From assembly GCF_000702905.1 (NCBI RefSeq), contig NZ_JNKR01000011.1:1-64000 (forward strand): a stretch of DNA of 64,000 bases, given 5' to 3'. The notes beneath the pieces were generated by a model. That model ran no database searches. It was not told the DNA's origin and saw nothing but the letters and a program-made list of their open reading frames with translations. This document shows, one piece after another, positions 1 through 64,000 of the stretch; positions within the stretch are counted from its first letter, which is position 1, and the number at the start of each line of letters is the position of its first letter. Both the position numbers and the translations under genes were made by a program. The DNA is from Mitsuokella jalaludinii DSM 13811 (GTDB lineage Bacteria; Bacillota; Negativicutes; Selenomonadales; Selenomonadaceae).

Positions 1-243
1 GGACTTGCCACAATCCTTACATACATATCGCTGTGTGCCATCTTTACGATGACCATTGCGAACCACATGGATACAGCCACAAAGAGGGCATACACGACCA
101 TTTGCAAAGCGTTCCTTTGCTACGAAATCTTCAATATTCAAAGACTTTACAAAGGCAGGACTTAAAAGCATTGTTTTAAGGCTTTCCTGCTCTGCGACAG
201 TCAACTTACCGATAATATCTAATGCGTCTTTGATAGTAGGCAT
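1..243 (-). CDS. IS1595-like transposase, N-terminal part (truncated by window edge)
   Basis: The visible 81 codons start at the ATG at 243-241, preceded by a strong AAGGAGGT ribosome site. They begin MPTIKDALDIIGKL and contain a zinc ribbon with a CPLCG pair, then CKDCGK about 25 residues later. This N-terminal zinc-binding layout is typical of IS1595/IS1016-type DDE transposases. The catalytic domain lies outside the window, so whether the element is intact is unknown. Confidence 0.7.
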   Translation of the reverse strand, partial: MPTIKDALDIIGKLTVAEQESLKTMLLSPAFVKSLNIEDFVAKERFANGRVCPLCGCIHVVRNGHRKDGTQRYVCKDCGKS

Positions 244-282
244 ATCCAATTACCTCCTTCGGTGGTACTGTTTCTTACTATT

Positions 283-311
283 ATTATACGATATTTCTCG
301 TCAAAAATCAA
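283..311 (-). promoter_or_regulatory. promoter of the IS transposase
   Basis: On the minus strand a TTGATT -35 box (306-311) and a TATAAT -10 box (283-288) are separated by 17 bases, inside the IS end and upstream of the transposase start at 243. Confidence 0.6.
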
Positions 312-331
312 CCATTTGTTGTGACAGAGCC

Positions 332-444
332 ATTTAAAAAACCTCATGGAGAATACAGGATGGTCCTTGAATGAAGCAATGCGCGTATTGAAGATTCCAC
401 CCAATAAGGAAGCGCATTACAGACGGCTCATCAAAAAGCACTGA
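332..444 (+). pseudogene. tail of an Rpn/PD-(D/E)XK-type transposase-like gene, cut by the IS
   Basis: An open frame running into TGA at 442-444 encodes LKNLMENTGWSLNEAMRVLK and IPPNKEAHYRRLIKKH. This matches the characteristic C-terminal tail (NLM-x-AM-x-L-x-IP) of Rpn/PDDEXK-family transposase-like proteins, which are common in Selenomonadales. The nuclease part is absent: the frame runs directly into the IS end at 331. The same module forms the N-terminus of the diguanylate cyclase at 7727. Assignment rests on motif memory, not a search. Confidence 0.5.
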
Positions 445-462
445 CTGTGGTGAAATTTTATT

Positions 463-1383
463 TTATTGGGGTGTGATATTGTCGAATATCTCCTGTTTCG
501 TGAGTCGGACCGTCTGCTCATGTCCGGCAGCGTCAGCTGCGGCCCGGTATTTCACATAGACCGTGAAATCTCCGTCCGGACGCAGCCAGACTACCATTTG
601 AGCCACTGTCTGTGTATGGCTCGTCTCATCGCCTGTACGCCATAGCGAATTGACCGGACCGGCGGTCTGATCCTCGCCGATGCGAATGAAATCAGCGAGC
701 GTATACTGTTTTTGAGTCTGCAGCAGTTCCATGACCCGGTCATAGCGTTTATGGCTGCTCTCATAATACTTCTCATTTTGCGCCGCCAGATCGGTGCTCA
801 GATAATGGTTCGTATGGGCCAAGACGCCGTTCTGACGCCTCTCTATGCGCACTTCTCCGTTCAGCCCGCCCTCTATCCAGGCGACCTCACTGCGGTCAGC
901 CAGCATGACGAACCGCACGCCTCGGAATAGTTCCGGATGATGCACCGCCTCCTTGACCGTTGCATAGCGCTCCAGCACCTTGCGCAGTGTTCCTTGGACC
1001 GGCGGATGAGCTTCGGCAGCTGCGGCCTTCTGCTTCTTCGTCACCGAGCTGACTGCCGCCGAATAGGCCACGAGTCCTGCCTCATTGACACCGCCACGCA
1101 GCTGATGACGCTCGAACGGACCACCATAGAGACCATAATAACGATAACCGCCTGGCTGGCGCGGTTCTGCTAGATGCAGTGACTGTTCCTGCGGCCGCCA
1201 GTCGCGGTTCTTTGCTGCTATCGTACCGCCGTCTGCTACAGCCGTTCCCTGCGCAGCATAAAGTGTACAGGCCAATGCTGGCACAGGAATACACAGCAAC
1301 ATTGCTCCGAGCATGCCTGCTAGTGCTCCCCGTAAGCCTTTGCCAGACTGTCCTAGCTTACCATGTAGCTGGCTTTTATTCAT
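463..1383 (-). CDS. secreted Ntn-hydrolase-like protein (choloylglycine hydrolase / C45 acyltransferase type)
   Basis: This 306-residue protein has a long N-terminal leader with a hydrophobic stretch ending PVPALA at residue 38, directly followed by Cys39. That cysteine, together with the KNRDW motif at 58-62, fits an N-terminal-nucleophile amidohydrolase of the linear-amide C-N hydrolase group. Signal peptidase cleavage after Ala38 would itself expose the nucleophile. Substrates of such proteins include bile acid amides, penicillins and acyl-homoserine lactones; none can be assigned here. A TTGGAGTG ribosome site precedes the ATG. It stands alone and is divergent from the phosphoesterase at 1606. 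Confidence 0.65.
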   Translation of the reverse strand: MNKSQLHGKLGQSGKGLRGALAGMLGAMLLCIPVPALACTLYAAQGTAVADGGTIAAKNRDWRPQEQSLHLAEPRQPGGYRYYGLYGGPFERHQLRGGVNEAGLVAYSAAVSSVTKKQKAAAAEAHPPVQGTLRKVLERYATVKEAVHHPELFRGVRFVMLADRSEVAWIEGGLNGEVRIERRQNGVLAHTNHYLSTDLAAQNEKYYESSHKRYDRVMELLQTQKQYTLADFIRIGEDQTAGPVNSLWRTGDETSHTQTVAQMVVWLRPDGDFTVYVKYRAAADAAGHEQTVRLTKQEIFDNITPQ

Positions 1384-1470
1384 TTTATATCACTCCAAAT
1401 CGTACACTATATCGCCAACATAACACAAAAAACTTTATCCTGCAAGAGTCGCAGCTTTTCACAGCTGTGG

Positions 1471-1500
1471 TTGTGCGTCTAAAAGACGGTATGGTATAAT
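1471..1500 (+). promoter_or_regulatory. promoter of the phosphoesterase gene
   Basis: TTGTGC (1471-1476) and TATAAT (1495-1500) are spaced by 18 bases, with an extended -10 (TGG before TATAAT). The gene start is about 105 bases downstream, leaving a leader of roughly 100 nt in which I see no convincing riboswitch. Confidence 0.6.
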
Positions 1501-1605
1501 TGATAGATAAAAGTTGGAGGCTTCGCAGACATTGCGTGGGATGATGAAGTAGCTGGTTAGTGGTAAACTACTGTCTTATCACTTGTGGGGGAGATGGATA
1601 GATGC

Positions 1606-2571
1606 ATGATGAACAGGCGTACATTCATAAAACGAGCACTATTGGGAGCTGGAGCCTTGTATCTGTGGCCATGGCAATCTTGGACGCCAGTGTGGGGGAG
1701 CGAGCGTGCCTATAAACGCCTCGTTGTGCTCGGTGACCCACATCTGCCGGTGCGCGTGGAGAAGCATCCGGACAAAGCGAAGCGTCAGGCTATCGTAGCG
1801 GCTAAACTGCGCGCCATAGCCGATATAAATTCCTGGCCGGATGTCGATGGCATAGCAGTTGTGGGTGATATCGTGGCCCGCTACAGTATCCCGAGTGAGT
1901 ATGATTTCATTCGTCAGTATTTTTCAGGTGTCAAGGTGCCACTGTACGTCATCGATGGCAATCATGAGATCCTATATGAGGATGAACCGAATGAGAACGG
2001 TAAGCTCGTGAAGGGTGATGCCGAATCCAGGCGGCGCAAGTTGCAGCATTTCTGCGAGTTCTGGCAGCTTTCGAAACCCTATTACAGTCTTGATCTTGGC
2101 GGATGTCATCTGATATTCCTAGCGACAGAGGGGCCATTGCCTACGCAGATAGGTGCTGAACAGTTCGCCTGGCTAAAGAATGATTTGGCAGAGCACCCGC
2201 AGCCTACGCTGATATTCTTCCATGGACCACTCATGGGGACGTTGCTGAACTATAACAACTCGGTGAACAAGAATCGGACCGTGGCTCAGCCGGTCAATGA
2301 GCTGCATGATTTGCTCATGTCCAATCCGCAAGTGCGTCTCTGGATTTCGGGACATACGCATACACCGGCTACAAATGACAGCTTTGCGGCTCCAGAAATC
2401 AATATGTATGGCTTGCGGATTATGAATATACACAATAGCGATATGGACAGAAAACATATCTGGACGAATTCGCTGTATATTTATGGCGACCATATCGATA
2501 TTCGGACATTCGACCATAGAAGTCAGGACTGGATCGAAAACTATGATCGACAGATAAGACTTGATGATTGA
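1606..2571 (+). CDS. Tat-exported metallophosphoesterase
   Basis: The protein starts MMNRRTFIKRALLGAGAL, a twin-arginine signal peptide, so it should be exported folded. Calcineurin-type metal-binding motifs follow in order: GDPHLP (D-x-H), VVGDIVAR, DGNHE, FFHGPL and GHTHTP, which together build the two-metal site of the family. A GTG at 1585 would give seven extra residues, but the GGGGGAG at 1587-1593 fits the ATG at 1606/1609 better. The substrate is unknown; relatives cleave phosphodiesters or phosphomonoesters such as cAMP or nucleotides. It is probably monocistronic or loosely joined to the nitroreductase 44 bases downstream. Confidence 0.75.
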   Translation: MMNRRTFIKRALLGAGALYLWPWQSWTPVWGSERAYKRLVVLGDPHLPVRVEKHPDKAKRQAIVAAKLRAIADINSWPDVDGIAVVGDIVARYSIPSEYDFIRQYFSGVKVPLYVIDGNHEILYEDEPNENGKLVKGDAESRRRKLQHFCEFWQLSKPYYSLDLGGCHLIFLATEGPLPTQIGAEQFAWLKNDLAEHPQPTLIFFHGPLMGTLLNYNNSVNKNRTVAQPVNELHDLLMSNPQVRLWISGHTHTPATNDSFAAPEINMYGLRIMNIHNSDMDRKHIWTNSLYIYGDHIDIRTFDHRSQDWIENYDRQIRLDD

Positions 2572-2615
2572 GTGAAACTAAGTTAGGATAGATAATGAAT
2601 AAGAGGTTGATGAAC

Positions 2616-3131
2616 ATGGCATTTATGGATTTGGCTAAGTCTAGATATTCGGTACGGAAATTCAGCGACAAGCCCATTGAGAAGGAAAAGTTGGATGCTA
2701 TCCTGGAAGCCGGGCGCATTGCTCCGACGGGGCATAACTACCAGCCTTATCGGGTGTATGTGCTGCAGAGCGCGGAAGCACTGGAGAAGATCCGGGGGCT
2801 GACTCGCTGCGCGTTCAACGCGCCGGTCGTGCTGATGGTGACGGTGCGCAAGGATGAGGAATGGGTCAACCCGTTTGAGCACAGCATTCGCGCTGGTGAA
2901 CAGGATGCGAGCATCGTGGCTACCCACATGATGCTGGAGGCTTGGGATCTCGGCATCGGCTCCTGCTGGGTGAACTTTTTCCCGGTGACGAAGACGGCGG
3001 ATGCCTTCCAGCTGGAACTGAATGAGGTGCCTTTGCTGTTGTTGCCTATTGGTTATGCCGCGGCAGGAGCAAAGGCTGCCCCTCAGCACGCGCAGCGTAG
3101 GAGTAATGACGAGCTTGTAAAGGTATTGTAG
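2616..3131 (+). CDS. nitroreductase-family FMN protein
   Basis: About 171 residues beginning AFMDLAKSRYSVRKFSDKPI, the classic FMN-contacting R-x-S-x-R start of nitroreductases, followed by LEAGRIAPTGHNYQPYRVYVL and a later helix DLGIGSCWV. Such proteins use NAD(P)H to reduce nitro compounds, quinones or flavins in the cytoplasm; the physiological substrate is not evident. The start at 2616 has AGAGG nine bases upstream and matches the family; an ATG at 2595 with a weaker site would add seven residues. It is a short member of the family, as is common for the single-domain type in anaerobes. Confidence 0.8.
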   Translation: MAFMDLAKSRYSVRKFSDKPIEKEKLDAILEAGRIAPTGHNYQPYRVYVLQSAEALEKIRGLTRCAFNAPVVLMVTVRKDEEWVNPFEHSIRAGEQDASIVATHMMLEAWDLGIGSCWVNFFPVTKTADAFQLELNEVPLLLLPIGYAAAGAKAAPQHAQRRSNDELVKVL

Positions 3132-3231
3132 TATCGCGCGGAGCAGTGGCAGTACAATCTCTTGAATGTCGTCATGCTGTACCTCGGCAATCGCAAGACC
3201 CAGGACAGCCTGATCGAGATGCTGCGCATCA

Positions 3232-3335
3232 AAATAAGGGCTTTTCAGCGTCATCCAGTTCTCGAAGCGTTGATCACTCGCTTTACACGAGCACACAAGA
3301 TTCCATCAGCATCAGCTGGTGAGATTTTTTTTATG
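3232..3335 (+). repeat. dispersed ~100 bp repeat, copy A
   Basis: This stretch is about 90 percent identical by eye to 5327-5428, sharing AAATAAGGGCTTTTC, CCAGTTCTCGAAGCGTT and ATCACTCGCTTTACACGA. It ends in a 7 bp hairpin (3304-3310 with 3315-3321, loop ATCA) followed by eight T, so it can serve as a terminator. Its right end overlaps the last codons of the minus-strand LysR gene. The segment 3132-3231 before it contains no recognisable gene. Confidence 0.7.
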
Positions 3336-4211
3336 TATCCACTCTAAAAGAAAGTCACGGAAAAGGCGGCTTGCCTTTGTCGTGCGGACCTGCAGGTTTG
3401 CTACGAGATAGATTATCTGCCCGCCATTTTCTGCTTTCAGTCTTCGGCTCACGATATCTGGATGTGGGTATAGGGCATCCGCATAGTCGTAGCCGATGTT
3501 GATGGCCTTGTTTTCAAGGAGAAGCGCGCGGATGATGTTTTCATCAGCCGTTTCCGCAAGGATGTGGATCTGTCGGCCGGGCACGAGGATGTGCTGGTCG
3601 ATATTGTGGCGGAAGCAGTCATAGGCACGGCCCTTGCTGATGATGGTCTGACCGTCCAGGTCGTCATAGGTCAGAAACGGTTTTTTCGCCAGAGGATGTG
3701 ATTTGTGCATCCGTACACTGTAATTGCTGAAAAAGAGGGGGATTCCTTCAAAACGCGTCTCGTCCAGCGGCCCCGTTACGATGGCAAAGTTGCATTGCTG
3801 CGCCGTCAATGCGGCTAGAGCCATGGCATCTGTCGTATCTACGATGCTGAGAATGATGGAAGGATACGCCTCATGGAAGTCGTTGATCAGGGGCGCACCG
3901 AGATAGGCGAGCACATGGTCGAGTGCATGAATGGTGACCACACTTTTTGACTGCGCCGCGAGCGTGTGGAGGCCGCGTATGGCGTCGTATTCCTCTAGGA
4001 GACGTTTTGCATGAGGCAGCAGGATTGTTGCGTAGTCTGTTGGCATGACTCCTTTTATGCTGCGTACAAAAAGCGGCTGCCCCAGCTCTTCCTCAAGTAG
4101 ACGGATTACCTTGCTCACGCCTTGCCTTGAGACAAATAGCCTGTCTGCGGCTGTCTTTATGTTCTGTGTCTGATAGACGGTTACGAAATACTGAAGCTGT
4201 TTCTGATTCAT
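3312..4211 (-). CDS. LysR-family transcriptional regulator
   Basis: The start is the ATG at 4211 (MNQKQLQYFVTVYQTQN), preceded by AGGAGGTG six bases away; a longer frame to 4241 lacks this support. The 299 residues hold the LysR winged helix at roughly 1-60 (NIKTAADRLFVSRQGVSKVIRLLEEELGQPLF) and a LysR substrate-binding domain behind it. Its promoter contains a perfect palindrome, and it is transcribed away from the metallo-hydrolase at 4338, the usual arrangement for a LysR regulator and its target. The inducer is unknown. Confidence 0.85.
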   Translation of the reverse strand: MNQKQLQYFVTVYQTQNIKTAADRLFVSRQGVSKVIRLLEEELGQPLFVRSIKGVMPTDYATILLPHAKRLLEEYDAIRGLHTLAAQSKSVVTIHALDHVLAYLGAPLINDFHEAYPSIILSIVDTTDAMALAALTAQQCNFAIVTGPLDETRFEGIPLFFSNYSVRMHKSHPLAKKPFLTYDDLDGQTIISKGRAYDCFRHNIDQHILVPGRQIHILAETADENIIRALLLENKAINIGYDYADALYPHPDIVSRRLKAENGGQIIYLVANLQVRTTKASRLFRDFLLEWIHKKNLTS

Positions 4212-4229
4212 AGCGCACCTCCTGTGCTC

Positions 4230-4258
4230 ATTATAGCGCAACTATATAGTTGCTTCAA
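4230..4258 (-). promoter_or_regulatory. lysR promoter with embedded 16 bp palindrome
   Basis: On the minus strand TTGAAG (4253-4258) and TATAAT (4230-4235) are 17 bases apart. The spacer holds the perfect palindrome GCAACTATATAGTTGC (4238-4253). A protein bound there would block this promoter and lie about 45-60 bases upstream of the TATAAT (4298-4303) that probably serves the divergent gene, fitting autorepression plus activation by the LysR protein. Confidence 0.65.
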
Positions 4259-4337
4259 TCATCCCTTTATCTTCTTTTCCCTGTGTCATGACTCCGCTAT
4301 AATGAGGCATATAAAGAACGAGGAGGTTTTGCATACT

Positions 4338-5132
4338 ATGAAAATCACACAGATCCGCAACGCGACTAACCGTCTGGTATATGCCGGTAAGACGTTTCTC
4401 ATCGATCCCTGGCTTTCCCCGAGCCACATGTTCACTGTCGCCGACGTGCCCGGGCATCCCTACCATATCCCTGACCAGGTGAAGGAGCATCTGCCGATGC
4501 CGTTCTATGACCTTCCCATGTCTACAGAAGAAATCCTGAAAGATGTCGACTGCGTCATCGTCACGCACCTCCATCCGGACCACATTGACATTTCTTTCGC
4601 CGACGGTACTGTAGGCGCCCCACTCGATAAGGCCGTACCCATTCTCTGCCAGAACGAAGAAGATGCGGTTGTCCTGAAGAAATCTGGATTTCAGGATATC
4701 ACCATCCTTCCGAAAGAATGGATGAAAATAGGAGATGCCATCATCCGTCAGGTTCCCGCTCTCCACGGCACCTATATCCCCTGCGGGAATGCCATGGGCG
4801 TCCTCTTTGAAGCAAAAGACGAAAAGACATTCTATCTTGCTGGCGATACCATCTGGTATGAGGAAGTCGCTGCAACCATTGAGAAATTCCGACCAGAAGT
4901 GATCGCCCTCAATGCCTGTGCAGCGGAGACTCTCGAGAATGGCCGTTTGATCATGGGGGATGAAGATGTCTGGAATGTGTCGCTTGCAGCTCCTGATGCC
5001 AGACTCTATATCACGCATATGGACAATGTTGCTCATGCATCCATCACTCGTCATGCGATGCGCGGCCGACTGGCCTCTCGTGGCGTCGTGAATTACGATA
5101 TGCCAGCCGATGGCGAGAGCGTTGTATATTGA
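4338..5132 (+). CDS. metallo-beta-lactamase-fold hydrolase
   Basis: The ATG at 4338 has AGGAGGT ten bases upstream and gives 264 residues starting MKITQIRNATNRLVYAGKTF; the upstream extension is not supported. The zinc-binding motif HLHPDHID near residue 77, a later conserved His (PALHGTYIP), AGDTIWY and THMD place it among UlaG/YtnP-like metal-dependent hydrolases. Members act on lactones, phosphodiesters or other esters, so the substrate is open. It is divergent from a LysR regulator with a shared control region, which suggests an inducible function. Confidence 0.75.
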   Translation: MKITQIRNATNRLVYAGKTFLIDPWLSPSHMFTVADVPGHPYHIPDQVKEHLPMPFYDLPMSTEEILKDVDCVIVTHLHPDHIDISFADGTVGAPLDKAVPILCQNEEDAVVLKKSGFQDITILPKEWMKIGDAIIRQVPALHGTYIPCGNAMGVLFEAKDEKTFYLAGDTIWYEEVAATIEKFRPEVIALNACAAETLENGRLIMGDEDVWNVSLAAPDARLYITHMDNVAHASITRHAMRGRLASRGVVNYDMPADGESVVY

Positions 5133-5326
5133 TGGATACCAATCAATCAAACTATTTGACTGAGACTTGCGTACAAGTTCGACAGATTCGTTTGCATGTG
5201 GTAACAAAATTGTGCTGTGGTAATTTTTGCGTTGTCAATCATCTGGAATCCTAGTAACGTCCATCGCACTGTGCTTGTTGCGATAAACTATACGCACAAT
5301 ATACAAAGAGACTGTTGAATCCTTAT
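5133..5326 (+). other. noncoding stretch, no feature recognised
   Basis: This AT-richer stretch between the metallo-hydrolase and repeat copy B has no credible reading frame, promoter or RNA fold that I can support. Confidence 0.4.
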
Positions 5327-5428
5327 AAATAAGGGCTTTTCGGCGTTATCCAGTTCTCGAAGCGTTAATCACTCGCTTTACACGAACATACAAGTCCCAC
5401 CGGCATCAGCTGGTGGGGCTTTTTGTAT
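5327..5428 (+). repeat. dispersed ~100 bp repeat, copy B
   Basis: Partner of 3232-3335, in the same orientation, with only scattered substitutions across the shared core. Here the terminal hairpin is better preserved (9 bp). No terminal inverted repeats or coding capacity are visible, so it is more likely a non-autonomous repeat or gene-end remnant than an IS. Confidence 0.7.
5396..5424 (+). terminator. Rho-independent terminator within repeat copy B
   Basis: CCCACCGGC (5396-5404) pairs with GCTGGTGGG (5409-5417) around the loop ATCA with one G-T wobble, followed by GCTTTTTG. Confidence 0.65.
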
Positions 5429-5500
5429 GCAGGAATCACGCGGGCTTGTCGCGAAGGATATATCTGTTTGGATGAAGCATGCAGGAAAGGATGAATCGTT

Positions 5501-6385
5501 ATGCAGGAAGATCTGGAAACGTGCCTGAAGCGGCTGTTTGGCGCGGAGGCGAGGATTGTAGCGCAGTCACCTGTCTCGGGCGGCGATATCAATGAGGCGT
5601 ATCATCTGGTGCTGCAGGATGGGCGTGATCTCTTTATGAAGTGCCATGAGGATGTGGCGGATGATTTCTTTGCGGTGGAAGCGGACGGCCTGAAGGCGAT
5701 GCGCGAGGCGGGGGCCAGGACGCCGGAGGTACTGGCATTTGGCCGGAATGGAGACGGCAAGTCCTTTCTGCTCATGACGTACGTGCGTCCGTCCAGGCCG
5801 CGGCGCGACTATTGGCAGAATCTCGGCCACATGCTCGCCGCGATGCATCGGGCGGACACATCTGCCTGGACGAAGGGCAGGCGCTTCGGCTTTTACGAGA
5901 ATAATTACAGCGGCTCAATCCGGCAGAAGAACCGGGTCCATGACAGCTGGGTGGAATTCTTCCGGTCGCAGCGCCTCCTGCCGCGCCTGGAGCTCACGCA
6001 GCAGTACTTCACGCCGGAAGACCGCCGCCGGGCGCGCTATCTGCTGGATCATCTCGAGGCGTATCTGGAGGAACCCGCGTATCCGTCCCTGCTGCACGGC
6101 GATCTTTGGTGCGGCAATGTCATGCTCGGCTCGGACGGCGAGGCTGTGCTGATCGATCCGGCCGCGGCGGTCGGCAATCGCGAATTCGACATCGCGATGA
6201 CGCAGCTCTTCGGCGGATTTGAGCCAGCGTTCTACGATGCGTATCAAGAGGCGGCACCATTGGCACCGGACTATTCGGAGCGGCGCGACCTGTACAATCT
6301 GTACCATCTGCTCAACCATCTGTACCTCTTCGGCCGCGCCTATCTCACCGCTGTCACGCGCATCATCCGCCACTATGCAGGTTGA
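5501..6385 (+). CDS. fructosamine kinase-family protein (aminoglycoside phosphotransferase fold)
   Basis: At 294 residues it has the usual length of fructosamine/ketosamine-3-kinase relatives. It shows the N-terminal pattern SPVSGGDINEAYHL, the catalytic loop LHGDLWCGNVM and the metal-binding IDPAAAVGNREFDIAMTQLFGGF typical of that family. These enzymes phosphorylate glycated amines so that the sugar can be removed from protein or small molecules. An AAAGGATG ribosome site lies before the ATG. It follows the terminator of repeat copy B and so probably has its own promoter, which I cannot locate. Confidence 0.85.
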   Translation: MQEDLETCLKRLFGAEARIVAQSPVSGGDINEAYHLVLQDGRDLFMKCHEDVADDFFAVEADGLKAMREAGARTPEVLAFGRNGDGKSFLLMTYVRPSRPRRDYWQNLGHMLAAMHRADTSAWTKGRRFGFYENNYSGSIRQKNRVHDSWVEFFRSQRLLPRLELTQQYFTPEDRRRARYLLDHLEAYLEEPAYPSLLHGDLWCGNVMLGSDGEAVLIDPAAAVGNREFDIAMTQLFGGFEPAFYDAYQEAAPLAPDYSERRDLYNLYHLLNHLYLFGRAYLTAVTRIIRHYAG

Positions 6386-6403
6386 GCCCTGCTCAGGGCT
6401 TTT
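6385..6403 (+). terminator. short terminator-like hairpin after the kinase gene
   Basis: AGCCCT (6385-6390) pairs with AGGGCT (6395-6400) around GCTC, followed by four T. The stem is only 6 bp, so it is a weak call. Confidence 0.4.
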
Positions 6404-6511
6404 ACGTCTCCGGGGAAGGCATGGCTTGGCCTGGCTATTTGGTGGCCCATTGTGGTACAATGAAAGATACGGCACAGGATTGTGCAATCGCGAAACGAAA
6501 AGGAAGAATGT

Positions 6512-7693
6512 ATGGATATGACCGCTTTTATTGATGCTTGGAAGACGAAACAGGAAATCACTGTGGAAGAATTGGCCGCGCTGCCTGAGAATGAGGTCGA
6601 GCTCGTCGACATCCGCGATGAAGTGGCCTTTGAGCGCGGCTCTCTGCCGGGGGCTCATAACCTCAACCCTCTGGAACTGCAGCAGGGCGGATACGATCTG
6701 CCCGAGGACAAGCTCATTGTCTGCATCTGCATGTGGGGAAAAATCAGCCTGGGCCTCGCGCAGAATCTCCGGCAGCAGGGATATACCGCCGTTTCGCTGC
6801 AGGGCGGCTATGCGCTCTGGCTGCAGCGGAAGCTGGAGCGCGAGACGGCTGAGGCGGCCGAGGATGAAGAGCGCCTCAAGCGCATTGAGGGCTCGCTGCG
6901 CAAGAAGTTCAAGCATAAGATTTCCACGAAGTTCGTCGAAGCCGTCTGCAAATTCGACCTCGTGCGCCCCGGCGACAAGATCGCCATCTGCATCTCGGGC
7001 GGCAAGGACTCGATGCTCATGGCGAAGCTCTTCCAGGAGCTCAAGCGCCACAACAAGTTCCCGTTCGAGCTCGTCTTTCTCTGCATGGATCCCGGCTACA
7101 ACGAGATGAACCGCCGCATCATCGAGGAGAATGCGAAGCTCCTCCATGTGCCGCTGACGTTCTTCTCGACGGACATCTTCGAGTCGGTCTTCCATGTGGA
7201 GGAGTCGCCGTGCTACCTCTGTGCCAAGATGCGCCGCGGCTACCTCTACCGCAAGGCCCGCGAGCTCGGCTGCAACAAGATCGCGCTCGGCCATCACTTC
7301 GACGATGTGATCGAGACGAATCTCATGAGCATGCTCTACTCCGGCGCCGTCCGCACGATGATGCCGAAGGTCAAGAGCACGAGCTGCCCCGGCATGGAGC
7401 TCATCCGCCCGCTCTACTATGTCCACGAGGCGGATATCAAGCGCTGGCGCGACGACAATGGCCTCTACTTCATCCAGTGCGCCTGCAAGTTCACCGAGAC
7501 GTGCTCGACCTGCCACACGGACGGCACGACGGACTCCAAGCGTCTCGAGGTCAAGAAGCTCATCGCAAGGCTTGCCGCGACGAACAGCCAGGTCCCCGGC
7601 AATATCTTCCATGCGCTCGAGAATGTCAATCTCGACACCGTCCTGAAGTACAAGCAGGCAGGCGAGGAGCACACTTTCCTGGAACAGTATTGA
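6512..7693 (+). CDS. rhodanese-TtcA-like fusion (tRNA thiolation-type PP-loop protein)
   Basis: Read from the ATG at 6512 (AAGGAAG upstream) the protein has 393 residues. Residues 1-110 form a rhodanese domain whose active loop is C73-M-W-G-K-I-S. From about 135 a TtcA/TtuA-type adenylation domain begins, with PP-loop SGGKDS at 162-167, C234-Y-L-C237 and a later cysteine group C323, C325, C331, C334. TtcA proteins use an Fe-S cluster to thiolate cytidine 32 of tRNA. The fused rhodanese would supply persulfide sulfur in cis. The exact tRNA position is not provable from sequence. It is followed 33 bases later by the diguanylate cyclase. Confidence 0.8.
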   Translation: MDMTAFIDAWKTKQEITVEELAALPENEVELVDIRDEVAFERGSLPGAHNLNPLELQQGGYDLPEDKLIVCICMWGKISLGLAQNLRQQGYTAVSLQGGYALWLQRKLERETAEAAEDEERLKRIEGSLRKKFKHKISTKFVEAVCKFDLVRPGDKIAICISGGKDSMLMAKLFQELKRHNKFPFELVFLCMDPGYNEMNRRIIEENAKLLHVPLTFFSTDIFESVFHVEESPCYLCAKMRRGYLYRKARELGCNKIALGHHFDDVIETNLMSMLYSGAVRTMMPKVKSTSCPGMELIRPLYYVHEADIKRWRDDNGLYFIQCACKFTETCSTCHTDGTTDSKRLEVKKLIARLAATNSQVPGNIFHALENVNLDTVLKYKQAGEEHTFLEQY

Positions 7694-7726
7694 GTGTGGG
7701 GACAATAGAAAGGCAGGGTAGGCACG

Positions 7727-8845
7727 ATGTGCAAATTGAGCGAGGAGATCTACCGCGATGGACTTCACGACAGGGCAAGAGCAGACCTGAAACACCTCAT
7801 GGAGAGTACGGGCTGGTCCTTGGTAAAGGCGATGCAGGTGCTGCGCATTCCGCCTGAGGAGCAGGACCGCTGCCGAGAGGAACTGGAGCGCTTCGAGCCG
7901 GTCAAGGATTCTTTCCGAGGGAATCCGGGCGATTTGTCGGAGGAGAACCGCATCCTGAGGGAGCTGATGGATGTAGTGCCGATTGGCTGCTATATCCTGC
8001 GCCCCGATCGCACGGTCCTCTATTGGAATCCTGCCGCCGAGCATATTCTCGGCTTCTCCGCTGCGGAAATGCAGGGGAAGCGGTGTGTCGACATGCCGCT
8101 GGGCTGTTCGTTTACCAACAGCGATTGCATTGAGGGGGCGTACTGTCCGGCCATGATTGCCTGTGCGACGGGCCGCTCCAAGTCACTCGAGATGTTCATG
8201 CGGCACAAGAACGGCAAGGATATCCTGATCCGCAACACGTTGGCGCCGCTGAAGGGAGCAGATGGCAAGGTCGAGAAGCTCATCTCGTTCTTTGTCCCGC
8301 TGACGGATGTGGATTATGATCAGGGACTCATCCGGGCCATCTATGAGACGGCGACGCGGGATCCGCTCACATGCCTGCCCGGGCGGAAATTCATGGAGGT
8401 CTGTCTCGATGAATCGATGGAGATCTATCGGCGGACGGGGCAGCCGTTTGCCGTGCTCTTCACCGATGTCAATAATTTCCACGACATCAACAATACGTAT
8501 GGCCATAGCGTCGGCGACGACATCCTGCGCAGGCTCGGCATTGCTTTGCGGAAGTACGGCAGAAAGGCCGATAAGTTCTGCCGCTGGGGCGGCGATGAAT
8601 TCGTGGGCCTGCTTCATCTGAAGACGCTCGACGACATCCGGGGTGCGGCGAGACGCTTCTTGAAGATTGCCAACAACTGCGAGTTGATCGAAGATGGTCA
8701 GACGGTGGTCTGCCGTGCCTCGATCGGCATCACAGCCGTCCGCAAAGAGGATACGATAGAGTCACTCGTATCCCGTGCCGACCGCTACATGTACCTGGCC
8801 AAGAAGCGCACAGGATCCCAGATCGTCACGGATTTTGATGTTTGA
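7727..8845 (+). CDS. PAS-GGDEF diguanylate cyclase with an Rpn-type N-terminal module
   Basis: The 372-residue protein has three parts. Residues 1-52 resemble the tail of Rpn/PDDEXK transposases (LKHLMESTGWSLVKAMQVL). Residues ~75-190 are a PAS domain (IGCYILRPDRTVLYWNPAAEHILGFSAAEM) with several cysteines (GC, DC, YCP, AC). The GGDEF domain has an intact active site, GGDEF at 288-292, and an inhibitory site R279-K-A-D282 exactly five residues before it. It should make cyclic di-GMP in the cytoplasm with product inhibition; there are no membrane segments. The cysteines could bind a redox or metal cofactor, but that is a guess. Confidence 0.85.
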   Translation: MCKLSEEIYRDGLHDRARADLKHLMESTGWSLVKAMQVLRIPPEEQDRCREELERFEPVKDSFRGNPGDLSEENRILRELMDVVPIGCYILRPDRTVLYWNPAAEHILGFSAAEMQGKRCVDMPLGCSFTNSDCIEGAYCPAMIACATGRSKSLEMFMRHKNGKDILIRNTLAPLKGADGKVEKLISFFVPLTDVDYDQGLIRAIYETATRDPLTCLPGRKFMEVCLDESMEIYRRTGQPFAVLFTDVNNFHDINNTYGHSVGDDILRRLGIALRKYGRKADKFCRWGGDEFVGLLHLKTLDDIRGAARRFLKIANNCELIEDGQTVVCRASIGITAVRKEDTIESLVSRADRYMYLAKKRTGSQIVTDFDV

Positions 8846-8904
8846 CTGCATCGGTCTGTCCCCTGGGATGGAGCGCACAGCTGCCGTGCATGGCTGTGAT
8901 TGGA

Positions 8905-8953
8905 CAAAAAACAGCGCCGTCAAGGTGAGTTTCATCTTGGCGGCGCTGTTTTC
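8905..8953. terminator. bidirectional terminator between diguanylate cyclase and glycerate kinase
   Basis: A 14 bp stem, ACAGCGCCGTCAAG (8911-8924) with CTTGGCGGCGCTGT (8936-8949), is flanked by A-rich sequence on the left and T-rich on the right. It therefore can end both convergent genes. Confidence 0.85.
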
Positions 8954-10109
8954 ATGCGCGCGATGCGACTGTTTGGTGGATGAGGTGCATGACCTGCTGG
9001 ACGGTTTGGCGGAGATTCTGTTCGGTCGTCGCGCGGTCCATGGCTTCCTGCAGTGTCATGGGGGCGTGCAGGATGGGGAAGTATGCATCAATCCCATGTT
9101 GGTTGATGCGCTCGGCATCTCGGGCGGCAGAGCCACAGAGGGCCACGGTGAGGCAATGGGGTTGGCAGGATTTTGCCAGCTGGGCGACACCGGCCGGGCC
9201 CTTGCCCATAGCCGTCTGCTTGTCCATGCGCCCCTCGCCTGTGACGAGCAGGTCGGCCTTGGAGAGTGCCTCTTTGATGCCGATGGCCGAGAGGATGAGC
9301 TCGCTGCCTGGGGTCAGTGTGCCATGCAGGAAGGTGTGGAAGGCAAAGCCAAGCCCGCCGGCGGCACCGGCTCCGGCCATCTCCTGTCCCTTGATGCCGC
9401 AGGCTTTTTCGGCCAGCTGGGCAAAGTGATGGATGTCGTCGTCCATGCGTGCGACGATTTCCCGCGTGGCCCCTTTCTGCGGTCCGAAGACATTGGAGCA
9501 GCCTTCCGGCCCGCAGAGCGGATTGGTGACGTCGCAGGCAATCTCGAATGTGCAATCCTGAAGGCGGGAGTCGGCCTGCCGCGCGTCGATCTGCGCCACA
9601 TCGGCGAGGTCTCCGCCTGCGACCCCAGCACGGCTGCCGTCTGCCTTCAGGAAGCGGAAGCCGAGTGCCGTGAGCATGCCGAGGCCGCAGTCGTTGGTCG
9701 CACTGCCGCCAATGCCGATGATGAAATGGCGGCAACCCGCGTCGATAGCCGCGAGGATGAGCTCGCCGAGCCCGTACGTCGTCGTGTGGAGCGGGTTGCG
9801 CTTTTCAGGCGGCACAAGGGGAAGCCCCGAGGCATCCGCCATCTCGATGACAGCCGTATTCGTGTCCGGCAGGAGCCCGTAGCGGCTCTCGATTTTCGTG
9901 CCGAGTGGCCCGGTGACAGGCACCTTGACAATGCGGCCATTCAGCCCCTGTGTCATAGCGTCTACCGTCCCTTCACCGCCGTCGGCCAGCGGGAATACGG
10001 AGACGGCATCGTCGGGATAGACATCTTCGATGGCCTGCTTCAGGAGCCTGCCGGAGTCGACAGAGGAAATACAACCCTTGAATGAGTCAATCGCAATTAC
10101 AATGTTCAT
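8952..10109 (-). CDS. glxK: glycerate kinase
   Basis: The 385-residue protein starts MNIVIAIDSFKGCISSVDSG and carries the type I glycerate kinase signatures PLADGGEGTVDA, IGIGGSATNDCG and FGPQKGAT. It phosphorylates D-glycerate to phosphoglycerate, feeding glycolysis; relatives GarK/GlxK make 2-phosphoglycerate. The ATG is preceded by AGAAAGG. It follows the GntP permease by 51 bases on the same strand, with the CdaR regulator further upstream, so the three genes form a glycerate uptake module. The choice of symbol (glxK versus garK) is nominal. Confidence 0.9.
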   Translation of the reverse strand: MNIVIAIDSFKGCISSVDSGRLLKQAIEDVYPDDAVSVFPLADGGEGTVDAMTQGLNGRIVKVPVTGPLGTKIESRYGLLPDTNTAVIEMADASGLPLVPPEKRNPLHTTTYGLGELILAAIDAGCRHFIIGIGGSATNDCGLGMLTALGFRFLKADGSRAGVAGGDLADVAQIDARQADSRLQDCTFEIACDVTNPLCGPEGCSNVFGPQKGATREIVARMDDDIHHFAQLAEKACGIKGQEMAGAGAAGGLGFAFHTFLHGTLTPGSELILSAIGIKEALSKADLLVTGEGRMDKQTAMGKGPAGVAQLAKSCQPHCLTVALCGSAARDAERINQHGIDAYFPILHAPMTLQEAMDRATTEQNLRQTVQQVMHLIHQTVASRA

Positions 10110-10160
10110 GATATGTCCTTTCTAGCATGTCGTGGATCGTAGATATGGATGGGTGTATTG

Positions 10161-11546
10161 TCAGAGCAGGACGAGTGATGCGAGGAAGATGGCAATCATG
10201 GAAACGATGCCGACAATCAAGGTCATCATCGTCTGTGTACGGTAGCCGTCCTGTGGATCCATGCCGGTGAAATTCGTGACGACCCAGAAGTAACTGTCGT
10301 TGGCGTGGGAGACGGTCATGGCACCGGCGCCGATTGCCATGACGGTGAGCAGTGCAGCCATTTCACTGTTCAGCCCCAGGGCGGTCATCATGGATGCGGA
10401 ATCCGAGAACATGCCCATGATACCAGCCGTCGTCGTGATGGCAACGGTAGAAGATCCCTGTGCTGTCTTGAGGATGGCTGAGATCAGGAAGGGGAAGAAG
10501 ATGCCGACGCTGGCGAGGAAATCAGCATTTGCTTTCATGAATTCGACAAAACCTGCTGCAGTGATTACTTTGCCGAGCACACCGCCGGCTGCCGTAATGA
10601 AGAGGATGGGGCCGACGGTCTTCATCGTCTCGTCGGTGACATGGTAGAAATCCTTCATCTTGCCGGTCACACACAGCAGGTAAACGGCAAACAACAGGCC
10701 GACCGTCAGAGCGATGATCGGTGTGCCGAGGAACTTGATGCCGGTTGCAATCGCCCCCTGCATGCCGGCCATGGAAGCGATGGAGCCCAGGGCCATGAGC
10801 AGGATCGGGACTACGATGGGCGCAAAGGAAGAGGCTGCACTGGGCAATTGCCCAAAACTCTTGACGAGTTCATCATAATCTCGTTCATCTGCGTCATTTT
10901 CTTCGCTGCTCTCGGTTACAGGGATGTTCTTTTTCGCGATGTAGAGGGAGAAGAGGTAGACGGCCAGGAGTGCGGGGATTGAAGCTGCTATGCCCACGAG
11001 AATGACCGCGGCAAGATTGTCGGCAATGCCCAAAGATCCGGCCGCCGCAATTGGTCCGGGCGTCGGAGGGATGAACACATGGGCGGTGTAGAGACCGCCA
11101 GAAAGGGCGACTGCCATGCCGACAGGGCTGATTCCCTTGATCTTCCGGCAGATTGCCCTGCGTATCGGGTTCAGGATGACAAAGCCGCTGTCACAGAAAA
11201 CAGGGATGGAGACGATCCAGCCCATGAGCATCATGGCCAGCTGTGGATGGCGCTCACCTACGCAGTGAATGACGACGTCGGCCAGCCGGATGGCGGCGCC
11301 GGTGCGTTCCAGGATGAGCCCAATCAAGGCACCGAGGATGATGACGATGCCGATGCTGGCGAAGGTTCCGGAAAAACCAGCACCGATGATGCCCGGGATT
11401 TTCGCGAGAGGCAAGCCTACGACGATGGCCAGCAGGAGAGATGTCCCCATCAAGGAGAGGAATGGATGGATCTTCCATTTGGAAATCGCGACGATCATGA
11501 GCACGATTGCCAGGAAAAATGTGATTAAAAGTGGTATGCCTGTCAT
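10161..11546 (-). CDS. GntP-family permease (glycerate/gluconate type)
   Basis: Starting at the ATG at 11546 (AAGGGGGT about 7 bases upstream) it encodes 461 residues with about 12-14 hydrophobic segments and GntP motifs such as GALIGLILERTGAA, SIPVFCDSGFVIL and HVFIPPTPGPIAA. GntP proteins are proton symporters for gluconate and related sugar acids in the inner membrane. Neighbouring glycerate kinase and CdaR-type regulator genes point to glycerate as substrate. A cytoplasmic loop rich in acidic residues (ESSEENDADERD) lies mid-protein. A longer frame up to 11606 lacks a ribosome site. Confidence 0.88.
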   Translation of the reverse strand: MTGIPLLITFFLAIVLMIVAISKWKIHPFLSLMGTSLLLAIVVGLPLAKIPGIIGAGFSGTFASIGIVIILGALIGLILERTGAAIRLADVVIHCVGERHPQLAMMLMGWIVSIPVFCDSGFVILNPIRRAICRKIKGISPVGMAVALSGGLYTAHVFIPPTPGPIAAAGSLGIADNLAAVILVGIAASIPALLAVYLFSLYIAKKNIPVTESSEENDADERDYDELVKSFGQLPSAASSFAPIVVPILLMALGSIASMAGMQGAIATGIKFLGTPIIALTVGLLFAVYLLCVTGKMKDFYHVTDETMKTVGPILFITAAGGVLGKVITAAGFVEFMKANADFLASVGIFFPFLISAILKTAQGSSTVAITTTAGIMGMFSDSASMMTALGLNSEMAALLTVMAIGAGAMTVSHANDSYFWVVTNFTGMDPQDGYRTQTMMTLIVGIVSMIAIFLASLVLL

Positions 11547-11610
11547 AAGATGACCCCCTTCGATGAAAATGCAATCGTTTCTTGCATATGGAGTGATGAA
11601 TTGCATCTAT

Positions 11611-11686
11611 AGTATATCATGTGGAAGAGTGGGTATATATGGTACAGGTACCATGTATTTTACTATAATTATAGACTTTGTACCAT
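11611..11686 (-). promoter_or_regulatory. gntP-glxK promoter with putative CdaR half-sites
   Basis: On the minus strand a TATACT -10 (11611-11616) lacks a good -35. Just upstream lies an inverted repeat ATGGTAC-AG-GTACCAT (11639-11654), and a third GTACCAT (11680-11686) 32 bases further, about three helical turns. A poor -35 with adjacent repeated sites suggests activator-dependent transcription, presumably by the CdaR-like protein encoded next door. Confidence 0.55.
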
Positions 11687-11718
11687 TGAAAAGCAGTTTA
11701 TTCAAATAATTTAAGTAC

Positions 11719-12861
11719 TTATGCTTTGCAAAAGCCCGTCAGGTGAATGTCCTGATAGAAGTAAAGGACGACATAGAAGACAGCGCTGGAGCGCAGTGAT
11801 CGCGGGTCGTATCCGGTTCGCAGCGCTATTTTTTTCAGATGCTGCTGCAAAGTGTTTTTGTGGATGTAGAGAGCGGCAGCCGTCTTCGTGATGGAGCCAT
11901 CGTGTTCAAAGAAACACTCGAGCGTATGGATGGCATCAGCCAGTTCCATTGTCGAATACCCATGAAAGATCTTTTTGACATATTCTCGCTTTGCCGCGAG
12001 CGGAATGAGGTCGGCAAAGATTTCCATATTGATCTCATCGTATCCCTTGATGTGTACGGTGCCCTTTCGGTGACAGGAGCAGAGTGCCTTGCGTGCCTGC
12101 TCGAATGCCTGGCGGAGTTTTGTATTATCGACGGCAGGAGAATCCATCCCGAAGCAGAGATCTACACCGCGCGCTTGCGCGTACTTCAGCAGTTTGTCGG
12201 CAAACGCATAGAGCTGCGGCTCTGAGCGCATACCGGTCAGGAACACGATCATCTGGTTGTTGGTGAGGACGCAGCATGCAGCATCCAGGCGCTGTGCTTC
12301 TATTTTCAGCTGCGAGGCGATGTCTGTGACCCGATGCGGCTCGGGCGACTCCACGAAATCGGCTACGACAATGCGGCGCGGTATGCTGAGGTCGATGTTC
12401 AAGAGACTGGCGCGCTCCACCTGTTCTTTAGACAGGAATGTTTCGCTGTGTTCCAGGAGTTCGCGCAGGAAGAGCTGCTGCTGGTATTCCAGATGGCTCT
12501 GTGCTTTCTGGTATTCCTGTTCGTGCACAAGGAGTTCGGTCATCTTCCGGATGACATTTGCCAGAGGCAGGATGGTTTCGTAGACGCCGGTGATTCCTAA
12601 GACGCCGATCGGCTCGCCCTCGACTTGCAGCATGAAATTCGTTCCGGGGCGCGCCCCGGGGTATTCATCATAGCGGTGGATGCGGAGTTCGTCGAGATTG
12701 TCCTGTATGATGCGGGCTGCACCGCCGTGGAAGGATTGGACGCGCTCGGGATCGGTGCTGGCAATAATGATGCCCTCTTTGTTCATCAAGTTGATTTTCT
12801 GAGGCAGGACGGTATTGATTTCGTGTACAATGGCTCGTGCTTGCTGTTCTTGTAGCTCCAT
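11719..12861 (-). CDS. cdaR: CdaR-family sugar diacid regulator
   Basis: The 380 residues begin with a sugar-diacid recognition domain (QARAIVHEINTVLPQKINLMNKEGIIIAS, residues 1-130), followed by a degenerate GGDEF-like region and a C-terminal PucR/CdaR helix-turn-helix (TKTAAALYIHKNTLQQHLKKI, about 325-345). CdaR proteins activate genes for glucarate, galactarate and glycerate use. It is upstream of gntP and glxK on the same strand, separated by 172 bases holding a promoter and repeated half-sites. The symbol follows the family. Confidence 0.85.
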   Translation of the reverse strand: MELQEQQARAIVHEINTVLPQKINLMNKEGIIIASTDPERVQSFHGGAARIIQDNLDELRIHRYDEYPGARPGTNFMLQVEGEPIGVLGITGVYETILPLANVIRKMTELLVHEQEYQKAQSHLEYQQQLFLRELLEHSETFLSKEQVERASLLNIDLSIPRRIVVADFVESPEPHRVTDIASQLKIEAQRLDAACCVLTNNQMIVFLTGMRSEPQLYAFADKLLKYAQARGVDLCFGMDSPAVDNTKLRQAFEQARKALCSCHRKGTVHIKGYDEINMEIFADLIPLAAKREYVKKIFHGYSTMELADAIHTLECFFEHDGSITKTAAALYIHKNTLQQHLKKIALRTGYDPRSLRSSAVFYVVLYFYQDIHLTGFCKA

Positions 12862-12918
12862 ATATCTTCCTTTCTTGTTTCTTGTCGTTCAGTCGCGGGG
12901 CATCTGACCTTATAAAAA

Positions 12919-12953
12919 ATCCGGCAGGGGGTTCGTCCTGCCGGATTTTTTTC
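12919..12953. terminator. bidirectional terminator
   Basis: ATCCGGCAGG (12919-12928) pairs with CCTGCCGGAT (12937-12946), followed by a T-run to 12952 and preceded by an A-run. On the minus strand it serves the small gene ending at 12959. Confidence 0.8.
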
Positions 12954-12958
12954 ATGCC

Positions 12959-13165
12959 TTATTTCTTGAGTGCAGCCTTGAGCGTTTCCGTCATGGCTTT
13001 CTGCACGATGCGAAGGACATCCTCGACGACTGCGTTGTACATGTCACCGCCGTCAACGACGCCGCGGCCGTTCTCCGTGAGGAAGAACTTCTTCGGCGGC
13101 TCGTTTTCCTTGTACGCCTCGTTGAGCTTGTCCTGGACGAGCTTCTCGATTTCCTGTTCCGTCAT
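12959..13165 (-). CDS. small hypothetical protein
   Basis: Taking the ATG at 13165, which follows AGAGGTGA, gives 68 residues beginning MTEQEIEKLVQDKLNEAYK and ending in lysines. It has a charged helical N-terminal part and a KFFLTENGRGVVDGGDMYNAVVEDVL segment; no signal peptide or membrane segment. A TATAAT on the minus strand near 13200 could be its -10. I do not recognise a family. The longer frame to 13279 has no ribosome site. Confidence 0.6.
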   Translation of the reverse strand: MTEQEIEKLVQDKLNEAYKENEPPKKFFLTENGRGVVDGGDMYNAVVEDVLRIVQKAMTETLKAALKK

Positions 13166-13379
13166 CCTAGTCACCTCTTTCCCATAATAACCTGCATTTA
13201 TTATTATACGACATCTTGTGCGTTTTTTCCTTGTTTTTTTGAAATAAACTTGCGAGAATCGCGCGTTTTGCAAATTCAATCGATTTCTAATTCCTTGCTA
13301 AAGTCAACTTAAATGCCTTTCGCTATAGTGTAAGTATCAAGAAGGAAAGAATCAGCTGACAGAAAGGCGTTGATGAATT

Positions 13380-14084
13380 ATGATATGGAAACAGCGTAAA
13401 ATCGTGGCCGGCATCGTGGCTGGCCTGGTGCTGACGGCGGGCGGCTTTGGCGTGCTCTCGGCACAGTCACAGGACAAGGCGGCTATGCAGCCGCGCTACT
13501 GCATGACGCAGGGAGAGCGGCCAGATGGCCAGCCGCCGCGGATGACGACGGATGAGGTAGCTAAGCACATTGCTGCGTCGTTCGGCGTGGACGAGAAGCA
13601 GGTCAAGAGTGCGCTGGACGACAATAAGGATTTCCGCGACATCGGTCAGGCGGCTATGTTGGCCAAGATCAGCGGCAAATCCTTCGAGGATGTGCTGGCT
13701 CTCAAGACGGATGACAAGGACTGGCGCACGATCGGCAGGTCGCTTGGCGTGACGCGCGAGAAGGTGGCATCGGTGCGCTGCGAGATGACGGCCAAGGACC
13801 TGAGCCAGGACGGCAATGTCGATGAGACGACGGCCATGAACCTCCTGAAGGATGGCTATGAGCCATGGGATATCTCTTGGGCAGCGGCACTCGCCAAGGC
13901 GGCGGACAAGGACATCCAGTCGGTGCTCGACCTCAAGAAGATCAACAACCGCTGGAGCGATGTCGCCGAGCAGCTCGGCGTGGACCGCCGTGCCCTGCAG
14001 AAATTCCGCGGCCCCGGCCCGCGCAGCATGGGCTGGCATCACGGCCCCGGACCGATGATGGACGATTCCGCGATGGATGACTGA
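13380..14084 (+). CDS. secreted protein with a duplicated ~60-residue helical unit
   Basis: The 234 residues begin with a signal peptide (positively charged MIWKQRK, hydrophobic 8-25, cleavage near SAQS). Two similar units follow, at 70-129 and 147-206, sharing D-I-x-x-A-A-x-L-A-K, x-V-L-x-L-K, a Trp and then L-G-V-x-R. The C-terminus is rich in Gly, Pro, His and Met (GPGPRSMGWHHGPGPMM), possibly metal-binding. I do not recognise the family; function unknown. It is transcribed divergently from the small protein ending at 12959 and has AGAAAGGCG before the ATG. Confidence 0.7.
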   Translation: MIWKQRKIVAGIVAGLVLTAGGFGVLSAQSQDKAAMQPRYCMTQGERPDGQPPRMTTDEVAKHIAASFGVDEKQVKSALDDNKDFRDIGQAAMLAKISGKSFEDVLALKTDDKDWRTIGRSLGVTREKVASVRCEMTAKDLSQDGNVDETTAMNLLKDGYEPWDISWAAALAKAADKDIQSVLDLKKINNRWSDVAEQLGVDRRALQKFRGPGPRSMGWHHGPGPMMDDSAMDD

Positions 14085-14133
14085 TGACCGTGCTGCCTGT
14101 GATACCTGTGATAGAAAAATTTCTGCACAGGGC

Positions 14134-14162
14134 TTGACATCACATGTAAAGTCGAGTAATAT
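14134..14162 (+). promoter_or_regulatory. trp operon promoter
   Basis: A consensus TTGACA (14134-14139) and TAATAT (14157-14162) are 17 bases apart; TATAAT at 14160-14165 is an alternative -10. The promoter lies directly upstream of the T-box leader. Confidence 0.75.
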
Positions 14163-14199
14163 AATAGCCATCAACAAGTTAACAGTGTTACACAAAATC

Positions 14200-14478
14200 A
14201 TCGAACAGGAAATAGTAGCACAGCCACTATCCCGACAGCGAGCCGTCGATTGGTGCAAGGTACGGCGCGATATGCTATGTGAATGGTCCTGCGAGAGCTC
14301 ACCGAAATCCTTTCCGTGGAAGGAGGGGAGAGTAGGCTGGGACGGCCGCCACCGTTAAAGGGCTACGGTATCGGAAGGATTTCCCGTACCGGAAATGAGG
14401 AATGGCTATACCATTTGAAACGGGTGGTACCGCGAAGATTTTTCGCCCCGCTGAGCAATCTGCTCGGCGGGGCTTTTT
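14200..14478 (+). promoter_or_regulatory. tryptophan T-box riboswitch
   Basis: Stem I closes with CAGGA (14206-14210) against TCCTG (14287-14291). Inside it, AGTA (14214-14217) faces GAA followed by the specifier TGG (14284-14286), the Trp codon. The T-box proper, TGGTACCGCG, is at 14425-14434 and can pair with the tRNA acceptor end. A strong terminator follows at 14445. Uncharged tRNA-Trp should stabilise the antiterminator and allow trpFCBAEG transcription. The specifier agrees with the downstream genes, which makes the call firm. Confidence 0.92.
14445..14478 (+). terminator. T-box-controlled terminator
   Basis: GCCCCGCTGAGCA (14445-14457) pairs with TGCTCGGCGGGGC (14461-14473) with one wobble, then five T. 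It is the OFF conformation of the Trp T-box. Confidence 0.9.
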
Positions 14479-14533
14479 GATTGATTTTTTTGCAGGTGCT
14501 TTTTGATGTGGACAAAGGATCGTGAGGGATGGA

Positions 14534-15160
14534 ATGATGCTCAAGGCGAAATTGTGTGGTATGAAGACGGTCGGGGCGGCTCGTGCAGCGGAAGGTGCGG
14601 GCGCGGATTTCATCGGCTTCATCTTCTGGCGACGGAGCCATCGCTTCGTCGAGCCGGAGCAGGCCGCCCGAATTGTCGAGGCCGTGCCACATGTCAAGAA
14701 AGTGGGCGTATTCGTTGATGAGACACCGGAGGTGGTCAACCTCATCGCAAGGCAGTGCCATCTCGACTTTGTCCAGCTGCATGGTCACGAGGATGCGGCC
14801 TATGCGGAGCAGATGGAAGTCCCCGTCATCAAGGCCTACCGCTACGGTGACGGCTTCTCGGCAGAGGCTGCCAATGCCTATCCCGCCGCGATGATCCTCG
14901 TCGATGCCTACCAGGAGGGCGCGGCCGGCGGCACGGGAACGCGCTTCGACTGGCAGCGGGCGCAGCGCGAAGTCGCTGCGGTCCGGAAACCCGTGCTCAT
15001 TGCGGGCGGCATCAGCGAGGCAAATGTCGGCGAGGTCAACGCGATTTTCCATCCGTTTGCCGTCGATGTCTCAGGCAGCTTGGAAGTCCATCGTGAGAAG
15101 TCAGCAGAGCGCATTGCCGCCTTTATGGCGCAGATAGACAAGATCAATGGGAGGAATTGA
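14534..15160 (+). CDS. trpF: phosphoribosylanthranilate isomerase
   Basis: The protein (about 208 residues) is a TIM barrel starting MMLKAKLCGMKTVGAARAA, with the catalytic Cys in KLCGMK, then GFIFWRRSHRF, GVFVDE and a phosphate-binding IAGGISEANV. It converts phosphoribosylanthranilate to the carboxyphenylamino-deoxyribulose phosphate. The ATG at 14534 or 14537 follows GAGGG; a GTG at 14522 is possible. It is the first gene after the T-box, an unusual position for trpF, and ends one base before the trpC start. Confidence 0.93.
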   Translation: MMLKAKLCGMKTVGAARAAEGAGADFIGFIFWRRSHRFVEPEQAARIVEAVPHVKKVGVFVDETPEVVNLIARQCHLDFVQLHGHEDAAYAEQMEVPVIKAYRYGDGFSAEAANAYPAAMILVDAYQEGAAGGTGTRFDWQRAQREVAAVRKPVLIAGGISEANVGEVNAIFHPFAVDVSGSLEVHREKSAERIAAFMAQIDKINGRN

Positions 15161-15161
15161 C

Positions 15162-15956
15162 GTGCGGGATATATTAGCAGAGATTGTCGAGAAGAAGAAG
15201 GGCATCGTAGCCGATGCCAAGCGGCAGATGCCGCTCGATGAGGTGAAGCGGGCGCTCGTCTGTGGGAACTTCGAGATGGCACACCGCTTCCGCGAGCGCA
15301 AATGGAACCTCATCGCGGAGTGCAAGCTCCAGAGCCCCGCAAAGGGGAGGCTCTGCCGCCGCTACTCTGTCACGGAGCTCGCGCATATCTACGAGGACAA
15401 TGGTGCGAGCATGCTCTCCGTGCATACGGACCCGCATTTCCTCGGCTGCAATGAGGATTTCCGCAAAGTCCGCGCGGAGGTCAGCCTGCCGCTTTTGCGC
15501 AAGGATTTTATCATTGACGCATACCAAATCTACGAGGCCAGGATGCTCGGCGCCAACGCTGTACTGCTGATCGCGCGCATCCTGACGCCGGAGACGCTCA
15601 AGAAGTTCCTCTACACGGCGTGGAGCCTCGGCATGGATGCGCTCGTCGAAGTCCACGATCGCCGAGACATGGAGGCGGCGCTGGCGACGCCGGCGGAATT
15701 CATCGGCATCAACAACCGCAACCTCGTCTCGTTCACGACATCAATCGAGCAGACGATGGAGCTGTTGCCATATGCCGACAGAAAGCGCACGCTGATCAGC
15801 GAGAGCGGCATCTTCACGGGTGAGGATGCAAGGCGGCTGCGCTCTGCGGGCTGCGACGGCATCCTCGTCGGCGAGGGCCTTGTCCGGGCGGACGATGTCG
15901 CCGCGCAGACGCGCCTGATGGCCGCTGCCGGTGCAGAACAGCAAGATATGGCCTGA
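15162..15956 (+). CDS. trpC: indole-3-glycerol phosphate synthase
   Basis: I place the start at GTG 15162, which has GGGAGGA directly upstream; the ATG at 15147 would overlap trpF and place the ribosome site inside the gene. The 264 residues include the family signatures IAECKLQSPAKG, LLRKDFIIDAYQIYEARMLGANAVLLIA, INNRNL and SESGIFTGEDA. It closes the indole ring of indole-3-glycerol phosphate. It is tightly coupled behind trpF. Confidence 0.93.
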   Translation: MRDILAEIVEKKKGIVADAKRQMPLDEVKRALVCGNFEMAHRFRERKWNLIAECKLQSPAKGRLCRRYSVTELAHIYEDNGASMLSVHTDPHFLGCNEDFRKVRAEVSLPLLRKDFIIDAYQIYEARMLGANAVLLIARILTPETLKKFLYTAWSLGMDALVEVHDRRDMEAALATPAEFIGINNRNLVSFTTSIEQTMELLPYADRKRTLISESGIFTGEDARRLRSAGCDGILVGEGLVRADDVAAQTRLMAAAGAEQQDMA

Positions 15957-16001
15957 TTCCCACAGGACATACGAGATAGAGATGAGAAAGGAAGTACAGA
16001 G

Positions 16002-17188
<1,187 letters not shown>

Positions 17189-17189
<1 letters not shown>

Positions 17190-17992
17190 TGAGCACGCGT
17201 TTGGATAAAAAGATGGCTGAACTCAAGGCAGCCGGCAAAAAGGGGATTTTCATCTATATCACGGCTGGTGCGCCAGACGTGGAGACGACGCTTCGGGCTG
17301 TTCGCGAGGCGGAGAAGGCCGGTGCTGACGTCATCGAGCTCGGCCTGCCGTTCTCTGACCCGATGGCGGACGGTCCCGTCATCCAGTCGTCATCGGTCTG
17401 CGCTCTGAAGAACGGCATGACGCTCAAGAAGGAGCTCGAGATCGTGCGCGAGATCCGCAAGTTCTCGGAAATCCCGCTGATCGGCATGGGCTACATCAAC
17501 AACATGTACCACTACGGCTTCGAGAAGTTCGTCACGGACTTCAAGGCGGCCGGCATGGACGGCATCATCGTGCCGGATGTGCCGCATGAGGAATCGGGCG
17601 AGATGCGGAAGATCTGCGCGGCCCACGACTTCCATCTGGCCGAATTCATCACGCCGGGCACGACGGAAGCGCGCATGGCAGAGACGTGCAAGGGCGCGAC
17701 GGGCTTCATCTACTGCGTCTCGAACAACGGTGTCACGGGCGTCAAGAAGATCGACTACTCGACGATCGGCGCGGTCTGCGCGAAGGCGCGCAAGTTCACG
17801 GACACGCCGCTGGCTGTCGGCTTCGGCATCGGCTCGCCGGAGGCCGCCGTCGAGGCTGCGGCCAAGAGCGATGCTGTCATAGTCGGCAGTGCTGTCGTCA
17901 AGCGCCTCATGGACGGACGCTTTGCAGAGGCCATGGCGCTGATCGGAGCCATGCGCGAGGCCCTCGATGCGGCGTACGGCAAGGATGCCTGA
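17189..17992 (+). CDS. trpA: tryptophan synthase alpha chain
   Basis: 267 residues with TrpA signatures: the catalytic Glu in VIELGLPFSDPMADGPVIQ, the Asp in IVPDVPHEE, and the phosphate site GFGIGSPE. It cleaves indole-3-glycerol phosphate and channels indole to TrpB. The start overlaps the trpB stop by one base. Confidence 0.96.
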
Positions 17993-18041
17993 CCGCCATA
18001 TTATCGGATATCCTATGTGTGACATGAGAGGAGCAATCATC

Positions 18042-19541
18042 ATGGAACTCAAACCATCGCGGGAGGCGTTCTGCAAGCTGGCAGCGGAGACGAATCTCAT
18101 CGCCGTTGCCAAAGAGATCAATATGGATCTCGACACGCCTGTATCTGTTTACTATAAACTCGTCGGCGAGAAGAAGGGCTTCATCCTGGAATCCGTCGAC
18201 ACGACGCACCAGCAGTTCGGCCGCTTTTCCTTCATCGGTGCAGAGCCGTTTGCCCGCCTGCAGGTCTTCAAGGACAAGCTCATGATCAACGAGAATGGCC
18301 TGATGAAGTGCATCGTGGGCGAGCCGGTTGAGACGCTCAAGACGTACATGCAGGGCTATAGGCCTGCCGTCGAGGATGCTTCACTGCCGCTCGCGAACGG
18401 CGGCATGGTCGGCTACCTCAACTACGACATCGTCGCGACGTTCGACCGCGTGCGCGGCATGGAACTCGGCGAGGAGGAGCTTCTCGGCCAGTTCATGATC
18501 TGCCGTGTCCTCGTCGTCTACGATGCGCTGCACAACAGCGCCCGCCTCATCTGCCTGGCTGATACGAAGGGGCGCGATGCCGATGAGGCGTACGATGCTG
18601 TCGTCGAGAAGATCGCGAAGGTCGAGGCACGTCTCTCGGCACCGCTCGCGCCGCAGGCTGGTGAGACGGCCAAGCGCCGCGAGAAGGTCGACTTCCTCAA
18701 AAAATTCGGCAAGGCGCCGGAGGACTTCCTGCAGGCCATCCACAAGGCCAAGGAGCACATCTTTGCCGGCGATATCTTCCAGGTCGTGCCCTCGCGCCAG
18801 TTCCGCGAGAAGATCACGAAGCCGTGCTTCCACTTCTACCGCCGCCTGCGTCAGGTCAATCCGTCGCCCTACATGTTCTACTTCAACTTCGGCCCCGTCA
18901 AGCTCGTCGGCGCTTCGCCGGAGATGCTCGTCAAGGTCGCAGGCGATGCGGTCTACACGTACCCGATTGCCGGCACGCGCCGCCGCGGCCGCGATGCCGC
19001 TGAGGATGCAGTCCTTGCCAAGGATCTCAAGGGTGATACGAAGGAATGTGCGGAGCACTCGATGCTCGTCGATCTCGCGCGCAACGACATCGGCCGCATC
19101 AGCGAGCCGGGGACAGTCCGCGTGACAAAGCTGCGTCAGGTCGAGTACTTCAGCCATGTCATGCACATGGTCTCGGAGGTCGTCGGCAAGCTCAAGAAGG
19201 GCTACACGCCAATGGATGTGCTGCGCGCGACGTTCCCGGCTGGCACGGTCAGCGGGGCGCCGAAGCTGCGCGCGATGGAAATCATCCGCGAGCTCGAACC
19301 AGTCAAGCGCAATTCGTATTCGGGCACAGTCGGCTACATGGATTTCTGCGGCAACATGGACATGTGCATCACGCTGCGCACCATGCGCATCGAACATGAT
19401 GATACAGCGGTCATCCAGTCCGGTGCCGGCATCGTGGCCGATTCTGTGGCGGAAAAGGAGTACCAGGAGATCCTGCAGAAGTCAAAAGCCCTGTTTGAAG
19501 TCGTAGAGGAGGTCGAGAACGATGCTGTTGCTTTTAGATAA
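18042..19541 (+). CDS. trpE: anthranilate synthase component I
   Basis: The ATG at 18042 (GAGAGGAG upstream) gives 499 residues; the 25-codon extension to 17967 overlaps trpA and lacks support. A feedback-site motif appears early (LESVDTTHQQFGRFSFIG), and the chorismate-binding domain holds PIAGTRRRGRD, LVDLARNDIGRI, FPAGTVSGAPKLRAMEII and GIVADSVAEKEYQE. It makes anthranilate from chorismate with ammonia from TrpG. Its position after trpA rather than first in the operon is unusual. It overlaps trpG by 20 bases. Confidence 0.95.
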   Translation: MELKPSREAFCKLAAETNLIAVAKEINMDLDTPVSVYYKLVGEKKGFILESVDTTHQQFGRFSFIGAEPFARLQVFKDKLMINENGLMKCIVGEPVETLKTYMQGYRPAVEDASLPLANGGMVGYLNYDIVATFDRVRGMELGEEELLGQFMICRVLVVYDALHNSARLICLADTKGRDADEAYDAVVEKIAKVEARLSAPLAPQAGETAKRREKVDFLKKFGKAPEDFLQAIHKAKEHIFAGDIFQVVPSRQFREKITKPCFHFYRRLRQVNPSPYMFYFNFGPVKLVGASPEMLVKVAGDAVYTYPIAGTRRRGRDAAEDAVLAKDLKGDTKECAEHSMLVDLARNDIGRISEPGTVRVTKLRQVEYFSHVMHMVSEVVGKLKKGYTPMDVLRATFPAGTVSGAPKLRAMEIIRELEPVKRNSYSGTVGYMDFCGNMDMCITLRTMRIEHDDTAVIQSGAGIVADSVAEKEYQEILQKSKALFEVVEEVENDAVAFR

Positions 19542-20103
19542 TTACGACTCCTTTACCTACAACGTCTACCAGCTGTTGGCGGAGCTTGGCGCGGACGTCG
19601 AGGTCATCCGCCATGACCAGACGACAGTGGCCGAGATCGAGGCGAAACAGTACGCGGGCATCGTCATCTCGCCGGGGCCGGGCGTCCCGAGGGATGCGGG
19701 CATCAGCGAGGATGTCATCCGCGAACTTGGCGGCAGGGTGCCGATTCTCGGTATCTGCCTCGGCCACCAGGCCATCGGCGAGGTCTTCGGCGGCAAGGTC
19801 GTGCGCGCGGGCGAGATCGTCCACGGCAAAGTCTCGCGCATCCGCCACAACGGTCGCGGCCTCTATGAGGGACTGCCGCAGGACATCGAGGTCGGCCGCT
19901 ATCACTCCCTGATCATCGACCGCGCGACGCTGCCCGATTGCCTCGAGGTCACGAGCGAACTCGCCGACGGCACGATCATGGGCGTGCGACACAAGGAGAA
20001 AGACATCGAGGGCATCCAGTTCCATCCAGAGTCCATCCTGACTCCGTCGGGACGGACGATGATGCAGAACTTCCTCAACCATCTCAAGGGATACGAGCAA
20101 TAA
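19522..20103 (+). CDS. trpG: anthranilate synthase component II (glutamine amidotransferase)
   Basis: 193 residues with class I amidotransferase motifs: LLDNYDSFTYN at the start, ISPGPG, the nucleophile in GICLGHQAIGE, and the His/Glu pair in FHPESILTP. It hydrolyses glutamine for TrpE; in some bacteria the same subunit also serves PabB. It is not fused to trpD, and no trpD follows. The ATG lies 20 bases inside trpE behind GAGGAGG. Confidence 0.94.
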   Translation: MLLLLDNYDSFTYNVYQLLAELGADVEVIRHDQTTVAEIEAKQYAGIVISPGPGVPRDAGISEDVIRELGGRVPILGICLGHQAIGEVFGGKVVRAGEIVHGKVSRIRHNGRGLYEGLPQDIEVGRYHSLIIDRATLPDCLEVTSELADGTIMGVRHKEKDIEGIQFHPESILTPSGRTMMQNFLNHLKGYEQ

Positions 20104-20121
20104 AATCAAAGAGAAATCGGG

Positions 20122-20147
20122 AAATCCTTCTTTCGAGAAGGATTTTT
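20122..20147 (+). terminator. trp operon terminator
   Basis: AATCCTTCT (20123-20131) pairs with AGAAGGATT (20136-20144) around a TTCG tetraloop and runs into five T. Confidence 0.85.
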
Positions 20148-20238
20148 CTCGTATCTCAGAGAATAGTGTAGAGTATCGAAAACGAAACGCAGCAGTTCGC
20201 AGGCGCATGCGACATGCGGGAATAGAGGAGGGAATTCG

Positions 20239-21336
20239 ATGAAGTTCCATTTCATGAACGGCACGATGCGTGCCACAAGCAGCAAGAAGAAGATGACCGC
20301 CATCCTGCTGGGGCTGACCATGACCCTGGCACCGTATGGGATGACAAGCGCAGAGGCGGCACAAGCCGCAGAGCATCCTGCTGCGGCGGCAGCCGTGACG
20401 ACTGAAGCGGCTGCACCGCAGGCGGCTAATGCTGCAGACGGAAAAGCTATAGCGGAAAAAGCAGAGGCTGCTGCCGACAAAGAGGCAGGCAAGGATGAGG
20501 CGAAGGGGGCCGTTGCAGCACAAGAAGTCGTCACGATCGATGCGAGGAGCTCGCTCGACCAGGACTTCGACCAGCTGGCAGAGGTCAAGAACGGCACGTA
20601 TGACTTCAATCTCGCGGCTTCGACGCCGAAGGGCAGCACAGGGCTGACGAGCGACATCACATTTGTCTCGGAGCCGTACGCGCGGGCGAAGGGCACGATG
20701 CGCATCACGGTCACGCTGCCGGGCGCGCCGGCCTTTGAGCGCGAGCTGGCCTACTACATCCGCGAGACGGAGAAGGCTACAGCATTCTACTGCAAGCTCG
20801 GCCACGGCGAATGGCAGAAATCCGTCACGCCGCGCAAACCGGCCGACAAGAAGGTCAATGACTTCTGGTCCGCTGCCTTCTCCGACGGCTTCATGGACAT
20901 CGCCAAGGATGTATCGTTCGGCGTACAGGAAGGCGCCAACCAGACTTATCTCGTGACGGTCGACGGCAAGGCGTTCGGGAAGCTGCTTGCTGATCAGATC
21001 GTGCCGACGGCTAAGGATGAAGTGATGCAGAAGACGCTGGCGGAGATCTGCCGCAGCCTGCCGGATTTCAGCTACACAGTCACGATCGACACGGAGAAGA
21101 AGCTGCTGACGGATGTCCACGCCAATCTCACGGAGCCCATCCGCAAGGCCGCATCCATCATCGTGAAGCGCCGTGACATGCCGCGCTCGGAGCGCGAGCA
21201 GCTGCTAAAGGACATCCGCGAGAGTACGGTAGACTTCCACCTGCAGGGACGCGATTTCAATACGCTCGAGGATGTGCAGGTACCGGCCGATATCCTGGCG
21301 AATGCCAAGGCGACGGACCTGCCGATGGGAGAATGA
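20239..21336 (+). CDS. secreted protein of unknown function
   Basis: 365 residues with a signal peptide (basic N-terminus, hydrophobic MTAILLGLTMTLAPYGM, likely cleavage after AEA near residue 40). A low-complexity Ala/Glu/Lys linker extends to about residue 95, then a soluble domain of about 265 residues. That domain has alternating polar strands such as GTMRITVTLPGAPAFERELAYYIRE and FSYTVTIDTEKKLLTDVHANL, which suggests a beta-rich fold, loosely like LolA/LppX or DUF6612 proteins; this is only an impression. GGAGGGAA precedes the ATG. It follows the trp terminator, 26 bases ahead of thiM. Confidence 0.7.
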   Translation: MKFHFMNGTMRATSSKKKMTAILLGLTMTLAPYGMTSAEAAQAAEHPAAAAAVTTEAAAPQAANAADGKAIAEKAEAAADKEAGKDEAKGAVAAQEVVTIDARSSLDQDFDQLAEVKNGTYDFNLAASTPKGSTGLTSDITFVSEPYARAKGTMRITVTLPGAPAFERELAYYIRETEKATAFYCKLGHGEWQKSVTPRKPADKKVNDFWSAAFSDGFMDIAKDVSFGVQEGANQTYLVTVDGKAFGKLLADQIVPTAKDEVMQKTLAEICRSLPDFSYTVTIDTEKKLLTDVHANLTEPIRKAASIIVKRRDMPRSEREQLLKDIRESTVDFHLQGRDFNTLEDVQVPADILANAKATDLPMGE

Positions 21337-21362
21337 TATTGGCTTGATAAAGGTTAGGGGGA

Positions 21363-22196
21363 TTGGATTTGGATTGTGAGAGCATACAGCGGGAAATCGC
21401 AGCGACGGTGCGCCGCACGAAGGAGGACTGCCCCTTCGTACCGTCCATCACGAACTCTGTGACGATGGAGCTCGTGGCCAATGCGCAGCTGGCGGCGGGT
21501 GGCTCTGCCGCCATGGTCTATCTGCCCGATGAGGGCGAAGGCGTGGCAGCCGCCGGCGAATCCTTCTACATCAACTTGGGCACGGTCATGCCATTCTACG
21601 CGGAGACGCTGCCGCGCACCGTCCGGGCGCTCCATGAGCATCGCCGCCGCTGGGTACTCGATCCGGTGGCCATCGGCATCGGCAGCTTGCGCACGGAACT
21701 CTTGCGCTGCTTCCGCGCCATGCCGCCTGCTGTCGTGCGCGGCAATGCATCGGAGATCATCGCGCTCGCAAATCTCTGGGGGCTCGATACAGGAGCGGCC
21801 AAGGGCGGCGTGCGCGGCGTCGATGCGACGGACAGCGTCGGGGCTGCGCGCCCGGCCGCCGAGGCACTGGCTTCTTTCATCGACGGTGCTGTGGCTGTCT
21901 CGGGCGAGTGGGACCTCGTCACGGACGGCACGGTGACAGTCCGCAGTGAGGGCGGCTCACCGCTCTTCACGAAGATCACGGGCGCTGGCTGCTCGCTCGG
22001 CGGCGTCACGGCTGTCTACCTGGCTGAGGCCTCACCGTTCATCGCGGCGCTGACGGCTGTCCAGGCCTACAATCTGGCGGGTACCCGGGCGCAGAGGGAG
22101 GCCAAGGGCCCCGGCAGCTTCCGCGCGGCCTTCCTCGATGCGCTCTATCGCGCAAAGCCGGGCGCGATTGCGGAAAATCCATTTGCATTGATCTGA
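21363..22196 (+). CDS. thiM: hydroxyethylthiazole kinase
   Basis: The reading frame starts with TTG at 21363 after AGGGGG. The 277 residues show ThiM signatures: PSITNSVTMELVANAQLAAGGSAAM, RGNASEI, and the ATP-site GAGCSLGG with the catalytic Cys. It phosphorylates 4-methyl-5-hydroxyethylthiazole for thiamine salvage in the cytoplasm. It is 20 bases upstream of thiE. I see no TPP riboswitch before it or before the secreted protein gene. Confidence 0.93.
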   Translation: MDLDCESIQREIAATVRRTKEDCPFVPSITNSVTMELVANAQLAAGGSAAMVYLPDEGEGVAAAGESFYINLGTVMPFYAETLPRTVRALHEHRRRWVLDPVAIGIGSLRTELLRCFRAMPPAVVRGNASEIIALANLWGLDTGAAKGGVRGVDATDSVGAARPAAEALASFIDGAVAVSGEWDLVTDGTVTVRSEGGSPLFTKITGAGCSLGGVTAVYLAEASPFIAALTAVQAYNLAGTRAQREAKGPGSFRAAFLDALYRAKPGAIAENPFALI

Positions 22197-22216
22197 TTGA
22201 CCTGAGGAGAAGTTTC

Positions 22217-22921
22217 ATGAACATGCGCAAGAATTTCGATATATCGGCCTACCTCGTCGTAGGTCCCGAGAATACGCTCGGACGGCCGGTGGCAGATATC
22301 ATCCGGGCAGCCGTGGAGAACGGCTTCACCTGCCTGCAGATCCGCTCAAAGACGGCCTCGGCGAGGGAGCTCATCGCACTCTGCCGCGAGGCAGCGGATG
22401 TCCTGCGGGAACTCGGCAAGTCAGATGAAGTCGTCCTGCTCGTCAACGACAGGCTCGATGTCGCACTGGCGGCGCGCGAGGCGGGCATCAAGGTCGATGG
22501 CATCCACGTCGGCCAGAGTGACATCCCGGCAGCTGTCTGCCGCAAGTACCTCGGAGAGGAGGCCGTTATCGGCCTGTCGGCGCGCACGAATGAACTGCTC
22601 GACTACGTGCGCCATGCTGACACAAGCGCTATCGACTACTTCGGCGCGGGACCTCTCCATGAGACGCCGACGAAGAAGGACTGCGGTCGCGATGCTGAGG
22701 GCCATGTCATCACGAGAAGTTTCGCGGAGCTGACGGAACTCCACCGCATCAGCCCCGTGCCCGTCGTGGTCGGCGGCGGCGTCAAGGCACGCGATCTGCC
22801 CGCCCTGCGCAAGACGGGCGTCGACGGCTTTTTCGTTGTCAGTGCCGTGGCTGGGGCCGACGACCCGGCCGCTGCTGCGCGTGAGCTCGTGAAGACCTGG
22901 CAGTCTGCACCGCGTTCGTGA
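22217..22921 (+). CDS. thiE: thiamine phosphate synthase
   Basis: 234 residues with TIM-barrel ThiE signatures: LQIRSKTASAREL, LLVNDRLDVAL, IHVGQSDIPA, IGLSARTNE, GAGPLHETPTKKD and VVGGGVKARDL. It joins the thiazole phosphate from ThiM with HMP pyrophosphate to make thiamine phosphate. It is about 20 residues longer than typical ThiE. It ends just before a terminator at 22941. Confidence 0.93.
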   Translation: MNMRKNFDISAYLVVGPENTLGRPVADIIRAAVENGFTCLQIRSKTASARELIALCREAADVLRELGKSDEVVLLVNDRLDVALAAREAGIKVDGIHVGQSDIPAAVCRKYLGEEAVIGLSARTNELLDYVRHADTSAIDYFGAGPLHETPTKKDCGRDAEGHVITRSFAELTELHRISPVPVVVGGGVKARDLPALRKTGVDGFFVVSAVAGADDPAAAARELVKTWQSAPRS

Positions 22922-22940
22922 CTCTATTGTAGAATAGATG

Positions 22941-22975
22941 AGATGGGTGCCGCTTGCGGCATTCATCTTTTTTTT
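22941..22975 (+). terminator. terminator after thiE
   Basis: AGATGGGTGCCGC (22941-22953) pairs with GCGGCATTCATCT (22956-22968) using two G-T wobbles and runs into eight T. Confidence 0.8.
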
Positions 22976-23039
22976 GCAGAGCCCCTATGATAAAATGGAT
23001 GGGATGAGTAACGTACAGCAGAGAAGAGAGGGATATATC

Positions 23040-23612
23040 TTGCGATTGATTGTCGGGATTTCGGGAGCCAGTGGTGTCATCATGGGGTGGTACCTCCTCA
23101 AGGCTCTCCATGAGCTGCCGGAGGTGGAGACGCATCTGATCATCACGGAGGGGGCGGCCGTGACCTTTCCCTATGAGACGGAACACTCCCTCGAGGAGGT
23201 CCGCGCGCTGGCCGATGTCGTCCACGACAACCGCAATATGGCGGCCTCGATATCGAGCGGCTCCTATGAGACGAACGGCATGATCATCATCCCCTGCAGC
23301 ATGAAGACGGTGGCCGGCATCGTCAGCGGCTACACGGATGACCTGCTGCTGCGGGCGGCCGATGTCTGCCTCAAGGAGGGGCGCAAGGTCGTCATCGTGC
23401 CGCGCGAGATGCCGATGAGCCGCATCCATCTGCGCAATATCAAGGAGGCTGCAGATTATGGCTGCATTGTCGTGCCGCCGGTGCTGACGTTCTACAACGG
23501 TGCGGACACGGTCGAGAAGCAGATCCAGCACATCGTCGGCAAGATCCTCATGCAGTTCCACATCTCGTATCGCGATTTTGTTCCCTGGCAGGGTGGTAAG
23601 CCTATGGTCTGA
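23040..23612 (+). CDS. ubiX: UbiX-family flavin prenyltransferase
   Basis: The domain begins LRLIVGISGASGVIMGW, so I take TTG at 23040 after GAGAGGG as the start; ATG candidates further up (22938, 23004) fall in or next to the thiE terminator. The 190 residues contain the FMN-binding GISGASG and IIPCSMKTVAGI, plus VPREMPMSRIHLRN and a conserved VVPPVLTFYN. UbiX/Pad1 proteins make the prenylated flavin used by UbiD decarboxylases. No ubiD gene is next to it here. Confidence 0.88.
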   Translation: MRLIVGISGASGVIMGWYLLKALHELPEVETHLIITEGAAVTFPYETEHSLEEVRALADVVHDNRNMAASISSGSYETNGMIIIPCSMKTVAGIVSGYTDDLLLRAADVCLKEGRKVVIVPREMPMSRIHLRNIKEAADYGCIVVPPVLTFYNGADTVEKQIQHIVGKILMQFHISYRDFVPWQGGKPMV

Positions 23613-23635
23613 GACGTTTGTCTCGGACTTTTTTT
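23607..23635 (+). terminator. terminator after ubiX
   Basis: GTCTGAGAC (23607-23615) pairs with GTCTCGGAC (23620-23628) and is followed by seven T. The stem begins inside the last codons of ubiX. Confidence 0.85.
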
Positions 23636-23659
23636 ATGCCGGAAAAAATTTTTAAAAAT

Positions 23660-23712
23660 AAAGTCAAAAAGTCAGAAAAAGTATTTGACTTTTTGACTTT
23701 ATCCGCTATAAT
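23660..23712 (+). promoter_or_regulatory. clpB promoter with 15 bp inverted-repeat operator
   Basis: TTGACT (23685-23690) and TATAAT (23707-23712) are 16 bases apart. AAAGTCAAAAAGTCA (23660-23674) is perfectly repeated in inverse at 23686-23700, so the right arm covers the -35. Each arm contains two GTCA units 8 bases apart. This recalls the CtsR heptads (GGTCAAA) that control clp genes in Firmicutes, but CtsR sites have 10-base periodicity. Confidence 0.8.
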
Positions 23713-23778
23713 AGGATATAGAAACAAGCAAGTTTCAGAATAATGATGACAATAAGAGCGATTATGGAGGATATGATT

Positions 23779-26379
<2,601 letters not shown>

Positions 26380-26399
26380 GCCATCCCCCTTACATGAAA

Positions 26400-26437
26400 A
26401 CAGCTCCAGGAGCCTCATGGCTCTTGGAGCTGTTTTT
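26400..26437. terminator. bidirectional terminator between clpB and the deacetylase gene
   Basis: ACAGCTCCAGGAGCC (26400-26414) pairs with GGCTCTTGGAGCTGT (26419-26433), with flanking A and T runs on both sides. Confidence 0.85.
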
Positions 26438-26469
26438 GTCTTATCGGATTGTCACTTGCATGTCATGGG

Positions 26470-27315
26470 TCATGGTGTTGGGACGAAGCGTGCGAGGAGC
26501 GTATGGCCGTTCTTGACGAGGTCGCGGCTCAGTGCGTCGAGCGGCGCGAAGATCGGCGCGTATTCGAGGCGCAGGCGGAAGCGCAGGAACTGATGTGAAT
26601 TGCAGCCGAAGATCGGCACGCGGTCGAGGATGTAGGGGTTCTCGTCCGGGTTGGCCAGGCCGTAATGGACGGTGAAGGCGGCGCGGTAGCCTGCTTCCTT
26701 CGTCATGCGCTCGAGCTCTTCGTCGTAAGAGCCGCACGGATAGGCGATGAATTTGATGGGTTTATTCAGGCGCCATTCAAGGGCTTTCTTGGAGTCCGTG
26801 AGCTGGTGCTGTACCTGGTCAGACGGGATCTTGTCGAGCTCTGGATGCGAGAGCGTGTGGCTCTCGAAGTCGATGAGACCGCTCTGCTGCATCTCGTCGA
26901 CCTGTGCCCAGGTCATGTAGTTGGGGTAGGTGCCGACGAAGTCTGAGATCAGGAAGATTGTCCCCTTGAGGTTGTACTTCTCGAGGATCGGGTAGGCGTT
27001 CTTGTAGTTGTCGACGTAGCCGTCATCGAACGTCAGGATGACGGGCTTCTCGGGCAGCGGCGTGCCGTTTTCCCAGGCGTCCATCATCTCCTCCGGTGTG
27101 ATAGCGTGGTAGCCGTTGTCGGAGAGGTACTTCATCTGCTCGTCGAACTCGTCCGTGTGGACAGTCAGCGAGTTCTCGTCGCGGTCATTGATCTGATGGT
27201 AGTTGAGCACTGGTACGGCACGGGTGACCGAGTGCATGCGGTAGGCGCAGAGCGCGAATATCGCCAGGAAGATTATCAGCAGAGCCAGCAGGATTCGTTT
27301 GATCCAGGTAGTCAT
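26470..27315 (-). CDS. membrane-anchored polysaccharide deacetylase
   Basis: 281 residues with one N-terminal transmembrane anchor (residues 6-25) and a NodB-type deacetylase domain: LTFDDGYVDNY holds the catalytic Asp and metal Asp, SHTLSHPEL the two metal histidines, and IAYPCGSY the arginine-loop counterpart. Such enzymes remove acetyl groups from peptidoglycan or other cell-surface polysaccharides, acting outside the inner membrane. The first conserved segment VLNYHQI is also typical. It has its own promoter on the minus strand at 27400-27428. Confidence 0.85.
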   Translation of the reverse strand: MTTWIKRILLALLIIFLAIFALCAYRMHSVTRAVPVLNYHQINDRDENSLTVHTDEFDEQMKYLSDNGYHAITPEEMMDAWENGTPLPEKPVILTFDDGYVDNYKNAYPILEKYNLKGTIFLISDFVGTYPNYMTWAQVDEMQQSGLIDFESHTLSHPELDKIPSDQVQHQLTDSKKALEWRLNKPIKFIAYPCGSYDEELERMTKEAGYRAAFTVHYGLANPDENPYILDRVPIFGCNSHQFLRFRLRLEYAPIFAPLDALSRDLVKNGHTLLARFVPTP

Positions 27316-27399
27316 CGAGACACATCCTTTTCATTCATACAGTACACTTGGCAGTACGATCCGGGATGGACAAAGGGCCCATCTCCATACATATCGTTT

Positions 27400-27428
27400 A
27401 GTATATAACAAGCGGGAAATGAGGTCAA
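27400..27428 (-). promoter_or_regulatory. promoter of the polysaccharide deacetylase gene
   Basis: On the minus strand TTGACC (27423-27428) and TATACT (27400-27405) are separated by 17 bases. Confidence 0.65.
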
Positions 27429-27463
27429 GGAAGCCCGGTGAGGTTCAGCTGAGCAGAAAAGGT

Positions 27464-27491
27464 TTTACAAATCGTCAAATCGGCTTATAAT
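27464..27491 (+). promoter_or_regulatory. promoter of map
   Basis: TTTACA (27464-27469) and TATAAT (27486-27491) are spaced by 16 bases. A leader of about 95 nt follows, with short CCATGATAT repeats but no fold that I recognise. Confidence 0.6.
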
Positions 27492-27593
27492 GATATAGGT
27501 GTAACATGCACAGGAATTGGCGGCATAAGGCCGTCCATCCCTCAGAATATCCATGATATCCATGATATATAGTATAAAGGAGTATTCATCCAG

Positions 27594-28466
27594 ATGATGA
27601 GAAATGATTTATGCTGGTGTGGCAGCGGCAAGAAGTACAAGAAATGCCACGAAGACTTTGATGAGCGCATCTCGGAGATGAAATTCGACATCTTCCGCGG
27701 CCAGGTGCGCCCGCCGAAGAAGGTCATCAACAACGAGAAGGATATTGCCGGCGTGCGCGCCGCTGGCGTCATCAATGACGGCGCACTCGACCTCATGACG
27801 GAACTCGTCCGCCCGGGCGTCGATACGGCATCGCTCGACCAGGCTGCGGCTGACTACATCCGCGAGCGCGGCGGTATCCCGGCCTGCCTCAACTACGAGG
27901 GCTATCCGAAGAACGTCTGCATCTCGATCAACGAGGTCGTCTGTCACGGCATCCCGTCGAAGAAGACGATCCTCAAGGAGGGCGATATCCTGAATATCGA
28001 CATCACGACGATCCTCAACGGCTACTACGCGGATGCCTCGCGCATGTACATCGTCGGCAAGGCTTCGCCGGAAGCAGAGAAACTCGTGCGCGTCACGAAG
28101 GAGTGCATGGAGCTCGGCATCAAGGCCATCCGCCCCTGGCACTTCCTCGGCGACATTGGCGCAGCCTGCGCGGCGCATGCCCATGAGAACGGCTACTCCG
28201 TCGTCACGGACCTCGGCGGTCACGGCGTCGGCAAGGACTTCCATCTCGAGCCGTTCGTGCCGCACGTCGGGGAGAAGGACACGGGCATGCTGCTCGTGCC
28301 GGGCATGATCCTGACGGTCGAGCCGATGATCAATGAAGGTTCTTACAAGGTCGTCGTCGACAAGGGAGACGGCTGGACGGTCCGCACGAAGGACGGCAAG
28401 CTTTCCGCACAGTGGGAGAATACGGTGCTCATCACGGAGACGGGGACGGAAGTCCTCTCATCCTGA
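27594..28466 (+). CDS. map: methionine aminopeptidase with N-terminal SEC-C zinc motif
   Basis: 290 residues. The N-terminus carries a SEC-C type zinc motif, C7-W-C9-GSGKKYKK-C18-H19, a known accessory element of some MetAPs that probably aids ribosome or protein binding. The catalytic domain supplies the five dimetal ligands in NIDITTILNGYYADASRM, GHGVGKDFHLEP, TVEPM and ENTVLI. It removes the initiator methionine from new proteins. AAAGGAG lies 11 bases before the ATG. The DEAD-box helicase gene follows 35 bases later. Confidence 0.93.
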   Translation: MMRNDLCWCGSGKKYKKCHEDFDERISEMKFDIFRGQVRPPKKVINNEKDIAGVRAAGVINDGALDLMTELVRPGVDTASLDQAAADYIRERGGIPACLNYEGYPKNVCISINEVVCHGIPSKKTILKEGDILNIDITTILNGYYADASRMYIVGKASPEAEKLVRVTKECMELGIKAIRPWHFLGDIGAACAAHAHENGYSVVTDLGGHGVGKDFHLEPFVPHVGEKDTGMLLVPGMILTVEPMINEGSYKVVVDKGDGWTVRTKDGKLSAQWENTVLITETGTEVLSS

Positions 28467-28501
28467 TGCGGTACGATCAGAAAGAATGAGAGGATAGATA
28501 C

Positions 28502-29827
28502 ATGACAACATTCCAGGAACTCGGCATCCGCGCCTCTCTCTGCGATGTCCTGCGCAATCACGGCATCAAGGAGGCGACGCCGGTGCAGGAGAAGGCCATG
28601 CCACTCGTGCGCGCAGGAAACGACTGCATCGTCAAGGCGCAGACGGGCACGGGCAAGACGCTAGCCTTCCTGCTGCCAATCATCGAGAAGATCAAGCCGC
28701 AGGCAGCCGTCACGCAGGCACTCGTCATCACGCCGACGCGCGAGCTGGCCATCCAGATCGCCAAGGTCGCGCAGTCGCTCGCGGCTGCGGCCGACATCTC
28801 TTCGCTCGTCATCTTCGGCGGGCAGGACATCGAGCGGCAGAAGCAGAAGCTCCGCCGCCATCCGCAGCTCATCATCGGCACGCCGGGACGCCTTTTGGAC
28901 CACCTGCGCCGTCAGACAATCGACCTCTCGCAGGTCAATAAGGTCGTCCTCGACGAGGCCGATGAGATGATGCGCCTTGGCTTCATTGAGGACGTCGAGA
29001 CGCTGCTGCAGGCAACGGCAGGCGACCGTCAGCTCATGCTGTTCTCGGCGACAATGCCGGACCGCGTCAAGGCACTCTCTGCGCGCTACATGAACGCGCC
29101 CCAGAACCTTGAGATCAAGTCGGAGCATGTGACGCTCGACGCCATCGACCAGGTCATCATCGACACGCGCGAGGAGACGAAGATCGACAAGCTCTGCGAG
29201 ATCATCAATCAGGAGCAGCCGTATCTTGCGATGGTCTTCTGCCACACGAAGCAGCGCGCGCACATGGTCACGATGGCGCTCGCCGCGCGCGGCTACCTCG
29301 TCGATGAGCTGCACGGTGACCTCTCGCAGGTCCAGCGCACGCTCGTACTCAAGCGCTTCCGCAAGGCCGAGCTCCAGATCCTCTGTGCGACGGATATCGC
29401 GGCGCGCGGCCTCGACATCGAGGGCGTGACGCATGTCTTCAACTACGATATCCCGCATGATGCCGAGAGTTACATTCACCGCATCGGCCGCACGGGCCGC
29501 GCGGGCGAGCGCGGCAAGGCCATCACTTTCGTCAACGCGCGCCAGTATGACCTGTTGCGCCGCATCGAGAGCGGCATCAAGGACAGGATACGCAAGCAGC
29601 GCTCGGAGCGCGGACGCCGCCACAAGGAGAAGCAGGAGCAGATCCTCAAGGAGATTCGCGAGAAGCGTGCGGAGAAGAAGGCACAGCGCAAGCCGCTGTC
29701 GAAGTATGCCAACCGCAAGGGGGCCTCGCACAAGGGGCGCAATGACCGCAGCCGCCGCCAGAAGGCACGCGGCACGAAGTCGAATCTCGGCCATCGCGCC
29801 AAGCCGGGGCGTTCCGGCCGCAGATAA
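28502..29827 (+). CDS. DEAD-box ATP-dependent RNA helicase
   Basis: 441 residues with all core motifs: Q-motif (ATPVQEKAM), motif I (AQTGTGKT), PTRELAIQ, VLDEADEMMRLGF, SAT, CHTKQRA, ATDIAARGLDIEGV and HRIGRTGRAG. A C-terminal tail of about 75 residues is strongly basic (RKQRSERGRRHKEKQEQ; GRNDRSRRQKARGTKS) and should bind RNA. It most resembles CshA/DeaD-type helicases for ribosome assembly or mRNA decay; I leave the symbol open. GAGAGGATAG precedes the ATG. Confidence 0.92.
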   Translation: MTTFQELGIRASLCDVLRNHGIKEATPVQEKAMPLVRAGNDCIVKAQTGTGKTLAFLLPIIEKIKPQAAVTQALVITPTRELAIQIAKVAQSLAAAADISSLVIFGGQDIERQKQKLRRHPQLIIGTPGRLLDHLRRQTIDLSQVNKVVLDEADEMMRLGFIEDVETLLQATAGDRQLMLFSATMPDRVKALSARYMNAPQNLEIKSEHVTLDAIDQVIIDTREETKIDKLCEIINQEQPYLAMVFCHTKQRAHMVTMALAARGYLVDELHGDLSQVQRTLVLKRFRKAELQILCATDIAARGLDIEGVTHVFNYDIPHDAESYIHRIGRTGRAGERGKAITFVNARQYDLLRRIESGIKDRIRKQRSERGRRHKEKQEQILKEIREKRAEKKAQRKPLSKYANRKGASHKGRNDRSRRQKARGTKSNLGHRAKPGRSGRR

Positions 29828-29843
29828 GAAAGGGCAATAGGAG

Positions 29844-29882
29844 CAGCCACTTCCTCAATCCGCTGGGGAAGTGGCTGTTTTT
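29844..29882 (+). terminator. terminator after the helicase gene
   Basis: CAGCCACTTCC (29844-29854) pairs with GGAAGTGGCTG (29867-29877), followed by five T. Confidence 0.85.
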
Positions 29883-30011
29883 GACAAAAAATTTTCAAAA
29901 ACTTTGAAAAACAATAGGATGCAAGCAGGAATATGGAGAAAAAAGACGAATAAATGTACTGTAATCAAATTTGAGTACCGAACGTACCAACAAACCTAAG
30001 GGGGAATTTCC

Positions 30012-31313
30012 ATGATCGGCATCAAGAATGTTATCGCAATCGTCTGCGGCGGCGGCCCCGCTCCTGGCATCAACAGCGTCATCTCGGGTATCACGAATGA
30101 GGCGACGCGCCATGGCTGGGATGTACTCGGCATCTACGATGGTTTCTCGAGACTTGCGCGCGGCGAGAAGAATTACGTCCGCCTCGAGCCGAAGGACATC
30201 AGCCACATCCACATGGCGGGCGGCTGCATCCTCAAGATGAGCCGCTTCAACCCGACAAAGAAAGAGTCCGACCTGCGCACGGTCGTGGAGACGCTGACGG
30301 AGCTCGGTGTCACGCACCTCGTGACGATCGGCGGCGATGACACGGCCTACAGCTCGGCAGCCGTCTCGGAAGAGGCGCGCAAGATGGGCCGCACGATCAA
30401 TGTCGTCCACGTGCCGAAGACCATCGACAACGACCTGCCGCTTCCGGAAGGCGTGCCGACTTTCGGCTTTGAGACGGCCCGCGCTTTCGCGACGACGGAG
30501 ATCGAGAACCTCATGGAAGATGCGCGCACGACGAACAACCGCTGGTACTTCACGATCGCCATGGGCCGCACGGCCGGTCACCTGGCACTTGGCATGGGCC
30601 GCAGCGCCGGTGCTGCCATCACGATCATCCCGGAGGAGTTCCCGCAGAAGAAGATTCCGCTGCAGCAGCTCGTCGACATCGTCACGGGCTCCATCGTCAA
30701 GCGCTACCTGACGGGCAAGAACTACGGCGTCGCTGTCATCGCTGAAGGTGTCATCGAGAAGATTGCGCCGGAAGACTTCAAGAAGCTCGGCGAGGTCGTG
30801 ACGGATGAGCACGGCCATATCCGCTACAGCGAGCTCGACTTCGGTGAGATCCTCAAGCAGGCAGTGCTCGCTGAGGTCAAGAAGATCGGCATCAAGATCT
30901 CCATCATCGATAAGGAGATCGGCTACGAGCTGCGCTGCACGGCGCCGATTGCTTACGATATCGACTACGCGCGCTCGCTCGGCTACTCGGCCGTCCGCTT
31001 CCTCATGCGCGGTGACAGCGGTGCACTGATCTCTATCCAGAACAACGAAGCTGTGCCGATGCGCTTCGAGGACATCAAGGATCCGGCCACGGGCAAGACG
31101 CGCGTGCGCAAGGTCAACATCAAGTCCGTCCAGTACCGCATCGCGCGCGGCTCGATGATGCGCATGGAGAAGGAGGACCTCGACGATCCGGGCCTTGCCA
31201 ATGCGTACCGCATGGACCCCAAGGCATTCAAGGAGCGCTATGCATACCTCTTCGAGACTGGGGAGGAACCAGAGGCAGCGCAGGCTGGCAAGGCAGAGGA
31301 AAAGAAAGCGTGA
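30012..31313 (+). CDS. pfp: 6-phosphofructokinase, pyrophosphate-type
   Basis: 433 residues. Two positions that distinguish phosphoryl donors read PPi-type: GGDDT at 107-111 (ATP enzymes have GGDGS) and PKTIDND at 135-141 (ATP enzymes have PGTIDND). MGRTAGHLAL and the C-terminal sugar-phosphate motifs are intact. The enzyme phosphorylates fructose-6-phosphate, probably reversibly with PPi, saving ATP in fermentative growth. The last 15 residues are a charged tail (EEPEAAQAGKAEEKKA). AAGGGGGA precedes the ATG. Confidence 0.88.
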   Translation: MIGIKNVIAIVCGGGPAPGINSVISGITNEATRHGWDVLGIYDGFSRLARGEKNYVRLEPKDISHIHMAGGCILKMSRFNPTKKESDLRTVVETLTELGVTHLVTIGGDDTAYSSAAVSEEARKMGRTINVVHVPKTIDNDLPLPEGVPTFGFETARAFATTEIENLMEDARTTNNRWYFTIAMGRTAGHLALGMGRSAGAAITIIPEEFPQKKIPLQQLVDIVTGSIVKRYLTGKNYGVAVIAEGVIEKIAPEDFKKLGEVVTDEHGHIRYSELDFGEILKQAVLAEVKKIGIKISIIDKEIGYELRCTAPIAYDIDYARSLGYSAVRFLMRGDSGALISIQNNEAVPMRFEDIKDPATGKTRVRKVNIKSVQYRIARGSMMRMEKEDLDDPGLANAYRMDPKAFKERYAYLFETGEEPEAAQAGKAEEKKA

Positions 31314-31337
31314 CGCATCTCTTCCATATATAATGGA

Positions 31338-31370
31338 CAGGGCAGGCATGGGCCTGCCCTGATTTTTTTT
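31338..31370 (+). terminator. terminator after pfp
   Basis: CAGGGCAGG (31338-31346) pairs with CCTGCCCTG (31353-31361), followed by eight T. Confidence 0.85.
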
Positions 31371-31401
31371 GCGATCTGGCGATTTTTTTTGTTTTTAGGT
31401 G

Positions 31402-31430
31402 TTGACAATCGGGGAGAAAGGCTCTATAAT
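31402..31430 (+). promoter_or_regulatory. tRNA cluster promoter
   Basis: A perfect sigma-A promoter: TTGACA (31402-31407), 17 bases, TATAAT (31425-31430), about 40 bases before the first tRNA. Confidence 0.9.
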
Positions 31431-31470
31431 TATATCTTGTCAGCCGGAAGTAGTACGGCAGACATGATAT

Positions 31471-31546
<76 letters not shown>

Positions 31547-31582
31547 ATATGATAATCCGCAAAATCATAGATATAGATTCAT

Positions 31583-31658
<76 letters not shown>

Positions 31659-31669
31659 AATGTGAGGTC

Positions 31670-31745
31670 GCTGATATAGCTCAGTCGGTAGAGCGTATCC
31701 TTGGTAAGGATAAGGTCACCAGTTCAATCCTGGTTATCAGCTCCA
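31670..31745 (+). tRNA. tRNA-Thr (GGT)
   Basis: GCTGATA pairs with TATCAGC in the acceptor stem. The anticodon loop TTGGTAA gives anticodon GGT, reading ACC/ACT. CCA is encoded. Confidence 0.93.
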
Positions 31746-31754
31746 TTCATACAT

Positions 31755-31831
31755 GGCGGCATAGCTCAGTTGGCTAGAGCATGCGGTTCATACCCGCAGT
31801 GTCCGGAGTTCAAATCTCTGTGCCGCCACCA
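31755..31831 (+). tRNA. tRNA-Met (CAT), elongator
   Basis: 77-base cloverleaf with fully paired acceptor GGCGGCA/TGCCGCC and loop TTCATAC, so it is not the initiator. A CAT-anticodon tRNA-Ile2 cannot be excluded by sequence alone, but the body fits elongator Met. Confidence 0.88.
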
Positions 31832-31843
31832 ATTCATCAACTG

Positions 31844-31868
31844 AACCCCTGATGCAGGGGTTTTATTT
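31844..31868 (+). terminator. terminator after the tRNA cluster
   Basis: AACCCCT (31844-31850) pairs with AGGGGTT (31856-31862), extended by a G-C pair, followed by TTTTATTT. Confidence 0.8.
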
Positions 31869-31937
31869 ATGCCATCTGGCAGGCAGCTGCTTTGACAGGT
31901 CCGGGCAAAAAGATTTCTTTTTGTCAAGGATTTTGTG

Positions 31938-31966
31938 TTGACAGCGCCTGCCAACTGTGCTAAATT
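31938..31966 (+). promoter_or_regulatory. promoter of rpmG-secE-nusG-rplKA
   Basis: TTGACA (31938-31943), 17 bases, TAAATT (31961-31966), about 57 bases before rpmG. Confidence 0.8.
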
Positions 31967-32022
31967 GTATTAGTGACATTATGAAAAAGTCAACTTTCGC
32001 AACGTAAGGGGTGTAATAAAGG

Positions 32023-32172
32023 ATGCGCAACAATATCACGTTGGAGTGCACGGAGTGCCACAGCCGCAACTACCGCACGAACAAGAATAAGAAGAACAAC
32101 CCGGATCGTCTGGAGTTCAATAAGTACTGCAAGTTCTGCAAGAAGCACACGGTGCATAAGGAAACGAAGTAA
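32023..32172 (+). CDS. rpmG: 50S ribosomal protein L33
   Basis: 49 residues beginning [20 protein letters not shown], with two CxxC zinc knuckles (CTEC and CKFC), so this is the zinc-containing form of L33. It is a surface protein of the large subunit near the E site. AAAGG lies before the ATG. The rpmG-secE-nusG order is the usual Firmicute arrangement. Confidence 0.95.
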
Positions 32173-32204
32173 GGACGCGTTGTCAGTACGAACGGGGATG
32201 TGAA

Positions 32205-32384
32205 GTGATTGTGAAGAAGTTCCTGGACGAAGTAGTCGCAGAGATGAAAAAAGTGTCCTGGTCCACCAAGAAGGAGCTCGTCAATTATACGGCTGTTGTC
32301 GGCATCGCTGTTGCTGTCGTATGCGCCCTGATCTGGATCTGCGACACGTTCTTCGCGAGATTGTTCCACATCATTTTAAGGTGA
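32205..32384 (+). CDS. secE: preprotein translocase subunit SecE
   Basis: 59 residues from a GTG start (32205; a second GTG at 32211 is possible), with GGGGAT upstream. A short amphipathic helix FLDEVVAEMKKVSWSTKKELVNYT is followed by a single transmembrane segment (VVGIAVAVVCALIWICDTFF). This is the minimal Gram-positive type of SecE, which clamps SecY in the membrane. It ends 16 bases before nusG. Confidence 0.94.
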   Translation: MIVKKFLDEVVAEMKKVSWSTKKELVNYTAVVGIAVAVVCALIWICDTFFARLFHIILR

Positions 32385-32400
32385 GCTGGGTGAGATAAGC

Positions 32401-32955
32401 ATGGCAGAAAAAGACGAGATGGATCTCCGTCAGGATAACCCTGGCAGAGCCTGGTACGTCATCCACACGTATTCGGGCTATGAGAATAAGGTCAAGGCCA
32501 ATCTTGAGCGCCTGATCCACACGGCCAACATGGGCAACATGATCTTCAATGTGGTCGTACCGGTTGAAGATGAGGTCGAGATCAAGGACGGCAAGAAAAA
32601 GGTCGTCCCACGTAAGGTCTTCCCTGGATATGTCCTCGTCGACATGATCGTCGATGAACATTCCTGGTACGTTGTGCGCAACACCACCGGTGTTACTGGT
32701 TTCGTCGGTTCTGAGAAGCATCCGATACCGCTTACCGATGCTGAGGCAAAACGTATTCTGAAATCCATGGGAGAAGAAGAGGAACACAAACCTGAACTCA
32801 ATGTTGCAGTCGGGGATGTCGTTCGCATCAACTCGGGTGTCTTCGAGAACTACACGGGCACGGTTTCCGAGATCGATACGGAAAAAGCGCGCCTCAAGGT
32901 CATCGTCGAAGAGACGCCGATTGAGCTTGGTTTCGATCAGGTCGAAACGCTTTGA
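32401..32955 (+). CDS. nusG: transcription termination/antitermination factor NusG
   Basis: 184 residues with the NGN domain (WYVIHTYSGYENKVKANLERL; FPGYVLVDM) and a C-terminal KOW motif (VGDVVRINSGVFENYTGTVSEID). It binds RNA polymerase and couples transcription to translation or Rho. Its place between secE and rplK is canonical. Confidence 0.97.
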   Translation: MAEKDEMDLRQDNPGRAWYVIHTYSGYENKVKANLERLIHTANMGNMIFNVVVPVEDEVEIKDGKKKVVPRKVFPGYVLVDMIVDEHSWYVVRNTTGVTGFVGSEKHPIPLTDAEAKRILKSMGEEEEHKPELNVAVGDVVRINSGVFENYTGTVSEIDTEKARLKVIVEETPIELGFDQVETL

Positions 32956-32997
32956 GCGGAACCATCATTCCATCATTTTTAGGAGGTGAAACAAACA

Positions 32998-33423
32998 ATG
33001 GCTAAGAAAGTTTCTAAGATTGTAAAGCTTCAGGTTATGGCTGGCAAAGCTAATCCGGCTCCTCCGGTAGGTCCTGCACTGGGCCAGGCTGGCGTCAACA
33101 TCATGGGCTTCTGCAAGGAGTTCAACGAGAGAACCAAGGCACAGGCTGGTCTTACGATCCCGGTCGTGATCACGGTTTTTGAGGATAGATCCTTCACGTT
33201 CATCACGAAGACTCCGCCGGCTGCTGTCCTTCTGAAGAAGGCCGCTGGTCTTGAGAAGGCTTCTGGTGAGCCGAACAAGAACAAAGTAGCAAAGCTGCCG
33301 CGTGCAAAAGCACAGGAAATCGCTGAGAGCAAGATGAAAGATCTGAACGCTGGCGATATCGAGGCTGCTACCCGCATGATCGAGGGTACGGCTCGCAGCA
33401 TGGGCATCGAGATCGTAGACTGA
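32998..33423 (+). CDS. rplK: 50S ribosomal protein L11
   Basis: 141 residues from the ATG after AGGAGGTGA, beginning [20 protein letters not shown] and including [22 protein letters not shown]. It binds the GTPase-associated region of 23S rRNA. The four upstream codons in frame are not needed. Confidence 0.97.
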
Positions 33424-33486
33424 TCCTGATCCCTTCCTCCTGTGGGAGGCAATACCGTTATAACCACAAAAAGGAGAACAACACAA

Positions 33487-34167
33487 ATGGCTAAAGCTGG
33501 TAAGAAATATCAGGAAGCTGCCAAGCTCGTAGAGGCTGGCAAGCTTTACACGGCCGCTGAAGCAATGGAACTCGTCAAGAAGACGGCTACGAAGAAGTTC
33601 GATGAGACGATCGAGCTGCACGTCCGCCTCGGCGTTGATCCGAAGTATGCTGATCAGCAGGTCCGCGGCGCTATGGTCCTGCCGCATGGCACGGGTAAAT
33701 CCAAGCGCGTCCTCGTCTTTGCAAAAGGCGAGAAAGTCAAGGAGGCAGAGGCTGCAGGTGCAGACTTCGTTGGCTCCGATGAAATCGTCCAGAAGATCCA
33801 GGGTGGCTGGCTCGACTTCGATGTCGCTGTTGCTACGCCGGATATGATGGGTACGGTTGGTCGTCTCGGTAAGATCCTCGGCCCGCGCGGCCTCATGCCG
33901 AACCCGAAACTCGGTACGGTAACGATGGATCTCACGAAGGCAATCAGCGAGATTAAAGCAGGTAAAGTCGAATACCGCACCGATAAGGCCGGTAATGTCC
34001 ATTGCCCGATTGGCAAGGCATCTTTCGACGCTGAGAAGCTTCAGCAGAACTTCCAGGCCCTGATTGATACACTGATCCGCGTTAAGCCGGCTGCTGCAAA
34101 GGGCCAGTACATCCGCTCCATCACGGTTAGCGCCACGATGGGCCCGGGCGTACCGGTTCAGCTCTAA
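33487..34167 (+). CDS. rplA: 50S ribosomal protein L1
   Basis: 226 residues from the ATG after AAAAAGGAG, beginning [20 protein letters not shown]. It has the L1 signatures [31 protein letters not shown] and [15 protein letters not shown]. It forms the L1 stalk and in many bacteria represses its own rplKA message. Confidence 0.97.
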
Positions 34168-34181
34168 GCCGCTCTGAGGAT

Positions 34182-34330
34182 CAGGCGAGACTCCGGTCTC
34201 CAATCGCATATCGAAGGCTGTAGACAGCAGGTTTGATATTTCATCATCTAACGACGATCATGTCGCCTGCCGAGGCCGGAGTCACCTAACTTAGAAAATG
34301 TGACCTCCGGCGGACAGCCGGAGGTTTTTT
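34182..34330 (+). promoter_or_regulatory. L10 leader (autoregulatory attenuator of rplJL)
   Basis: Three helices that compete are visible. GACTCCGG (34189-34196) can pair with CCGGAGTC (34276-34283). CCGGAGTCAC (34276-34285) can instead pair with GTGACCTCCGG (34300-34310), an antiterminator. The latter's 3' arm also forms the terminator at 34304. CAGGCGA (34182-34188) pairs with TCGCCTG (34263-34269) to close the domain. This fits the known L10 leader, where L10(L12)4 binding favours termination. Confidence 0.85.
34304..34330 (+). terminator. attenuator terminator of rplJL
   Basis: CCTCCGGC (34304-34311) pairs with GCCGGAGG (34317-34324), loop GGACA, followed by six T. It lies 41 bases before rplJ. 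Confidence 0.9.
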
Positions 34331-34370
34331 GATCTGTTTTAAAATCCAAGAAGACAGGAGGTGTAATAGA

Positions 34371-34910
34371 ATGGGTGTTACTTCCGCTAAACAGGCTGTT
34401 GTCGCTCAGCTCAAGGAGCAGCTCGAGTCCGCTAAGGGCGTCGTGCTCACGAGCTACAAGGGTCTTACGGTTGCACAGGATACGGAACTCCGTCGCGAAC
34501 TCCGCGAGGCTGGCGTTTCCTATCATGTCGTAAAGAACACGATGCTCCGCATCGCTGCCAAAGAGGCAGGTATCGAGGGCATCGAAGAGCACCTCGAGGG
34601 CACGACGGCTTTCGCATTCTCCACGGAGGATGCTGTTGCTCCGGCAAAGGTCATCTGCGGCTTCATCAAGAAGAACAAGCTCGAGGATGCTGAGGTACTG
34701 ACGGTCAAAGTCGGTATGGTCGAAGGCAAGGTCATCGGCGTCGACGAGGTCAAAGCTCTCGCAGCTCTGCCGTCCCGCGAGGAACTCATTGCCAAGCTGC
34801 TTGGCAGCATGAACGCACCGATTTCCAACACGGTCAACGTTCTGCAGGGCGTTATCCGCAATGCGGTCTATGTGCTTGACGCAATCCGCTCGCAGAAAGA
34901 GTCCGCTTAA
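34371..34910 (+). CDS. rplJ: 50S ribosomal protein L10
   Basis: 179 residues from the ATG after AGGAGGTG, beginning MGVTSAKQAVVAQLKEQLE with LTSYKGLTVAQDTELRRELR. It anchors L7/L12 dimers on the ribosome and is the autogenous regulator acting on the leader upstream. The 14 in-frame codons before the ATG overlap the terminator and are not coding. Confidence 0.97.
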   Translation: MGVTSAKQAVVAQLKEQLESAKGVVLTSYKGLTVAQDTELRRELREAGVSYHVVKNTMLRIAAKEAGIEGIEEHLEGTTAFAFSTEDAVAPAKVICGFIKKNKLEDAEVLTVKVGMVEGKVIGVDEVKALAALPSREELIAKLLGSMNAPISNTVNVLQGVIRNAVYVLDAIRSQKESA

Positions 34911-35001
34911 TTCCATTCAGGAGGCTCAGGCCGCCTGAGGGGTTAAGAAATAAACACGAAGAATTCAAATCGAAAATAACAAAACATTGGAGGAAAATCA
35001 A

Positions 35002-35370
<369 letters not shown>

Positions 35371-35389
35371 TTCAGTTTGCTGAATATGG

Positions 35390-35417
35390 GACCGTCCGCA
35401 AGGACGGTCTTTTTTTT
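35390..35417 (+). terminator. terminator after rplL
   Basis: GACCGTCC (35390-35397) pairs with GGACGGTC (35402-35409), loop GCAA, followed by eight T. It separates rplJL from rpoBC. Confidence 0.92.
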
Positions 35418-35424
35418 ATGCACC

Positions 35425-35457
35425 TGACTTGACAGTCAAGTCAAGCTATGGTATAGT
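35425..35457 (+). promoter_or_regulatory. rpoBC promoter overlapped by a palindrome
   Basis: TTGACA (35429-35434), 17 bases, TATAGT (35452-35457). The 19 bp sequence TGACTTGACAGTCAAGTCA (35425-35443) is a perfect inverted repeat (8 + 3 + 8) covering the -35 box, which suggests a bound regulator. The leader to rpoB is about 175 nt. Confidence 0.85.
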
Positions 35458-35514
35458 GTTAAACTACAGGAAATTGAATAGGGATAACTATGCGTATGTG
35501 GAAAGGAACGGAAG

Positions 35515-35549
35515 CAAGGTGCAAAAAAATAAGCTGACCTTGTTTTTTT
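35515..35549 (+). terminator. terminator-like hairpin in the rpoB leader
   Basis: CAAGGT (35515-35520) pairs with ACCTTG (35537-35542) across a 16-base loop, followed by seven T. The stem is short, so it may be a weak attenuator or chance. Confidence 0.35.
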
Positions 35550-35638
35550 CTTGTTCTATGATTCCGCATCTATTTGTGTTATTTCTCTATCTTTCAAAAA
35601 ACATTCTAGTAAAATCAGGCTAAGGGGTGAAGGATTTA

Positions 35639-39361
<3,723 letters not shown>

Positions 39362-39379
39362 GAAGGGAGTGTCATCTCT

Positions 39380-43426
<4,047 letters not shown>

Positions 43427-43452
43427 TCCAAGAACCCCAACAACAAAAATAA

Positions 43453-43483
43453 AACCTTCCCCGCTCTTGCGGGGAGGGTTTTT
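43453..43483 (+). terminator. terminator after rpoBC
   Basis: AACCTTCCCCGC (43453-43464) pairs with GCGGGGAGGGTT (43469-43480), loop TCTT, then T-run. Confidence 0.9.
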
Positions 43484-43539
43484 GCATTATCAATGATAGG
43501 ATTGAGAAATACTAAGCGATATAGTCTGGAGGTATCACT

Positions 43540-44385
43540 ATGTCAGAAACATGCAACCATGACTGCGGCTCCTGCGGGACAACCTGTGGCCAGGACACAC
43601 GCAAGAAGGACTTCCACGAAGCGCCGAATGAGCTCAGCACAATCCGCCACGTCATCGCTGTCGTCAGCGGCAAGGGCGGCGTCGGCAAATCGCTCGTCAC
43701 AGGGCTGATGTCGGTGGCCATGAGCCGCAAGGGCAAGCACACGGGCATCCTCGATGCCGATATCACGGGCCCGTCCATCCCGAAGATGTTCGGCACGAAG
43801 GGCGAAGTGCGCGGCAACCAGGCTGGTGCCTATCCGGTGCGCACGGCCGGCGGCATCGAGGTCGTCAGCATGAATCTCCTGCTTGAGAACTCGACGGACC
43901 CCGTCGTCTGGCGCGGTCCGATCATCAGTGGTGTCGTCAAGCAGTTCTGGCACGACTTCATCTGGGAGGACATCGATTACCTGTTTGTTGACATGCCGCC
44001 GGGAACGGGCGATGTGCCGCTGACAGTCATGCAGTCCATCAAGCTCGATGGCATCATCATCGTCACGAGCCCGCAGGAACTCGTCTCGATGATCGTCGAG
44101 AAGGCCGTCAAGATGGCCGAGGGCATGAAGGTGCCAATTCTCGGCCTCGTCGAGAACATGAGCTACTTCGAGTGCCCCGACTGCGGCAAGCGCCACGAGA
44201 TTTTCGGCCACAGCCACATCGAAGAGATCGCGAAGTCGTACGGCCTCGATGTGCTCGCGCGCATCCCCATCGAGCCGCAGCTCGCCGCTAAGTGTGATGC
44301 TGGCCAGATCGAGACGGTCGCCGACACGCACATGCAAGACGCCGTTCAGAAGCTGCTCGACCGCGAGGAGAAAGCATCGGAGTGA
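43540..44385 (+). CDS. Mrp/NBP35-family Fe-S cluster carrier ATPase
   Basis: 281 residues. An N-terminal cysteine cluster C5, C9, C12, C16 is followed by the deviant Walker A GKGGVGKS at 44-51, DADITGPSIPKMFG, DMPPGTGDVPLTV and the conserved CPDCG pair. Mrp/ApbC proteins bind a [4Fe-4S] cluster and pass it to apo-proteins. The N-terminal cysteine cluster is the NBP35-like form. Its last 40 bases overlap, tail to tail, the AraC gene on the other strand. Confidence 0.9.
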   Translation: MSETCNHDCGSCGTTCGQDTRKKDFHEAPNELSTIRHVIAVVSGKGGVGKSLVTGLMSVAMSRKGKHTGILDADITGPSIPKMFGTKGEVRGNQAGAYPVRTAGGIEVVSMNLLLENSTDPVVWRGPIISGVVKQFWHDFIWEDIDYLFVDMPPGTGDVPLTVMQSIKLDGIIIVTSPQELVSMIVEKAVKMAEGMKVPILGLVENMSYFECPDCGKRHEIFGHSHIEEIAKSYGLDVLARIPIEPQLAAKCDAGQIETVADTHMQDAVQKLLDREEKASE

Positions 44386-45236
44386 TATCCGGCAGGCTCG
44401 TGACTGGCACGCCATTCCTTGGGCGAGCAGTGGAAGAGCGCATGGAAGGCTCGTGAGAATGTCGAGTAATCGCGGAAGCCTGCAAGATGGCTGATCTCGG
44501 TGACGGACTTTCCTGTGCGGAGCTGGTCGCGCGCGAAGAGCAGACGCTTGTTGCGGATGTAGGCATGCAAGCTGTAACCTGTATCGGCTTTGAACTTCTT
44601 CATGAGGTAATAGCGGCTCAGGAAGACGTGGCCCGCGAGCACCGCGATCGAGAGGTCGTCCGCGAGATGCTCGTTGATATAGGTGAGCACTTCCTGGATC
44701 TTGGGGTCGTATGAGACGGCGTCCAAGGTCTTGAGCTCGTGGTCCCCGAGGCTGCGGTTGAGCAGGATCAAGAATTCAATAAAGAGGATCTCTGTGTACA
44801 GCCCATTGGCGAAACCCTCGCCATGGGCTGTTTTTTCGAGCTTGTCCATGTGGAAGAGCAGGTCATGGCTGCGGTTCGGCAGCTGATGCATGACGCTGCC
44901 GTGTTCCCTGGCCTCCGTGAAGCACTGGGAGAGCTTCGCGCGTGTGTCGAGGCGCCGCAGGAAGTCCGGCGCGATGTAGATGACGATGCGCTCGTATGCC
45001 GCTTCATCGTCGAGGAAGACCGGCCGATGGATCTCGCCAGCCGTGACAAAGACGATGTCGTTTGGCCGCAGGTGATATGTCTTGCCCTCGATGATGTAGT
45101 CGACATGGCCGCCGAGGAACAGGATGATCTTATGGAAATCGTGGTAGTGAAAGGGGATATCGCGCAGCTTCCTGTCGTGCAGGTGGAAGACGCGGAAGTC
45201 GCTGCTCAGATAGCCCTTTTTGGGATACGTCTGCAT
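44346..45236 (-). CDS. AraC-family regulator with cupin sensor domain
   Basis: The ATG at 45236 has AGGAGGTG upstream and gives 296 residues; the frame further up to 45623 is not coding. Residues ~15-90 form a cupin (IPFHYHDFHKIILFLGGHVDYIIEGKTYHLRPNDIVFV), probably a sugar or small-molecule sensor. The C-terminal ~100 residues hold two helix-turn-helices (LSIAVLAGHVFLSRYYLMKKFK; SVTEISHLAGFRDYSTFSRAFH). Target genes are not obvious; the galactoside operon 2.7 kb away is a speculative candidate. Confidence 0.85.
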   Translation of the reverse strand: MQTYPKKGYLSSDFRVFHLHDRKLRDIPFHYHDFHKIILFLGGHVDYIIEGKTYHLRPNDIVFVTAGEIHRPVFLDDEAAYERIVIYIAPDFLRRLDTRAKLSQCFTEAREHGSVMHQLPNRSHDLLFHMDKLEKTAHGEGFANGLYTEILFIEFLILLNRSLGDHELKTLDAVSYDPKIQEVLTYINEHLADDLSIAVLAGHVFLSRYYLMKKFKADTGYSLHAYIRNKRLLFARDQLRTGKSVTEISHLAGFRDYSTFSRAFHALFHCSPKEWRASHEPAGYHSDAFSSRSSSF

Positions 45237-45362
45237 TAAAACACCTCCTGCTTCTATCATAGGACACTTTTTGCAATATATAAAGCATATTTTGTGATTT
45301 TCTTGCATATCGATGACTGCTATAATAGAGCCATCGCAAGCAAGAAAGAAAGGGTGACCGGT

Positions 45363-45689
45363 ATGATGATCGTTCGAATCTATCAGGTAGAGAAACAGGA
45401 ATATATGGTAATGGATGGCACGACGGGATTCATGCCGGGAGCAGCAGCCATCCGGCTGCTCGCACATCGCCGCTTCGGCGTCGGTGCTGACCGCGTTCTC
45501 GTCTTCACGGGCAGCGAGGCGATTCCCTCGTTCAAGGCCTTCACGGCAGACGGGGAGGAGCAGGAGATGCAGGAAAGTGATTATGCAGCACTCGCCAAGG
45601 TCAAGGAAGACTTTGAAGTCCACTTGACGGATTCCTTTGTACAGAGGATGCGCCAGGCCGATCGTGCAAAAATGGCAGCTGCCTGCTGA
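45363..45689 (+). CDS. DapF-like N-terminal half protein (orphan)
   Basis: Starting at the ATG at 45363 after AAAGGGTGA it has 108 residues. The centre reads AAIRLLAHRRFGVGADRVLVF followed by FKAFTADGEEQEM, which aligns with the N-terminal domain of diaminopimelate epimerase (LCDRxFGVGAD and FNADGSExExCGNG). The catalytic Cys of the CGNG motif is absent (QESDY instead), as is the whole second domain. It therefore cannot be a normal epimerase. It has a TATAAT -10 (45321-45326) and its own terminator, so it looks expressed and not a fresh fragment. Confidence 0.65.
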   Translation: MMIVRIYQVEKQEYMVMDGTTGFMPGAAAIRLLAHRRFGVGADRVLVFTGSEAIPSFKAFTADGEEQEMQESDYAALAKVKEDFEVHLTDSFVQRMRQADRAKMAAAC

Positions 45690-45701
45690 GTGGATTGTCA
45701 G

Positions 45702-45732
45702 GAGTCATTGCGAGAGCAGTGGCTCTTTTTTT
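45702..45732 (+). terminator. terminator after the DapF-like gene
   Basis: GAGTCATTGC (45702-45711) pairs with GCAGTGGCTC (45716-45725) with two wobbles, loop GAGA, followed by seven T. Confidence 0.8.
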
Positions 45733-45743
45733 ATGGAATATCT

Positions 45744-45772
45744 TTGACTTTTTGTTGTTTATGGTGTATATT
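45744..45772 (+). promoter_or_regulatory. htpG promoter
   Basis: TTGACT (45744-45749), 17 bases, TATATT (45767-45772), immediately upstream of the CIRCE element. Confidence 0.85.
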
Positions 45773-45784
45773 AATACCTGTACG

Positions 45785-45811
45785 TTAGCACTCGGAGACT
45801 ATGAGTGCTAA
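45785..45811 (+). promoter_or_regulatory. CIRCE element (HrcA operator)
   Basis: TTAGCACTC (45785-45793), nine bases, GAGTGCTAA (45803-45811): a perfect match to the CIRCE consensus. It lies at the expected transcription start of htpG and implies HrcA repression. Confidence 0.95.
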
Positions 45812-45859
45812 CACCTATCTGTGCATATAACAATCCTAGATAAAGAGAGGCAGATTTCC

Positions 45860-47815
45860 ATGGCAAAAGAAACACATGAATTCCAAGCGGAGACAAAGCA
45901 GCTGCTCGACCTCATGATTCATTCCATCTACACGAATCACGAGATCTTCCTGCGCGAGCTCATCTCCAATGCATCGGATGCAATCGATAAAGCGCATTTC
46001 GAGAGCCTGACAGACCGCAGCCTGCTCGAAGGCGATGAGGCCTTCCAGATCTTCCTGACGCCGGATGCAGAGCAGCACACGCTGACGATCGCCGACAACG
46101 GCATCGGCATGAACCGTGATGAGCTCATCGAGAACATCGGCACGATCGCGAAGTCCGGCACGAAGGCTTTCCTTGAGCAGCTCAAGAAGGCGAAAGAGGA
46201 GAACAAGGACCTGACGGACAAAGAGATGATCGGCCAGTTCGGCGTCGGCTTCTACTCGGCCTTCATGGTCGCGGACCATGTGACGATCGTGACGCGCAAG
46301 GCAGGCGAGAAGCAGGCCTGGAAGTGGGAGTCGAATGCAGACGGCTCCTACACCATTGAGGAGTGCGAGAAGGCGGAGCGCGGCACGGCCATCACGCTAC
46401 ACCTCAAGGATGCGTTCTGCGGCAAGGAAGCCGAGCAGGACTTCACGGACAACTACGAGCTCGAGCGCCTCGTCAAGAAGTACAGCGACTACGTCCGCTA
46501 CCCGATCAAGATGGACTTCACCTTCGAGGAGACACCGAAGGACAAGGACGGCAAGGAGATCGAGGGTGCCGACAAGATCAAGAAGGTCGAGACGCGCACG
46601 CTGAACTCCATGCAGCCGCTCTGGACGAAGAACAAGTCGGAGATCAAGAAGGAAGAGTACAACGAGTTCTTCAAGCACCAGTTCCACGAGTGGGAGGACC
46701 CGATGGAGGTCTTCCACACGAAGGCAGAGGGAACGGTCGAGTATACGGCACTCTTGGCCATCCCGGCGCATGCGCCGTTCAACCTTTACCAGACGGACTA
46801 CGAGCCGGGCCTGCAGCTCTACAGCCGCCATGTCTTCATCATGGACAAGTGCAAGGACCTGCTGCCGGACTACCTGCGCTTCATGAAGGGCCTTGTCGAC
46901 TCGCCGGATCTCTCGCTGAACATCTCGCGTGAGCTCCTGCAGCAGAGCCGCGAGCTCAAGGCCATCGGCCGTGCTCTGGAGAAGAACATCCTCAAGACGC
47001 TGTCGCGCAAGCTCAAGAATGACCGCGAGTGGTACGAGAAATTCTGGAACGAGTACGGCAAGTCGCTCAAGATTGGCATTTACAACAGCATCTACAGCGG
47101 CTCGGATACGGTCGACAAGCTCAAGGACCTCATCCTCTTCCTGAGCTCGAAGGAGGGCAAGCTCGTCACGCTCAAGGAATACGTCGAGCGCATGCCGGAG
47201 AGCCAGAAGAAGATCTACTACGCGACGGCCAAGGACAAGGAGACAATCGAGCAGCTGCCGCAGATGGAGACGCTGCGCGACAAGGGCATCGAGGTGCTCT
47301 ACCTGCTCGACCCGGTCGATGAATTCGCCATCGAGACGATCCACCAGTACGAGGAGAAGCCGTTCCACTCCATCAGCCGCGGTGACCTCGGCCTCGACGA
47401 TGCGGAGAGCCAGGAGGTCAAGAAGGAGACGGAGGAGATCCAGAAGGACAACAGCGACCTCATGAAGGATATCAAGGAAGCGCTCGGCGACAAGGTCGAG
47501 GACGTCAAGGTATCCTCGAGGCTCAAGTCCAGCGCTGTCTGTCTCGTCGCTGACGAAGCGGGTCCGTCGCTCGCGATGGAGCAGGCGTTCTCTCAGATGA
47601 AGAATCCGATGTTCAAGGCACAGCGCATCCTTGAGATCAACCCGCATCACGAGCTCTTCAGCCGCCTCAAGGAGATCCACGAGGCAGGCAAGGACAGCCA
47701 GGACTTCAAGGATTACTGCGATCTCCTCTACACGCAGGCCTTGCTGATCGAGGGCATCCTGCCGGAGAATCCGGTCGATTTTGCCAATAAAGTGGCCAAA
47801 CTCATGGCAAAATAA
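45860..47815 (+). CDS. htpG: HtpG chaperone (Hsp90)
   Basis: 651 residues from the ATG at 45860 (AGAGAGG upstream), beginning MAKETHEFQAETKQLLDLMIHSIY. It has the GHKL ATP site (ELISNASDAIDK, DNGIGM, IGQFGVGFYSAFMVAD) and the middle domain with LPDYLRFMKGLVDSPDLSLNISRE. It remodels client proteins under stress. The upstream CIRCE makes it an HrcA-regulon gene, which is unusual for htpG in Bacillus. Confidence 0.97.
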   Translation: MAKETHEFQAETKQLLDLMIHSIYTNHEIFLRELISNASDAIDKAHFESLTDRSLLEGDEAFQIFLTPDAEQHTLTIADNGIGMNRDELIENIGTIAKSGTKAFLEQLKKAKEENKDLTDKEMIGQFGVGFYSAFMVADHVTIVTRKAGEKQAWKWESNADGSYTIEECEKAERGTAITLHLKDAFCGKEAEQDFTDNYELERLVKKYSDYVRYPIKMDFTFEETPKDKDGKEIEGADKIKKVETRTLNSMQPLWTKNKSEIKKEEYNEFFKHQFHEWEDPMEVFHTKAEGTVEYTALLAIPAHAPFNLYQTDYEPGLQLYSRHVFIMDKCKDLLPDYLRFMKGLVDSPDLSLNISRELLQQSRELKAIGRALEKNILKTLSRKLKNDREWYEKFWNEYGKSLKIGIYNSIYSGSDTVDKLKDLILFLSSKEGKLVTLKEYVERMPESQKKIYYATAKDKETIEQLPQMETLRDKGIEVLYLLDPVDEFAIETIHQYEEKPFHSISRGDLGLDDAESQEVKKETEEIQKDNSDLMKDIKEALGDKVEDVKVSSRLKSSAVCLVADEAGPSLAMEQAFSQMKNPMFKAQRILEINPHHELFSRLKEIHEAGKDSQDFKDYCDLLYTQALLIEGILPENPVDFANKVAKLMAK

Positions 47816-47830
47816 ATTGTCATTCTTGAT

Positions 47831-47871
47831 AGGAGAGATAGGGTATACGTTTACCCTATCTCTCCTTTTTT
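47831..47871 (+). terminator. terminator after htpG
   Basis: A 15 bp perfect stem, AGGAGAGATAGGGTA (47831-47845) with TACCCTATCTCTCCT (47852-47866), followed by a T-run. Confidence 0.92.
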
Positions 47872-47944
47872 GCCCCCTCAAAACGACGAATTGCAACTAC
47901 AATTTAGAAAACAGATAAAAAAGTAAAAATCCCTGAAAATCCTC

Positions 47945-47973
47945 TTGCTTTTTATTATTTAATAGCGTATAAT
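47945..47973 (+). promoter_or_regulatory. galactoside operon promoter
   Basis: TTGCTT (47945-47950), 17 bases, TATAAT (47968-47973). Transcription should start near 47980, leaving a leader of about 150 nt. Confidence 0.8.
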
Positions 47974-47989
47974 ACTAACTGTAAACAAA

Positions 47990-48003
47990 AGAAAACGTTT
48001 GCT
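47990..48003 (+). promoter_or_regulatory. cre/LacI-family-like operator 1
   Basis: AGAAAACGTTTGCT matches the cre-type consensus TGWNANCGNTNNCA at most positions and has the LacI-family central CG. It lies just downstream of the promoter, where a bound repressor would block it. Confidence 0.6.
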
Positions 48004-48020
48004 ACTTGCGAAAGAAAAGA

Positions 48021-48073
48021 CAACAAGGTTACCAAGAGAACTCATCTCAATCATTTCGGATCCTGCCTTGTTG
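48021..48073 (+). other. leader hairpin between the two operators
   Basis: CAACAAGG (48021-48028) can pair with CCTTGTTG (48066-48073), enclosing a 37-base loop. No known riboswitch is recognised. Confidence 0.4.
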
Positions 48074-48095
48074 GGGAGAGCTGTCTTATCGAAAG

Positions 48096-48109
48096 AGAAA
48101 ACGTTTACA
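48096..48109 (+). promoter_or_regulatory. cre/LacI-family-like operator 2
   Basis: AGAAAACGTTTACA is nearly identical to operator 1, in the same orientation, 106 bp away (about ten helical turns). That spacing would suit DNA looping by a tetrameric repressor or CcpA-like control. Confidence 0.6.
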
Positions 48110-48130
48110 CTTTGAAAGGGGAAATCTACT

Positions 48131-48736
48131 ATGAAAGAGAATCTCGTCATCACGATCAGCCGTCAGTATGGCGCGGGCGGACGTGAGCTGGCCGGCATCC
48201 TCGCCGAGAAGCTCGGCATCAAGCTCTACGATCGCCAGCTCGTACATCTGGCAGCGGCAAAGCTCGGCATCCACGACCTTAGCGAAGACGAGCTGCTCGA
48301 AATGGAGAACACGGTCAAGCCGCTCTCGATGAGTTTCATCCCGTTCCATTCGTTCGGTACGCACATGGGCGAATCGAGCCAGGGCATGTTCATGAGCGAG
48401 TCCGCCGTCATCCGCAAGATTGCAGAGGATGGCTCGTGCATCTTCCTCGGCCGCTGCGCTGACTACGCACTGCGCAACAACGACAACCACTTCGATATCT
48501 TCGTCTGCGCAGATGATGAGTTCCGCGAGAAGCGCGGCCAGACGATCTACGAAGGCAAGAGCCTCAAGGAGCTCAACCGCGAGAACGAGAAGCGCGCCCG
48601 CTACTACAACTACTACACGGGCCGCACGTGGGGCGACGGCGCAAATTACGACCTCGTCGTCAACACGAGCAAGGGCGCTTCGCTCGAAGAGGTTGCCGAC
48701 GGCATCATCGCTTACATCAACAAGGTCAAAGCATAA
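48131..48736 (+). CDS. cytidylate kinase-like family protein
   Basis: 201 residues beginning LVITISRQYGAGGRELAGILAEKLG, the P-loop variant (RQYGAGG) of the cytidylate-kinase-like family PF13189, then IFLGRCADYAL and RARYYNYYTGRTWGDGANYDLVVNTS. It lacks the CMP-binding insert of true Cmk, so the substrate is unknown. It is the first gene of the galactoside operon, 39 bases ahead of the symporter. Its job in sugar use is unclear; it may be a regulatory or salvage nucleoside kinase. Confidence 0.82.
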   Translation: MKENLVITISRQYGAGGRELAGILAEKLGIKLYDRQLVHLAAAKLGIHDLSEDELLEMENTVKPLSMSFIPFHSFGTHMGESSQGMFMSESAVIRKIAEDGSCIFLGRCADYALRNNDNHFDIFVCADDEFREKRGQTIYEGKSLKELNRENEKRARYYNYYTGRTWGDGANYDLVVNTSKGASLEEVADGIIAYINKVKA

Positions 48737-48775
48737 CCTATCATCACTGGGGATTCATTAGGGGAGGCATTCATA

Positions 48776-50188
48776 ATGAATAGCAAATTACTGCAGCGCA
48801 TCTGCTATGCGTGCGGCACGTTCGGTCATGACGTGTTCTATGCCATGATCGGTACCTACTTCATGATTTTTGTCACGAGTAACCTGTTCCACTCGGACAA
48901 CCCGAGCCATGATGCTTACATGATCGGCATTGTCACGACGATTATCCTCGTGCTCCGTATCCTCGAGCTCTTCGTCGATCCGTTCATCGGCAACTTGATC
49001 GATAAGACGAAGACGCGTTGGGGCCGCTTCAAACCATGGGTCATCGTCGGCGCCTTTGTCGCAGCCATCACGCTGGCTTTCCTGTTCACGGACTTCGGCG
49101 GCCTGACGGTCACGAATCCGACGCTCTACCTGATCCTCTTCGCCATCGTATACTTCATCATGGATATCTTCTACAGCGCGAAAGACGTTGCTATCTGGTC
49201 CATGATCCCGGCGCTCTCCTTCGATTCGCATGAACGCGATATCACGGCTACGATTGCCCGTATCGGTTCCGTCTTCGGTGCCAACCTCGTCACGGTCATT
49301 GTCATGCCGGTCGTCCTCTACTTCTCGCTGAACCAGAACGGCGGCGCTGGTGACCCGACTGGTTGGTTCGCATTCGCCTGCGTCGGCGGCGGTATCGCAA
49401 CGCTCGGTGCCATTATCCTCGGCCTCGGCACGCACGAGCAGGAATCTGCACTGCGTGAGAACAAGACGGAGACTTCTGCAAAAGACGTATTCAAGGTCCT
49501 GACGCAGAACGACCAGCTCATGTGGACGGCTATCGCTTACCTCGTCTACGGTATCGGCATCAACATCGTCAACAACTTCAACCTCTACTACTTCATCTAC
49601 GTCATCGGTGATGCTACGAAATTCTCCATCCTCGGTGTCATCAACACAGTCATCGGCCTTATCGCCGTTGCCCTGTTCCCGGCTCTGACGGCTAAGTTCA
49701 GCCGCCGCAAGCTCTTCTTCGCTTCCATTGCCATCATGCTCGTTGCGCTCCTCATCTATGCTGGTTCCGGCACGAATGTCACGATGGCACTCATCGGCGC
49801 AGGCCTCTTCGCTCTGCCGCAGCCGCTCGTCTTCCTCGTCGTCCTCATGACGATTACGGACTCCGTCGAGTATGGCCAGCTCAAGATCGGTCATCGCGAT
49901 GAAGCTGTCTGCCTCTGCGTACGTCCTCTCGTCGATAAATTCGCTGGTGCTGTCTCGAGCGGCATCATCGGCCTCGTCGCTGTCTGGGTCGGCATGACGG
50001 GCGGTGCTTCCGCTGCTGACATCAAGCCGGACGCACTCTTCCATTTCCAGATCGTCATGTTCGCAGCTCCGATCGTCCTCATGGTCATCGCTTCCTTCAT
50101 CTATCGTGCAAAGGTAACGCTGACGGAGGCAGAGCATGCGCGCATCGTCCGCGAGCTCGAGGAGAAATGGGAAGACCTCAGCAAATAA
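48776..50188 (+). CDS. GPH-family sugar:cation symporter (lactose/melibiose type)
   Basis: 470 residues with about 12 membrane segments. LRILELFVDPFIGNLIDKTKTRWGRFKPW is the signature of the glycoside-pentoside-hexuronide family (LacS, MelB). The C-terminal IIA domain found in streptococcal LacS is absent. It sits before lacZ and an alpha-galactosidase, so lactose and melibiose or raffinose-type galactosides are likely substrates. GGGGAGG precedes the ATG. Confidence 0.88.
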   Translation: MNSKLLQRICYACGTFGHDVFYAMIGTYFMIFVTSNLFHSDNPSHDAYMIGIVTTIILVLRILELFVDPFIGNLIDKTKTRWGRFKPWVIVGAFVAAITLAFLFTDFGGLTVTNPTLYLILFAIVYFIMDIFYSAKDVAIWSMIPALSFDSHERDITATIARIGSVFGANLVTVIVMPVVLYFSLNQNGGAGDPTGWFAFACVGGGIATLGAIILGLGTHEQESALRENKTETSAKDVFKVLTQNDQLMWTAIAYLVYGIGINIVNNFNLYYFIYVIGDATKFSILGVINTVIGLIAVALFPALTAKFSRRKLFFASIAIMLVALLIYAGSGTNVTMALIGAGLFALPQPLVFLVVLMTITDSVEYGQLKIGHRDEAVCLCVRPLVDKFAGAVSSGIIGLVAVWVGMTGGASAADIKPDALFHFQIVMFAAPIVLMVIASFIYRAKVTLTEAEHARIVRELEEKWEDLSK

Positions 50189-53464
<3,276 letters not shown>

Positions 53465-53484
53465 GTGAAAGGATAGGATGAGCA

Positions 53485-55734
53485 ATGATCCAGTTTGATG
53501 AAAAGACAGGCATCTTCCATCTGAGCAATGCGAAGATGAGCTATGTCATGCAGGTCGTCCGCGGCCGCTACCTCATGCATCGATACTGGGGCAGGAAGCT
53601 GCGGACTTTCCGCGATAGCCGCCCGTTCCAGGAAATCGACCGCGCGTTCTCGCCGCAGCCGGCTGCCTATGAGAATGAGCGCACGTTCTCGCTCGATGTG
53701 CTGCCGCAGGAATATCCGAGCTACGGCCACGTCGACTACCGCATCCCAGCATACGAGGTGCGTCTCCAGGACGGCACGACGACGACGGAGCTTTTCTACA
53801 AGGGCTATGAGATCGTGAAGGGCAAGCCGGCACTTCCAGGCCTTCCGGCTTCGTATGCCGCAGAAGATGAGGCGGAGACACTCAAGATCACGCTGGCGGA
53901 CTCGCAGGGCAAGCTCGAGGCAGAGCTCCTCTACACGGTATTTGCGGGCGCGGACGCCATCGCGCGCAGCGTGCGCCTGAAGAATAGCGGTGAGGAGCCT
54001 CTGGACCTGCTCAATGCGGCGAGCTTTGCGCTCGACTTCCCGGATCACGACTTTGAGCGCATGAACCTCTGGGGCGGCCATGCATCCGAGCGCACGGCAG
54101 AGCGCGTGCCACTGATGCACGGCATCGAGGAGAGTGCGAGCCGCCGCGGTGCGAGCTCGCATCAGGCATCGCCATTCCTCGCGCTCGTGCGCAAGGACGC
54201 GGGCGAGGAGAGCGGCGAGGTCTACGGCTTCAGCCTCATATGGAGTGGTGAGTTCTCGCTCAAGACAGAGGTCGAGCAGTTCGGCACGACGCGCGTCGTC
54301 GGCGGCATCAACCCGTTCGAGTTCCGCTGGCACCTGGAGCCGGGTGAATCCTTCCAGACGCCGGAGGCCATCCTCGTCTACAGCACAGAAGGACTCAATG
54401 GCATGAGCCAGTCCTTCCACGAGATCGTGCGCCATCACATCGTGCGCGGCAAGTACCGCGATGCCGTGCGTCCAATCCTCGTCAATAACTGGGAGGCGAC
54501 GTACTTCGATTTCGACGATGCGAAGATGGACAACCTCGCCGCCTGCGCCAAGGACCTCGGCATCGAGCTCATGGTGCTCGATGACGGCTGGTTCGGCAAG
54601 CGCGAGGACGACAACAGCTCGCTCGGCGACTGGGTTGTCAACATGGAGAAACTAAAGGGCGGCCTGCAGGGCGTCGCAGAGAGCGCACACAAGCGCGGCC
54701 TCAAGTTCGGCCTCTGGTTTGAGCCGGAGATGGTGTCGGTCGACTCTGACCTCTACCGCGCCCATCCCGACTGGGTGCTCAGGGCGCCGTCGTACCCGGT
54801 GAGCTTCGGCCGCCATCAGCTCGTGCTCGACCTCTCGCGCGCCGATGTGCGCGACTACCTCGTCGACGCTGTCTGCAAGATTCTCGACACTGCGCCGATT
54901 GACTACGTCAAGTGGGACTTCAACCGCCATCTGACGGATGCCTTCTCGGGGAAATTGCCGCCAGAGCGCCAGGGTGAGGTGCGCACGCGCTTCGTGCTCG
55001 GCCTCTACGACATTCTCGAGCGCATCACGCAGACGCATCCGGACATCCTGTTCGAGAGCTGCTCGGGCGGCGGCGGCCGCTTCGATGCAGGCATCCTGTA
55101 CTACATGCCGCAGACCTGGACGAGCGATGACACAGATGCCATCTGCCGACTCTCCATCCAGAGTGGCACGAGCATGGTCTTTCCGCCCATCACGATGGGT
55201 GCCCATGTCTCCGTGACGCCGAACCATCAGGTTGGCCGCGTGACGCCGATGCAGACGCGCGCCTTCGCCGCGATGATGGGCTGCTACGGCTACGAGATGG
55301 ACATCACGCGCATGAGCGAGGCGGAGAAGGCAGAGGTCCGCAGCCACATCGCGCTTTACAAGAAGATCCGCCCGACGATGCAGCTCGGCCGTTTCTACCG
55401 CCTGCTCACGCCGTTTGCGGGCAAGGGCAACGAGACGGCTTGGGAGTTTGTATCGAGAGACGGTCAGGAGGTCGTGCTCCTCTACTTTAAGACGCTCGCG
55501 ACGCCGGCAACGGAACTGCGCACGCTGAAGCTCCAGGCACTCGATGCGGCCGCAGAGTATGATGTCGCCGCTTATTACCCGGCTCAGGGACTGTCGCATG
55601 ACGGTGCGGGCAGCAAGAGCCTGAGCCTTGCAGGCAAATCCTTCTACGGCGATGAACTCATGTACAGCGGCATCGAGGTGCCGAAGATCGACACGGACTT
55701 CGCCGCCTACATGTGGGTCTTCCACAAGAAATAA
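53485..55734 (+). CDS. alpha-galactosidase (GH36)
   Basis: 749 residues without signal peptide, the length of the tetrameric GH36 enzymes. The nucleophile D478 lies in KWDFNR and the acid/base D548 in TWTSDDTDA, the same positions as in Geobacillus AgaA/AgaB. It hydrolyses alpha-1,6-galactosides such as melibiose or raffinose in the cytoplasm. It is 20 bases behind lacZ and shares the operon's regulation, so both anomers of galactoside are handled together. Confidence 0.95.
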   Translation: MIQFDEKTGIFHLSNAKMSYVMQVVRGRYLMHRYWGRKLRTFRDSRPFQEIDRAFSPQPAAYENERTFSLDVLPQEYPSYGHVDYRIPAYEVRLQDGTTTTELFYKGYEIVKGKPALPGLPASYAAEDEAETLKITLADSQGKLEAELLYTVFAGADAIARSVRLKNSGEEPLDLLNAASFALDFPDHDFERMNLWGGHASERTAERVPLMHGIEESASRRGASSHQASPFLALVRKDAGEESGEVYGFSLIWSGEFSLKTEVEQFGTTRVVGGINPFEFRWHLEPGESFQTPEAILVYSTEGLNGMSQSFHEIVRHHIVRGKYRDAVRPILVNNWEATYFDFDDAKMDNLAACAKDLGIELMVLDDGWFGKREDDNSSLGDWVVNMEKLKGGLQGVAESAHKRGLKFGLWFEPEMVSVDSDLYRAHPDWVLRAPSYPVSFGRHQLVLDLSRADVRDYLVDAVCKILDTAPIDYVKWDFNRHLTDAFSGKLPPERQGEVRTRFVLGLYDILERITQTHPDILFESCSGGGGRFDAGILYYMPQTWTSDDTDAICRLSIQSGTSMVFPPITMGAHVSVTPNHQVGRVTPMQTRAFAAMMGCYGYEMDITRMSEAEKAEVRSHIALYKKIRPTMQLGRFYRLLTPFAGKGNETAWEFVSRDGQEVVLLYFKTLATPATELRTLKLQALDAAAEYDVAAYYPAQGLSHDGAGSKSLSLAGKSFYGDELMYSGIEVPKIDTDFAAYMWVFHKK

Positions 55735-55758
55735 GCGAGATTCTCACGTTTTTCTAGC

Positions 55759-55790
55759 AAAAGCTGTCACATTGCTGTGGCAGCTTTTTT
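55759..55790 (+). terminator. galactoside operon terminator
   Basis: AAAAGCTGTCACA (55759-55771) pairs with TGTGGCAGCTTTT (55776-55788) with one wobble, followed by T. Confidence 0.85.
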
Positions 55791-55923
55791 CTTGTGGCAG
55801 GAAAAGGCCGCCATCGTGTATAATAATATATTGTTATCGTATTACATGCGTGTACGTGGCAGGTGGGGAACTGCCACCGTCTACAAGCGACAAGCAAAAT
55901 GTAAAATGTTAGGGGAATTCAAC

Positions 55924-56799
55924 ATGCAGAAAATCAGAAAAGCAGTCATTCCGGCGGCCGGCTACGGCACGCGCTTCCTGCCGGCGACGAAGGCGACGCC
56001 GAAGGAGATGCTGCCAATCGTCGATAAGCCGACCATCCAGTACATCGTCGAAGAGGCGCTCGCGAGCGGCATCGAGGAGATACTCATCGTCAGTGGTCAC
56101 GGCAAGCGTGCCATCGAGGACCACTTTGACTCGGCGCCGACGCTCGAGGCAGAGCTCAAGAAGAAGGGCAAGCTCGACCTCCTGAAGATGGTGCAGGATA
56201 CGGCTAACATCCGCATCCACTACATCCGCCAGCGCTACATGCGCGGCCTCGGCGACGCCATTCTCTGTGCCAAGGCCTTCATGGGCGATGAGCCGTTTGC
56301 CGTGCTCTTGGGCGACGATGTCGTCTACAATCCCGCGAAGCCGGCGCTGCGTCAGCTCATCGATGTTTACGACAAGACGGGCGGCTCTGTGCTCGGCTGC
56401 CAGATGGTGCCCGACGACAAAGTCTCGTCCTACGGCATCGTCGCGGGCGATGCGACGGAGGATCCGCGCCTCATGCGCGTGCGCGACATGATCGAGAAGC
56501 CGAGCCTCGAAGAGGCGCCGAGCCGCATGGCCGTCCTCGGCCGCTACATCATCCGTCCGGAAATCTTTGGCATCCTGGAGCATACGGCACCCGGCAAGGG
56601 CGGCGAGATCCAGCTCACGGATGCACTCCTTGAACTGGCGCGCCAGCAGGCCGTCTACGCTTACGATTTTGAGGGCAAGCGCTACGACCTCGGCGACAAG
56701 CTCGGCTTCCTCAAGGCGACGGTGGAATTCGCGCTGCGCCGCGAGGATCTCGGCACGCCGTTCAAGAAGTATCTCAAGGATCTCGTCGCGAGAATCTGA
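55924..56799 (+). CDS. galU: UTP-glucose-1-phosphate uridylyltransferase
   Basis: The ATG at 55924 (AGGGGAA upstream) gives 291 residues starting with the nucleotidyltransferase motif KAVIPAAGYGTRFLPATKATPKEMLPI, then GLGDAILCAKAF, LLGDDVV, IEKPSLEEAPS and GKGGEIQLTDAL. It makes UDP-glucose for cell-envelope sugars and the Leloir pathway. A TATAAT at 55819-55824 is a probable -10. The ORF upstream of 55924 is leader. Confidence 0.95.
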   Translation: MQKIRKAVIPAAGYGTRFLPATKATPKEMLPIVDKPTIQYIVEEALASGIEEILIVSGHGKRAIEDHFDSAPTLEAELKKKGKLDLLKMVQDTANIRIHYIRQRYMRGLGDAILCAKAFMGDEPFAVLLGDDVVYNPAKPALRQLIDVYDKTGGSVLGCQMVPDDKVSSYGIVAGDATEDPRLMRVRDMIEKPSLEEAPSRMAVLGRYIIRPEIFGILEHTAPGKGGEIQLTDALLELARQQAVYAYDFEGKRYDLGDKLGFLKATVEFALRREDLGTPFKKYLKDLVARI

Positions 56800-56809
56800 G
56801 GTGTGAAGG

Positions 56810-58048
56810 TTGCAGAAGAAAAATAAGGCGAATCTGGCACTCGGCATCAGCGCGGCCGGTTTCCTCGGCACGATGGCGGCGGGGGGCTCCGGCTTCGTGA
56901 TGGGGCTCTTCCATCACGGCTTCCTGGCCGCGACGATCGGCGGCCTGGCGGATTGGTTTGCCGTCACGGCGCTCTTTCGCAAGCCGCTGGGCATCTCGTA
57001 CCGCACGGATGTCCTGCGCCGCAACAGGAAGCGCATCATGGACGCCATCGTGACGTTCGCGAGCGATGACCTCTTGAGTACCGAGAACATCATGCGCGTC
57101 ATACGCGAACAGGACACGGCGGGACTGCTCGTCGACTACCTCGAGCACCGCGGCGGCCGCGAGGGCGTCATCGAGGTCGTCGATACCGTCGTCCTCAAGG
57201 TCGTCAATGACCTCGACAGTGAGGCCCTGGCAAGGGACTTGGCCCCGGCAGTGCGCGAGGGCCTGCGGGGACTCGCACTCGAGAACGTCCTGCTGGAGCT
57301 CGTGCGCACGCTTGGCGAAGAGCAGCATTCCAAGCGCATCCTGCACAGCGTCCTGACCATCGGCGAGCAGGTCCTGCAGTCGCCGGCCATGCAGCAGGTC
57401 CTGTTCGACAACATCAAGGTGCTGCGCAAGGAATACGAAGGCGAGTCAGCCGGGCGCGCTTTCGTGCTGTCGGCCCTCGGCCTCGACGACAAGGAGCTCC
57501 TCGCAATCTTCAACGAGAAGGCGCAGAAGGGACTCGAAGATCTCTTGAGCGAGCAGACAGAGGGGTATGCGCGCCTCAAGGCCGGCTTTGAAGGCATGGT
57601 CCTCTCTTTCAGCAACGATGCATCGTTGCGCCATGCGCTCGGGGAGTGGAAAGAGCGCTGGCTCGCGCAGATGGACATCGAGGGCATGATCGCCTCCTGG
57701 ATCGAGAATGTGCTCAAGGGGGAGGAGCCCTTCTGGCTGCCGCACCTGAACGCCTTTATCGAGCAGCGCATCGATGACTTCGTGCATTCAGAAGCCTGGC
57801 AGCGCCGCTTCGACAAGATGCTCAAGGACCTCATCGAGAGCGAGCTCACAAAGCATCATGAGCTCATCCCGGGACTCATCCACGAGCGCCTCGACGAGTT
57901 CAGCGACGATGCGCTCGTCGCCTTCGTGGAAGAGAAAGTCCAGGACGACCTGCAGATGATCCGCATCAACGGCTCGATTGTCGGCTCGCTCGTCGGCATG
58001 GGGCTCTACCTCCTCGTCTGGGCGGCAGAAAGGATGTGGGGCTTATGA
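56810..58048 (+). CDS. DUF445 membrane protein, first of a pair
   Basis: 412 residues starting with TTG at 56810 after AGGTGTGAAGG. It has hydrophobic segments at the two ends (residues ~8-35 and ~393-410) around a long helical middle, and the family hallmark GGLADWFAVTALFRKPLG near residue 45. DUF445/YheB-type proteins are poorly understood inner-membrane proteins. It overlaps the next DUF445 gene by four bases, so the two are translationally coupled, and follows galU by ten bases. Confidence 0.85.
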   Translation: MQKKNKANLALGISAAGFLGTMAAGGSGFVMGLFHHGFLAATIGGLADWFAVTALFRKPLGISYRTDVLRRNRKRIMDAIVTFASDDLLSTENIMRVIREQDTAGLLVDYLEHRGGREGVIEVVDTVVLKVVNDLDSEALARDLAPAVREGLRGLALENVLLELVRTLGEEQHSKRILHSVLTIGEQVLQSPAMQQVLFDNIKVLRKEYEGESAGRAFVLSALGLDDKELLAIFNEKAQKGLEDLLSEQTEGYARLKAGFEGMVLSFSNDASLRHALGEWKERWLAQMDIEGMIASWIENVLKGEEPFWLPHLNAFIEQRIDDFVHSEAWQRRFDKMLKDLIESELTKHHELIPGLIHERLDEFSDDALVAFVEEKVQDDLQMIRINGSIVGSLVGMGLYLLVWAAERMWGL

Positions 58049-59340
58049 AGACATGGAACAAGGCAGACCGCGTGCTCTTCCTCGCGTTTCTCGTATTCCT
58101 GCTCGCCTTATTTGTGCACCTGCAGCTGCCGCATTCGGTGTTCGCCGAGGGCTTCCTCTTCTGCGCGGAAGCAGCGCTTGTCGGCGGCATCGCGGACTGG
58201 TTTGCCGTCACGGCGCTCTTCCGCAAGCCGCTCGGCTTCCCGTACCACACGGCCATTCTGCCGCGCCGCCGCCAGTCCTTCATCAAGGCATCGGTCACGA
58301 TGGTCCAGAAGGAATTCTTCTCGCGGCGCAAGGTATTCCGCCACTTAGAGCGCCTGCACCTCATGCCGATGCTCATGAAGTGGCTCGGCGAGGCAGACAC
58401 GCGCGCGAAGATCTCGCACCATCTCTACCACTATGCGCGCGGCTTCCTGCTCAAGAAGGACAGCGAGCAGAAGGCCGCTGAGTTTGCGCGGCGCATCCGC
58501 ACGCACCTGAGCACGATGGAGCCGGAGGAGCTCTTCATGAGCATCGGGCGCTGGTTGCAGCAGAGCGGTCGCGACAAGGACTTCCTCGAGCACATCTCCG
58601 CCTACTTGTGCGTGCGCGCTGAGCGCCCGGAGACGGCCCGGGCCATCGAAGCGATGCTCGAGCAGTACGAGAAGGAGAAGGCCAAGGGCACACTGGCGCT
58701 CTTCCTCACAGGGCTGGCTGAAGCCATGGATCTCGTCAACCTGGAGGAGGCGGCAAGCATCATGCAGAAGCAGCTCGTGGCGATGCTCCGCGAGCTTGGC
58801 ACGCGCGACTCCCAGCTGCAGAGGGATATGCTGGAGCTCTTCTACGAGAAAGCAGCCGTGCTCAATGCGGAGCCGGGGTTCCATCAGCTCGTGCATGAAC
58901 TGCGCGACAGCTTGGTGGCCGACCTGCCGATCGAGGAAGTCGTGCGCCGGGCCGTGGCCCACATGCGCGAGCACCTCGACGCCGATGCAGCACGCCAGGT
59001 CGACGCCGTCGAAGAGCATCTGCCTCTCTTGCGCAGCCGTCTGGCCGCCATCATCGAAGAAGAGTACGACCGCGGCCTGCATTTGCTGCAGCAGGACGAT
59101 GAGCTGCGCCATACCGTCGGCCGCTTCCTCTACGATCTCATCGCGCGCTCGGCGCTCCACGCGCAGACGCTCGTCGGCGTCGTCGTCGAGAGTGTCCTCG
59201 AGCGCCTGACGGACGAGCAGCTCAACCACCTCGTCTACGATAAGGTAGAGCCTGACCTGCTCTGGATACGCATGAACGGTTCCATCGTCGGCTCGGGTAT
59301 CGGCCTTCTCATCTTCATTGCACTGCAGATCTTGCCGTGA
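58045..59340 (+). CDS. DUF445 membrane protein, second of a pair
   Basis: 431 residues with the ATG in the ATGA overlap at 58045. It repeats the layout of its neighbour: an N-terminal membrane segment (LFLAFLVFLLALFVHL), the motif GGIADWFAVTALFRKPLGFPYHTAILPRRR, a helical middle, and a C-terminal RMNGSIVGSGIGLLIFIALQI segment. The shared ends and low middle similarity suggest an old duplication; the two may form a hetero-oligomer. Function unknown. Confidence 0.85.
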   Translation: MKTWNKADRVLFLAFLVFLLALFVHLQLPHSVFAEGFLFCAEAALVGGIADWFAVTALFRKPLGFPYHTAILPRRRQSFIKASVTMVQKEFFSRRKVFRHLERLHLMPMLMKWLGEADTRAKISHHLYHYARGFLLKKDSEQKAAEFARRIRTHLSTMEPEELFMSIGRWLQQSGRDKDFLEHISAYLCVRAERPETARAIEAMLEQYEKEKAKGTLALFLTGLAEAMDLVNLEEAASIMQKQLVAMLRELGTRDSQLQRDMLELFYEKAAVLNAEPGFHQLVHELRDSLVADLPIEEVVRRAVAHMREHLDADAARQVDAVEEHLPLLRSRLAAIIEEEYDRGLHLLQQDDELRHTVGRFLYDLIARSALHAQTLVGVVVESVLERLTDEQLNHLVYDKVEPDLLWIRMNGSIVGSGIGLLIFIALQILP

Positions 59341-59362
59341 TCTCGAAGCACGATATGCCAAT

Positions 59363-59392
59363 AAAAAAGACGCCTTTCCGGGCGTCTTTTTT
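59363..59392. terminator. bidirectional terminator between DUF445 pair and mutY
   Basis: AAAAAAGACGCC (59363-59374) pairs with GGCGTCTTTTTT (59381-59392), giving A-run and T-run on both strands. Confidence 0.88.
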
Positions 59393-59397
59393 GTGAT

Positions 59398-60501
59398 TCA
59401 GGACTTCTGGTGCAGAAAATACTGAAAGGCAGACGGGATGCTGTAGGTGTCGGCGAGCTCTTCGGGAGAGGCCCAGACGAGCGGGCTGTCATCTTCTGCG
59501 ACAACTGCTTCCGGAGCGCTGAGCTCGACTTCCCAGCCCTGCATCTGCCATTCGACATGGGAGAAGATGTGGCGGACGTCGGGCAGGCGCGTGATGGTGA
59601 GGGCGTGCAGTCCGCGTGCCGCGAGCCAACTGCGCAGTTCTTCCTCGGTGAGATGGCCCGGCAGATTCGGCAGTTCCCAGAGGCCGGCCAGCAGCCCCTT
59701 CTCCGGGCGCTTCATGAGGGCCAGTGCTCTGCCCTGGCGCAGGACGAGCACGGTCTTCTGCTCGATGCGGCGCTTCGATTTCTTGACCTTGATGGGCAGC
59801 TGCTCCGCCGAGCCTGCCGCGTATGCGAGGCAGAGGCGGCCGAGAGGGCAGAGAGCGCAGTGTGGAGCACCGTGCGGCAGGCAGACGGTCGCGCCGAGGT
59901 CCATGAAGGCCTGATTGAGGGCGCCGGCATCCTCTCCGCTCGGATAATGCGGGGCGAGCGCATCCTCGACGGCACGGCGGACGGACAGCTGCGCGATGTC
60001 CTCACCGCACTGCAGGACGCGCATGGTGACGCGCAGGATGTTGCCGTCGACGGCTGGCAGCGGCAGGCCGAAGGCAATCGAGCCGATGGCGCTGGCGGTG
60101 TAGCGCCCGATGCCCGGTAGCGCCAGGAGCGCTGCAAAGTCGGCAGGCATCTGTCCGCCGAAGTCTTCAACAATCTGGCAGGCAGCCTTCTTGAGATTGC
60201 GCGCGCGGCTGTAGTAGCCGAGCCCTTGCCAGAGTTTCATGAGGAGCTCGTCGTCGCAGCGCGCGAGGCTCGCGATGTCAGGCAGCACTTCGAGGAAGCG
60301 CGTGTAGTACGGGATGACGGCCGAGGCGCGCGTCTGTTGCAGCATGATCTCGGAAATCCAGGTGTGGTACGGCGTGACCTCTTCGCGCCACGGCAGGCAG
60401 CGCAGCGTGGACTGGCCGCGATACCAAGTCAGCAGTGGCTCGACAATCTCGGGCAGGATATCGGTGTGCGGCAGCTGGAGCGGCGTGTATTGTTTTCTCA
60501 T
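59398..60501 (-). CDS. mutY: A/G-specific adenine glycosylase
   Basis: 367 residues with the glycosylase domain (WREEVTPYHTWISEIMLQQTRASAVIPYY), helix-hairpin-helix LPGIGRYTASAIGSIAFG, catalytic Asp in AVDGNILRV, and an Fe-S cluster C-x6-C-x2-C-x5-C (CLPHGAPHCALCPLGRLC). The C-terminal NUDIX-like domain that recognises 8-oxoguanine runs from about 235. It removes adenine mispaired with 8-oxoG. AGAAAGG precedes the ATG. Confidence 0.95.
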   Translation of the reverse strand: MRKQYTPLQLPHTDILPEIVEPLLTWYRGQSTLRCLPWREEVTPYHTWISEIMLQQTRASAVIPYYTRFLEVLPDIASLARCDDELLMKLWQGLGYYSRARNLKKAACQIVEDFGGQMPADFAALLALPGIGRYTASAIGSIAFGLPLPAVDGNILRVTMRVLQCGEDIAQLSVRRAVEDALAPHYPSGEDAGALNQAFMDLGATVCLPHGAPHCALCPLGRLCLAYAAGSAEQLPIKVKKSKRRIEQKTVLVLRQGRALALMKRPEKGLLAGLWELPNLPGHLTEEELRSWLAARGLHALTITRLPDVRHIFSHVEWQMQGWEVELSAPEAVVAEDDSPLVWASPEELADTYSIPSAFQYFLHQKS

Positions 60502-60769
60502 CGTGGCATCTGTCCTTTCTGGTGGGCTAATTCCTGGTGCATTTCATTGTAGCATAGACTGACAGGGAGGGCTATGCCCTACCAGTCTGCAACAGGAACG
60601 TGGACATTCCTGCTGGATTGTCCGACCTTTGCTTCATGTTTTTATTGAAAATCCGTTTAGAATGGACATAAATGCTTATCGAATAATATAAAACCAGAAA
60701 TATGTCTGCTGTAAGGGGATTATAATATAAAAAAATCTCAGTGAAATGAAAAAAAGTTACAGGAACGTG
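60502..60769 (+). other. AT-rich intergenic region between mutY and ilvN
   Basis: Apart from an imperfect hairpin near 60560-60595 there is no credible gene. I see no T-box (no TGGNACCGCG) in it. Confidence 0.4.
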
Positions 60770-60852
60770 TTGACAAATCGTGTGCATCGAGTAATAATGT
60801 ATACATGTTTACAGCATTACAGTTTGAATCTGTTGGAGCGCCGTGGTATAAT
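60770..60852 (+). promoter_or_regulatory. two tandem ilv operon promoters
   Basis: P1: TTGACA (60770-60775) with 17 bases to AATAAT (60793-60798). P2: TTGAAT (60824-60829), 17 bases, TATAAT (60847-60852) with an extended TGG. Transcription from P2 would start about 30 bases before ilvN. Confidence 0.7.
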
Positions 60853-60889
60853 ATGCATGGTATCAGCAATTCTAAGAGGAGATGGGTCC

Positions 60890-62417
<1,528 letters not shown>

Positions 62418-62447
62418 TTCACCTTCTAACTGAACAGGAAATCAACG

Positions 62448-62482
62448 CTTCCCCGGCGAACTACACGTCGGGGAAGTTTTTT
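62448..62482 (+). terminator. terminator between ilvC and leuC
   Basis: CTTCCCCG (62448-62455) pairs with CGGGGAAG (62469-62476) and six T follow. It could partly uncouple leuCD from ilvNC. Confidence 0.7.
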
Positions 62483-62533
62483 CCAATAACCGGACAATAC
62501 TCGATAGATATTCATATATTAGGAGGGCATACT

Positions 62534-63796
62534 ATGGGTATGACTATGAGCGAGAAGATTCTCGCGAAACACGCTGGCCTCGATTCCGTGAAGGCCGGTC
62601 AGCTCGTGACCTGTGAGCTCGATATGGTACTTGCGAACGACATCACGGCACCGCCGTCCATCGCGAAATTCGAGGAGATCGGCCGTCCGGTCTTCGACAA
62701 CACGAAGATCGCGCTCGTGCCGGACCACTTCCAGCCGGCCAAGGACATCAAGTCGGCAGAGCTCGCGAAGATCGTACGCGATTTCGCACGCAAGTACGGA
62801 ATCGTCAACTACTTCGAGCAGGGCCGCGTGGGCATCGAGCACGTCATCCTGCCGGAGAAGGGCATCGTCGCACCGGGCATGCTGACGATTGGCGCGGATT
62901 CGCATACGTGCACGTACGGCGCCGTCAACGGCTTCTCGACGGGCGTCGGCTCGACCGACCTCGGCGCAGCCATGGCGACGGGCAAGGCTTGGTTCAAGGT
63001 GCCGGAGGCCATCAAGGTCAACCTGACGGGCGAGAAGCCAGCGGACATCACCGGCAAGGACGTCATCCTGACGCTCATCGGCATGATCGGCGTCGATGGC
63101 GCGCTCTACAAGTCTCTCGAGTTTGCTGGCCCAGGCGTCAAGGCACTGACGATGACGGACCGCCTGACCATCTCCAACATGGCCATCGAGGCGGGCGGCA
63201 AGGCCGGCATCTTCCCGTTCGACGAGATCACGAAGGCCTATGTCGATGCCCGCGTCACGAAGCCGTATGAGCCGGTTGCCGCTGACGAAGATGCTGAGTA
63301 CTGCCGTGAAGTCGATATCAACCTCTCGGAGCTCAAGCCGGTCGTCGCTTTCCCGCACCTGCCGGGCAACACGAAGCGCGTCGAGGATATCAAGGAGCCA
63401 ATCGAGATCGATCAGGTCATCATCGGCTCCTGCACGAACGGCCGCCTCGAGGACATGGAGATTGCGGCTTCCATCCTCAAGGGCCACAAGGTCGCAGACC
63501 GCGTGCGCTGCATCGTCATCCCGGGCAGCCCGGCCATCTACAAGGAGTCGATGAAGCGTGGCTACATCGATACGTTCATCGATGCCGGCTGTGCCGTCTC
63601 GACGCCGACCTGCGGCCCGTGCCTCGGCGGCTACATGGGCATCATGGCTGCCGGCGAGCGCTGCGTCTCGACGACGAACCGCAATTTCCGCGGCCGCATG
63701 GGCCATGTCGACAGTGAAGTCTACCTCGCCGGCCCGCAGGTCGCAGCCGCGAGTGCAATCTTGGGACGCATCGCAACACCGGAGGAGGTTAAATAA
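62534..63796 (+). CDS. leuC: 3-isopropylmalate dehydratase large subunit
   Basis: The ATG at 62534 follows AGGAGGG and gives 420 residues, the shorter LeuC2/HACN type. Fe-S ligands lie in [32 protein letters not shown] and [10 protein letters not shown]. With LeuD it isomerises 2-isopropylmalate to 3-isopropylmalate in leucine synthesis; the related homoaconitase group is hard to exclude but the context says leucine. The long upstream frame reaches into ilvC and is not used. Confidence 0.94.
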
Positions 63797-63797
63797 T

Positions 63798-64000
63798 ATG
63801 AAATTAGAAGGCAAAGTATGGCGCTACGGCGACAATATCGATACAGATGTCATCATCCCAGCCCGCTACCTCAACACGTTCGACCCGAAAGAGCTCGCCA
63901 AGCACTGCATGGTCGACATCGATGAGAGCTTCGCACCGAATGTCAAAGAGGGCGATATCATGGTCGGCGGCCGCAACTTCGGCTGCGGCTCCTCGCGTGA
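63798..64000 (+). CDS. leuD: 3-isopropylmalate dehydratase small subunit (partial)
   Basis: The ATG at 63798 after GGAGGAGG begins [20 protein letters not shown], then [13 protein letters not shown] and [11 protein letters not shown], the typical start of a short LeuD. The window ends within the gene. It is one base past the leuC stop and clearly cotranscribed. Confidence 0.94.

Follow-up and report, generated by a model that had tools for sequence, protein, structure and literature searches.

The window analysed here is a stretch of 64,000 nucleotides of Mitsuokella jalaludinii DSM 13811 (contig NZ_JNKR01000011.1, positions 1 to 64,000). It contains two divergent genes, one for a small protein related to the first domain of the diaminopimelate (DAP) epimerase DapF, which is called mini-DapF here, and one for an AraC-family regulator. 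These genes and the signals around them, in window positions, are as follows.

44346-45236, minus strand: divergent AraC-family regulator gene, 296 aa, with an AraC_binding cupin domain (PF02311) and an HTH_18 domain (PF12833)
45256-45284, minus strand: promoter-like site of the AraC gene, TTTATA-17-TATGAT, a consensus match only, whose -35 overlaps the predicted operator
45264-45305, plus strand: predicted operator, two 21-bp direct repeats (45264-45284 and 45285-45305)
45264-45293, plus strand: scored operator core, ACACTTTTTGCAATATATAAAGCATATTTT
45318-45326, plus strand: extended -10 of mini-DapF, TGC TATAAT, without a consensus -35
45363-45689, plus strand: mini-DapF gene, an open frame from ATG to TGA for a 108-aa DapF domain 1 that stands alone, lacking the catalytic Cys and domain 2
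45672-45686, plus strand: codons of the conserved, degron-like C-terminal tail, MAAAC in the host member
45700-45727, plus strand: intrinsic-terminator-like hairpin followed by a T run

The initial annotation described the frame as an orphan half of DapF, on the basis of two stretches resembling the DapF N-domain. These stretches, HRRFGVGAD and FTADGEEQEM (FxADGxExEM), do align with the N-terminal half of DapF, with TIGR00652 matching at E 0.0013 (protein residues 11-69 against profile positions 10-72) and phmmer recovering DapF 5ha4 at E 0.0085. The TIGR00652 score, 18.3 bits, lies below the curated cut-off of 114.65 bits; a Pfam scan of the single protein gave no match, a PF01678 search of the host genome returned the true dapF only and did not pick up mini-DapF, and PF01678 matched one of 35 aligned members at E <= 0.01. 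The relationship to DapF is thus marginal from the single sequence and becomes secure through the relatives and the predicted structure. A response regulator (phmmer, E 0.019) and a sugar phosphatase (NCBIfam, E 0.11) were rejected as identities of the protein because the predicted fold and the relatives indicate DapF.

The annotation was also right that the CGNG motif and the second domain are gone, since neither of the catalytic-cysteine motifs (C73 and C217 in E. coli DapF) is present in mini-DapF, and domain 2 is absent from both the sequence and the predicted model. An intact dapF with both cysteine motifs was found elsewhere in the host genome (G000:C2:145120-145926). The expression signals attributed to the gene can be recognized as well, namely the extended -10, a purine-rich AGAAAGGG approximately 12 nt before the ATG, and the hairpin beyond the stop codon, while no Rfam families were found in 43000-48500. 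Farther downstream, before htpG, a perfect CIRCE-like inverted repeat, TTAGCACTC-N9-GAGTGCTAA, occupies 45785-45811; read against the CIRCE consensus, it suggests control of htpG by HrcA.

An AlphaFold2 model of mini-DapF, built from a 35-member alignment, reached a pLDDT of 90.9 and a pTM of 0.82, with the last block as its least confident part (pLDDT 63). The top PDB matches of this model in Foldseek are DapF chains (E 1.7e-5), and VIA-align placed 18 DapF-type entries, one of them an O-ureidoserine racemase, at Z 10.1-11.5, followed by YddE/PhzF as the next family at Z 8.3. The best DapF match (Z 11.5, rmsd 2.3, 94 aligned residues) supplies the structural counterpart that the annotation had called for. 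When superposed on E. coli DapF, 89 residues of the model (within 2-90) are spread over positions 1-274 of the chain, and the 145-aa intermediate encoded in genome G048 (model pLDDT 86.1) covers positions 1-275 at Z 18.9 over 126 residues. Based on these aligned ranges, which are ranges only and include no residue pairs, and on the domain limits of DapF, the last strand of mini-DapF most likely corresponds to the C-terminal strand of DapF. The protein therefore looks as if it keeps domain 1 entire, with domain 2 cut out. When the intermediates were aligned by sequence to full-length DapF, their last 25 residues were not convincingly placed. The description as an orphan half holds insofar as the protein is catalytically dead and stands alone; it falls short in that mini-DapF appears to be more than an N-terminal half, with a domain 1 that looks whole.

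Stand-alone relatives of mini-DapF without internal stops occur in at least 89 of the 380 genomes of the class, and in the class-wide search, which listed matches down to E about 1e-7, all 89 of those listed sit in family f1, the host's own. Among these matches, 86 are stand-alone members at E <= 1e-20, of which that of G294 covers profile positions 1-68 only, and three are more diverged stand-alone members (G025, G048 and G037, E 5e-13 to 2e-9). The remaining matches listed lie in frames of at least 266 codons, as expected of full-length dapF, with one exception, G305:C53:7187-7417 of family f23, a 108-codon frame matching the mini profile at E 9.9e-8, which may represent a fragment or have arisen independently. 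The aligned members are 105-144 aa long, and their invariant or nearly invariant columns are M1, P25, L33, G39, G41, D43, G64, E85, T89 and F92; within the GVGAD loop, G39 and G41 are found in 35 of 35 members and D43 in 34 of 35. Nei-Gojobori dN/dS was below 0.30 in 14 of the 15 computable pairs (16 chosen), the fifteenth, L042/L046, reaching 0.63. The family is under purifying selection.

The protein encoded by the divergent gene exceeds the cut-offs of both of its domains, with 74.9 bits for PF12833 and 47.4 bits for PF02311. An ortholog of this AraC-family regulator was found in all 89 of the mini-DapF genomes listed, based on class searches of 380 and 379 genomes; the two genes are adjacent in 77 of them and not in 12, some of the latter at contig ends. 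In the first set of loci, the AraC ortholog lies upstream in 29 of the 33 mini-DapF loci with at least 300 bases upstream. Hitch-hiking neighbours were rejected as the reason for the pairing, since other neighbour families each reach at most 7 of 35 loci and the two genes are retained together even when they lie apart. Among the 61 family genomes of the first set, 38 contain both genes, none the mini-DapF gene only, two the AraC gene only and 21 neither (Fisher p 2e-14, uncorrected for relatedness; related, non-independent genomes are likewise included in the operator and tail counts given below). The AraC gene without a mini-DapF gene was seen in three family genomes: in G260, which is cut by a contig end, and in G003 and G009, which keep the AraC gene and in which neither mini-DapF nor the operator was detected.

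The promoter pattern GCAYTTTTTGCAATATNNAAAGCATATTTT scores at least 20 in 52 of 54 mini-DapF promoters, and an extended -10 follows the operator at a distance of 23-24 nt in 52 of 54. The low-scoring promoters are those of L064 and L066 (about 6), and L063, with 84 bases upstream, was excluded from the count. Across 52 sites, mean identity was 0.59 at an offset of 21 bp versus 0.17-0.49 at the other offsets between 12 and 33, revealing the 21-bp periodicity of the repeats. The operator matrix was both trained and scored on these promoters; loci outside the family and the single match in the host genome provide the independent support. Using two degenerate patterns genome-wide, the operator pattern matched one site without mismatch and four sites with up to three mismatches (control 1). 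When up to two mismatches were allowed, the tandem pattern matched the mini-DapF site and one poor site (control 0). The mini-DapF promoter is thus the single good site for the predicted operator in the host genome. A second, weaker operator-like site (score 19.3) was observed in G037 (L070 4556-4585, minus strand), just 3' of its diverged 121-aa mini gene and before another small ORF.

The loci at which the two genes are separated are informative regarding the direction of control. The operator is kept, with scores of 31.2 or more, at all seven examined mini-DapF genes lying clearly apart from the regulator gene (G004, G012, G027, G028, G269, G272 and G273; G023 was not counted as separated, because both of its contigs break off a short way upstream of the genes). 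Conversely, it is absent at four separated regulator loci with upstream DNA (L079-L082), which are the usable ones among the six AraC loci of non-adjacent pairs, L084 having almost no upstream DNA and L083 little. Because the operator stays with the separated mini-DapF gene and not with the separated AraC gene, the regulator most likely acts in trans on the mini-DapF promoter. Activation would fit this promoter, given that a consensus -35 is absent.

Another conserved element is the C-terminal tail. A tail of the pattern [AVSC][ACGSV] terminates 57 of 58 proteins and 43 of 44 distinct tails, compared with 14 of 250 neighbouring ORFs, or 14 of 240 if only those with a stop inside the locus are considered. 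The pattern was picked after the tails had been seen, and the background consists of mechanically called ORFs of at least 200 aa, some perhaps antisense and 10 of the 250 running off the locus. The penultimate residue is Ala in 45 of 58 proteins, and the last is C in 28, G in 12, A in 8, S in 6 and V in 4. The host tmRNA tag ends in YAYAA, and Ala-Ala is the ending read most strongly by ClpXP according to PMC7652416. The tail of mini-DapF is treated as a hypothetical degron because the tails mostly end in A-C or A-G, not in Ala-Ala.

Orthologs of the regulator are also found in other families, where they face other genes. The 26 AraC-ortholog loci examined outside the host's family comprise seven with a canonical dapF (L073 in f5 and six in f4), ten with a DapF paralog in which both catalytic cysteines are replaced by serine (L141-L147 and L149-L151, with another gene between in L151), five with ddl (L072, L074 and L076-L078), one with an alr-like gene (L075), and three with none of these (L148, L154 and L157). 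The ddl gene of L074 scores over its profile cut-off, the remaining ddl genes were identified from motifs, and the alr-like gene reaches 162.3 of 168 bits, just under the TIGR00492 cut-off. The operator scores 31.8 at the f5 locus and 25.9-34.4 across the eight loci of f4; its scores range from -0.8 to 30.6 for the five loci with ddl, and the alr-like locus scores 7.1; at the ten Ser/Ser loci, it scores at least 20 in one, 3.7-10.4 in five and below zero in four. The ddl and alr-like loci (L072 and L074-L078) point to a possible clade of AraC regulators that would control genes for peptidoglycan precursors.

The Ser/Ser paralog is full length, with EKSGNG and LASGSS in place of the two cysteine motifs, and a second, better-scoring DapF is present in each of eight checked genomes that carry it, the cysteines of this second DapF having been read for G009 only. 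One tested Ser/Ser member scores 247 bits with TIGR00652 and would therefore be named DapF. Further Ser/Ser proteins were found among phylum genomes in G459 and G619; of 249 phylum genomes, five passed the threshold, two of which contain canonical DapF. Additionally, G009, a genome of the host's family, encodes a Ser/Ser DapF of full length at a different locus from the regulator gene (L166 5152-6013), and the operator was not found upstream of that regulator gene.

The intermediates of 145-150 aa, of which the Ser/Ser paralog is the closest sequence match, score 106 and 102 bits with the Ser/Ser profile versus 44 and 42 bits with the canonical one. For the 35 mini-DapF proteins, the best profile is the Ser/Ser one in 25 and a canonical one in 10, many of them weakly, and the best single BLAST match of the host protein is a canonical DapF. 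A domain-1 tree of 39 rows, including six mini-DapF proteins on long branches and two intermediates, separates canonical DapF from the Ser/Ser, intermediate and mini-DapF sequences with a split of 99/100, present in 99% of 200 bootstrap trees. The EKSGNG and LASGSSS segments are absent from mini-DapF. A plausible route would start from a full-length Ser/Ser DapF paralog that then lost domain 2 by excision and retained domain 1 together with the closing C-terminal strand.

Compared with DapF (TIGR00652, PF01678), mini-DapF shares the domain-1 fold, by aligned range including the closing C-terminal strand, and the RxxGxGAD and ADG segments; it differs in standing alone, in scoring below the curated cut-offs and in having neither CGNG, domain 2 nor a catalytic Cys. 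The Ser/Ser paralog resembles mini-DapF in its AraC locus partner and its side of the tree, and differs from it in being full length, with both domains and with its SGNG and ERG segments kept. The partner has the same domains as other cupin AraC-family regulators and, like them, a 21-bp tandem direct-repeat operator, whereas it is distinguished by having one good genomic site, located before the gene of a pseudoenzyme. A precedent for a DapF fold working by contact without catalysis is provided by E. coli, in which, according to PMC4227774, DapF stimulates RppH by contact even without its catalytic Cys, the differences being that DapF there is a whole, active enzyme and that the partner is RppH. 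According to PMC7144940, an inactive DapF double mutant with a broken dimer retained both the binding and the stimulation of RppH.

Taken as a whole, mini-DapF would be a short-lived pseudoenzyme driven by its own regulator, derived from a Ser/Ser DapF and acting by protein contact, likely on DapF, a reading that we put forward tentatively and rate somewhat short of an even chance. In this scheme, the AraC-family regulator would sense a cue related to peptidoglycan or DAP through its cupin domain, a proposal prompted by the regulator orthologs that adjoin dapF, ddl or an alr-like gene in related families. It would then bind the 21-bp direct repeats and activate the extended -10 promoter, so that mini-DapF would be the single output of a dedicated AraC-family switch. 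The product would be unable to epimerise DAP and would act by protein contact, most likely on DapF via the domain-1 dimer surface, and the C-terminal tail would render it short-lived. Domain 1 of DapF has a dimer surface, and DapF is preferred as the target because mini-DapF has this same domain; the choice is a guess, albeit the favoured one, and the regulator protein is the main rival target.

Other explanations differ in how well they accommodate the same observations. A decaying dapF pseudogene would account for the resemblance to part of a longer enzyme, for the variable length between genera and for the one pair with a dN/dS of 0.63; however, 89 stop-free relatives among the matches listed, the purifying selection seen in the other pairs and the conservation of promoter, operator and tail leave this account with a negligible probability, and simple decay was rejected. 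The frame decay in relatives that would have marked a pseudogene did not appear in the conservation and dN/dS checks, and the suggestion that the gene had been repurposed is borne out by the spread of the family, the selection on it and its dedicated regulator and operator; the role that the annotation proposed, as a regulator or binding protein, is putative. A new enzymatic chemistry hosted by the DapF fold might explain why T89 is invariant and E85 and F92 almost so. It is nevertheless very improbable, as the invariant and nearly invariant columns include no Cys, Ser, His or Lys, and the model places E85 and T89 at its last strand or immediately beyond it.

The almost invariant GVGAD loop would likewise suit a homodimer in which two copies of mini-DapF form a pseudo-symmetric, DapF-like cleft that senses or buffers a small amino acid, an idea compatible with the construction of DapF from two similar domains. 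Against it, the CGN(G) active-site segment is gone, the Asn preceding ADG in DapF is not kept, and the loop residues G, G and D may have no more than a structural role, so that such a ligand-binding half seems improbable, if less so than a new enzyme. A more serious competitor, unlikely in our estimate, is a closed two-gene feedback loop in which the product of the divergent AraC gene would be bound by mini-DapF and thereby inhibited or tuned. AraC-family proteins have small anti-activators (ANR-like), and the co-retention of the pair in all 89 genomes listed, also when separated, the location of the one good genomic operator of the regulator at this very pair and the degron-like tail all agree with such a loop. 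However, the regulator loci L079-L082, with upstream DNA and without operator, imply that araC transcription would lie outside the loop at these loci, and the regulator orthologs of other families are found opposite genes for full-length enzymes. Contact with DapF remains our preferred proposal for mini-DapF.

Extended to the whole family, this proposal would mean that a peptidoglycan enzyme was turned, by way of a Ser/Ser form and under one ancestral regulator and operator, into a single-domain, rapidly degraded contact regulator with one target, DapF activity or precursor supply; in this full form, it is a rather unlikely possibility. Pseudoenzymes that regulate their parent pathway are a known kind, and it is rare, to our knowledge, for the stages between enzyme and regulator to survive. 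No description of the mini-DapF family was found in the open-access literature searched. Under orthologous regulators, living relatives hold an active-looking enzyme, a Cys-less full-length form, a one-domain form of 145-150 aa and the mini form of 105-144 aa; the order of events, with chemistry lost before domain 2, is thus testable, and the survival of intermediates gives mini-DapF more than ordinary interest. Furthermore, the findings suggest that genes for peptidoglycan precursors may be controlled by a clade of AraC regulators, and that TIGR00652 may assign the name dapF to some genes whose products are not epimerases.
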